A stretch of DNA of 43,750 nt from an uncultured Prochlorococcus sp. (lineage in GTDB: Bacteria > Cyanobacteriota > Cyanobacteriia > PCC-6307 > Cyanobiaceae): assembly GCA_902550485.1 (NCBI GenBank), contig CACCZQ010000006.1, positions 1 through 43,750 on the forward strand, read 5' to 3'. Below the pieces are notes generated by a model. That model saw nothing but the letters and a program-made list of their open reading frames with translations, was not told the DNA's origin and searched no databases. Numbering within the stretch: position 1 is the stretch's first letter; each line of letters opens with the position of its first letter. The translations under genes and the position numbers were made by a program. Below are positions 1 to 43,750 of this stretch, one piece after another.

Positions 1-558
1 TCAAGGAGAATTAGAAATCTTAGAAATAGTTTTGATAAAAATATTGTTGATAAACAGGTTGATAAAATTTTCGAAACTGGAAGACAATTTGTTGATGGAG
101 TATCTGGTGCTAGACCAGGAAAAAGAAGGAACTCAGATTTTCAAGGAATAACAAGTAAGAGTGTTAAAAAAGTAGGAAGATGGGTATCTGAAAAAGTGGA
201 TTTATTTTTTGATGAAGATAATGATGATTGGAATGATGAAAATTTTTACGATGATAACAGCGATATTAAGACATTTTCTAGAGAATCAAATTCTTATGAA
301 TCTGCTAAACAGCACTCAAAAAGACCTTTAGAAGCAATATCTTTAAGGCAACCAAAAAATATACGTACAACTGAGCAAAAAAAATTACCTTCTGTGAGAG
401 AGAGTAAGGACGAAGATTGGCCAGATGAAATAGATTTCAAAGTTGAAAGATGGCAAAGAGCTTCAGAAAAAGAGAATAATATTTCGAGAGTTCAATCAAA
501 CCAACAAGTTCAATCAAAATCAAGAAATCTTCCCAGATCAAGAAGAAGAAGAGTATAG
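1..558 (+). CDS. Hypothetical protein, 5' end cut by window edge
   Basis: The reading frame is open from the first base to the TAG at 556-558. It encodes about 185 residues, and only a few N-terminal residues are probably missing. The N-terminus is basic (SRRIRNLRNSFDKN). It is followed by an acidic patch rich in Asp, Glu and Asn at roughly residues 66-85, and it ends in a run of arginines (PRSRRRRV). I see no catalytic motif. Composition suggests a largely disordered, nucleic-acid-associated protein. Picocyanobacterial homologues are sometimes labelled 'RNA helicase', but no helicase motif is visible here. A GTG at 196 could act as a start, but the upstream frame reads as coding, so I treat the whole stretch as one gene. 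Its 3' end overlaps the convergent minus-strand gene by about 20 bp. Confidence 0.7.
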   Translation, partial: SRRIRNLRNSFDKNIVDKQVDKIFETGRQFVDGVSGARPGKRRNSDFQGITSKSVKKVGRWVSEKVDLFFDEDNDDWNDENFYDDNSDIKTFSRESNSYESAKQHSKRPLEAISLRQPKNIRTTEQKKLPSVRESKDEDWPDEIDFKVERWQRASEKENNISRVQSNQQVQSKSRNLPRSRRRRV

Positions 559-1080
559 TTTCGTAAATTCTTTAATTCCTGAATAGCCTAATAAACTTTC
601 TAAATGTGGATTGAATACTTCTCTAATAATTGTAAGGGGCTTTTTGTCTCGAAAAAATCTATAATTTCTTGACCAGAATGGACCTTTAAAACAAAATTGA
701 TCCTCTAACCAATTTGAATTAACAAGTGAAATTCGGTCAACTTCTCTAAACAATTCTGATCTGTCTTGTGTTAAATTTTTCCAAATTGGTTCTTCTTTGG
801 CTTTTAAATTTTCATTAACTTGTTCTGCATTCCACCAACTTTCAGCCCATGCTAGGTTTTTATTATTGTTTTTAATCCATACTTGTCTTCTAATTAATGG
901 TCCATTTAATTGATTTAATTCCTTAGGACCTTCTTCAATGAATAGAGGATCAACTCTCATTGAAATTAACTTAATTTTTGTCTCTTGATTAGTTAAAAGC
1001 TGTAAATGTCTAGTTGGACTTCCATCCCCAAGCAACATTAATTTCCATGGACCAGATATTTTTGGGAGTGAATTTTTCAC
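538..1080 (-). CDS. Chorismate pyruvate-lyase-like protein (DUF98 family)
   Basis: This matches the cyanobacterial chorismate lyase-like family (DUF98/UbiC-like), which releases pyruvate from chorismate to give 4-hydroxybenzoate for plastoquinone synthesis. Family-like segments are LLGDGSPTRHLQLLT near the N-terminus, LIRRQVWI in the middle, the WAESWWNAEQV stretch, and FWSRNYRFFRDKKPLTIIREVFNP near the C-terminus. From the GTG at 1080 it has 180 residues. The frame stays open upstream to a stop at 1147-1149, and the extra residues (including ILWEEKASSFLV) resemble the N-terminus of homologues, so the true start may be a non-canonical codon further upstream, for example CTG at 1143. It lies downstream of mnmG on the same strand. 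The family call is made from memory of motifs. Confidence 0.75.
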   Translation of the reverse strand: MKNSLPKISGPWKLMLLGDGSPTRHLQLLTNQETKIKLISMRVDPLFIEEGPKELNQLNGPLIRRQVWIKNNNKNLAWAESWWNAEQVNENLKAKEEPIWKNLTQDRSELFREVDRISLVNSNWLEDQFCFKGPFWSRNYRFFRDKKPLTIIREVFNPHLESLLGYSGIKEFTKLYSSSS

Positions 1081-1161
1081 TAAAAAACTAGAGGCTTTTT
1101 CTTCCCATAAAATATTTGGTGAGTTAAAAAGTTTATTATTCAGTGCTCAGACGGAATGCTT

Positions 1162-3129
1162 TTAAGATGATAACTTTTTTTCGACAAAAATATTTGCCTT
1201 TTCTTTTTTTATTTCTTTTATTTTTAGCCAAACAAGTAATGCAGTTAAATCAGCTTTGCTTACTCCAGGAATTTTTGAGGCATCACCAAAATTTTTTGGC
1301 TTTATCTTATTCAAATTTTCTCTAGCTTCTAAAGATAATGTATCTATCTTTTCATAATTTATTTCTTGAGGCAGAGATTTACAGCTTTGACGATTTATTT
1401 GTTCAATGTTGTTTTTTTGCCTTTTAAGGTAACCCTCGTATTTAATATCTATTTCAACACCTTCCTGTATTGAAGAACCTAGATTTTTTTCAGCTAAATT
1501 ATATTTAATTAGATCTGAATAATGAAAGTTTGGTCTTTTTAAGAGTTCCTTCAAAGTTGTTGAGCCTTTGATCTTTGATCCCGTTTCTAACTCTATTTTT
1601 TTTGATATTTCCTCGGTATTTTTCAAACGAGTGTTATTTAATCTAAATTTCTCTTCCTCGAGAAGTTTCATTTTTTCTTGATATGCCGACCATCTTTTTT
1701 CATTAATTAGACCTATTTGATAACCTAATGGTGTTAATCTCCGATCCGCATTATCTCCTCTAAGAGTTAACCTATATTCACTCCTACTAGTTAAAACTCT
1801 GTATGGTTCTTTGAGATCTTTGGTAATTAAATCATTGATCATTGTTCCTATATAACTGCTTTCTCTAGTGAAGATTATTGGATCTTTTTTGCTTAGTTTT
1901 CTTGTCGCATTGACTCCTGCAACTAACCCTTGTGCTGCTGCTTCTTCATATCCAGTAGTCCCATTAATTTGTCCCGCGCTAAATAAATATTCAATTTCTT
2001 TCGTTTCGAGTGATGTTTGGAGCTGGGTTGCAGGTATATAGTCATACTCCACAGCATATGCTGGTCGCAACATTTTACATTCATTCAATCCAGGTAAGGT
2101 TCTTAAAAGTTCTAATTGAATATTTTCGGGTAAACCTGTAGAAAATCCTTGTACATATATTTCAGGGGTATTAATTCCTTCTGGTTCTAAGAAAATTTGA
2201 TGTGATTCTTTATCAGCAAATTTAACGATTTTATCTTCAATTGATGGACAATATCTTGGTCCCTTACTATCAATAAAACCGCCGTAAATAGGAGTTAAAT
2301 GTAAATTGTCTCGAATTAGTTGATGTGTTTTGGTAGTTGTCCTTGTGATGTGACAACTAACTTGAGGCATATTATTTTTTATATCTGGGTCAAACGAAAA
2401 ATATTTATCTGCCGCAGTGCTTGGTTGAATATCTAATTCATCAAAAATGATACTTCTTTTGTCAACTCTTGCTGGAGTTCCTGTTTTTAAACGTTCTGTT
2501 TTAATACCAATTTCGTGCAAATTTTGAGTAAGACCTTTTGATGCTTGTTCGCCTGATCTACCAGCTGACATTGATTTATTTCCTATCCATATTCTTCCTT
2601 CTAAGAACGTACCCGCTGTGATGATAACTGATCTTGCTGAATAATAACTGCCAAAGAAAGTCTTTACACCTTTGATTCTTTTTTTTAAACTTTTTTTTGA
2701 GTTTAATCCAATTTCTTCAGTTTTTGCGATATCTAGTTCAGTAATCATTGCTTCTTTTAAAGATAAATTATCTGTATTTTGTAGTATTTCAATCATCTTT
2801 TTTGAGTATTCTCTTTTATCTGTCTGAGCTCTTAATGCCCATACCGCTGGACCTCTACTTGCATTTAATATTCTTTTTTGTATTGCTGTCTCATCAGCTA
2901 ATTTACCAATAATTCCACCTAAGGCATCAACTTCATGTACCAACTGACTTTTTGCTGGGCCGCCAACAGCAGGGTTGCAAGGTTGCCAGGCAATCCTATC
3001 TAAATTGATTGTAAATAAGGCTGTAGAAAATCCTAATTTTGCTGTTGTTATAGCTGCTTCACATCCTGCATGTCCTCCTCCAATAACGATGACATCAAAA
3101 GATTCATTTGTTGAGTGATGATCTTGCAT
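1162..3129 (-). CDS. mnmG: tRNA uridine-5-carboxymethylaminomethyl modification enzyme MnmG (GidA)
   Basis: MnmG is the FAD-dependent partner of MnmE. It adds the carboxymethylaminomethyl group to wobble uridine 34 of several tRNAs. The N-terminal Rossmann FAD motif is [10 protein letters not shown] at residues 17-26, followed by the family signatures [21 protein letters not shown] and [24 protein letters not shown], and a C-terminal helical tail containing [12 protein letters not shown]. At 655 residues it is near the usual ~630. It starts at ATG 3129, 12 bp downstream of the dnaB stop, so the two are probably co-transcribed. Nothing suggests truncation. Confidence 0.97.
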
Positions 3130-3141
3130 TTGAGGAGCGAT

Positions 3142-4524
3142 TTAATTAGCTAAATTCTTAAATCTCGTAAATTGAGGTTCAAATAATAATTTAACAGTTC
3201 CTACGGGTCCATTTCTATGTTTAGTGACAATGATTTCTGTAATTCCTCTATCTTCAGTCTCTGGATTATAGTATTCATCTCTATAAATCATTAATACTAA
3301 ATCTGCGTCTTGTTCAATAGATCCTGATTCTCTTAGATCGCTTAACATTGGTCTTTTATTTGTTCTAGATTCTACTCCTCTACTAAGCTGAGATAAAGCT
3401 ACTACTGGTACTTTTAATTCCCTGGCCATGCTTTTAAGACCTCTTGTTATTCGTGAAAGTTCTTGCACTCTATTATCAGGGGTTGATCCTTCCATCAACT
3501 GTAGGTAATCAATCACAATTAATCCAAGTTCTTTTTTTTGTTCAGCTATTAATCTTCTGCAAAGAGATCTCATCTCTAAAACACTTAAGTTAGGCTTGTC
3601 ATCTATAAATATTGGTAATTGACCTAGTGAATTGATACCTTCTCCGAGTAACGGCCATTCATCTTGTTGTAATCTTCCTGTTCTTAGCCTGCCACTCTCT
3701 ATTCCAACTTCCATAGAGAGTAATCTATATGTCAACTGTTCTTTACTCATTTCAAGGCTAAATACACACACAGGTAAATCTTGAGATTGTGCAACATTTT
3801 TAGCCAGATTAAGAACTATTGAAGTTTTCCCCATTGAAGGTCTTCCTGCAACAATTATTAAATCACTTCTTTGAAAACCTTGAGTCATCGCATCAAGATC
3901 GTAGAAATTTACAGGAATTCCAGCTACTGAAGTACCTAATGATCTTGACTCTATTTCATTGAAAGTACTTGTAAGGATTTCAGCTGCTTGAGTCAGACCT
4001 TTTGAAGGTTTTTCTTGACTAATTTCAAATATTTTTTGCTCTGCTTTATCTAGAACTTCATTAGTATCTTGAGTCTGATCAAAACCTAGTTGAACCACTT
4101 CATTGCCAGATCTGATAAGTTGCCTTCTCAGGAATTTGTCGTTAATTAAATTAGCAACTTGTTCTATGGAAGCAGTAGAGGAAACATTTTCAACAAGTTC
4201 TACCAGTTTGCTATTTCCTCCAATTTTTTCTAGTGATCCATTATCTGCTAACCAAGCACTCATTGATGTTAAATCAGTTGGTTTACCCTGGGTATGCAAC
4301 ATTAATGCTGTTCTATAAATCTCTTGATGGGCATTTATATAAAAAGCTTCAGGTTTAATTAAGTCTGCGATTCTTCCGATCGCGTCTGGGTCAAGAAGTA
4401 TGCCACCAAGAACAGCTTCCTCTGCTTGAACGTTTTGAGGAGGAACTAATCCAGCATTTTCACTATTAAAATCCTTTTTAAAATTTTTATTTTGCCCATT
4501 ATTTGGAAAAGGTACGGAAACCAT
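3142..4524 (-). CDS. dnaB: Replicative DNA helicase DnaB
   Basis: DnaB is the hexameric 5'-3' helicase that unwinds DNA at the replication fork and recruits primase. The N-terminal DnaB domain begins at about residue 28 (PPQNVQAEEAVLGGILLDP). The RecA-like ATPase carries Walker A GRPSMGKTS at residues 227-235, Walker B LIVIDYLQLM, and the LSQLSRGVE and LRESGSIEQDADLV motifs. At 460 residues it is the normal intein-free length; many cyanobacterial dnaB genes carry an intein and this one does not. It lies between rplI and mnmG on the same strand. Confidence 0.97.
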   Translation of the reverse strand: MVSVPFPNNGQNKNFKKDFNSENAGLVPPQNVQAEEAVLGGILLDPDAIGRIADLIKPEAFYINAHQEIYRTALMLHTQGKPTDLTSMSAWLADNGSLEKIGGNSKLVELVENVSSTASIEQVANLINDKFLRRQLIRSGNEVVQLGFDQTQDTNEVLDKAEQKIFEISQEKPSKGLTQAAEILTSTFNEIESRSLGTSVAGIPVNFYDLDAMTQGFQRSDLIIVAGRPSMGKTSIVLNLAKNVAQSQDLPVCVFSLEMSKEQLTYRLLSMEVGIESGRLRTGRLQQDEWPLLGEGINSLGQLPIFIDDKPNLSVLEMRSLCRRLIAEQKKELGLIVIDYLQLMEGSTPDNRVQELSRITRGLKSMARELKVPVVALSQLSRGVESRTNKRPMLSDLRESGSIEQDADLVLMIYRDEYYNPETEDRGITEIIVTKHRNGPVGTVKLLFEPQFTRFKNLAN

Positions 4525-4582
4525 ATCTTTAATTGCTTAGATATATACTCTGGCTACTTTTCAAAATAATGCAACAAATTGA

Positions 4583-5038
4583 TTAACTTGTTACTTCAAT
4601 ATTTACTTCTGCATTTACTTCTGGATGTAATTTTATTTTTGCAGTAAAGGAACCTAGATTATGAATATCAGGAACAGTAATGTTTCTTCTATCAATTTCT
4701 TTTTTAGTTGCCGCTTCTATTGCTTCGGCAACATCCCCATTGGTAACTGTTCCAAAAAGAACACCATCTTCTCCAACCTGTTTTTTGATAGTGAACCTAC
4801 CTATTGTAGATAATGCAGTTTGGAAATCTAAAGCTTCTTGCTTTAATTTATCAGCAGCGATTTTTTCCTTTTCTTTCTTCCTTTCAATTTGTTTAAGGAC
4901 TGCTGGTGTTACATTCATTGCCTTGCCATAAGGTAATAAAAAATTTCTTGCGTATCCAGGTGCTACTTCAACTAGATCTCCCTCTTTACCTAGTGATGCG
5001 ATTGATTCAGTTAATGCGACTTGTACTCTTTTAGCCAT
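4583..5038 (-). CDS. rplI: 50S ribosomal protein L9
   Basis: Large-subunit protein L9. The N-terminal RNA-binding domain is [40 protein letters not shown], then a long charged connecting helix ([21 protein letters not shown]), then the C-terminal domain ([18 protein letters not shown]). I place the start at the ATG at 5038, which gives MAKRV as in other L9 proteins. An in-frame ATG at 5053 would add five residues (MFNIF) and is less likely. The gene sits between desC and dnaB, so a ribosomal gene appears to share a transcript with a lipid desaturase. Confidence 0.95.
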
Positions 5039-5058
5039 AAAAATATTGAACAATATAG

Positions 5059-5997
5059 TTAATAATAAGACCTAGAGGGTAACTTTACTTTTTTTGCAAG
5101 ACCAAATTTCGCAAGAATCTTAATATGTTCCCATGTTATATCTATCTGACCTTTAAATAATCCTTGTTTTGCTGAATTGGGAAATGCATGATGATTATTA
5201 TGCCAACCTTCTCCAAAAGTTAATGCAGCAACCCACGCATTGTTTTTAGATGAATCACCACTTTCAAATGGTGCTTTACCCCAGCAATGCGTCGCGGAGT
5301 TGACTAGCCATGTTACGTGATAAACAACGACAAGCCTTAATGGAATTCCCCAAAGGACTAGATCCCATCCTCCAACTCCTAATTTTTGACCTATTGCGTA
5401 CAAAGAAAGTCCAATAGGAATTTGTAAGAATAAAAAATATTTATTTAAAAATCTATAGTACGGATCCTTGATTAAATCTGCACTTAGTTTTGGAACAGCT
5501 TTTAGTGCCTCTACGTCTTTAAACATCCAACCCATATGACTCCACCAAAATCCCTTTTTACTATTGTGATGATCTACTTCAGTATCTGAAAAAGAGTGGT
5601 GATGCCTATGTAAACCTACCCAATCTATTGGTCCATGCTGGCAACTTATAGCTCCACAGGTAGCAAAAAATCTTTCTAACCATCTTGGAACAATGAACGA
5701 TCTGTGTGATAACAATCTGTGATATCCAAGAGTGACTCCTAAACAAGCAGTTACCCAGTAAAAAAATAATAATGAAGTTACTGCAGGAATACTCCAAAAT
5801 TTTGGTTGTATAGCTACAAAAGAAAGAATATGAATAGCAACCATGAAAACTATTGTTCCCCAAGTTTTATGTAGTCTTGGAGGATATCTTTTTGAATGAC
5901 TGGAAGGTTCCAGTAATTTTTCTGAGAGTTCTATAACTTTTTCAGCTGGAACAGGTTTTTTTAATTTTGCTGTTTCTTGGAAAATTACTGAATTCAT
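5059..5997 (-). CDS. desC: Acyl-lipid delta-9 fatty acid desaturase
   Basis: Membrane di-iron desaturase that introduces the first double bond into lipid-bound stearoyl or palmitoyl chains. It sets membrane fluidity in thylakoid and plasma membranes. All three histidine clusters are present: HRLLSH (residues 93-98), HRHHH (130-134) and HNNHH (266-270). Hydrophobic segments at about 50-90 and 185-230 fit the usual pairs of membrane spans. At 312 residues it has the DesC family length. The spacing [20 protein letters not shown] is typical of delta-9 enzymes. Only 20 bp separate it from rplI downstream. The short gap upstream (5998-6072) is a divergent promoter region shared with the gene at 6073. 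Confidence 0.9.
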
Positions 5998-6072
5998 GAT
6001 ATTGAAATACTATTTTCAAAATTACCGATATGTAATATTATCATACTATATTATTGATAAGTTTAATTATCT
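5998..6072. promoter_or_regulatory. Divergent intergenic promoter region
   Basis: This 75-bp, very AT-rich gap separates desC (minus) from the gene at 6073 (plus), so it must hold promoters for both. TATATT/TATTAT-like boxes lie within the stretch catactatattattgata. No clear -35 box is seen, which is common in cyanobacteria. The assignment rests on position and composition. Confidence 0.4.
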
Positions 6073-6771
6073 GTGAGTCTCGGATATCGCGATCAATTAT
6101 CTAGGGGTCGAAGGGCTATGGCTCATTTGATACACCTCTGGCATGAAAGAAATGGATGGTCTCACAGAGTATTGCCATTACTTTCTGAAGTTCTTGATTT
6201 AGGTAAAGTTCATAATTCGCAAATTTCTAATCTTAGGAATGGTAAGTTATCTTCGCCAGGTCCTGAAGTTTTTCTTGCTTTGGCTCAAGTTAATACGATT
6301 CTTGATCAAGGTATAGAAAAAATCAGGGATCGTTTTGAAAGTGATTACCCAGAGTTATGGAAATCTTTGGAAGAGTCTGCAGTACCCCTAAAAAATGATT
6401 CTGGTAATCCATTATCGGCAGGGGAGTTATTCGAGATATTTTCAGGATTAAAACCTCTACCTTCATCTTTTGACTGGTACATAGAAGATGAAGAAGCTTC
6501 TGCTTTAAGTGATGCTCTTTCAGTGCATTTTTGTCAGAATAAGGCTTGGAGATCATGTAAAATGCAGGTAATGGAAGCCTATGCTGTCAATAAATCTGCC
6601 CGTAGAGAACGTTTTGCTGAGGTAATTGCAGGAATTAGAGATTATACGGCAGAAGAATTAGATGGAGAACTTCTTGATTTATATGAGGCTTCAAAAAAAC
6701 TTTCTTATTTTCAGGGCGGGGGACCTAATGCTTTCCTCGCAGCATTAAGAAATTTAGCTTCTGAAAAATAA
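6073..6771 (+). CDS. Conserved hypothetical protein with HTH-like N-terminus
   Basis: A 232-residue soluble protein with no enzyme motif I recognise. Residues about 20-75 (from WSHRVLPLLSEVLDL through NSQISNLRNGKLSSPGPEVFLALAQVN) have the spacing and polarity of an XRE/Cro-type helix-turn-helix, with S-Q-I-S-N-L-R-N-G-K resembling a recognition helix. The remainder is mostly helical and acidic (DWYIEDEEASALSDALSVHF). I infer a possible DNA-binding or regulatory role, which is not demonstrated. The start is GTG at 6073; an in-frame ATG at 6118 (MAHLIHL) is the alternative. It lies 18 bp before the PLP-enzyme gene and may be co-transcribed with that gene and gcvH-gcvP. Confidence 0.75.
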   Translation: MSLGYRDQLSRGRRAMAHLIHLWHERNGWSHRVLPLLSEVLDLGKVHNSQISNLRNGKLSSPGPEVFLALAQVNTILDQGIEKIRDRFESDYPELWKSLEESAVPLKNDSGNPLSAGELFEIFSGLKPLPSSFDWYIEDEEASALSDALSVHFCQNKAWRSCKMQVMEAYAVNKSARRERFAEVIAGIRDYTAEELDGELLDLYEASKKLSYFQGGGPNAFLAALRNLASEK

Positions 6772-6789
6772 TATTAATTTTCATAATAA

Positions 6790-8082
6790 ATGACTCTTGA
6801 CTATAACTTAAAACTGGCTGAAAACGCTGTTCTCTCTATCGAAGAGAGTTTAACTAAAGTTTTCCAAGAAAGGTCTAATCAGGTTTTCCAGAAATTAGAA
6901 AATATTTTGACAATTTTTAAGGAAGAAAAAGTTTCTACTATTCATTTCAATCAATCTTCTGGTAGTGGTCATGATGATATATCTAGAGAAAAAATTGATG
7001 CGGTTTTTGCAAGATTGTTTCTCGCTGAAAAGGCTGCTGTGAGGATGCAATTTGTAAGTGGAACCCATGCAATAAGTTCTGTTTTATTTGGAATTCTTCG
7101 ACCTGGAGATGTAATGTTATCTCTTGCAGGACAACCATATGACACGTTAGAAGAAGTCATAGGAATAAGGGGAGGAGGAAAAGGCTCACTTAAAGATTTT
7201 GACATTGAATATAAGCAAGTAAATATCTGCGAGAATTTTGATTCTTTTGAAGAAAAAATTGTTCATTCTTTTAAAAAAAATTCATTCAAATTAGTATTTA
7301 TACAAAAGAGTTGTGGATATAGTTGGAGAAAATCTCTGACGAATCATCAGATAGAGAAAATTTGTAGTCTCATTCATTCTATTGATCCTAACTGTATATG
7401 TTTTGTTGATAACTGTTATGGGGAGCTTGTTGAAGATAGTGAACCAATTTCTAAAGGGGCAAATATAATTGCTGGATCATTGATTAAAAATTTGGGAGGA
7501 ACAATCGTTCCTACTGGTGGGTACGTTGCAGGAGATGCAGAGTTGGTTGAGATGGCATGTTCTAGGTTAACCTCGCCAGGTATTGGTTCTTCTGCAGGAA
7601 TAAATTTTGGACTAGGAAGATTAATTTTACAGGGTTTGTTTTTAGCACCACAAATTGTTCACGAATCACTAAAAGGTGCTGATATGGTTGCAGCAGTCTT
7701 TAAAAATTTGGGATTTAAGGTTTTACCAGAGCCAGCAACTTATAGATCTGATCTTATACAGTCAGTGAGATTAAATAATCCTGATTTGGTACAAAAAGTT
7801 TGTCAATCTTTTCAAAATTCTTCACCAGTAGATTCTTTTCTGAATGTTGTTCCATCATCAATGGATGGATATGATTCAAAATTATTAATGGCAGGAGGTA
7901 CCTTTATTGAAGGTAGTACAAGTGAATTTTCTGCTGATGCCCCTCTAAGAGATCCTTACAATATTTTTGTTCAAGGTGGTTCTCACATAGCTCATATCAA
8001 AATTGCATTAATTCGATTATTATCTGAATTATTAGAGGAAAAATTAATTTCAAAGGATTCTCTACTTCCTTTATCTACTTAA
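6790..8082 (+). CDS. PLP-dependent methionine gamma-lyase family ('aluminium resistance') protein
   Basis: Fold-type I pyridoxal-phosphate enzyme of the family often annotated as methionine gamma-lyase family or aluminium resistance protein (PF06838-like). Family features are the glycine-rich FNQSSGSGHDD near the N-terminus, MQFVSGTHAISSVLFGILRPGD, FVDNCYGELVE (the cofactor-binding Asp), and SLIKNLGG, whose lysine is the likely Schiff-base residue. At 430 residues it has the usual length. Its substrate is not known from sequence. It ends 2 bp before gcvH and is almost certainly in the same operon as gcvH-gcvP, which are also amino-acid C-C/C-S chemistry genes. Confidence 0.85.
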   Translation: MTLDYNLKLAENAVLSIEESLTKVFQERSNQVFQKLENILTIFKEEKVSTIHFNQSSGSGHDDISREKIDAVFARLFLAEKAAVRMQFVSGTHAISSVLFGILRPGDVMLSLAGQPYDTLEEVIGIRGGGKGSLKDFDIEYKQVNICENFDSFEEKIVHSFKKNSFKLVFIQKSCGYSWRKSLTNHQIEKICSLIHSIDPNCICFVDNCYGELVEDSEPISKGANIIAGSLIKNLGGTIVPTGGYVAGDAELVEMACSRLTSPGIGSSAGINFGLGRLILQGLFLAPQIVHESLKGADMVAAVFKNLGFKVLPEPATYRSDLIQSVRLNNPDLVQKVCQSFQNSSPVDSFLNVVPSSMDGYDSKLLMAGGTFIEGSTSEFSADAPLRDPYNIFVQGGSHIAHIKIALIRLLSELLEEKLISKDSLLPLST

Positions 8083-8084
8083 TC

Positions 8085-8474
8085 ATGTCTTATAAGTTTC
8101 CGGACGACCTCAACTATGCTGATACTCATGAATATGTCTTGGAAGAAAATGGATTATTAAAAATTGGAGTTAGTGAATTTGCTATAGATCAATTAGGAGA
8201 TATTGTTTTTGTTGAATTAGCTGATCAAGGGTCGAATTTAGAAAAAGGCGAGACTTTTGGAACAATAGAATCAGTTAAGGCTGTTGAGGAAGTCTATCTG
8301 CCTTTTTCAGGGGAAATAGTATCTGTAAATGAAAGTGTTATTGAGAACCCTGAGCTTTTACAGAATGATCCGATTGGAGACGGTTGGTTAGTCATTTTGA
8401 AACCTGAATCAAAAGCATCAATTGCTCATTTGATGACTTCTGAGGAATATCAATCAAAGGTTGTACCAAAATAA
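8085..8474 (+). CDS. gcvH: Glycine cleavage system H protein
   Basis: Lipoyl carrier that shuttles the aminomethyl group between the P, T and L proteins of the glycine cleavage system, a part of photorespiratory glycine breakdown in cyanobacteria. The lipoylation lysine is K65 in the conserved ESVKAVEEVYLP. The family segments THEYV, IGVSEFAIDQLGDIVFVEL and NDPIGDGWLVIL are all present. At 129 residues it is full length. It is 2 bp downstream of the PLP enzyme and about 45 bp upstream of gcvP. The T protein is not in this window. Confidence 0.97.
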   Translation: MSYKFPDDLNYADTHEYVLEENGLLKIGVSEFAIDQLGDIVFVELADQGSNLEKGETFGTIESVKAVEEVYLPFSGEIVSVNESVIENPELLQNDPIGDGWLVILKPESKASIAHLMTSEEYQSKVVPK

Positions 8475-8519
8475 GGCAAACTTTTAAAAAAGAGCTATTT
8501 TAAAGAAAAATATTTTAAT

Positions 8520-11429
8520 ATGAAATCCAAATTTGGGTCTGATTTGTTTATAGATAGGCATCTTGGGTTAGGAGAAAATGATGAAAGAATTATGCTGAAC
8601 AAGCTTGGTTTTAATAATATTGATCAATTTATAAATCAAGTTATTCCTGGAGATATTCAGCTTAAAGATAAATCTTCAGAAATATTGCCCCAAGGTTGTT
8701 CAGAAATTGAGGCTTTAAATGAATTAGAAGATATTGCGAATAAAAATACTAAAATGAGATCACTTATAGGCCTTGGTTACTATGACAATCACATGCCTAA
8801 AGTAATCCAAAGACATGTTCTTGAAAATCCAAGGTGGTACACGTCTTATACTCCATATCAAGCAGAAATTGCACAAGGAAGATTAGAAGCTCTATTTAAT
8901 TTTCAGACTATTGTTTGTGAACTAACAGGATTCCCTGTCGCCAATGCATCTTTGTTGGATGAGGGTACTGCTGCTGCAGAAGCTATGGCCATGAGTTTTT
9001 CCGCAAGAAAAAATAAATCTTCAAAAGTATACTTAGTGGAGTCAAATGTTTTTGATCATACTTTTAATGTTCTACAAACCAGAGCAAAACCTTTAGGAAT
9101 ATCCCTAAAACGCTTTACTCAAAGCAACCTTCCTAATCATGATAATGTTTTTGGAATGTTGTTGCAATTACCTGGTAAAAATGGGGAATTATATGATCCC
9201 ACATTCTTAACATCCCAAGCACATAGATCAGAAATTATTGTTACGGCATGTATTGATCCACTAGCACAAGTTTTGATTAAACCAATTTCTGAATTTGGTG
9301 TTGATGTAGCAGTAGGGAGTATGCAAAGATTTGGTGTTCCAATGGGTTTTGGGGGCCCCCATGCAGCATATTTTGCTTGTAACGAAAAATATAAAAGGCT
9401 GATACCCGGAAGAATTGTTGGGCAAACTCTATCTAAAAATGGAGAAAAGTCTCTAAGATTAGCATTGCAAACAAGAGAGCAACATATTAGAAGGGAAAAG
9501 GCCACTAGTAATATTTGTACTGCTCAATCTTTGTTAGCTATAATTTCTTCTTTTTATGCTATTTATCATGGACCCTCTGGATTAACGCAAATTGCTAAGA
9601 GATTAGTTGAGTTGAGAATAAATTTAGAGTCAAGTTTAGCTGCTTTAGGTTTTGATATTCCTGATGGGATTAGATTTGATAGCGTTGATGTTTATTCTGA
9701 TCATTCCCAGAGGATCCATAATGAAGCTTTAAAAAATGGCTATAACTTAAGAATTTTGCCGTTGGGATCAACTATTGAAAATTCAACTGGCTTTGGGATC
9801 TCTTTAGATGAGCTTAGTAATGAAAAAGAAATTAAAGATATATTGAGTTTTATAGCAAATCTTGTAGAAAAAAAAGAAGATTTAGAGCATATAAAATTTG
9901 ATAAAAGATTTTATTTTGAAGGTTTAGCTTTGAGATCCAGTGAATGGATGCAGCAAGATATATTCACAAATTACCAAAGTGAAACTGAATTAATGAGATA
10001 TATCTTCCGACTTGCTGAAAAAGATTTTTCTTTGGTAGATGGAATGATGCCATTGGGAAGCTGCACCATGAAGTTAAATTCTGCAGCAGAATTAAATCCA
10101 GTCTCTTGGGCTAATTTATCTGCCATTCATCCTTTTTCTCCACTAGATCAAACTAAGGGCTATTCAAAAATAATATCTGATCTAGAACAATGGATAAGTG
10201 AGATTGTCGGTTTAAAATCAGTTTCTTTTCAACCAAATGCAGGCTCTCAAGGAGAATTTGCAGGTTTATTGGCAATAAATTCTTATTTTGAATCAAAAGG
10301 TGAACTTTCAAGAAAAAAATGTTTAATTCCTAAAAGTGCTCATGGAACAAATCCTGCAAGTGCAGTTATGGCAGGTTTTGATGTTTTAACTGTTGAATGT
10401 GATGACGAAGGAAATATTGATTTTCAAGATTTGTCGATCAAAGTCAAGAAATTTGATAACAAAATCGGGGCTCTTATGTTGACTTATCCCTCTACTCATG
10501 GAGTTTTTGAATTACAAATCAGAAAGATATGTGATTTAATTCACTCTGTTGGAGGATTTGTCTATTTAGATGGAGCAAATTTGAACGCTCAGGTTGGATT
10601 ATGCAAACCGGGTAATTATGGTGTTGATGTTTGTCATTTGAATTTACATAAAACATTCTGCATTCCACATGGAGGTGGTGGTCCAGGAGTAGGTCCAGTT
10701 GCTGCATCCGAAACTTTAGGCCCATTTCTTCCTACTCATTCTTTAATAGATAATAATTTATCTAATAGTTCGAATTATGTATCTTCAGCCAAGCATGGGA
10801 GTGCAAGTATTCTTCCAATAAGTTGGATGTACATAAAAATGGCTGGTCTTAGTGGTTTAAGGAAATCAACCGCGCATGCAATTTTATCTGCAAATTACAT
10901 TGCGCATTCTTTAAAGCATAAATTCAAGATTCTTTATAAAGGCAAAAATAATTTTGTCGCACATGAATGTATTTTAGATTTTAGAGATTTAAAATCCAAA
11001 ACTGGTTTGAGTGTTAATGATTTAGCTAAACGATTAATAGATTATAGTTTTCATGCCCCAACTATAAGTTGGCCTGTTCCAGAGACCATAATGATAGAGC
11101 CTACTGAAAGTGAAAGTTTGATTGAATTGGATAGATTTTGTGAGGCTATGCTATTGATTGGAGAAGAAATCAGCGAAATAGAAAAAAATATTGAATTAAA
11201 GAATAATAATGTAATAAGTAATGCTCCTCATACGCTTAAAGAGTTAATTGCTGATCATTGGCATTATCCTTATTCAAAAGAAAAAGCTTCTTTCCCTTAT
11301 AAAACTGCTACATCTATTAAGTTTTGGTCTTCAGTTTCTAGGATCAATAATGCATATGGCGATCGCAATTTAATCTGTTCTTGCAATGTAAATCAAGGAG
11401 AGACTTTCGAAGAAGAAAAATGTGCTTAA
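8520..11429 (+). CDS. gcvP: Glycine dehydrogenase (decarboxylating), P protein
   Basis: The PLP-dependent P protein decarboxylates glycine and transfers the aminomethyl group to lipoyl-GcvH. It is the long fused form (969 residues), with both the N-terminal half (IDRHLGLGENDERIMLNKLGF) and the catalytic C-terminal half. The PLP lysine is K711 within HLNLHKTFCIPHGGGGPG, and MMPLGSCTMKLNSAAE and SAHGTNPASAVMAGF are also conserved. It follows gcvH in the same direction. No glycine riboswitch-like structure is evident in the short upstream gap. Confidence 0.97.
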   Translation: MKSKFGSDLFIDRHLGLGENDERIMLNKLGFNNIDQFINQVIPGDIQLKDKSSEILPQGCSEIEALNELEDIANKNTKMRSLIGLGYYDNHMPKVIQRHVLENPRWYTSYTPYQAEIAQGRLEALFNFQTIVCELTGFPVANASLLDEGTAAAEAMAMSFSARKNKSSKVYLVESNVFDHTFNVLQTRAKPLGISLKRFTQSNLPNHDNVFGMLLQLPGKNGELYDPTFLTSQAHRSEIIVTACIDPLAQVLIKPISEFGVDVAVGSMQRFGVPMGFGGPHAAYFACNEKYKRLIPGRIVGQTLSKNGEKSLRLALQTREQHIRREKATSNICTAQSLLAIISSFYAIYHGPSGLTQIAKRLVELRINLESSLAALGFDIPDGIRFDSVDVYSDHSQRIHNEALKNGYNLRILPLGSTIENSTGFGISLDELSNEKEIKDILSFIANLVEKKEDLEHIKFDKRFYFEGLALRSSEWMQQDIFTNYQSETELMRYIFRLAEKDFSLVDGMMPLGSCTMKLNSAAELNPVSWANLSAIHPFSPLDQTKGYSKIISDLEQWISEIVGLKSVSFQPNAGSQGEFAGLLAINSYFESKGELSRKKCLIPKSAHGTNPASAVMAGFDVLTVECDDEGNIDFQDLSIKVKKFDNKIGALMLTYPSTHGVFELQIRKICDLIHSVGGFVYLDGANLNAQVGLCKPGNYGVDVCHLNLHKTFCIPHGGGGPGVGPVAASETLGPFLPTHSLIDNNLSNSSNYVSSAKHGSASILPISWMYIKMAGLSGLRKSTAHAILSANYIAHSLKHKFKILYKGKNNFVAHECILDFRDLKSKTGLSVNDLAKRLIDYSFHAPTISWPVPETIMIEPTESESLIELDRFCEAMLLIGEEISEIEKNIELKNNNVISNAPHTLKELIADHWHYPYSKEKASFPYKTATSIKFWSSVSRINNAYGDRNLICSCNVNQGETFEEEKCA

Positions 11430-11430
11430 A

Positions 11431-11450
11431 GGACTAGCGTCCCTGTATTT
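11431..11450 (+). terminator. Weak candidate terminator after gcvP
   Basis: A small inverted repeat GGAC-TAGC-GTCC begins just after the gcvP stop and is followed by a T-rich stretch (tgtatttattt). The 4-bp stem is short and the T run is interrupted, so this is a tentative call supported mainly by its position at the end of the gcv cluster. Confidence 0.3.
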
Positions 11451-11558
11451 ATTTAGTTATTATCAGTGAGAATAAAAATTTAATATTTTCTTATAGAATT
11501 TTTTTAAATTTTTTTATTAAAATATTCGAGCATCAAATTTTTTGGGGTATTTGAAGCT

Positions 11559-11807
11559 ATGACCAAAGATTTTAAAATTGGTAATGTTAAGCACCTGCCA
11601 GTTAAAAACGTAGATCTACCAAATTTTGTCAATAATTTTTCAGGAGATAACTCAAACATTTGTTCCATTGAGGGAACTAATGTTATAAGAGTACCCTTTG
11701 GTAAAAAATTTTCTAAGAAAAAAAGGCCTGAAAAGAATCAAAATATCGCTACTCTAATACTTCCTTTAAGTTCGTATAATAATCCCACGCCTCCACACGT
11801 AGCATAG
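11559..11807 (+). CDS. Small hypothetical protein
   Basis: An 82-residue basic protein of unknown function. It has no transmembrane segment or signal peptide. The middle is lysine-rich (PFGKKFSKKKRPEKN) and the C-terminus reads LILPLSSYNNPTPPHVA. It stands alone between gcvP and the convergent sqdX, with about 130 bp of very AT-rich DNA before it. I favour a real gene because the frame is clean, the start is ATG, and no gene opposes it. No homologue can be named. Confidence 0.6.
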   Translation: MTKDFKIGNVKHLPVKNVDLPNFVNNFSGDNSNICSIEGTNVIRVPFGKKFSKKKRPEKNQNIATLILPLSSYNNPTPPHVA

Positions 11808-11819
11808 TTAAGATTAATT

Positions 11820-12953
11820 TTAATCTATTTCTTTGAGAGTATCTGCATAATAATTTTGTAGTTGTAATGTTGCTTGATTCCAATCCCATTTTTCTGCTTC
11901 GTTTCGTGCCTCTTTTCTCATAACTTCTCTTTTATCTTCATTCTCTAGAATTTTTTTTGTCGCTTCAATCAAACTTTCCTCCCCATTATCTTTTTCATCA
12001 GGATCATATAAACAACCATTAATCCCATCGCTAATAATATCTGGAATCCCTCCCTTGTTGGCTCCGATAACTGGACATCCTGCTGCCATTGCTTCTAGTA
12101 AAACTAACCCAAGTGTTTCTGTACTAGATGGAAATAAAAATATATCTCCAGAGGCATAGGCGCTAGCAAGTTCATCGCCAGATAAGTATCCTATGAAATT
12201 AGTCTTTGTATTTTCGAAGATTTTTTCAAGCTGGTTTCTATATGGTCCGTCACCTACAAGTGCTAGGCAAGCATTAGGAATATTTTCTAAGACTGGTTTA
12301 ATTCTTTCAATTTGTTTTTCTGCTGATAATCTTCCTACATAAATCAATAAGTAATTAGCGTCGTTATATTCCCCAAATAATTTTTTTCTCATTTTCTCAC
12401 TTCTCAAATCTGGTCTGAAACTGAAAGTATCTACTCCCCTTTGCCATAGAGCAGTCCTTTGAATACCTTTATCTTTTAACTCATTGACCATAGCGGTGGA
12501 AGTACATAAATTTAACAAGGCTTGATTATGAGCTGCTTTAAGTAATTCCCACAAAAGTGGCTCTAACATACCCATACCGTAATGTTCCAGATATTTTGGA
12601 AGATGAGTATGGTAACTCGCAATTAAAGGAATATTATTAGTTTTCGCTAACCATATACCACCTAAGCCAAGTACAGCTGGATTAACAACATGTATCAAAT
12701 CTGGGTTAAATTTTTCTAACTTATCTGAGACTGCAGGACCCGGTAAACCAAGCTTCAACTCTGGGTATAAGGGTAATGGCATTGCAGCAACTCCAACTAC
12801 AGTTGCACCCATATATGATTCTGGACACCCTTCTGGACAAAAAATTATAACTTCATCACCATTTTTTATTAAAAATTCAATCGTTTTAGTCAGTCTTGTG
12901 ACTATGCCATCAACTTTAGGTAAAAAAGTTTCAGTAAACAATGCAATTTTCAC
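11820..12953 (-). CDS. sqdX: Sulfoquinovosyltransferase SqdX (glycosyltransferase family 4)
   Basis: Transfers sulfoquinovose from UDP-sulfoquinovose to diacylglycerol, making the thylakoid sulfolipid SQDG. This phosphate-free lipid spares phosphorus in oligotrophic oceans. The GT-B fold is visible: the N-terminal acceptor domain starts MKIALFTETFLPKVDGIVTRL, the C-terminal donor domain has YVGRLSAEKQIERIKP, and the E-x7-E region is FPSSTETLGLVLLEAMAAGCPVIGANKGGIPD. At 377 residues it has the family length. The start codon is GTG at 12953. It lies 27 bp downstream of sqdB, the gene supplying its substrate, which strongly supports the assignment over other GT4 enzymes. Confidence 0.93.
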   Translation of the reverse strand: MKIALFTETFLPKVDGIVTRLTKTIEFLIKNGDEVIIFCPEGCPESYMGATVVGVAAMPLPLYPELKLGLPGPAVSDKLEKFNPDLIHVVNPAVLGLGGIWLAKTNNIPLIASYHTHLPKYLEHYGMGMLEPLLWELLKAAHNQALLNLCTSTAMVNELKDKGIQRTALWQRGVDTFSFRPDLRSEKMRKKLFGEYNDANYLLIYVGRLSAEKQIERIKPVLENIPNACLALVGDGPYRNQLEKIFENTKTNFIGYLSGDELASAYASGDIFLFPSSTETLGLVLLEAMAAGCPVIGANKGGIPDIISDGINGCLYDPDEKDNGEESLIEATKKILENEDKREVMRKEARNEAEKWDWNQATLQLQNYYADTLKEID

Positions 12954-12980
12954 TTTCTTAAGATAACTATTTTAGAAATT

Positions 12981-14174
12981 TTAATTTGTCTTTATTGCCT
13001 CAGCTTGTTTTTTAGTCCAGGATGAAACACAAGGTATGCGCTTAAGATCACATCTATTGGAGTATTTTTTGGCAACTTCAACAACTTCTTCTAATAAGCC
13101 ATTATCAAGAGTCGTTGGGTTTAAACCTAATTCTATAAAACATTTATTATCAACAATTAGATCATTTTCTACCGCTTCATTCCTTGGATTTGGTAAATAA
13201 TTAATATCAGCTCCTGTTAGAGAAGCAACTTTTTTAGCTAGTTCTCCAACTTGATGACTCTCAGTCATTTGATTAAAGATTTTGACTCTTTCTCCAGATT
13301 TTGGAGGATTTTCTAGAGCAAGTTGTACGCATTTTACAGAGTCTTTAATATGTATAAATGCTCTTGTTTGCCCGCCTGTCCCATGTACACTTAATGGATA
13401 TCCAATTGCAGCTTGCATTAGAAATCTGTTTAAAACAGTTCCATAATCTCCGTCATAGTCAAATCGGTTTGTCAATCTAGGATCTTTTAAAGTTGCTTCT
13501 GTATTTGTTCCCCACACAATGCCTTGATGTAAATCAGTAATCCTTACAAGATCATTTTTGTTGTAGTAAAGAAATAATAATTGATCTAAGGTCTTAGTCA
13601 TATGGTAAACACTACCTGGACTTGCAGGATGTAATATTTCTTCTTCAAATCGGCTTCCATCTGGTTGTGGAACTTCAACTTTTAGATAACCTTCAGGAAT
13701 TGTTGCACCTCTATGTGATCCATATCCATAAACTCCCATTGTTCCTAAATGAACAACATGAATATCTAAATTGCTCTCTACTATTGCAGCAAGAAGATTG
13801 TGGGTGCCATTAACATTATTATCCACTGTATATCTTTTGGTGAAACTGGATTTCATCGAGTAAGGTGCTGCTCTTTGTTCTGCAAAATGGATCACGGAAT
13901 CTGGTTTTTCATCAATTAGCAAATTGAGCAATTTTTGATATTGTTTAGAGATATCCATATTAAGAAATCTCATAGGCTTACCTCCAATCTCTTCCCATGC
14001 AAAAAGTCGTTCTGTTATAGAAGCAATTGGAGTTAAAGATTCTACCTCTAGATCAATATCAATTTTTCTACGACTTAAATTGTCGACAATAATAACATCA
14101 TGATTTTGCTCTGCTAAATTCACCGCACAAGGCCAACCGCAAAAACCATCTCCACCTAGAACAATAACTTTCAC
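12981..14174 (-). CDS. sqdB: UDP-sulfoquinovose synthase SqdB
   Basis: NAD-dependent short-chain dehydrogenase/reductase-family enzyme that converts UDP-glucose and sulfite to UDP-sulfoquinovose. The N-terminal NAD-binding motif is GGDGFCGWPCAVNLA, characteristic of SqdB/SQD1. The catalytic region shows THLGTMGVYG-type residues (HLGTMGVYGYGSHRG) and the Y-x3-K pair in YHMTKTLDQ. DLHQGIVWGTNTEAT is also typical. It has 397 residues. The start is GTG at 14174, with GGAG about 10 nt upstream. It is the first gene of the sqdB-sqdX operon. Confidence 0.97.
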   Translation of the reverse strand: MKVIVLGGDGFCGWPCAVNLAEQNHDVIIVDNLSRRKIDIDLEVESLTPIASITERLFAWEEIGGKPMRFLNMDISKQYQKLLNLLIDEKPDSVIHFAEQRAAPYSMKSSFTKRYTVDNNVNGTHNLLAAIVESNLDIHVVHLGTMGVYGYGSHRGATIPEGYLKVEVPQPDGSRFEEEILHPASPGSVYHMTKTLDQLLFLYYNKNDLVRITDLHQGIVWGTNTEATLKDPRLTNRFDYDGDYGTVLNRFLMQAAIGYPLSVHGTGGQTRAFIHIKDSVKCVQLALENPPKSGERVKIFNQMTESHQVGELAKKVASLTGADINYLPNPRNEAVENDLIVDNKCFIELGLNPTTLDNGLLEEVVEVAKKYSNRCDLKRIPCVSSWTKKQAEAIKTN

Positions 14175-14344
14175 TCAGAACTCCAGAATTAAAAGATTCA
14201 TAATATATTTATTAAATTACTACAGTGTGCTTCCACTTTGCGAAAAAAATTGTAAATAGTTTCAAATCTTCTTTCTTAATACGATAAATAAACGCAAATA
14301 ATAAAATTATTATTATTTTTTAAAACTTTTCTCAAGTTAGAGAA
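14175..14344. promoter_or_regulatory. AT-rich intergenic region, sqdB promoter
   Basis: This 170-bp gap between thiG and sqdB (both minus strand) should carry the sqdB-sqdX promoter. On the minus strand a TATTAT-like box lies about 25 nt before the sqdB start. Nearer thiG there is an A/T-only palindromic stretch (aataataaaattattatt) that may end thiG transcripts. No motif for a known regulator is recognisable. Confidence 0.35.
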
Positions 14345-15139
14345 TTAGATAGATATGTTTTCTTCCGGCGAACTTGCTACTGCAAAGTCTTGTTTTTTAA
14401 TTCTTCCTGCCAGAAAAGCTTGCCTGCCAGCTTTCACACTATAGTTTATCGCTTGAGCCATTAGTGGAGGATTTGCAGCTTGTGCTATTGCACTATTGAT
14501 TAAGACACCATCAGCTCCAATTTCCATAGCTTGAGAAGCTTCACTAGGCACCCCAATTCCTGCGTCAATTATTACTGGCACTTTTGCATTCTCAATAATT
14601 ATCCTTATATTTGATAAATTTAACAAACCTTGCCCGGAGCCTATGGGTGAGCCCAATGGCATTACAGTTGCACAACCTATTTCTTCTAGTCTTTTTGCAA
14701 GAATGGGATCTGCATTTATATAAGGTAGTACAGCGAAACCCTTTTTTATTAAAATTTCGGCTGCTTTAAGAGTTTCTATTGGATCTGGTAGCAAATACTT
14801 TTTGTCAGGAATAACTTCTAACTTCACAAAATTATTTTCTTCTTGACCAGATAATTTTGCAAGTTCTCTACCTAAAATTGCTATTCTGACTGCCTCATCG
14901 GAATTAACACAACCAGCTGTATTAGGAAGCATCCAGTATTTTTCCCAATTGATCTTTTCGAGTAAATTTTCTCCTGTCTGATCATTTTTGATTCTTCTAA
15001 CAGCGACGGTTATAATTTCCGTTTCAGAATTTGACAAACTTTCCACCATATCTTGAGTAGATTTGTATTTGCCAGTACCAACCAATAATCTACTGGAAAA
15101 TTTTTTTCCACCAATTAGTAAAGAAGAATAATTTTCCAT
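14345..15139 (-). CDS. thiG: Thiazole synthase ThiG
   Basis: Forms the thiazole phosphate moiety of thiamine from 1-deoxy-xylulose-5-phosphate, dehydroglycine and ThiS thiocarboxylate. The TIM-barrel family segments are [12 protein letters not shown], the active-site lysine K106 in [23 protein letters not shown] (phosphate binding) and [28 protein letters not shown]. At 264 residues it is full length. It ends an operon-like run rpmI-rplT-ycf37-thiG on the minus strand, with only 2 bp between it and the upstream TPR gene. Confidence 0.96.
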
Positions 15140-15141
15140 AT

Positions 15142-15699
15142 TTAGAATCCCTTATCTTTAATACCTTTATAAGGTTTATAATTGTTTCTTTTTTCTAACT
15201 CTTTACTTTTTTTAATTGCTGTTTTGTTTTTTGGATCTATCACCAAAACCTTTTGATAAGTTTCATATGCCAAGTCGTACTCAAGTAAACGCTGTTGTGC
15301 TGATGCGAGGTTATTTAGGGCTATAGGATATTCTGGAAGTGATTTTATTGCAGAGTTATAGTGTTTAATTGCTTTCTTAAATTTATTTTGAGCAGCATAA
15401 GAAAATCCTAAAGCATTATTTATTATCGCCTTGGCTTCATCAGGTTCATTTTCATAATTTTCAATTGCTTTTAAAAAAGTTTTAGTAGCTTCAGAATATA
15501 ATCTTTTTTTTATTTGAATAGACCCAAATTCATATAATTCTGTAGCTTGAGTGAGAGAATCTAAACCTTTCTGCTCGAATTTTACTAAATTTAATTCTTC
15601 ACTTCTTGTTTTTAGAAATTGTCTGAATACAAAAATAGAAATTATTATTAATACAACAAAAAGAATTATTAAATAAGATTGAAAGGAAGATATTTCCAT
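15142..15699 (-). CDS. ycf37: Ycf37-like TPR membrane protein
   Basis: A 185-residue protein with one N-terminal membrane span (about residues 9-28, [15 protein letters not shown]) followed by tetratricopeptide repeats (for example [43 protein letters not shown] and [18 protein letters not shown]). This architecture matches cyanobacterial Ycf37, a photosystem I assembly or stability factor exposed on the thylakoid. The assignment is by architecture, and another membrane-anchored TPR protein cannot be excluded. It lies between rplT and thiG on the same strand. Confidence 0.72.
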
Positions 15700-15735
15700 T
15701 ATTTATAATTATTTTTCTAGATTATATTCTTTTTT

Positions 15736-16083
15736 TTACTTGCTAACGGAAGAGACAATTTTTTCAAAACACTTAGGATCATTTAAGGCTAATTGAGCAA
15801 GCATTTTTCTGTTAATGATAATTTCTGAATTTTTCATGCCATTTATTAACTTGCTATAGTTTGTTCCATTTACCCTCGCAGATGCGTTAATTCTAGAGAT
15901 CCAAAGTCTTCTAAAATCTCTTTTTCTTCTTCTTCTATCCCTATAAGCATTACAAAGAGCTTTCATCACTCTTTGGTTTGCGGTTCTGAAAAGATTTTTG
16001 TTGCCGCCTCTAAAACCTTTTGCAAGATTTAAGATTTTGTTTCTTCTTTTTCTGGCTATGTTGCCTCTTTTTACCCGTGCCAT
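15736..16083 (-). CDS. rplT: 50S ribosomal protein L20
   Basis: Early-assembly large-subunit protein. The sequence is classic L20: [37 protein letters not shown], then [19 protein letters not shown] with the C-terminal [28 protein letters not shown] domain. At 115 residues it is full length. It follows rpmI by about 28 bp, the usual bacterial order rpmI-rplT. infC is not adjacent. Confidence 0.98.
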
Positions 16084-16111
16084 GAATATCTAATAAAAAT
16101 TGGTTAAAGAT

Positions 16112-16309
16112 TTATGCGTATGGAATCATTAATTTTACATTATCAGCATCTCTTTCATCAACTACGGCTTTTGTTGATAGATGTCTTTTTAATTTTGAGC
16201 TTTTATGATCAAGTAAATGATTATGGAAAGCTCTTCTTCTCATGAATTTACCCGTCGCAGTAGCTTTAAATCTTTTGGCAGCTGATTTACGAGTTTTTAG
16301 TTTAGACAT
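16112..16309 (-). CDS. rpmI: 50S ribosomal protein L35
   Basis: A small basic 65-residue protein with the L35 signature [44 protein letters not shown]. It is the first gene of the rpmI-rplT-ycf37-thiG run. Its promoter must lie in the 91-bp gap shared with the divergent SpoIID-type gene at 16401. Confidence 0.98.
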
Positions 16310-16400
16310 TTAAGTCAAATGTGTTTAATTAGGATAATCTAAACCTTTATACGCATTGGTGCAAATTAAAGTTTTTAATTGATAAGGAAAGTTCTAATTT

Positions 16401-17939
16401 ATGAAACTTAAATTTGCCTTTTTAAACTTATTTTTAGGCTGTATTTCTCTTTTAATATTAAACACTAAATTTATTTCAAATGCAAAAGGAGAAGAATTGC
16501 TTAAGGTTGAACTCCATAATGAAATTAAAAAAGGAAAATTTTTAATTGGTTTAAAGCAATACCTAGGAGGGGAAAATGATAGTTTTTCGGAGAAAAAGAA
16601 TATAAAATTTACAACTAATAAAGGTTTTTTAAACTTGATATCGTCCAACGGTATTAAACATAAATCAAAACAGATAAATATTACCTGGGCAGATATTCCT
16701 GTTAAAAATCCAAAAACAATTAAAAGAATTGTTTTTGGTCCTTTTGCCAGCTATGAATCGGCAAAAAAACAATCAGAGAAACTAAGAGATAAAGGATTTG
16801 AGACGACTGTTGCCTACCCTAAAAATTGGGAAGTATGGATTCCATTTCAAGATAATTTGCCAGAGTTTGAATTAAAAAATAAGATTTTCAAAAAAATAAA
16901 AAATTTTCAAATTACTCCTTTTCTTAGAAATGACTACAGTGGTATGAAACTTAAAGGTCCTATATATATTTATTCTGAAGAGGAAATAAAAATAAATGGT
17001 GTTAATTTTGGCAAAAATTTTTATTTAATAAAAGATTTATATGGAACTTGGACCTTAGTTCAAAAAATTGAATTTGATGACTATTTGGCAGGTGTTTTGC
17101 CATATGAAATTGGACCGAATTCTCCTTTAGAAGCACTAAAGGCTCAAGCAGTTATTGCAAGAACTTGGGGAATATTTAATTCTGATCGATTTAATATGGA
17201 TAAATATCATTTATGTATAAGCACTCAATGCCAAGTTTATAAGCCTCCTGAAATTTCATATAAAAACGTACAAAAAGCCATAGACGAAACTTCAAATTTA
17301 ATTCTCACTTATGACAATCAACCAATAAATGCTTTTTACCATGGTTCTAATGGTGGAGTATCTGCTACTGCAGGCGAGTCTTGGCAAATTCAAGATTATT
17401 CTTATTTCAATTCAATCATTGATGGTTCTAAATCATTAAATAAAATTTTTAAACTTCCGATTACAAATGAATCTTATTTAAATAATTTTTTAGATTTTGA
17501 TAAAGAACAGTTTTATGGGAGTAATCATTCTCTTTTTCGATGGAATAAGAAAATTTCTAGTCTTGAAATTAAAGAAAAGTTAATTAAAAACAAACTTATA
17601 AATATTAATGAAGATGTTTGGGATTTAAATTCTATTGAACGTGGGTCTAGTGGCAGAGTGACAAAATTGGAAATACAAACGGACAAGGGTAATAAATCTA
17701 TTGTTCTTGTTAAAGATGATATTCGACGGATATTAAATTTTATACCTAGTAATTTGTTTACTATTAATAAATTAAATGATGATTTATGGCTTTTGCGAGG
17801 AGGAGGCTTCGGCCATGGTGTAGGTTTATCTCAGTCAGGAGCAATTGAAATGGCTAAATTAGGATTCTCTTATGAACAAATATTGAATCATTATTATCGA
17901 AATGCAAAACTAAAAAAATTTGAGATATTGTCTCAATGA
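16401..17939 (+). CDS. SpoIID/LytB-domain cell-wall protein
   Basis: A secreted or periplasmic protein of 512 residues. It has an N-terminal signal peptide (hydrophobic residues 5-24) and a SPOR-like segment around residues 110-150 (VFGPFASYESAKKQSEKLRDKGFETTV). The SpoIID domain follows from about residue 225 (FDDYLAGVLPYEIGPNSPLEALKAQAVIARTWGI) to the C-terminal GHGVGLSQSGA motif near 470. SpoIID proteins act on denuded peptidoglycan glycan strands. In cyanobacteria, which do not sporulate, the role is probably in wall remodelling at division. A good ribosome-binding site (AAGGAAAG) lies just upstream. The next gene, a glycosyltransferase, starts 27 bp downstream and may be co-transcribed. 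Confidence 0.9.
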   Translation: MKLKFAFLNLFLGCISLLILNTKFISNAKGEELLKVELHNEIKKGKFLIGLKQYLGGENDSFSEKKNIKFTTNKGFLNLISSNGIKHKSKQINITWADIPVKNPKTIKRIVFGPFASYESAKKQSEKLRDKGFETTVAYPKNWEVWIPFQDNLPEFELKNKIFKKIKNFQITPFLRNDYSGMKLKGPIYIYSEEEIKINGVNFGKNFYLIKDLYGTWTLVQKIEFDDYLAGVLPYEIGPNSPLEALKAQAVIARTWGIFNSDRFNMDKYHLCISTQCQVYKPPEISYKNVQKAIDETSNLILTYDNQPINAFYHGSNGGVSATAGESWQIQDYSYFNSIIDGSKSLNKIFKLPITNESYLNNFLDFDKEQFYGSNHSLFRWNKKISSLEIKEKLIKNKLININEDVWDLNSIERGSSGRVTKLEIQTDKGNKSIVLVKDDIRRILNFIPSNLFTINKLNDDLWLLRGGGFGHGVGLSQSGAIEMAKLGFSYEQILNHYYRNAKLKKFEILSQ

Positions 17940-17966
17940 AAGTTAAGTAATTAACAATTTCCTTTT

Positions 17967-19268
17967 ATGAGTAAGGGTTTTTATAAAAATCGAAGATTGA
18001 AGTCGTTTATATTTCTTAGTGCTTGTTTTTTAGTAGCTTTTATTCCTCATGCTAACAATATCGAAAATTTCTTTTACATAATATTGACTCTTTCTTTTGT
18101 GATTGTTTTTTACGGTTTAATAGTTATTTCTAGAAATTTTAAAAGGAACAACGTTTTAAATACTGTAACCAGAAGAATTAGCAATAAAGAGTTACCTGTG
18201 CTTGATATTTTAGTCGCAGCTAGAGATGAAGAGAATGTCATAGCAAGATTAGTTGAAAGATTATTTAGTTTAGAGTATCCAACAAATAAATTAAATATTT
18301 ACATAATCGATGATGGTAGTTCTGATAGGACGCCTTTAATTTTAGATCGATTATCTAGACAATATGACAAGCTAAAAGTCATAAGTCGTTCTCCAAATGC
18401 AGGAGGAGGAAAGTCGGGAGCTTTGAATTATGCCTTGAAATTTACCCATGGTGAATGGTTATTAGTTTTGGATGCTGATGCTGAATTAAAACAAGATTCT
18501 TTGATAAGGTTATTTAGTTTTGTAGAAGAGGGTGATTGGTCTGCAGTTCAACTAAGAAAATCAGTAACAAATGTAAGTAAGAATTTTTTAACTTCCTGTC
18601 AGTCAATGGAGATGGCTATGGATGCAATCTTTCAATATGGAAGATTATCAGTTGCTGGAGTTTCCGAATTAAGGGGCAATGGCCAATTAATTAAGAAAGA
18701 AACATTATTAGCATGTGGTTCTTTTAATGAAGATACAGTTACAGATGATCTTGATTTGAGTTTAAGATTATTATTATCAAAATCTAGAATTGGAATCTTA
18801 TGGGATCCTCCAGTCATGGAGGAGGCAGTTGAGAATTTAAATGCTTTATTAGCGCAAAGGCAAAGATGGGCAGAGGGGGGGTTGCAAAGATTCTTCGATT
18901 ATGGAGATCAATTAATTACTAATAAAATTGATTATTTGCAGAAATTTGATTTAACTTACTTTTTCATCTTGCAATATGCATTACCAATCATTTCTATTTT
19001 TGATTTAGTTTTCAGTATTGCATTATTAGATTCACCAATTTACTGGCCTATTTCATTTACAGCTTTTATGTTATCTGGAATTGCTTTTTGGTACGGTTCT
19101 TCTTGTAAAAGTGAAGTACCTGTATTGCAAAAAAGCAATTTTTGGATGGTATTTGTATCGGTTTTTTATTTATCACATTGGTTTTTAGTAATCCCTTGGG
19201 TAACTATAAAGATGTCTATTTTTCCCAAAAAGATACTCTGGCGAAAGACTCTTCATACTGGAGTTTAG
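17967..19268 (+). CDS. Membrane glycosyltransferase, family 2
   Basis: A processive-type GT2 enzyme of 433 residues. Two N-terminal membrane spans (about 12-50) precede a cytoplasmic GT-A domain with DILVAARDEENVIARLVERL, VYIIDDGSSDRT-like IIDDGSSDRT, the metal-binding DADAEL, the acceptor region VTDDLDLSLRL, and QRQRWAEGG, the Q/RxxRW motif of polysaccharide synthases. Two or three C-terminal spans follow (ILQYALPIISIFDLVFSIALL and after). The product is unknown; a glycolipid or wall/envelope glycan is plausible. It ends 1 bp before the dnaX stop on the opposite strand. Confidence 0.9.
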   Translation: MSKGFYKNRRLKSFIFLSACFLVAFIPHANNIENFFYIILTLSFVIVFYGLIVISRNFKRNNVLNTVTRRISNKELPVLDILVAARDEENVIARLVERLFSLEYPTNKLNIYIIDDGSSDRTPLILDRLSRQYDKLKVISRSPNAGGGKSGALNYALKFTHGEWLLVLDADAELKQDSLIRLFSFVEEGDWSAVQLRKSVTNVSKNFLTSCQSMEMAMDAIFQYGRLSVAGVSELRGNGQLIKKETLLACGSFNEDTVTDDLDLSLRLLLSKSRIGILWDPPVMEEAVENLNALLAQRQRWAEGGLQRFFDYGDQLITNKIDYLQKFDLTYFFILQYALPIISIFDLVFSIALLDSPIYWPISFTAFMLSGIAFWYGSSCKSEVPVLQKSNFWMVFVSVFYLSHWFLVIPWVTIKMSIFPKKILWRKTLHTGV

Positions 19269-19269
19269 T

Positions 19270-21027
19270 CTATTCATCAAGGTCTATAATTTCTCCATTA
19301 AAAAAATTTGCTAAGTTTTTTGAACTGTCATCAAAAGTTTCCTCTTTAGATATCTTTGTTGAAGAATTAGTTTTTGCTTCTATTTTTTTTATTGGTCGAA
19401 AATTATTTGCTTCATTTTGGGTTTTTTCTGGAGTGTTTGTTGGGTTACTTTTATTTAATTGTTTGGTTGAAAAATTAAGTATAATCCCATCTCCAAATAT
19501 CTTTTTTACAGTATTTTCAATTATAACTTTTCTGCTTTTTATCATACTTTCCCAGTTTGGAGATAATGCAATTGTGATTTTCTCCGAATCAAAACTTTCA
19601 AGTTCGGCTTGTTGTGAAAGTAACATTCTTGTAGATGGTAACTCTACTTTAGAAAGAATTAATTCCCATTTATCTTTTAAATTTGATCGAGGATTATTTT
19701 GGTTATTTTCAGAAATATTTTCAATACTTTCTTTTTCTAGAACTTGAAATTTTTCTAATTTTTCGTCTTTTTTTTCGATCAATTCCTTATGAGTTATCTC
19801 TTCTTGGATACTTGGTTTTGGAATCTCATGTGAAATATTTTCTCTATTAATTGGAATGTTTTTTCTACTTTCACGCTTCTCCTCAGTCGTATAATTTTTA
19901 CTTTTTTGTTTATTTTCAAAACTATTTATCTCTTGACTATCCAGAAGACCAGTTAAGTGTATTTCAAACCAAAGCCTTGGATTATCACTTGATTTGATTT
20001 GATATTCAATATTTCTCAGATTATTATGCCAATTTATTATTTTAGATTTATTTATTGTTTTTGAGATTTTATCTAGCTGATCTCGAAATTCATCAGAGGT
20101 ATAATAAAGATCTGAATATTTGTTATTAGTAGTGTGTAATAGTAGATCTCTTGTTATATTCAATAATCCGATAATTATTTGAAGAGGTTCGTTTCCGGCA
20201 TCATATAGTTTGTTACAAGTGTCAATTAATGACTCTGGATTATTCTCAACCAATGATTTAATCAGATTTGTTAATTCACTTTCTGATACTTCCCCTAGAA
20301 GGTTTTGGATATTATTAATTGTTATCCCTTCTGGTAAAAGATTCAATTGTTCAAGGAGGCTTTGTGCATCTCTCATGCCTCCATTAGACCTTTTTGCAAT
20401 CATTTTTAACGCCTGAACTTCGTACTTAATGGATTCTTTTTCGGCGATTTCTGATAAATGTTGAAAAATATCACTAGGGCTTATTCTTCTAAAATCAAAC
20501 TTTTGGCATCTACTTTTTATTGTATTTAATACTCTCTCAGGATTTGTTGTCGCAAGTATAAATACAACTCTTGAGGGCGGTTCTTCAATAGTTTTTAGTA
20601 AAGCATTTGAAGCTGCCGTTGAAAGCATATGACATTCATCAATTACATAGACTTTCCATCTCGCTTGAGTAGGTGCAAATCTCGCTCTTTCTATAATTTC
20701 TCTTATATTTTCTACTCCTGTATTTGATGCTGCATCAATCTCGATAATATCTAGAGCGCTCCCATCTGTAATTTGTCTACATAAGTCACATTTACAACAA
20801 GGAGTTATCGTAGGTTGGTCGAATGCCTGGCAATTTAGAGATTTTGCAAATATTCTTGCACTTGATGTTTTTCCAGTGCCTCTTGGACCATTAAAAAGAT
20901 ATGCAGGAGCAATTTTTTTTGTTAATAGAGCTTGTTTGAGTGTAATAGATATAAATTTTTGCCCAACCAGTTCGTCTAAGTTGTTTGGTCTATATTTTTG
21001 ATGAAAAGGCTTATGTATATTTGGCAT
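19270..21027 (-). CDS. dnaX: DNA polymerase III subunits gamma and tau
   Basis: Clamp-loader ATPase. The N-terminus KYRPNNLDELVGQ is a family hallmark. Walker A is GPRGTGKTS (residues 47-55), the zinc-binding cysteines are in the CCKCDLC region, Walker B and sensor are in VYVIDECHMLSTAASNALLKTIEEPP, and the SRC motif is in IKSRCQKFDF. The C-terminal third is lysine/glutamate/asparagine-rich and poorly conserved, as expected for a tau-like tail. It has 585 residues with no intein. It heads or belongs to the dnaX-clpX-clpP-tig minus-strand run. Confidence 0.96.
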   Translation of the reverse strand: MPNIHKPFHQKYRPNNLDELVGQKFISITLKQALLTKKIAPAYLFNGPRGTGKTSSARIFAKSLNCQAFDQPTITPCCKCDLCRQITDGSALDIIEIDAASNTGVENIREIIERARFAPTQARWKVYVIDECHMLSTAASNALLKTIEEPPSRVVFILATTNPERVLNTIKSRCQKFDFRRISPSDIFQHLSEIAEKESIKYEVQALKMIAKRSNGGMRDAQSLLEQLNLLPEGITINNIQNLLGEVSESELTNLIKSLVENNPESLIDTCNKLYDAGNEPLQIIIGLLNITRDLLLHTTNNKYSDLYYTSDEFRDQLDKISKTINKSKIINWHNNLRNIEYQIKSSDNPRLWFEIHLTGLLDSQEINSFENKQKSKNYTTEEKRESRKNIPINRENISHEIPKPSIQEEITHKELIEKKDEKLEKFQVLEKESIENISENNQNNPRSNLKDKWELILSKVELPSTRMLLSQQAELESFDSEKITIALSPNWESMIKSRKVIIENTVKKIFGDGIILNFSTKQLNKSNPTNTPEKTQNEANNFRPIKKIEAKTNSSTKISKEETFDDSSKNLANFFNGEIIDLDE

Positions 21028-21084
21028 TTATTTTTCATTAATTAGAAAAATTAGGGATTCAATAAAAAAAATTAAACTCTAATT

Positions 21085-22452
21085 TTATGCAGATTCTTTA
21101 ATGATTCTTTTTGATCCTGAAGGTAGTTTAACAATTTTTGATGAGAACAAATTATCTACCATTTTTTTCGTAATTGTAAATTCTTTTACATTTTCTTCAG
21201 AAGGCAAAGTGTACATTATGTCTAGCATTAGCTCTTCAATTATTGATCTTAATGCTCTTGCACCTGTTTTTCTTTTGTATGCTTCATTTGCTATCGCTTC
21301 AACAGAATCTGGCTCAAATGATAATTCAACATTATCCATACTTAGCAAAGTTTTGAATTGCTTTACTAATGCATCTCTTGGTTGAGTCAAAATAGATTCT
21401 AAAGTTTCTTTAGTAAGACGATCTAATACAGCACAAACTGGAATTCTTCCAATAAATTCAGGAATTAGGCCATATTTCACTAAGTCATCTAATTCTAAAT
21501 TTTTCAGGGAATCTCTTGGGTCTACTATTTTTTTTGTATCAACTTTGTTTTGATCTGAATTGGTGGTAAAACCTATAGAGTGTTTACCCATACGCTTTTG
21601 AACGATATCCTCTAAACCTATAAAAGCTCCCCCACAAATAAATAGTATTTGACTCGTATCAATTTGGATACAGTCATGATAAGGATGTTTTCTTCCGCCT
21701 TGTGGTGGCACATTAGCAATTGTTCCTTCAAGCATTTTTAATAAAGCTTGCTGTACTCCTTCACCAGAGACATCTCTAGTAATTGAGGGATTCTCGCTTT
21801 TTCTTGCAATTTTATCTATTTCATCAATATAAATAATTCCTTTTTGAGCCAGTTCTACATTCATTTCTGATTTCTGTAAAAGTCTTAAAAGTATGTTTTC
21901 AACATCCTCCCCAACATATCCAGCTTCTGTCAAAGTCGTTGCATCAGCTACTGCAAAAGGAACATCTAAAAACTCTGCTAAAGTTTGCGCCAATAATGTT
22001 TTTCCACTTCCAGTAGGGCCGATGAGTAAAATATTTGATTTTTGTAATTTAGTTGCTTGTGAATCTGTTGCATTGTTATTTTTACTATCTTCTTTAACTT
22101 TCCAAGCTAATCGCTTGTAGTGATTGTATACGGCTACTGATAATATTTTTTTTGCAGATTCTTGTCCAACAACTTGATTATCTAGAAAACTTTTTATTTC
22201 TAATGGCTTAGGAATTGAGGTTAATTCTAAAGGAACAGATTTTTTTGGATTATCAGTTGGTAATTTCTTTTTTACTTGCGGAGAGTTGTTTGTGTTGGGT
22301 TGATTATCAAGTAGTTCTTCATCGAGAATTTCATTACAAAGATCTATGCACTCATCACAGATATAAACCCCAGGCCCAGCTATAAGCTTTCTTACTTGGT
22401 CTTGTGATTTACCGCAAAATGAACATTTAAGATGGGCGTCGAATTTAGCCAT
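21085..22452 (-). CDS. clpX: ATP-dependent Clp protease ATP-binding subunit ClpX
   Basis: AAA+ unfoldase that feeds tagged proteins into ClpP. The N-terminal zinc-binding domain has C10, C13, C32 and C35 ([21 protein letters not shown]). Walker A is GPTGSGKT (145-152), Walker B is [13 protein letters not shown], and the pore loop AGYVGEDVE and the IGF-type ClpP-binding loop (HSIGFTTN) are present. At 455 residues it is slightly longer than E. coli ClpX because of a linker after the zinc domain. It lies about 105 bp downstream of clpP on the same strand, the classic clpP-clpX arrangement. Confidence 0.97.
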
Positions 22453-22557
22453 CGATAATAAGTTTTTAAAGTGAAAGGTGTTAAATATCCCCTATTCACT
22501 AGGATTGCTTATAAATATCGATTCGTCATCTTATTCTTAAAAAATCAGAACCCCTTG

Positions 22558-23202
22558 TCACTTTTTGATAACTTTATCAATTAATCCATATTCGACTGCT
22601 TCTGAGGGAGATAAAAAGTAATCTCTTTCTGTATCTTCATTAATTTTTTCTAAAGGTTGACCAGTATGTTCTGCTAAGAGCGAATTTAATGTTTTCTTGA
22701 GAAAAAGTATTTCTTTAGCTTGTATTTCAATCTCTACTGCTTGACCTTGTGCACCTCCCAGAGGTTGATGAATCATAATCCTAGAATTAGGTAAAGCCAA
22801 TCTTTTCCCCTTTGCTCCTCCAGAAAGTAGAAATGCCCCCATACTTGCCGCTACTCCAAAGCATATTGTCACTACATCAGGGGATATTTGTTGCATAGTA
22901 TCGTAAATTGCCATTCCTGCAGTTACTGAGCCTCCAGGAGAATTGATATATATTTGTATGTCTTTTTCGGGATCTTCTGCTTCAAGAAATAATAATTGTG
23001 CAACAAGTGAATCAGATACTTGATCATTAATTCCAGTACCTAAAAAAATTATTCTCTCCCTCAATAGTCTTGAATAAATATCAAAAGCTCTTTCTCCTCT
23101 ACCTGATTGTTCAATAACAGTTGGAACAGCAGCAATGGTTTTATTGTTACTTTCGTAAGAACTTATTGAGCTTTGGATTAAATGTTTTTTTTCTGAGTTC
23201 AC
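22558..23202 (-). CDS. clpP: ATP-dependent Clp protease proteolytic subunit
   Basis: Serine peptidase forming the barrel with ClpX. The catalytic triad is complete: S120 in [12 protein letters not shown]145 in [11 protein letters not shown] and D194 in TERDYFLSP. This therefore is an active ClpP paralogue and not one of the inactive ClpR subunits of cyanobacteria. It has 214 residues. The start is GTG at 23202, and the first 30 residues are a weakly conserved extension. It sits between tig and clpX, as in many bacteria. Confidence 0.95.
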
Positions 23203-23282
23203 AAATTAGTTTTCGTCTTATAAATAATTTAAGAGGTTTTTGTTTAATTAGTAGGAAATTTCATAAATTATTTTTTTTCTTT

Positions 23283-24662
23283 TTAATTTGTAGTTTTTGT
23301 AGTTTTTGTAGTTTTTGAGGTTTTTGTAGCTTTAGAAGTTTTTGTAGTTTTTTCTTTTACTTCAGAATTTTCTTCAAGCCAAATGATTAATTTTTCTTTG
23401 AGTAAATCGTTAGATATTACTTCTGTTAATTTTTTAATATCTATTTGTTTTGAAGATTGAGAGATTGCATCTTCATAATCTTTCATTTTTGAATCAATTT
23501 CATCTTGCTCAACTTTTATGTTTTCTGTTTCAGCTAATGCTTTTAAAGCTAAATTTCTTTGAACATTTTTTTCAGCTTGAGGCCTTGTGGACTCTGCTAA
23601 TGACTTAACTAATTCCGGAGTGAAAGTAGATTTAACATCAAGACCTTGTTGAGCGAATCTTTGAGCGGTTTGTTCAATATTATTCCTTACTTCTATATCA
23701 ATCATAGATTTTGGAATTTCAGCAACCAATTCGTTTGTTAAGGCATCTAATAAAGCTTCAATTTTGATATCTTTTTGTGTTTTTTCAAAATTGTCTTTAA
23801 GTTGCTTTTCAATATCTTTCTTTAACTCTTTTAATGATTCTTTGTTGCCAGACTGTTTTGCAAAATCGTCATTAAGTTCAGGCAATTCTTTTTCCTTAAG
23901 ATCCTTAAGATTTACTTCAAAAATTGCTTCTTTGCCTCTTGAATCCTCATGAGAATAATCATCAGGAAATTTAAGGTTAAGTGTTTTAGTATCACCAATT
24001 TTCATCTTTACGATTCCCTCAACGAAACCAGGAATCATTTTGTTCTTTTCTAACTCAAGATCCATTGATTCACTTGTTCCACCATCAATCTCTTTACCAG
24101 AATCTTTATATTTTCCTTTAAAACTAACTACAGCAATATCTCCTAATTTTGCTGCTCTATTGGTAACTGGAATAATGTTTGCAAACTGATTTCTAGATTT
24201 TTCTAGCGCTTCATCTATTGACTTAGGATCAAACTTTGTCTTTGAAATTTCAACACTTAGTCCTTTGGATTTTTTAAGTTTTAATTCTGGGGCAACATCA
24301 GTTTGAAGAGTAACCTTAAGTGATTTTTCAGGACTAAACTTTGCCAGTAAAGATTCAAATCCATCTACCAATTCTGGCTCACTTAGTGGCTCTATAGATT
24401 TTATTTTTAACGCTTCTTGCCATGATTTATCAATAATTTTTTCCAGAGCAGAAGCATGTAATTGTGTGATGCCAATTCTTTGGATTAATACTTGTTTAGG
24501 AATCTTACCAATTCTAAATCCCGGAATTTTAGCCGAACGACTGATAGAACTGATTGTTTCATTTACACACGTTTTGCATGTCTCAGATGGTATTTCTAAT
24601 TCGAATGAAATTCTACTTTGAGGCAGAGGAGTTGTTTTGACTATTAGTGCATCTTTAGCCAT
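23283..24662 (-). CDS. tig: Trigger factor, ribosome-associated chaperone
   Basis: Folding chaperone bound at the ribosome exit tunnel. The N-terminal ribosome-binding signature is PGFRIGKIPKQVL (GFRxGxxP), the FKBP-type PPIase domain covers about residues 165-250 (RAAKLGDIAVVSFKGKYKDSGKEIDGG, FPDDYSHEDSRGKEAIFEVNLKDLKEKELPELND), and a helical C-terminal arm follows. It has 459 residues. The last ~20 are a low-complexity tail made almost only of K, T, S and A, encoded by a tandem 9-bp-like repeat. It is upstream of clpP and clpX on the same strand. Confidence 0.96.
   Translation of the reverse strand: MAKDALIVKTTPLPQSRISFELEIPSETCKTCVNETISSISRSAKIPGFRIGKIPKQVLIQRIGITQLHASALEKIIDKSWQEALKIKSIEPLSEPELVDGFESLLAKFSPEKSLKVTLQTDVAPELKLKKSKGLSVEISKTKFDPKSIDEALEKSRNQFANIIPVTNRAAKLGDIAVVSFKGKYKDSGKEIDGGTSESMDLELEKNKMIPGFVEGIVKMKIGDTKTLNLKFPDDYSHEDSRGKEAIFEVNLKDLKEKELPELNDDFAKQSGNKESLKELKKDIEKQLKDNFEKTQKDIKIEALLDALTNELVAEIPKSMIDIEVRNNIEQTAQRFAQQGLDVKSTFTPELVKSLAESTRPQAEKNVQRNLALKALAETENIKVEQDEIDSKMKDYEDAISQSSKQIDIKKLTEVISNDLLKEKLIIWLEENSEVKEKTTKTSKATKTSKTTKTTKTTN
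23288..23350 (-). repeat. Short tandem repeat encoding the trigger factor tail
   Basis: On the plus strand the unit ttttgtagt recurs about seven times with small changes, and most copies keep the 9-bp period. It encodes Lys-Thr-Thr or Lys-Thr-Ser units at the C-terminus of trigger factor. Such repeats usually vary in copy number between strains. Confidence 0.75.
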
Positions 24663-24786
24663 GTTTTTCTAAGTTATTACTATGAACCGAATCTTAATTA
24701 TTTCACATTATGTGATTTCCTTGAAAGTTAATTTTTTGATAAAGTAAAAAAAATAGTCAATCTATTTATAAAAATCATTTGAAAGT
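24663..24786. promoter_or_regulatory. Divergent tig/asd promoter region
   Basis: A 124-bp gap between tig (minus) and asd (plus). It is very AT-rich and must contain promoters for both transcription units. No regulator-binding motif is recognised. Confidence 0.35.
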
Positions 24787-25818
24787 GTGAGACAATCTCC
24801 GTATTTGCCTAATAGGCCATTAAAAGTTGCTGTTTTAGGTTCTTCAGGTGCTGTGGGATCTGAATTGCTAAAAATTCTTGAACAACGTGATTTCCCAATT
24901 TCAGAATTGGTCTTGCTTTCATCAGAGCGGTCAGAAGGGAAAAAAATTATTTGGAAAGATGAAGAATTAGTTACAAAAAAAACAACTAAGGAAGAATTTA
25001 AGAATCTTGATTTAGTTTTGGCTTCAGCTGGCGGAAGTATTTCAAAAAAGTGGTTATCTACCATTATTGATCAAAATGCTTTACTGATAGATAATTCAAG
25101 TGCTTTCAGATTAGATAAGAACGTTCCTCTTATAGTCCCTGAAGTTAATGCTAGTGACGTACTTAATCATGATGGGGTAATAGCGAATCCAAACTGCACT
25201 ACCATTTTGTTGACATTAGTTTTAGCTCCATTAAACAAACTTTCGACTATTCAAAGAGTTATTGTCTCAACATATCAATCTGTCAGTGGTGCAGGCCAAC
25301 TGGCGATGGAGGAACTAAAACTTTTAACTGAGCAATATCTTCAAGGAAATCCTCAAAAAAGTGAAGTTTTGCCATACTCCCTTGCTTTTAATTTGTTTTT
25401 ACATAATTCCCCTATGCTTTCAAATAATTACTGCGAAGAAGAGATGAAAATGGTTAATGAGACAAGGAAAATATTGAATATTGCTGATTTAAAGCTCTCT
25501 GCTTCATGTGTTCGAGTCCCAGTTCTGAGAGCACATTCTGAATCGATCAATATTGAATTTGCCGATGTAGTTGAGCCTAAAGATGCCCTTGAAGAATTAA
25601 AAAAATCTCCTGGAATTGAAATTATTGAGGATTACAAAAATAATAGATTTCCTATGCCAAATGACGTTATGGGAAGGGATAATGTTGCTGTTGGCAGGCT
25701 AAGAACTGATATAAGTCATCCTCATGGATTAGAATTATGGTTATGTGGAGATCAAATAAGAAAAGGAGCAGCTCTGAATGCTGTTCAAATAGCTGAGTTA
25801 TTAATTCCAAAAAAATGA
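24787..25818 (+). CDS. asd: Aspartate-semialdehyde dehydrogenase
   Basis: Reduces aspartyl phosphate to aspartate semialdehyde, the branch point to lysine/diaminopimelate, threonine and methionine. The NADP-binding motif is [13 protein letters not shown], the catalytic cysteine is C137 in ANPNCTT, and [12 protein letters not shown] and [17 protein letters not shown] are conserved. It has 343 residues. The start is GTG at 24787. Its stop overlaps the dapA start (ATGA at 25815-25818), indicating translational coupling with the next pathway step. lysC, the preceding step, is in this window at 32726. Confidence 0.96.
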
Positions 25819-26717
25819 TTACAGACAAAACTGAGTGTAATAATCCACTATTTGGAAGAATATTGACTGCAATGGTTACTCCATTCACTGAGAATGGAGA
25901 TGTAGATTATGAACTAGCTATAAAACTTTCAAATTATCTTTTTGAGAACGGTTCCGATGGAATTGTGTTGTGCGGTACTACTGGAGAATCTCCGACTCTT
26001 TCATGGGCGGAACAGCATGATTTATTTATTGCGGTAAAAGGATCTTTGGATGCAAGCTGTAAAGTAATAGTTGGCACTGGTAGCAATTGTACAAGCGAAG
26101 CTGTGGAAGCTACAAAAAAAGCTTACGACTCTGGTGCCGACGGTGCTTTGGTCGTTGTTCCTTATTACAACAAGCCGCCTCAAGAAGGTCTTTATAAACA
26201 TTTCAGTTCTATTGCTAAATCTGCAATGGATTTGCCTCTTATGCTCTACAACATTCCTGGCAGGACTGGATGCAATTTATTACCTGATACTGTGAAGAAA
26301 CTTATGGATTTCTCAAATATTCTCAGTATTAAAGCTGCAAGCGGTAGAATAGAAGAAGTAACAGAACTAAGAGCTATTTGTGGCTCCGAACTCTCTGTAT
26401 ATAGTGGCGACGATTCATTGTTGCTTCCAATGTTATCTGTAGGTGCTGTAGGAGTAGTAAGTGTTGCAAGTCATTTAGTTGGATTGCAATTGAAAGAGAT
26501 GATTTATTCTTTTCAAAGTGGAAATGTTTCCAATGCTCTTGCTATTCATGAAAAACTTCAGCCTCTTTTTAAAGCACTCTTTATGACTACTAATCCAATC
26601 CCAATTAAAGCTGCTTTGGAGCTATCGGGATGGGATGTAGGTAATCCTAGAAGTCCTTTGTCACCTTTAAATAATGACATGAAAAAGCAATTATCTTTTA
26701 TCCTGAATTCTCTATAA
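25815..26717 (+). CDS. dapA: 4-hydroxy-tetrahydrodipicolinate synthase
   Basis: Condenses pyruvate with aspartate semialdehyde, committing carbon to lysine and peptidoglycan diaminopimelate. The TIM-barrel motifs are GTTGESPTL (54-62), Y145 in YNIPGRTG, and the Schiff-base lysine K173 in SIKAASG. At 300 residues it is full length. It overlaps asd by 4 bp and is followed, 80 bp later, by the RNase J gene in the same direction. Confidence 0.97.
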
Positions 26718-26797
26718 TAGGGATTATATTTAACTTGCTAATTAAATTTAAATAAACCTTATTTGATTACAAGCAGGCCTTCATAAATTTCAAAATT

Positions 26798-28780
26798 ATG
26801 CAATCAAGTACAAATTCAACTGTAAATAGATCTACTCATGATTCATCTAGATCTAAAAGTAATACTCCAGCTCTACGAGTAATACCTCTTGGAGGATTAC
26901 ATGAAATAGGAAAAAACACTTGCGTTTTTGAATATGGTGATGAATTAATGCTTGTTGATGCTGGCCTAGCTTTCCCATCTGATGGTATGCATGGCGTAAA
27001 CGTTGTTATGCCTGATACAACTTTTTTAAAAGAAAATCAAAGAAGAATAAAAGGAATGATTGTCACTCACGGGCATGAAGATCACATTGGAGGTATTTCT
27101 CATCATCTAAAGCATTTTAATATTCCCATTATTTATGGCCCAAGACTGGCAATGTCAATGCTTAGAGGAAAAATGGAGGAAGCAGGGGTATCTGATAGAA
27201 CAACTATACAAACAGTAAATCCAAGAGATGTTGTAAAAGTAGGACAACATTTTTCTGTTGAATTTATTCGAAATACCCATTCTATTTGCGATAGCTTTTC
27301 TTTAGCAGTTACAACACCTGTTGGTACAGTTATTTTCACAGGAGATTTTAAGTTTGATCATATGCCGGTAGATGGAGAGCAATTTGATATTGAAAGAATG
27401 GTGCACTATGGAGAGAAAGGCGTTTTATGCATGTTCAGTGATTCGACTAATGCCGAAGTCCCAGGTTTTTGTCCTTCTGAGAAGACTATCTATCCCTCAT
27501 TAGAAAAACATATTGCAGAAGCAAAAGAACGAGTTATTCTTACCACTTTTGCAAGTTCTGTTCATAGGGTGACAATGATCTTAGAATTGGCAATGAAACA
27601 TGGAAGAAAGGTCGGTTTGTTAGGTAGATCGATGATAAATGTTATTGCCAAGGCAAGAGATATTGGTTATATGAAATGCCCTGATGATTTGTTTGTGCCT
27701 ATCAAGCAAATTAGAGATTTACCAGATAGAGAGACCTTATTATTAATGACTGGAAGTCAAGGAGAACCCCTGGCAGCGTTAAGTAGAATATCTCGTGGTG
27801 AACATCAGCATGTTCGTCTTAAGACTACTGATACTGTAATATTTTCAGCAAGCCCAATTCCTGGTAATACTATTTCTGTTGTTAATACAATAGATAGATT
27901 AATGAAACTCGGAGCCAAGGTTGTTTATGGAAAGGGTGAGAATATTCATGTTTCTGGTCATGGTTTTCAAGAAGATCAAAAGTTAATGTTGGCACTGGCA
28001 AAACCTAAGTTTTTTGTTCCTGTTCATGGAGAACATAGAATGCTTGTTTGTCATGGCAAAAGTGCACAAACTATGGGGGTTCCAAAGGACAATATTTTAA
28101 TTATTGAAAATGGAGATGTAGTTGAGTTAACACCTAATTCTATTCAAAAGGGTGATCCTGTAAAAGCTGGTGTTGAATTGCTCGATAACTCACGAAATGG
28201 AATAGTAGATGCTCGAGTATTAAAGGAAAGGCAGCAATTAGCAGGGGATGGTGTAGTAACTGTTTTAGCTCCTATTAGTACAGATGGGAAGATGGTTGCT
28301 CCTCCAAGAGTTAATTTAAGGGGAGTTGTTACTACTGCAGAGCCAAGAAAAATGTCTATGTGGACAGAACGAGAAATAAGCTGGGTCTTAGAAAATAGAT
28401 GGAAACAATTATCTAGACAAACTGGGCCGAATAATTTTGAAGTAGATTGGATTGGTGTACAAAGAGAAATTGAAAATGGTTTATCGAGAAGAATGAGAAG
28501 AGAATTACAAGTTGAACCACTTATTTTGTGTTTAGTTCAACCTGCTCCAAGTGGAACTCGTGCTTATATTCCAAAGATTAACGAAGAGCAAAATTTCTCC
28601 AATAGAAATAGAAATAATAATTTCCATAAGAAATCAAATAATAATCATCCTAATAGTTCAAATAATCCACAAAATACCCAAAAAAGTCCAAAAGTTTCAC
28701 AGAATCTATCAGCTGAGACTGCTACAGAAGATTCATTTGAAGGTAGGACAAGAAGAAGAAGATCTGCTGTAACATCTTAA
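26798..28780 (+). CDS. rnj: Ribonuclease J
   Basis: Metallo-beta-lactamase/beta-CASP ribonuclease with endo- and 5'-exonuclease activity in mRNA decay and rRNA maturation. The metal-binding motif is HGHEDH (91-96), with HSICDSF, FTGDFKFD, SDSTNAEVPGF, the ASSVHR and SGH motifs (HVSGHG) and PVHGEHRML downstream. It has 660 residues, longer than Bacillus RNase J1 (~555). The extra part is a C-terminal disordered tail very rich in Asn, Ser and Lys, ending in RTRRRRSAVTS, probably an RNA or partner contact region. It is convergent with tilS, overlapping it by 4 bp. Confidence 0.94.
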   Translation: MQSSTNSTVNRSTHDSSRSKSNTPALRVIPLGGLHEIGKNTCVFEYGDELMLVDAGLAFPSDGMHGVNVVMPDTTFLKENQRRIKGMIVTHGHEDHIGGISHHLKHFNIPIIYGPRLAMSMLRGKMEEAGVSDRTTIQTVNPRDVVKVGQHFSVEFIRNTHSICDSFSLAVTTPVGTVIFTGDFKFDHMPVDGEQFDIERMVHYGEKGVLCMFSDSTNAEVPGFCPSEKTIYPSLEKHIAEAKERVILTTFASSVHRVTMILELAMKHGRKVGLLGRSMINVIAKARDIGYMKCPDDLFVPIKQIRDLPDRETLLLMTGSQGEPLAALSRISRGEHQHVRLKTTDTVIFSASPIPGNTISVVNTIDRLMKLGAKVVYGKGENIHVSGHGFQEDQKLMLALAKPKFFVPVHGEHRMLVCHGKSAQTMGVPKDNILIIENGDVVELTPNSIQKGDPVKAGVELLDNSRNGIVDARVLKERQQLAGDGVVTVLAPISTDGKMVAPPRVNLRGVVTTAEPRKMSMWTEREISWVLENRWKQLSRQTGPNNFEVDWIGVQREIENGLSRRMRRELQVEPLILCLVQPAPSGTRAYIPKINEEQNFSNRNRNNNFHKKSNNNHPNSSNNPQNTQKSPKVSQNLSAETATEDSFEGRTRRRRSAVTS

Positions 28781-29787
28781 CTTTTTTCAAAATTTATATA
28801 GTTTTTATCCCAAACAATTTTTAAAAACTCTTGCAGATTAATTTGACCTTTATTTTTTTCATAAATTGAAGTTGCTAATTTTGTCAGATTTTTAGAACTA
28901 CATTGCTTTGGAGATATTTCTTTTAAAAATCTATTTAAAATTGTGCACCTTGCTTCAATACACATACCATTTAGGAGATTCCTATCGACACCTTTTACAT
29001 CTTTACAATATAAATACGCTAGTTCACTAAGATCATTACGTTCATTATTGTATTTGCTCATTTTTTGGGAAAAATTATTTATCCTTTCAGAACAACCAGG
29101 ATAGATGACTTCTAAGGTAGGAATAATTTTTTTTCTTACTAAATTTCTTTTCAATTTAAGATCTGAATTTGTAGGATCTTCCCAGACTGGGATCTTCATA
29201 TCATTGCAAAATTGTTTTGTATCTTCCCTACTGAAAATTAATATTGGCCTTATTAAAAAAATTTGATTTTCTATTAATCTTTTACTCTCAATATTACTCA
29301 GACCTGCAAAATTGCTTCCTCTAGATAAATTGAGGATAAATGTTTCTGCATTATCACTACTCGTGTGACCAGTTAGCAAATAAATATTATGTTTTCCCTG
29401 GTTTTTATTTAATAAAGTTTTGGCTCTTTCACATAATTTTTGATATCTCCATTCTCGTGCTTTTTCTTCTGAAGAAATACTTTCTTTATTTGCTTGATCA
29501 AAAGAGAATGAAATATTTTTATCTTCGCAATAATCTTTTAATTCAAGAGCATATAGTGATGATTTTTCGTGCCACTGATGATCACCATGCCAAACACTAA
29601 TAGACCATTTATGTACTTTTTTTAGGTCATTAATTAGGGTTAATAGGGCCATTGAGTCTTGACCCCCCGAAACACTTATTAAAATATTGGATCCTTTGGG
29701 AATTAATATTTTTTTGGCAAGAATATCCTTATGAAGCTGATGATGCCATGATGACCAATTTTTCTGACTTAATTTTTTATCAGTCAT
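28777..29787 (-). CDS. tilS: tRNA(Ile)-lysidine synthase
   Basis: Converts C34 of tRNA-Ile(CAU) to lysidine so that it reads AUA instead of AUG. The PP-loop ATP-pyrophosphatase motif is SGGQDS (40-45), followed by the WHGDHQWH region, LLTGHTSSDNAETFILNLSRG and LIRPILIFSREDTKQFC. At 336 residues it is the short cyanobacterial form, ending soon after the N-terminal catalytic domain. It is an isolated minus-strand gene, divergent from the DUF561 gene at 29873. Confidence 0.93.
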   Translation of the reverse strand: MTDKKLSQKNWSSWHHQLHKDILAKKILIPKGSNILISVSGGQDSMALLTLINDLKKVHKWSISVWHGDHQWHEKSSLYALELKDYCEDKNISFSFDQANKESISSEEKAREWRYQKLCERAKTLLNKNQGKHNIYLLTGHTSSDNAETFILNLSRGSNFAGLSNIESKRLIENQIFLIRPILIFSREDTKQFCNDMKIPVWEDPTNSDLKLKRNLVRKKIIPTLEVIYPGCSERINNFSQKMSKYNNERNDLSELAYLYCKDVKGVDRNLLNGMCIEARCTILNRFLKEISPKQCSSKNLTKLATSIYEKNKGQINLQEFLKIVWDKNYINFEKS

Positions 29788-29872
29788 TTTGTGTTGCTCA
29801 GATAATATTTTTTAAAAAATGCACTGTTTTACTAAAACAATGTCACAATCGGGTAATAAATTCATTAAGTAA

Positions 29873-30649
29873 ATGAGTCTGATTAATCTTTTGCCACAAA
29901 AAATCAAAGAAGAGTTAAGAAGCAAATCCTTACTCAAAGTTATTTCAGGATTGAATAATTTCGATGTTCAGTCTGTGAAAATAATTGTTGAGGCTGCTTC
30001 ATTAGGAGGTGCAGATCTTGTCGATATTGCTTGTAAACCTGAACTTGTTGATTTAGCACTTAAGAATTCAACACTACCAGTTTGTGTTAGTTCAGTAATG
30101 CCTCGATCTTTTCAAGATTGTGTAAAAGCAGGAGCATCATTAATTGAGATAGGAAATTACGATACTTTTTATGAAAAAGGCATTCATTTTTCAGATAAAA
30201 AAGTTTTAAACATTACAAAAGAGACGAGGGATTTATTGCCTAATTTTCCTTTATCAGTAACTGTTCCTCATACTATGCCTATTGATAAACAAGTTGATCT
30301 TGCTGTAAAGCTAGTGGAAGAAGGCGTTGATATTATTCAAACAGAAGGTGGTACCAGTTCTACTCCTTACTCTCCAGGAATTCAAGGTTTTTTTGAAAAA
30401 TCAGTACCAACTCTTGCATCTACCTATGCTATTCATCAAGAATTTAAGAAACAATCTCTGAATATACCAATCATGAGTGCCTCTGGATTAAGCCAAGTAA
30501 CTTGTCCACTAGCAATATCCTCTGGAGCCTCAGCAGTAGGAGTTGGATCGGTGGTTAATAAATTAGATGATTTAATATCAATGATTGCGGTTGTTAGGGG
30601 CTTAAAAGAATCTTTGAAAAATTCAATAATTGGAGAAAAAATTTCTTAG
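29873..30649 (+). CDS. DUF561 family protein (TIM-barrel, Ycf23-like)
   Basis: A 258-residue conserved cyanobacterial and plastid protein. The sequence has TIM-barrel-like beta-alpha repeats: VKIIVEAASLGGADLVDIACKPELV, LPVCVSSVMP, FPLSVTVPHTM, EEGVDIIQTEGGTSSTPYSPG and PIMSASGLSQVTCPLAISSGASAVGVGSVVNKL. It belongs with DUF561/Ycf23 and no biochemical function is established. The clustered Ser/Thr/Gly residues at strand ends (EGGTSS, SGASAVGVGS) look like a phosphate-binding site, which is inference. It lies about 30 bp upstream of uvrB in the same direction. Confidence 0.85.
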   Translation: MSLINLLPQKIKEELRSKSLLKVISGLNNFDVQSVKIIVEAASLGGADLVDIACKPELVDLALKNSTLPVCVSSVMPRSFQDCVKAGASLIEIGNYDTFYEKGIHFSDKKVLNITKETRDLLPNFPLSVTVPHTMPIDKQVDLAVKLVEEGVDIIQTEGGTSSTPYSPGIQGFFEKSVPTLASTYAIHQEFKKQSLNIPIMSASGLSQVTCPLAISSGASAVGVGSVVNKLDDLISMIAVVRGLKESLKNSIIGEKIS

Positions 30650-30678
30650 TATAGCAACATCCTTTAGCTACTAGCTTG

Positions 30679-32718
30679 ATGAATAACTATAAGCTTCAAG
30701 CTCCTTATGAACCAAATGGAGATCAACCAGAAGCTATTAAAAAATTAGTTAAAGGCGTAAATAATGGTAAACAGTTTCAGACTCTTTTAGGAGCTACTGG
30801 AACTGGAAAAACATTTACTATTGCCAATGTAATTCAACAAACAGGAAGGCCAGCACTTGTTTTAGCCCATAACAAAACTTTGGCTGCACAACTATGTAAT
30901 GAATTAAGGGAATTTTTTCCAAAAAATGCTGTTGAGTACTTCATTTCTTACTACGATTATTATCAACCTGAAGCTTATGTACCTGTAAGTGATACTTACA
31001 TAGCTAAAACTGCTTCAATTAATGAAGAAATAGATATGCTTAGGCATTCTGCAACACGCTCATTATTTGAAAGAAAAGATGTAATTGTTGTAGCCTCAAT
31101 AAGTTGTATTTATGGTCTTGGTATACCGAGTGAGTATTTAAAAGCTGCAGTTAAATTTGAAGTGGGAAAATCAATAAATCTACGTTCTTCTTTGAGGTCT
31201 CTCGTTGAAAATCAATATACTAGAAATGATATTGAAATTACTAGAGGTAGATTCAGAATTAAAGGTGATGTTTTAGAAATCGGTCCAGCTTATGAAGATA
31301 GATTAATAAGAATTGAGTTATTTGGTGATGAAGTCGAGGCTATTAGATATGTTGACCCTACTACAGGAGAAATACTTGAAAGTTTGGAACAAGTTAGCGT
31401 TTACCCGGCGAAGCATTTTGTAACTCCAAAAGAAAGACTTGAGAGTGCAATAAGTGCAATTAGAGGTGAATTAAAAACTCAACTCGATAAATTTACATAC
31501 GAAGGAAAATTATTAGAGGCTCAACGTCTAGAACAACGTACAAAATATGATTTAGAAATGCTTAAAGAGGTTGGTTATTGTAATGGAGTTGAGAATTATG
31601 CTCGCCATTTATCAGGTAGGAAGGAAGGTTCACCGCCAGAATGTTTAATAGATTACTTTCCCAAAGATTGGTTGTTGGTAGTTGATGAGAGTCATGTAAC
31701 ATGTCCTCAACTTCATGCGATGTACAACGGTGATCAATCTAGAAAAAAAGTTTTAATAGATCATGGTTTTAGATTGCCAAGTGCTGCAGATAATAGACCT
31801 TTAAAATGTGAAGAGTTTTGGGAAAAATCAAAACAGACATTATTTATAAGTGCAACCCCCGGTCAATGGGAATTAGATCAATGTGATGGTGAATTTATTG
31901 AGCAAGTTATAAGACCAACTGGGGTATTAGACCCGGTAATTGATGTAAGACCTAGTGAAGGCCAAATAGAAGATCTGTTATCTGAAATAAGAATTCGAGC
32001 TGAAAAGAATCAAAGAGTGCTTGTGACAACACTTACTAAGAGAATGGCTGAAGATCTAACTGATTTTTTATCTGAAAATAAAGTAAGAGTTAGATATTTG
32101 CATTCCGAAATCCATTCAATTGAAAGAATTGAAATTATTCAAGACCTTAGAATGGGCGAATATGATGTTTTGGTAGGAGTTAATTTATTAAGAGAGGGAC
32201 TAGATCTTCCAGAAGTATCTTTAGTCGCCATTTTAGATGCTGATAAAGAAGGTTTTCTGAGGGCAGAAAGGTCATTGATTCAAACAATAGGAAGAGCTGC
32301 CAGACATGTTGAAGGTGTTGCCTTGCTTTATGCAGATAACTTCACAGATTCAATGAAAAGAGCAATATCTGAAACTGATAGAAGAAGAACTATTCAAAAA
32401 AAATATAACCAAGTCAATGGTATTACTCCAAAACCTGCAGGCAAAAAAATAGAAAATTCAATATTATCTTTTCTAGAACTTTCCAGAAAACTTGATGCAG
32501 GTGGTTTATCTAAAGATTTAATAAATATAGTTAATAACAAAACTGACGCAATTCTTAGTTCCAATGATAATCAATATTTGCTCGAAGAATTGCCTGACTT
32601 AATAGATAAGTTAGAAATTAAAATGAAAGACGCTGCAAAAGAGTTAAATTTTGAAGAAGCAGCAAATTTGAGGGACAGAATCAAAAAATTAAGACAAAAA
32701 TTGGCAAGAAATAATTAA
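30679..32718 (+). CDS. uvrB: Excinuclease ABC subunit B
   Basis: Damage-verifying helicase-like subunit of UvrABC nucleotide excision repair. Key motifs are Walker [12 protein letters not shown], the beta-hairpin region [59 protein letters not shown], and the C-terminal UvrC-binding UVR motif [18 protein letters not shown]. It has about 679 residues. I take the ATG at 30679; a TTG one codon earlier is in frame but less likely. Confidence 0.97.
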
Positions 32719-32725
32719 AAAGAAC

Positions 32726-34486
32726 TTATTTTTCTAATTCAAAATGATTATGAATCGCATTAACTGCTTTGTCACAATCTTTTTCTAAGACAATACATGA
32801 AGTCCTAATTTCACTCGTGGCAATCATTTCAATATTGATATTTTGGTCAGCCAATGCTCTAAATATTTTTCCAGCCGTCCCAACCTTAAATGCCATTCCC
32901 GCTCCTACAGTACTTACTTTTGCTATCGCAGGGCCATCTTCAATGTATGATCCGGGTAATTTTTTTGTTAAGGCCTCAAAAACTAAGTTAGCTTTTTTTC
33001 TATCTTGTTTATTCATTGTAAGACTAATATCTTTAGTTTTTAAAGTGGAAATTCTTTCAGACTGAACAATAGTATCAATAAGTAAATTATTTTCAGCTAA
33101 TGCTAAACATATTGATGCTGCTACACCTGGACGATCAGGCAGTTTTCGAAAGCTTACCTGAACTTGGTTTTTATCTAATGCAATTCCTCTTACTTCAGGT
33201 TGATCTTGTTTTTCATTGATTGGATTAACAAATATTTGTGTATCGGATAATTTAAATTTCTCAGCAACAAATCTAATAGCTTTTGGTATATTATTAATTT
33301 CAATTACACAGCTGACTTTAATTTCACTAGTAGCTATTAATCTAACGTTTATATTCGCTTGAGATAAAGTATCAAATAAATCAGCTGAAACACTAGGTCT
33401 GCCCATAATGCCTGCTCCTTGAATACTTAATTTTGTCATGTTGGTTTTTAAGTTAAATTCTCCCCCTAATTGACTAGTTATAAGTTCACATTGTTCAGCA
33501 GTCTTTTTTACTTCTAATTCACCAACAGTAAATGTAATATCGTTTTTATTTCCATCATTTGTCGCTTGTATTATTAAATCTACGTTAATACTTGCTTCTG
33601 AAAGTTTTTCAAATATTTGCGCAGCAATCCCAGGCCTATCAGGAATATTTGAGAGACTGAATACTGCTTGGTTTTCTAATACTTCAAGACTATTGACTGT
33701 TTTTGTTAATTCTAAGCTTCCTCTTTTTAGAGGGAGAGGTTGGATTTGACTTTCTAGGAGAGTCCCACTGGAGTCACTTTGGCTTGATTTGACACACAAT
33801 TTAATTCCATAATTTCGAGCAATTTCTACTGCTCTTGGATGCAGAACTGAAGCACCGACGCTTGCAAGTTCAAGCATTTCCTCACAGCTAATTTCATCTA
33901 AGAGTTTTGCATTAGGAACAATCCTTGGATCAGTAGTAAGAACCCCTGGAACGTCTGTATAAATTTCGCAAGTCTCAGCTCCTAAAGCTGTTGATAAAGC
34001 TACCGCGGAAGTATCTGAACCACCTCTACCCAAAGTTGTAATTTCCATTGAACCCGTATGGCTTAATGTTGTTCCTTGAAATCCAGCTACGACGACTACA
34101 AAACCCTGATTTAAATAATTTTGGATCCTTTCTGTTTTAATATCCAGAATTCTCGCTTTCCCATGAATTGATTCAGTAATAATTCCAACCTGGCTACCAG
34201 TCATTGAAATTGCAGGTATTCCGTATTCGTTCAATGCCATTGAGAGAAGAGATATGGTTACTTGCTCTCCAGTTGAGAGAAGCATATCCAATTCTCTTCG
34301 ATTAGGATTTTTACTAATTGATTCCGCTAAACAATTTAAATCATCTGTAGTTTGCCCCATTGCAGAGACAACTACGACAATTTCATTCCCTGCTTCTTTA
34401 CTTTGACAAATGCTACTTGCAATATTTTTAATTTTTTTAATATCACCGACAGAAGTACCGCCAAATTTTTTTACTAGTAAAGCCAT
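32726..34486 (-). CDS. lysC: Aspartate kinase with four ACT domains
   Basis: Phosphorylates aspartate, the first step to lysine, threonine and methionine. The kinase domain spans about residues 1-240 (KFGGTSVGD at the start, VVAGFQGTT, TLGRGGSDTSAVALSTAL, YTDVPGVLTTDPR). Two tandem pairs of ACT domains follow, seen as repeats of 'PDRPGIAAQIFEKLSEANINVD' type (NIPDRPGIAAQIFEKL, GRPSVSADLFDTLSQANINVRLIATSEIKVSC, LPDRPGVAASICLALAENN, FKVGTAGKIFRALADQNINIEMIATSEIRTSC). At 586 residues it is longer than the two-ACT enzyme (~400-450); four ACT domains are known in cyanobacterial aspartate kinases and imply allosteric control by lysine and threonine. Confidence 0.96.
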   Translation of the reverse strand: MALLVKKFGGTSVGDIKKIKNIASSICQSKEAGNEIVVVVSAMGQTTDDLNCLAESISKNPNRRELDMLLSTGEQVTISLLSMALNEYGIPAISMTGSQVGIITESIHGKARILDIKTERIQNYLNQGFVVVVAGFQGTTLSHTGSMEITTLGRGGSDTSAVALSTALGAETCEIYTDVPGVLTTDPRIVPNAKLLDEISCEEMLELASVGASVLHPRAVEIARNYGIKLCVKSSQSDSSGTLLESQIQPLPLKRGSLELTKTVNSLEVLENQAVFSLSNIPDRPGIAAQIFEKLSEASINVDLIIQATNDGNKNDITFTVGELEVKKTAEQCELITSQLGGEFNLKTNMTKLSIQGAGIMGRPSVSADLFDTLSQANINVRLIATSEIKVSCVIEINNIPKAIRFVAEKFKLSDTQIFVNPINEKQDQPEVRGIALDKNQVQVSFRKLPDRPGVAASICLALAENNLLIDTIVQSERISTLKTKDISLTMNKQDRKKANLVFEALTKKLPGSYIEDGPAIAKVSTVGAGMAFKVGTAGKIFRALADQNINIEMIATSEIRTSCIVLEKDCDKAVNAIHNHFELEK

Positions 34487-34525
34487 ATTTAAATGATAAT
34501 GTAAATTCGTAAACTTATAATTTGG

Positions 34526-35527
34526 TTAACTTAAATTAATTAATTTCTCTGTAAAAACATTTATAGGATTATTACCTTGTTTTAGTAATGATTCAATATC
34601 TAGTAAGTTACTCATTAAATTAATTAAATATTCTTGAGATATATTTTTGACTTTTTTTCGAATAAAAAAAATTCTTTTTGGATTAGAAATGCCTGCAAGA
34701 TTACAAATCTTTTCTGCATTATCGTTACCTGAATTAACTGCTAGTTTTATAATGGTATGAATTCTTATTTGACTAATTAAACCTGCATTTAGTTTTAAAG
34801 CAGGTTCTCCTTTCTGTAAAGAATAATTTATTTCAATGAGGCTTTCATTAATATTTTTTTGTAAGAGAAGATCAATGATTTTGAAAATATTGGATTGATG
34901 ATCACTAAATATTTTTTTTACATCAATACTTTTAAGAAAAAGTTGTGAATTCGAATCACTTGATACTGCAGAGAGGTATGTTTTAGCTTTGTCTAATTCA
35001 TTTATTAGTTTAAAGCTGTCATTACCAACTGAGTCAATTATTAATTCAGCTGCATTTTTATCAATTTTGATATTCATTTCATTTGAGGCATCTTCTAAAA
35101 ATCTTTTTTGGCCCTCATAGTCCCAGATTTCTGGTAAAGAAAATGATTTTTCTTTGGCTAAATTATTTTTGATAAGTTTTTGTAAAAATTTAGTACTCTT
35201 TAGTCTTGAGTCTGGTTTTTTTGTATTTTGCAAAATGAAATAAGTATTATGAGGTATACTGTCATGAATTTTTTCAAATTTAGTTCTTAGATCTTCATTT
35301 TTAGCAGTAAAAATGGGATTATTTTTTAATGTAATTATTCTGTATCCATCTCCAAAAGGCGGTGTAAGAACTTCATCAAAAGCTTTATTGACTTGCTCAT
35401 CATCATCTCCATTTAAATTAGTTACGTTTATTTCTTTCCATTCTTTGGATACTTCCTTATCAATTAATTTTTGAATAAATGTATTTTGAGCATTTAGATC
35501 ATTACCCCATAATATTTGTATTGGCAT
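34526..35527 (-). CDS. holA: DNA polymerase III delta subunit
   Basis: Clamp-loader subunit that opens the beta clamp. It has 333 residues and the delta-family layout: N-terminal MPIQILWGNDLNAQNTFIQKLID, then PPFGDGYRIITLKN, a lysine-rich middle (LAKEKSFSLPEIWDYEGQKRFLEDASNEMNIKIDKNAAELIIDSVGND), and a C-terminal helical collar domain. Conservation in delta is low, so the call rests on overall pattern and size. It lies 39 bp upstream of lysC on the same strand. Confidence 0.85.
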   Translation of the reverse strand: MPIQILWGNDLNAQNTFIQKLIDKEVSKEWKEINVTNLNGDDDEQVNKAFDEVLTPPFGDGYRIITLKNNPIFTAKNEDLRTKFEKIHDSIPHNTYFILQNTKKPDSRLKSTKFLQKLIKNNLAKEKSFSLPEIWDYEGQKRFLEDASNEMNIKIDKNAAELIIDSVGNDSFKLINELDKAKTYLSAVSSDSNSQLFLKSIDVKKIFSDHQSNIFKIIDLLLQKNINESLIEINYSLQKGEPALKLNAGLISQIRIHTIIKLAVNSGNDNAEKICNLAGISNPKRIFFIRKKVKNISQEYLINLMSNLLDIESLLKQGNNPINVFTEKLINLS

Positions 35528-35585
35528 AATCGCTCAATAAAAACCATATATTAACTATGATTACTTTTAACACAAATTAAATTTA

Positions 35586-36209
35586 ATGGTAATAGATCAT
35601 CCAATTTTTTTGGAAAGCATCAGATTCATAAGATCTCGTTTAGTAGCCAATGATCTAAATAATTTGGAAAAAAAAGTATTAGAGAGATTAGTCCATACTT
35701 CAGGAGATTTTTCGGTTCAAAATCTTGTAAATTTTAGTGAAGGTGCTTGTGAAAATGGTCTTCAGGCACTTAAAAATGGCGCTCCTATTTTAACTGATAC
35801 CGATATGGCAGCAGCAGCAATAAAATCCATGGCAGAAAATACAACTAGGAATAAAGTATTGACCGCTAGAATGTGGTTTGGAAAAAATAATCATACAAAC
35901 TTAACTAAAACTGCATATGGCTTAAGTGAAGGTTGGAAGGAGTTATCCGCTATAAATTCTGGAAGCAAATCTCCTATTGTAGTTATTGGGAGTTCGCCTA
36001 CAGCGTTAACTTATTTAATTGATATTTTAGAAAATGCAAAAGATTTACCTAGTTTAATTATCGGAATGCCTGTTGGATTTATTGGAGTAGAGAATAGCAA
36101 AAACAAATTGATTTCCACCGATCTTCCTAGAATTGTTTTGAATTCAACTAGAGGAGGTGCTGCAATGGCAGCTGCTGCGGTTAACGCCTTATTGAGGGAA
36201 ACGATTTAA
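35586..36209 (+). CDS. cobH: Precorrin-8X methylmutase
   Basis: Moves a methyl group from C11 to C12 of the corrin ring, converting precorrin-8X to hydrogenobyrinic acid (CobH/CbiC) in B12 (pseudocobalamin) synthesis. Family marks are LVHTSGDFS (catalytic His H37), SEGACENGLQALKNGAPILTDTDMAAAA, PSLIIGMPVGFIGVENSK and RGGAAMAAAAVNALLR. It has 207 residues. It is a lone plus-strand gene between holA and mutS, so the rest of the pathway is elsewhere. Confidence 0.94.
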   Translation: MVIDHPIFLESIRFIRSRLVANDLNNLEKKVLERLVHTSGDFSVQNLVNFSEGACENGLQALKNGAPILTDTDMAAAAIKSMAENTTRNKVLTARMWFGKNNHTNLTKTAYGLSEGWKELSAINSGSKSPIVVIGSSPTALTYLIDILENAKDLPSLIIGMPVGFIGVENSKNKLISTDLPRIVLNSTRGGAAMAAAAVNALLRETI

Positions 36210-36219
36210 AAAGTATTTA

Positions 36220-36240
36220 TTTGATAAAAATATCAAAAAT
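36220..36240. terminator. Weak bidirectional hairpin between cobH and mutS
   Basis: A perfect inverted repeat TTTGATA-AAAA-TATCAAA lies in the 31-bp gap between the convergent cobH and mutS genes. It has only one G-C pair and is A/T-flanked on both sides, so it could end transcription from both directions, but weakly. Confidence 0.35.
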
Positions 36241-38982
36241 CTACTTAATATCATAATTTAATTTGTTGTTTTCTTCTAAAGAATTTAAAACTGATTTTGC
36301 TTTTTCTATAACTTCTTTTGGAACTCCTGCTAATTTAGCTGCTTCTATGCCATAGCTTTTATTTGAACCCCCTTTAACAATCCTGTGGCTAAAGATTAGC
36401 TGATCGTTATTTTGTTCTACTAAAACTTGAAAATTTTGTATATTCTTATTTGAATTTTTTAAATAATTCAGCTCATGATAGTGCGTAGCAAAAATAGTAT
36501 TACATTGAATTTTTTTTGCAAGATATTCACTTACTGACCAAGCTATTGAAAGTCCATCAAAAGTAGATGTCCCTCTGCCTATCTCATCAAGTAAAACTAG
36601 TGAGCTAGAAGTTGCCTGATTTAAAATTGATGCAGTTTCAGACATTTCTACCATAAATGTTGATTGTCCAGATGATTGATCATCAACTGCCCCAATTCTT
36701 GTGAAAATCCTATCTGCAATCTTGATTTCAGCATTATTAGCAGGGACAAAGCTACCAATTTGTGTGAGGATTTGTATTAAACCAAGTTGTCTTATGAAGC
36801 AACTTTTTCCGCTTGCATTAGGACCCGTTAATATAATTAATTTTTGATTATCCTCAAAAGAGATATCGTTTGCTACAAACTTTTTATCATTTAACAATTG
36901 CTCTACAATTGGATTTCTTCCTGCGATAATTTTTGTACTATTTTTTGTGATTGAATCATTTATTGGTATTAATGAAGGTTTTATAAAATTATTTTCTACT
37001 GCAGTAATTGATAAACCAAGTAGTGCATCAAGAGATGCTATGGATTTTGCAATTGATCTTATTTGTTTTGTTTTTTCAGCAACTATATTTCTTAATTCGC
37101 AGAAAATTTCATATTCTTTTGATGAAGCTCTGCTTTTTATTTGGAAAATCTTATTTTCTTTATTTTTAATTTCTGAAGTGATATACCTTTCTTCATTAGT
37201 AAGTGTTTGCCTTTTGATCCAATGTTGTGGAGCTAAATTAACTTTTGACTTATTAATAGAAATGTAATAACCAAAATTTTTATGAAATTGAATTTTTAGG
37301 TTTGAAATTTTGCTAATTTTTCTTTCCTTTGATTCCTCTTTATTTAGCCACTCAGAGTAATCATCCATTAAATTTCGTAAACCATCTAATATATTGTCAA
37401 CACCATCGTGGATCATGCCTCCTTCACTTATATTTAGAGGAGGATTTTTTACTAGCTTAAAACTTATAGTATCAGCTAATTCTAACAGTCCTTCATCAAT
37501 ATTTTTTAATTGATCAGTCCAATCTGGGAGATCATATTTAAAAAATTCAATTATGGATTTTAGTCTAGGCAATTTTTTTAAACCTTCAGCTATTGCAATT
37601 AAGTCTCTGGGACTTGCATGACCTGCACAAGCTCTACCTGCAAGTCTTTCTAAATCTCCCATTGCTCTAAGTAAATTTTGGGTATCTGTACGTAATTTTT
37701 TAGATTCAAAAAAGTTTGTAATTATATTTTGTCTTTTATAAATTTCATTAACGTTTAATAGTGGTGAATCTATCCACCTTCTTAAACACCTTGCACCCAT
37801 GCAGGTATAAGTCCTATCAATACTCCATAGTAGCGAACCTACATAGTTGTTTTCTCGTTGCGTATTTTTGATTTCTAAGTTTTTTTGAGTTTGATAATCA
37901 ATAATTAATTTGTTGTGACCATATTGGATTTGTGGAAAGTCTAATGAGATTTTTAAAGAAGAATCTTTATCTAAATTTGAAGGATTAATTTTTTCTAAAT
38001 AATTTAATAAACCTCCAAGTGATCTAGTTGCATTGTTTAAATTTTTAAGTCCTATTCCCTCTAGGGTTGCAATTTGGAAATAATTTTTTATTAGATAATT
38101 TGCTTCATTAATTCCAAAATTAGTCTCTTGAGAAACAGTATATGTAATTTGACTATTTCCTTTAATTAATAAATCTCTTATTGAATTGCTTCCTACAATG
38201 ATTTCTGAAGAATCTAATTTAATAATTTCATCAAATAGTTTTGACAGAGATTTGCCTTCTAAAGTTATTAATTCTCCTGTGCTTACATCAGCTTTTGATA
38301 TACCCCATTCATAAGATTCATCTGAGTTTTCTTCTGATAAGTAAATAGCAGTAATCCAATTATTTTTCTTTGCTATCAACATCCCCTCTTCAATTACAGT
38401 TCCAGGAGTAATTATTCTTGTTATTCCTCTTTTAATTGGAGTTCCATAATTTCCAGAACTTTTTTCTAATTGATCGCATATAACCACAGAATAATTTTTT
38501 TTAATTAAATCAGCACAGTATCTCTCCATTGCATGATGGGGAACCCCTGCCATAGGGATCTTACCAATCTCTTTGCCAGCATCTTTACTGGTAAGCGTTA
38601 TTTCTAAAAGGTTAGATATTAATACAGCGTCCTCAAAAAAACATTCAAAAAAATCTCCTAATCTATAAAGTAATAACCTATCTTTATTTTCTTCTTTTAG
38701 AGTTACATAATGCTTCATTACAGGAGTTAATTTCAGTTTTGAAACTGTTTTATAGCTATAAGATTCTTCATTGATGCAAACATTTTTGTTATTTGAAATT
38801 AAATCAGTCTTGAATTTATTTATTAAATTAGTTGAATTTTTTCTTTGTCTGGGTCTTTTTTGCGATTCTTTTTTTAAATCTTCCAAAGATAAATCTTCTG
38901 GAATTTTTGTTATTTCTTTTTGTTCATTATTATCATTACCAATCGCAAATAAATTCTTTTGAATTATCGTATCTTCTTGCAT
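36241..38982 (-). CDS. mutS: DNA mismatch repair protein MutS
   Basis: Mismatch-recognition ATPase. The mismatch-binding Phe-x-Glu motif is in [16 protein letters not shown] (F-F-E), with [19 protein letters not shown] next. The ABC-type ATPase shows Walker [37 protein letters not shown] and Walker [17 protein letters not shown], then THYHEL. It has 913 residues; the first ~80 ([43 protein letters not shown]) are a charged extension absent from E. coli MutS. No mutL is in the window. Confidence 0.97.
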
Positions 38983-39049
38983 ACTTTTTTAATTCCTAAA
39001 TAGATATTAGGTAGAAATTTTTTTTTTGCATTTAAAGTGGCTAAAGTAT

Positions 39050-39122
39050 GTAAATTTTCTCTAAAAATTATCATTTTCATGAGATTATAGTATTTATAAT
39101 ATTTGAAACCTAAGACTGAATT
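39050..39122 (+). promoter_or_regulatory. Candidate psbZ promoter
   Basis: A consensus TATAAT lies at 39095-39100, about 23 nt before the psbZ start, in a very AT-rich 140-bp gap between the divergent mutS and psbZ. No good -35 box is placed correctly. The call is by motif and position only. Confidence 0.4.
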
Positions 39123-39320
39123 ATGCAGGCTGTTAACTTTTTCTTCGTAAATGCTCTATTATTTGCTTCTTTAATTGCGGTAGTTGGAGTACCCGTTTTA
39201 TATGTGACTCAACCTTCTACTGAAGAAGGACAGCGAGAAAGTAGGAGAAAAATTTATTCTATTGCGGCTGTTTGGGTTGTTTTGGTTTTTGTTACAGGGA
39301 TAGTTTCTTCATTGGTTTGA
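39123..39320 (+). CDS. psbZ: Photosystem II protein PsbZ (Ycf9)
   Basis: A 65-residue thylakoid protein with two membrane helices, about residues 4-26 (VNFFFVNALLFASLIAVVGVPVLY) and 42-62 (IYSIAAVWVVLVFVTGIVSSL). These are joined by the hydrophilic loop VTQPSTEEGQRESRRK, a clear PsbZ pattern. It lies at the periphery of the PSII core and stabilises supercomplexes. It precedes ribH by about 50 bp, same direction. Confidence 0.97.
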   Translation: MQAVNFFFVNALLFASLIAVVGVPVLYVTQPSTEEGQRESRRKIYSIAAVWVVLVFVTGIVSSLV

Positions 39321-39369
39321 ACTTAATACCTTTTCGTGAGAGTCTATTAATATATCTAAGTAAAATTTA

Positions 39370-39846
39370 ATGGCTATTTTTGAGGGTTCTTTTACTAATG
39401 CCTCTACTTTAAAAGTTGGGATTGTAATAGCAAGATTTAATGATTTAATTACGAATAAAATTCTATCTGGTTGTCTTGATTGTTTAAAAAGACATGGTTT
39501 AGATACTTCAGAATTAAGCAATCAAGTAGATATAGTTTGGGTTCCAGGTTCATTCGAATTACCAATCGCAGCTAAAACCCTCATGAAAAAAAAGAGTTAT
39601 GATGTTGTAATTGCTCTTGGGGCTGTGATCCGTGGTGAAACTTCCCACTATGATGTAGTTATATCTGAGGCGAGTAAAGGTATTTCGCAAGTTTCAAATG
39701 AAAATAATGTTCCAATTATTTTTGGAGTTTTAACTACTGATACTATGCAGCAGGCTTTAGAAAGAGCAGGAATTAAAAATAATCTTGGTTGGAATTATGC
39801 TTTACAAGCAATTGAGATGGGATCCTTAATTAAAAATTTAAATTAA
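39370..39846 (+). CDS. ribH: 6,7-dimethyl-8-ribityllumazine synthase
   Basis: Penultimate enzyme of riboflavin synthesis. Substrate-binding motifs are [27 protein letters not shown] (with the catalytic His) and [17 protein letters not shown]. At 158 residues it is full length. It is the last core gene before the tRNA-Gly that anchors the integrated element. Confidence 0.97.
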
Positions 39847-39873
39847 TTGAAAAAAATTTAATTATTTTTATCA

Positions 39874-39904
39874 TTGATCCCTTCTTTGAGATAAAATAAA
39901 AATG
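39874..39904 (+). promoter_or_regulatory. Candidate tRNA-Gly promoter
   Basis: A TAAAAT box at 39892-39897 sits about 11 nt before the mature tRNA-Gly. A TTGATC at 39874-39879 is only 12 nt upstream of it, which is too close for a standard -35, so only the -10-like box is supported. Confidence 0.3.
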
Positions 39905-39908
39905 TTAT

Positions 39909-39980
39909 GCGGATGTAGCTCAGTGGTAGAGCATCTCCTTGCCAAGGAGAATGTCGAGAGTTCGAATCTCTTCATCCGCT
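39909..39980 (+). tRNA. tRNA-Gly (anticodon GCC)
   Basis: A complete cloverleaf of 72 nt. The acceptor stem GCGGATG pairs with CATCCGC, the D-arm is AGCTCAGTGGTAGAGC, the anticodon stem TCTCC/GGAGA encloses loop TTGCCAA with anticodon GCC, and the T-arm has loop TTCGAAT. The discriminator is T and no CCA is encoded. It has no disruption, so any integration has kept the gene intact. It is the likely attachment gene for the recombinase 140 bp downstream. Confidence 0.98.
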
Positions 39981-39990
39981 TCCCTAAATT

Positions 39991-40013
39991 CCTGTTACAG
40001 ACAGGGTTTTTTA
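39991..40013 (+). terminator. Rho-independent terminator after tRNA-Gly
   Basis: The inverted repeat CCTGT-TACAG-ACAGG is followed by GTTTTTTATT. The stem has three G-C pairs and is followed by six T, a compact intrinsic terminator placed 10 nt after the tRNA. Confidence 0.75.
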
Positions 40014-40047
40014 TTGGTTAGAGATATTTTCTAAATAAGTGTTTGTA

Positions 40048-40087
40048 AGTGCATAATATCGATTCTGCACTAATATATGCACTAATA
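40048..40087 (+). repeat. Clustered TGCAC repeats upstream of the recombinase
   Basis: The 10-mer TGCACTAATA occurs twice (40066-40075 and 40078-40087), and AGTGCATA (40048-40055) is the exact inverse of TATGCACT (40076-40083). This gives one inverted and two direct GTGCA/TGCAC sites in 40 bp between the tRNA terminator and the recombinase start. Such clusters are typical of recombinase-binding or autoregulatory sites. Confidence 0.6.
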
Positions 40088-40122
40088 GCACTTTTTCAAA
40101 TGGCAAGCAGTAACAAAGATTC

Positions 40123-41385
40123 ATGGGTTCAAGACTTAAGAAAGTTAATCTCACTAATAACGGCCGAGGATGGCGTGTAAACGGCGAAGGATCGGGAAGA
40201 ACTAAAGTTATTTACGTTATTAACGAGGGTAAAGGGGCTGCAAATAATAGGCTTACAAAGACAATAAATATTAATTGGGAAAAAGCTAATATCGCAAAAA
40301 TTAATGGGGCTATTGATTTTATAAAACCACTCGTAGTTAATAAGAAAGTTTCACTATCTGATGCTGCTAAAAGATGGGAAGCTCAAAATTTACCCCAAGA
40401 GAAAAAAGTATCTGATGTTATTTGGGATGAAGTACTAATCGCATTTGAAAAAACTAAAGAAGGTCTAAGCTCTAAAACTGGTATGGAGTGGACTAGAAGA
40501 GTTGATCGATTTAAAGAAGTAATGAATAAAAAACCTACACCAACTTCGGGAGAAGATTTTGTCAAAAAATACGCTAAAAATTTCTTTGATGATATTCCCT
40601 CGGGTTCAGATTCCAGAAAAAGATATTTAGATTCCGTTTATAAAATTCTTGAATATGGAGTCAATCGCCACGGCATGAGTGAAAGATGGCTTCCACCTCA
40701 TAAAGACTTAGCTAAAGAACTGGTCGGAGATAATACAAGAACTACAGAAGATACAGTAACTCCACCAATATCTGACGCTGATCTAGCAATATTATTAGAC
40801 ACACTAAAAGAAATAAATCCTAAGTTATATTTAGCGGTCGGATTGATCGCATTGCATGGATTAAGACTTTCAGAATTAGCCACTCTTGAAGTAAGAGATG
40901 GAAATAAATTATTTGTCGGAAGTATCAAGAAAAACGTCCAGAATAAGGGCAAAAAGAATCCACCACGTAGAGTATTTGCACTAGATATTTTGGGTAGAGA
41001 AGGGCTAGGAAATGAGCTTGTAGCTCAATATAAAAGCGGCTTAGTTGGACTTCCAGAAGCGATCGAAAATCAAATTAAGATGGTTCAAAAAAAGAGAAGA
41101 TTTGCGGATGCTGGTGCAACATTAACCCAACAATTAAATAGAACAATTATTTGGAAACAGATAGCTAAAAAGACTAAAGGATTAACTCCTTATAGCCTTC
41201 GTCATAGATGGGCTTGGATAGCTCACAAAGCTAGCGATAATCCAATATCAATAAGAGATGCCGCCGAAGCAATGGGTCATACACCCGCAACACACTTAAA
41301 TTTTTACGGCCGTTGGACTAGTGAAGCATCTATCGAAGCTGCTGTCGCTCGACATCAAAAAAATGCCTTTGAAGTAGGTGTCTAA
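40123..41385 (+). CDS. Tyrosine recombinase/integrase
   Basis: A 420-residue site-specific recombinase of the phage-integrase superfamily, likely driving integration and excision at the adjacent tRNA. The C-terminal catalytic domain shows R248 in HGLRLSELATL, a lysine-rich beta-hairpin candidate at K275-K278, R360 in the box II segment YSLRHRW, H386 in MGHTPATH, and the nucleophile Y395 in NFYGRW. Box II has Tyr (Y357) where many integrases have His (HxxR). The N-terminal ~230 residues form arm- and core-binding domains (SDAAKRWEAQN, WTRRVDRFKEVM). The start is the first ATG after an in-frame stop at 40111, with no strong ribosome-binding site. It runs in the same direction as tRNA-Gly. Confidence 0.93.
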   Translation: MGSRLKKVNLTNNGRGWRVNGEGSGRTKVIYVINEGKGAANNRLTKTININWEKANIAKINGAIDFIKPLVVNKKVSLSDAAKRWEAQNLPQEKKVSDVIWDEVLIAFEKTKEGLSSKTGMEWTRRVDRFKEVMNKKPTPTSGEDFVKKYAKNFFDDIPSGSDSRKRYLDSVYKILEYGVNRHGMSERWLPPHKDLAKELVGDNTRTTEDTVTPPISDADLAILLDTLKEINPKLYLAVGLIALHGLRLSELATLEVRDGNKLFVGSIKKNVQNKGKKNPPRRVFALDILGREGLGNELVAQYKSGLVGLPEAIENQIKMVQKKRRFADAGATLTQQLNRTIIWKQIAKKTKGLTPYSLRHRWAWIAHKASDNPISIRDAAEAMGHTPATHLNFYGRWTSEASIEAAVARHQKNAFEVGV

Positions 41386-41390
41386 TTTAA

Positions 41391-41435
41391 GATTGACAGT
41401 CGATCTACAATAAGGGGCAATTAGCTCCTTTTAAA
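41391..41435 (+). promoter_or_regulatory. Leader cassette copy 1: palindrome, -10 box and hairpin
   Basis: Reads GATTGACAGTCGATC (imperfect 15-bp palindrome, 41391-41405), then TACAAT (41406-41411, -10-like), then the hairpin AAGGGGC-AATTA-GCTCCTT (41412-41430, stem of 7 with one G-T pair) and a short T run. The TTG start codon begins 5 nt after the hairpin. It is about 38 of 41 positions identical to the copy at 42988. The hairpin could also end integrase transcripts; the 5' arm is SD-like and the 3' arm anti-SD-like. Confidence 0.7.
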
Positions 41436-42032
41436 TTGAAATTTTTTCTAACAATAATAATTTCTATTTTTATTTTTCCTCAATATTTATTATCAAGCCA
41501 ATTTGGGTTAAATATGGGAGAGACAAAGGAAGATATATCTAATAAAGGTGTTTCTCTCAAAGATGATGGAAATTATTGGTATACGACAAAGGATCTTCCA
41601 AAAGGCAACTCTAAATTAACTAAATATGATTTATTAATAACCCCAAAATCAGGCCTTTGTAAAATTTACAGTTATACAGATGTTATTTATTCAAATTCCT
41701 TTGGAAATCAACTCAAAAGCGAATTTGAATTTTTTGAAAAAGCATTAACAAAAAAATATGGCGACAATGAAAAATATGATTTTGTTCAAAGTGGCAGTAT
41801 CTGGAATGATACTCAATATTGGATGATGGGATTATTAAAAAAAGAAAGATACCTTACAACTTTTTGGAGCAAAAAAAATGGCTCAAATCTCCCTCAAAAT
41901 AATATTAAAAACATAACAGTTAACGCATCCGCAACTAGTAATGATGAAGGATACATCTATATAGCTTATGAGTTTTTAAATATCAAAGAATGTATGTCTG
42001 AATATAGAGAGTCTCAAACAGATAATATCTAA
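41436..42032 (+). CDS. Secreted hypothetical protein, element cargo
   Basis: A 198-residue protein with an N-terminal signal peptide (hydrophobic FFLTIIISIFIFPQYLLSS, likely cleaved near residue 21). The mature part begins FGLNMGETKEDISNKG, a phrase like the N-terminus of several small periplasmic proteins of unknown function. A single pair of cysteines (in GLCKIY and ECMSE) could form a disulfide. No enzymatic motif is seen. The start is TTG at 41436, chosen because it sits at the same 5-nt distance from the leader hairpin as the ATG of the gene at 43032. It follows the recombinase and is 7 bp upstream of the next gene. Confidence 0.75.
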   Translation: MKFFLTIIISIFIFPQYLLSSQFGLNMGETKEDISNKGVSLKDDGNYWYTTKDLPKGNSKLTKYDLLITPKSGLCKIYSYTDVIYSNSFGNQLKSEFEFFEKALTKKYGDNEKYDFVQSGSIWNDTQYWMMGLLKKERYLTTFWSKKNGSNLPQNNIKNITVNASATSNDEGYIYIAYEFLNIKECMSEYRESQTDNI

Positions 42033-42039
42033 AAATTAA

Positions 42040-42924
42040 ATGAAACGCTTAATACTCCCACTACTAGCTGCTCTCGCTTTACCTACTGCTATTAATGCAA
42101 ATATACAAATCAAAGATAGATTAGATACTCCTCATATTAATTTTATTAGTCAAAGAGCAATAGCCAATGTTGACTTAGAATTTGATGAACCTTCAGGTTT
42201 AGTTTTTGATGTAGATAAAAAGTCTCTTTGGACGGTTAGTGACGACACTTCCAAATTGTTTAATTTAGATCTTAAAGGAGATATAAATCGAAAAAAAACA
42301 ATTAATTCTCCTCTCGATGAAAGTGAAGGTATTACCTTGAATAAAAAACGTAATCTTTTAGTAGCTGTAATAGAATCTCAATATCCTAAAGTAGTTACTG
42401 TTGAATTGGATAGCGGAAAACATAAAAACTACTTATTAAGTGAAATGAAGAATTTTTCACTTATAAAAAAATTCTTTAAATTGCAGACCTTAAATAAAAG
42501 TCATGGACTAGAGGCAATAACTTTTTTACCAGAAGAGGAAACATATATTGTTGCAAAACAAGATTTTCCAGCAATGCTAATAAAAATTAACGGTGAATTA
42601 AATAAAATACTTAGTTTTAGAAAAATTGAAAAGTTCTCCAACTATGAAAATCAATTAAATAGTTTTGATATTAGTGGGCTTGATTATGATGTATTAAATA
42701 AAAAAATCTGGATATTGAGTGGTTTAAATAGGGAAATCTATATTTATGATTGGGATTCAAATACAATTATTAATCAATATAAAATCCCCTACATGAATTG
42801 GGCTGGAGGAATAGCAGTAAATTATGATGATAATAAATTTCACATAGTTACTGATGTAGATAATGAAGAGCCAATGTTATTTGTTCATTCTTATAACCCA
42901 GAATTAATATATCAAAATAAATAA
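42040..42924 (+). CDS. SdiA-regulated-like secreted beta-propeller protein
   Basis: A 294-residue exported protein. The signal peptide MKRLILPLLAALALPTAINA is followed by a domain resembling the SdiA-regulated family (PF06977-type, beta-propeller): EFDEPSGLVFDVDKKSLWTVSDDTSKLFNLDLKG, LDESEGITLNKKRNLLVAV, SHGLEAITFLPEEETYIVAKQD, NSFDISGLDYDVLNKKIWILSGLNREIYIYDWD and NWAGGIAVNYDDNKFHIVTDVDNEEP. These repeats are phytase/esterase-like blades, but catalytic residues are not assignable. It lies 7 bp after the preceding cargo gene and may share its transcript. Confidence 0.8.
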   Translation: MKRLILPLLAALALPTAINANIQIKDRLDTPHINFISQRAIANVDLEFDEPSGLVFDVDKKSLWTVSDDTSKLFNLDLKGDINRKKTINSPLDESEGITLNKKRNLLVAVIESQYPKVVTVELDSGKHKNYLLSEMKNFSLIKKFFKLQTLNKSHGLEAITFLPEEETYIVAKQDFPAMLIKINGELNKILSFRKIEKFSNYENQLNSFDISGLDYDVLNKKIWILSGLNREIYIYDWDSNTIINQYKIPYMNWAGGIAVNYDDNKFHIVTDVDNEEPMLFVHSYNPELIYQNK

Positions 42925-42952
42925 AAATTTTTACAAAATAAGGAAAGCTTAA

Positions 42953-43060
42953 ATGAAACGCTTACTACTTGCAGCTAAATTAAATACGATTGACAGTCAA
43001 TCTAAAATAAGGGGCAATTGCTCCTTTTTTAATGGATGGAACTGTATATGTCTTAACTAA
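42953..43060 (+). pseudogene. Truncated signal-peptide gene start
   Basis: A short frame of 35 codons begins with ATG AAA CGC TTA CTA CTT GCA GCT, nearly the same as the start of the gene at 42040 (16 identical bases, TTAAATGAAACGCTTA, then diverging). A strong ribosome-binding site AAGGAAAG lies about 8 nt upstream. After eight or so residues it runs straight into the second leader copy and ends by chance inside the next gene. It looks like a decapitated or interrupted copy of a secreted-protein gene. It may still be translated as a leader peptide. Confidence 0.55.
42988..43031 (+). promoter_or_regulatory. Leader cassette copy 2: palindrome, -10 box and hairpin
   Basis: Reads GATTGACAGTCAATC (perfect 7+1+7 palindrome, 42988-43002), TAAAAT (43003-43008), then AAGGGGC-AATT-GCTCCTT (43009-43026) followed by four further T and the ATG at 43032, again exactly 5 nt after the hairpin. 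Differences from copy 1 are G to A in the palindrome, C to A in the -10-like box, and one A missing from the loop. Confidence 0.7.
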
Positions 43061-43643
43061 TCCAGCGATGCCAGATTTAGTAAAGATTGGGAAAACTACT
43101 CGAGATGTATCTTTAAGACTTTCAGATTTATATACAACAGGCGTTCCATTACCTTTTGAATGTGAATATGCTGCAAAAGTTAAAGATGTAGATCAAACTG
43201 AAAAAGCTTTTCATCTTGGGTTTAAAAAAGACAGAGTGAATATAAAGAGAGAATTTTTTAAAATCGATCCTGAGCAAGCTATAGCTTTTTTAAAATTACT
43301 CGAAATAGAAGATATGACTCCTTCAGTGAGAAAAGAAGCTGATAGTGTCGATATTGAAGCTAAAGCATCGGTTGAAAAATTTAAGAAGGATAGATTACCA
43401 GTCGTTAACTATTTTGAGATGGGATTAGAGATTGGAGATGTATTTACTTACGAACTGGATCAAAATATAACTTGCACTGTAAAAAATCAGAGGAAAGTTG
43501 AGTATCAAGGTGAGGATTATTATTTAAGTGGCTTAACTCAAAAATTAATGAACACGGATAGCAGAATTAGAGGTAGTAAATATTGGTATCACAAGGGAAG
43601 GAATCTTGTTGAAATTTATAATGCCACATACGCTAAGGATTAG
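43032..43643 (+). CDS. T5orf172/GIY-YIG domain protein
   Basis: A 203-residue protein whose first ~85 residues form a T5orf172-type GIY-YIG domain. These include VYVLTNPAMPDLVKIGKTTRDVSLRLSDL (Y6, KIGKT at 19-22, R24 and R29), TGVPLPFECEYAAKVKD, and the family glutamate in REFFKIDPEQAI (E74). Such domains occur in phage and mobile-element proteins and may be nucleases, but activity is not proven here. The C-terminal half (MGLEIGDVFTYELDQNITCTVKNQRKVEYQGEDYYLSGLTQKLM) resembles DNA-linked PLD/GIY-YIG accessory regions seen in restriction-like proteins, a tentative parallel. The start is the ATG just after leader copy 2. Confidence 0.8.
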   Translation: MDGTVYVLTNPAMPDLVKIGKTTRDVSLRLSDLYTTGVPLPFECEYAAKVKDVDQTEKAFHLGFKKDRVNIKREFFKIDPEQAIAFLKLLEIEDMTPSVRKEADSVDIEAKASVEKFKKDRLPVVNYFEMGLEIGDVFTYELDQNITCTVKNQRKVEYQGEDYYLSGLTQKLMNTDSRIRGSKYWYHKGRNLVEIYNATYAKD

Positions 43644-43652
43644 TTAATAAAA

Positions 43653-43706
43653 GAACTCAAGGATTCTAACCTGCGAACGAGTGCTCCCAAAACACCCGCT
43701 CTAACT
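43653..43706 (-). pseudogene. Decayed tRNA-Pro-like fragment
   Basis: On the minus strand the sequence holds a D-arm half (TTAGAGC), an anticodon stem-loop (GGTGT-TTTGGGA-GCACT, the loop of tRNA-Pro UGG) and a T-arm-like GCAGG-TTAGAAT-CCTTG in which two of five pairs are lost and the loop has TTAGAAT instead of TTCGAAT. The 5' acceptor strand is missing and is replaced by A/T-rich DNA. It therefore cannot be a working tRNA and looks like a remnant of an attachment gene. Confidence 0.55.
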
Positions 43707-43750
43707 TTTTATTTTTGCTTCTAGACCGATTAATTTCATAAGAACTTTTG

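Follow-up and report, generated by a model that had tools for sequence, protein, structure and literature searches.

A promoter-like leader with a terminator-like hairpin, found throughout Prochlorococcus, precedes unrelated genes

Two unrelated genes in a 43,750-nucleotide stretch of an uncultured Prochlorococcus sp. (contig CACCZQ010000006.1, hereafter the window) are preceded by almost the same short sequence, which raises the questions of what kind of element this is and how it came to stand before such different genes. The initial annotation described near-identical leaders placed 5 nt before two start codons; both copies, at 41391 and 42988, were confirmed and were also detected as repeat family D1 in the window, and the gap between hairpin and start codon is 5 bases in copy 1 and copy 2 alike. 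The features of the region are the following:

40123..41385, plus strand: tyrosine recombinase gene, with its stop 5 bases before copy 1
41391..41405, plus strand: copy 1, 15-bp dyad GATTGACAGTCGATC (core, putative operator), with one T/G mismatch, the search pattern accounting for part of its apparent conservation
41406..41411, plus strand: copy 1, TACAAT, -10-like box (TAnnnT)
41412..41430, plus strand: copy 1, class A hairpin AAGGGGC-AATTA-GCTCCTT, terminator-like, with a short T run behind
41436, plus strand: copy 1, start codon TTG, 43 bases past the first T of the core
41436..42032, plus strand: cargo gene 1, 198 aa, TTG start, no Pfam match, signal-peptide-like N-terminus by eye
42040..42924, plus strand: gene between both leaders, SdiA-regulated domain, recurrent signal peptide MKRLILPLLAALALPTAINA
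42988..43002, plus strand: copy 2, dyad GATTGACAGTCAATC, 15-bp perfect palindrome, putative operator
43003..43008, plus strand: copy 2, TAAAAT, -10-like box
43009..43026, plus strand: copy 2, class A hairpin AAGGGGC-AATT-GCTCCTT with a 4-base loop, then a T run
43032, plus strand: copy 2, start codon ATG
43032..43643, plus strand: cargo gene 2, T5orf172-domain protein, matching PADLOC PDC-S57, candidate phage defence

Across the first 38 bases the two copies are distinguished by two substitutions and by a loop base that one of them lacks, and the folding of both beats 200 of 200 dinucleotide shuffles (z of -4.09 for copy 1 and -4.76 for copy 2). The 15-bp palindrome reported for them is perfect in copy 2 only; that of copy 1 is imperfect, as are those of most relatives (GTCGATC). 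We infer the TTG start of copy 1, family members most often having their start at offset +43. The cargo proteins are unrelated, as had been stated, the first having no Pfam match and the second being a T5orf172 protein. The tRNA-Gly followed by the tyrosine recombinase gene at 39909-41385 likely marks the edge of an integrated island, and the same edge is observed, with other cargo behind it, in a relative (L342).

Both leaders of the window are members of a genus-wide family. The genome of the window (0.85 Mb, 53% complete) contains seven copies, with none for the reversed-pattern control, and the expectation that Prochlorococcus genomes would hold many more was borne out, since a match at ≤2 mismatches was identified in 173 of 200 genomes of the genus (the window's included), the control being 0 in all rows. 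Among 300 genomes drawn from the whole family (≤3 mismatches), matches were found in 23 of 24 genomes of the same genus and in 3 of 276 of other genera, with one match of the reversed control (G377); of the three other-genus matches, one is a full leader followed by ATG (L196), one looks partial (L195) and one may be due to chance (L208). A further search gave at least 116 stretches and, among the 80 matches listed, the records bear the names Prochlorococcus or uncultured Synechococcaceae. When only the core TTGACAGTCGATC followed by TAnnnT was required (≤1 mismatch), sites were present in 60 of 61 genomes, with 0 for the reversed control, and amounted to 0 to 22 per genome (median 9 among 60 relatives); at ≤3 mismatches the control was no longer clean, with 3 to 11 matches per strand in 8 genomes. 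Clustering of the sites was seen in four genomes, in which 6, 8, 4 and 6 neighbours lie <25 kb apart versus random means of 1.21, 2.44, 0.59 and 0.78, respectively, and these clusters are presumably the known genomic islands. A phage origin of the leader was considered and rejected: the 44-base query, a short one and weak in such a comparison, had no match at E 0.01 among 50,697 phage records, and a single stretch matched in viral contigs.

For the anatomy of the family, 314 raw matches were reduced to 237 distinct copies with enough flank by removing 77 that repeated the same 90 bases or lay near a locus end; near relatives are counted apart among the 237, so the copies are not independent. 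With offset 0 set at the first T of TTGACAG, the element measures about 44 bp, conservation jumping at -2 and dropping at about +41. The conservation of the core is inflated, as the core was in the search pattern, whereas positions 26-41, outside that pattern, are still 73-93% conserved, and a T run occupies offsets 36-41 (77-92% T). An ATG ORF (≥40 aa) starts at +36 to +60 in 129 of the 237 copies (control mean 13.15, maximum 23), in 119 of these at +40 to +46, and a same-strand ORF (≥60 aa) stops ≤60 nt upstream in 123 of the 237 (control 19.4), in 62 at ≤10 nt; the sites therefore fill narrow gaps from one gene's stop to the following gene's start. Neighbouring sites <3 kb apart are mostly on the same strand (157, versus 18 on opposite strands). 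The ORFs behind the leaders code mostly for small proteins (median 94 aa), the largest cargo family being DUF3764 and the third DUF3804, and three of the other representatives had no Pfam match at 0.01. Candidate defence genes are also among the cargo, namely the T5orf172 protein with its PDC-S57 match and an Mrr-like nuclease in L342.

Two leaders fused head to head within about 56 bases, and so forming a long inverted repeat, were observed in L096 (from 3224) and in G136:C7:11224-11279, and are possibly divergent promoters.

Upstream and downstream genes mix freely at the leader. Clustering the flanks of the 237 copies by similarity gave 101 families upstream and 115 downstream. Members of one upstream family (41 copies) are followed by 35 different downstream families, and one downstream family (29 copies) has 17 different upstream families before it; stable combinations also exist, as in a downstream family of 17 copies with only 2 upstream families. 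The clearest case is the window itself when compared with L342 (genome G135), whose recombinase is 98% identical to that of the window: the two stretches align at 96% over 2954 columns (about 2.95 kb, window 38507-41446), spanning tRNA-Gly, recombinase and leader. By eye, the shared sequence stops at the T run of the leader, behind which L342 carries a Mrr-type restriction endonuclease gene. The leaders of L342 and the window differ at offset 15 alone, and so the exchange could also have occurred there. In another pair (L082 and L065), the upstream flank and TTGACAGTCGATCTA are common and the sequences then diverge. Along the leader, a linkage test associates offsets -12 to 5 with the upstream family and offsets 36 to 41 (also 16, 18 and 20) with the downstream one; an abrupt change between the two sets was not seen, and thus the crossover is not localised. 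That the leader, rather than a gene, was duplicated, and that it may serve as a seam for gene capture, were both proposals of the initial annotation; the first agrees with the many copies, the near-fixed distance to the start codon and the neighbours that change at the leader, and the second gains from this same change of neighbours and from the recombinase genes often found directly upstream.

Signal peptide MKRLLLPLLAALALPTAVNA (42040-42099 in the window, and many other loci) heads 60 ORFs with 34 different mature starts, in loci that overlap and with ORFs that may repeat, as if it were shuffled as a unit. A broken start of this signal peptide is found directly 5' of copy 2 (42953-42987), and the upstream family of 41 copies is of the same kind.

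The core-only search revealed a second hairpin class, B (AGAGGGATAAAACCCTCTTTTTT), and two unrelated terminator-like hairpins occupy the same slot, between the -10-like box and the start codon. The 5' arm begins at offset 19 in class A and at 19 (57 sites), 20 (36) or 21 (2) in class B, and start offsets 42-44 are common to both classes. As in Rho-independent terminators, a GC-rich stem is followed by a T run, and an MFE of -4 or below is reached by fractions of 0.70 in class A and 0.60 in class B, against 0.05 of shuffled sequences. Among 482 sites in the collected loci, 307 belong to class A, 110 to class B, 1 fits both patterns and 64 neither, these shares being biased towards A. The ORFs behind 315 of the 482 sites form 92 families (57 single), and, of the 30 largest downstream families, 12 include both hairpin classes, some by one copy and with fuzzy patterns. 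To escape the bias of the first search pattern, sites were fetched through the core and not the hairpin from ten genomes (G091 and G024 in part), giving 84 distinct sites: a hairpin was identified in 62 (against 14.3% of random positions), an ORF start at +25 to +62 in 53 (against 15.3% of random positions) and both in 41, whereas a hairpin was not found in 22 and an ORF start not in 31. A hairpin with ≥5 T in the next 8 bases was seen in only 21, a count that is rough, like the arm coordinates, as the hairpin rule often stretches the helix into the T run. In the five genomes with a complete list of cores (G015, G182 and G049 being left out), in which lists were matched by eye, the core (≤3 mismatches) lies directly upstream of 12 of 12 class A hairpins and 14 of 24 class B hairpins, two class B places being read on both strands; the other 10 of the 24 class B matches are hairpins without the core.

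The initial annotation had also expected stem pairing to be preserved by compensatory changes, and this was not supported: double changes number 15 observed versus 15.0 expected in class A and 4 versus 2.5 in class B. Covariation being absent within each class, it is the recurrence of two unrelated versions that supports the hairpins. Neither of the features looked for in a structured RNA element (riboswitch or attenuator), compensatory changes and a match to a described family, was found. Rfam gave six matches in 12 loci, none at a leader; they comprise three tRNAs, two glutamine-II riboswitches and one 6S RNA, and as none proved to be the sequence behind the core, the other right-hand sequences were not accounted for as known small RNAs. 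Three such sequences recur behind the core without a class A or B hairpin (one in L197, L282 and L291, one in L072, L083 and L126, and one in L156, L191, L315, L409, L410, L416 and L417) and are possibly unannotated small RNAs or gene remnants.

Upstream of the hairpin, TAnnnT occupies offsets 13-18. We selected 46 sites by the 13-base core that belong to neither A nor B, and T is present at offset 18 in 27 of them, while offsets 15, 16, 17 and 19 have T in 6, 3, 7 and 12; this excess has p 0.0007, assuming 34.5% T. TAnnnT is thus kept independently of the neighbouring sequence, as would be expected of a sigma70-type promoter recognised by its -10 box only. A related site was identified before an orthologous gene, coding for an 85-aa protein of unknown function, of which one example is:

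L333 954-1252, minus strand: small gene, function unknown, preceded by a promoter-like site (TTGACAGTCAATTTAAAAT) that is conserved

In 30 of 30 loci a site at ≤2 changes from TTGACAGTCAATTTAAAAT precedes the GTG start of this gene, these being the best 30 of the 56 genomes with a match, among 61 (weaker matches elsewhere, as in G022, are outside the count), and in the five loci compared the neighbouring ORFs of the gene agree. Behind the TTGACAGTCAATTTAAAAT-like site a comparable hairpin was not seen by eye in the 30 loci. The presence of a similar dyad and TAAAAT before an orthologous gene argues that dyad and -10 box are an old promoter and not a recombination site alone, and the site of the L333 gene is a possible ancestor of the leader. 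The position of the dyad directly upstream of the -10 box suggests a putative repressor or MerR-like site. A phage MarR site was tried and discarded, the accessible part of PMC9692554 holding no comparable motif. The operator and promoter that the initial annotation proposed are favoured by geometry and conservation, which is support from sequence and not from experiment.

Recombinase genes deserve separate consideration, since their ends are a favoured place for the core. Among the 30 best-matching recombinase loci, taken by the longest ORF (which in L235 is not the recombinase), the core lies directly behind 2, the window's and a near-twin. We then fetched 60 further, weaker recombinase places, chosen for a long open frame from part of the places listed, and in 18 of the 60 the core (≤2 mismatches) is on the same strand ≤150 nt behind the recombinase stop, about 16-17 of these within 11 nt (L387, at 77 nt, is an exception). 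In L402 and L413 the recombinase frame runs through the core and ends inside it, which brings the total to 20 of 60. No core was found on the opposite strand (≤400 nt), upstream (≤400 nt) or with the reversed pattern, and only 5 of 96 other ORFs (≥80 aa, spurious ORFs included) in the same stretches end at a core. The 60 recombinases and the window's form 16 clusters at 60% identity, 7 of which (the window's included) have a core-ending member, and a tyrosine recombinase cluster (L407-L411, L413 and L415-L417) has the core at the end in 9 of 9, with several different sequences behind. The window's recombinase as sole partner of the leader was discarded, as other recombinase families also end at the core. 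These counts strengthen the earlier idea of a recombination seam, and the placement is compatible with a recombination site, but also with islands whose first cargo gene comes, leader included, next after the recombinase.

We hypothesize, at about even odds and from sequence analysis, that the element is a shuffled, self-insulating promoter leader. From 5' to 3' it would consist of the 15-bp dyad acting as operator, the -10 box TAnnnT, a short GC-rich hairpin with its T run, and the start codon. Transcription usually starts about 7 bases past the -10 box, which would put the start at about offset 25 and, for class A and class B hairpins alike, inside the loop. The leader's own mRNA would begin with the loop and the 3' arm and could not form the hairpin, while read-through transcripts from the upstream gene would carry both arms and would terminate within the T run, just short of the following start codon. 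As own RNA would start and read-through RNA would stop, each leader would end the transcript of the previous gene and begin that of its own, and, with stop and start self-contained, genes would be exchangeable behind it without altering their neighbours. Translation without an obvious Shine-Dalgarno sequence would be implied, and candidate routes of exchange are homologous recombination, microhomology or a recombinase. The own transcripts are predicted to be unstructured, with mean energies of -0.30 (class A) and -0.40 kcal/mol (class B) versus -5.75 and -6.96 kcal/mol for read-through. In the window, the predicted 35-base own transcript has 0.0 kcal/mol for copy 1 and -2.8 kcal/mol for copy 2; the latter would not be fully unstructured, which counts against the promoter reading. 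So do the cores behind recombinase genes, which could be primarily recombination sites, the sampled sites at which hairpin or ORF start is absent, the small number of sampled hairpins followed by ≥5 T, the lack of covariation in either hairpin class and the class B hairpins that lack the core.

The core could instead be first of all a recombination site, at which island tyrosine recombinases exchange single-gene units in a layout resembling integrase, attI and cassettes, its promoter look being secondary. We regard this as possible, if doubtful. The free mixing of neighbouring genes, the tandem same-strand arrays, the divergence of L082 and L065 behind a common flank and TTGACAGTCGATCTA, and the share of recombinase genes ending at the core relative to other ORFs, complete in one cluster, would all be accounted for. 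However, that one cluster supplies nine of the 20 core-ending recombinases, just 2 of the 30 best-matching loci have the core directly behind, and the first cargo gene of an island would bring a leader behind the recombinase anyway; moreover, one near-invariant core would have to serve recombinases <60% identical to each other and be joined to about 100 other upstream families, linkage along the leader has no sharp switch, the consensus lacks attC core boxes, and a core-like site is kept before an orthologous gene in all 30 loci. A combination of both ideas, a promoter-bearing cassette system unrelated to integrons, in which the core would be a seam for many island recombinases as well as a regulated promoter, and a captured gene would be at once expressed, insulated and under one genus-wide regulator, seems to us rather unlikely.

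Numerous near-identical copies with hairpins would also be expected of a short repeat of the REP or MITE kind, whether selfish or passive, with a terminator, spreading into gene gaps with no role in expression; this is improbable, as such a repeat would account poorly for the near-fixed distance to the start codon, the same-strand orientation, a number as low as about 9 copies per genome and the related site before an orthologous gene. We consider similarly improbable the riboregulator of the initial annotation, with pairing SD-like and anti-SD-like arms, in which transcription would start upstream and the hairpin, within the gene's own mRNA, would control translation or attenuation. The hairpin does abut the gene at a near-constant distance from the start codon, and its 5' arm AAGGGG is vaguely SD-like, but the -10-like box directly 5' of the hairpin predicts starts in the loop, and hence an RNA that should lack the 5' arm, a second and unrelated hairpin occupies the slot, covariation is absent and the sole Rfam match in the window is a tRNA.

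Read as a self-insulating promoter leader, the element resembles several known systems. Mobile promoters, and the horizontal transfer of regulatory sequences, are a known concept in bacteria, and like them the leader is a short promoter-bearing sequence before unrelated genes, as seen in the window (copies 1 and 2) and in the seven copies of its genome. A gene with the promoter in one genome and without it in relatives was also found, in one case: a relative of the window's T5orf172 gene, in L054 and L160, which represent one and the same place, lacks the leader. In contrast to mobile promoters, the leader joins a promoter-like part to a terminator-like hairpin and occurs almost exclusively in one genus. 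Integron cassettes, with attI and attC sites, are alike in their same-strand arrays, in a shared short structured sequence and in the recombinase genes that often end at the core; they differ in that the leader stands before a gene at a near-fixed distance, in that one core accompanies many divergent recombinases, and in the attC core boxes RYYYAAC and GTTRRRY, which direct reading of the leader consensus did not reveal. The GC-rich stem and T run, and the class B-like hairpins that also occur without the core, recall Rho-independent terminators, from which the leader differs in that its hairpin is flanked by a -10-like box on one side and by the following gene's start codon on the other. Tycheposons are tRNA-targeted island elements of Prochlorococcus, and share with our case the window's recombinase behind tRNA-Gly and the leaders often behind recombinase genes, whereas the leader is a small element within islands. 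Yfr6-type 5' UTRs, of which about 40 nt are common to several genes of Prochlorococcus and relatives, also form a shared 5' sequence of this length; as described in the accessible part of the report (PMC1242208), the cluster comprises nine sequences from MED4, SS120, MIT 9313 and WH 8102, several of which encode similar peptides, a description that sets it apart from the leader. Among the titles and abstract openings searched we found no description of the leader, and an earlier one may exist.

Differences among Prochlorococcus in niche and in phage are generally attributed to island genes. To our knowledge, how newly arrived island genes come to be expressed remains unclear, and a common leader with a built-in stop would explain it, as acquired genes may have their own expression wherever they land. 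The leader would also be a simple marker for cargo genes, including small unannotated ones, its sites would define a candidate regulon and, lying behind many recombinase genes, it would offer a handle on the exchange of island cargo.
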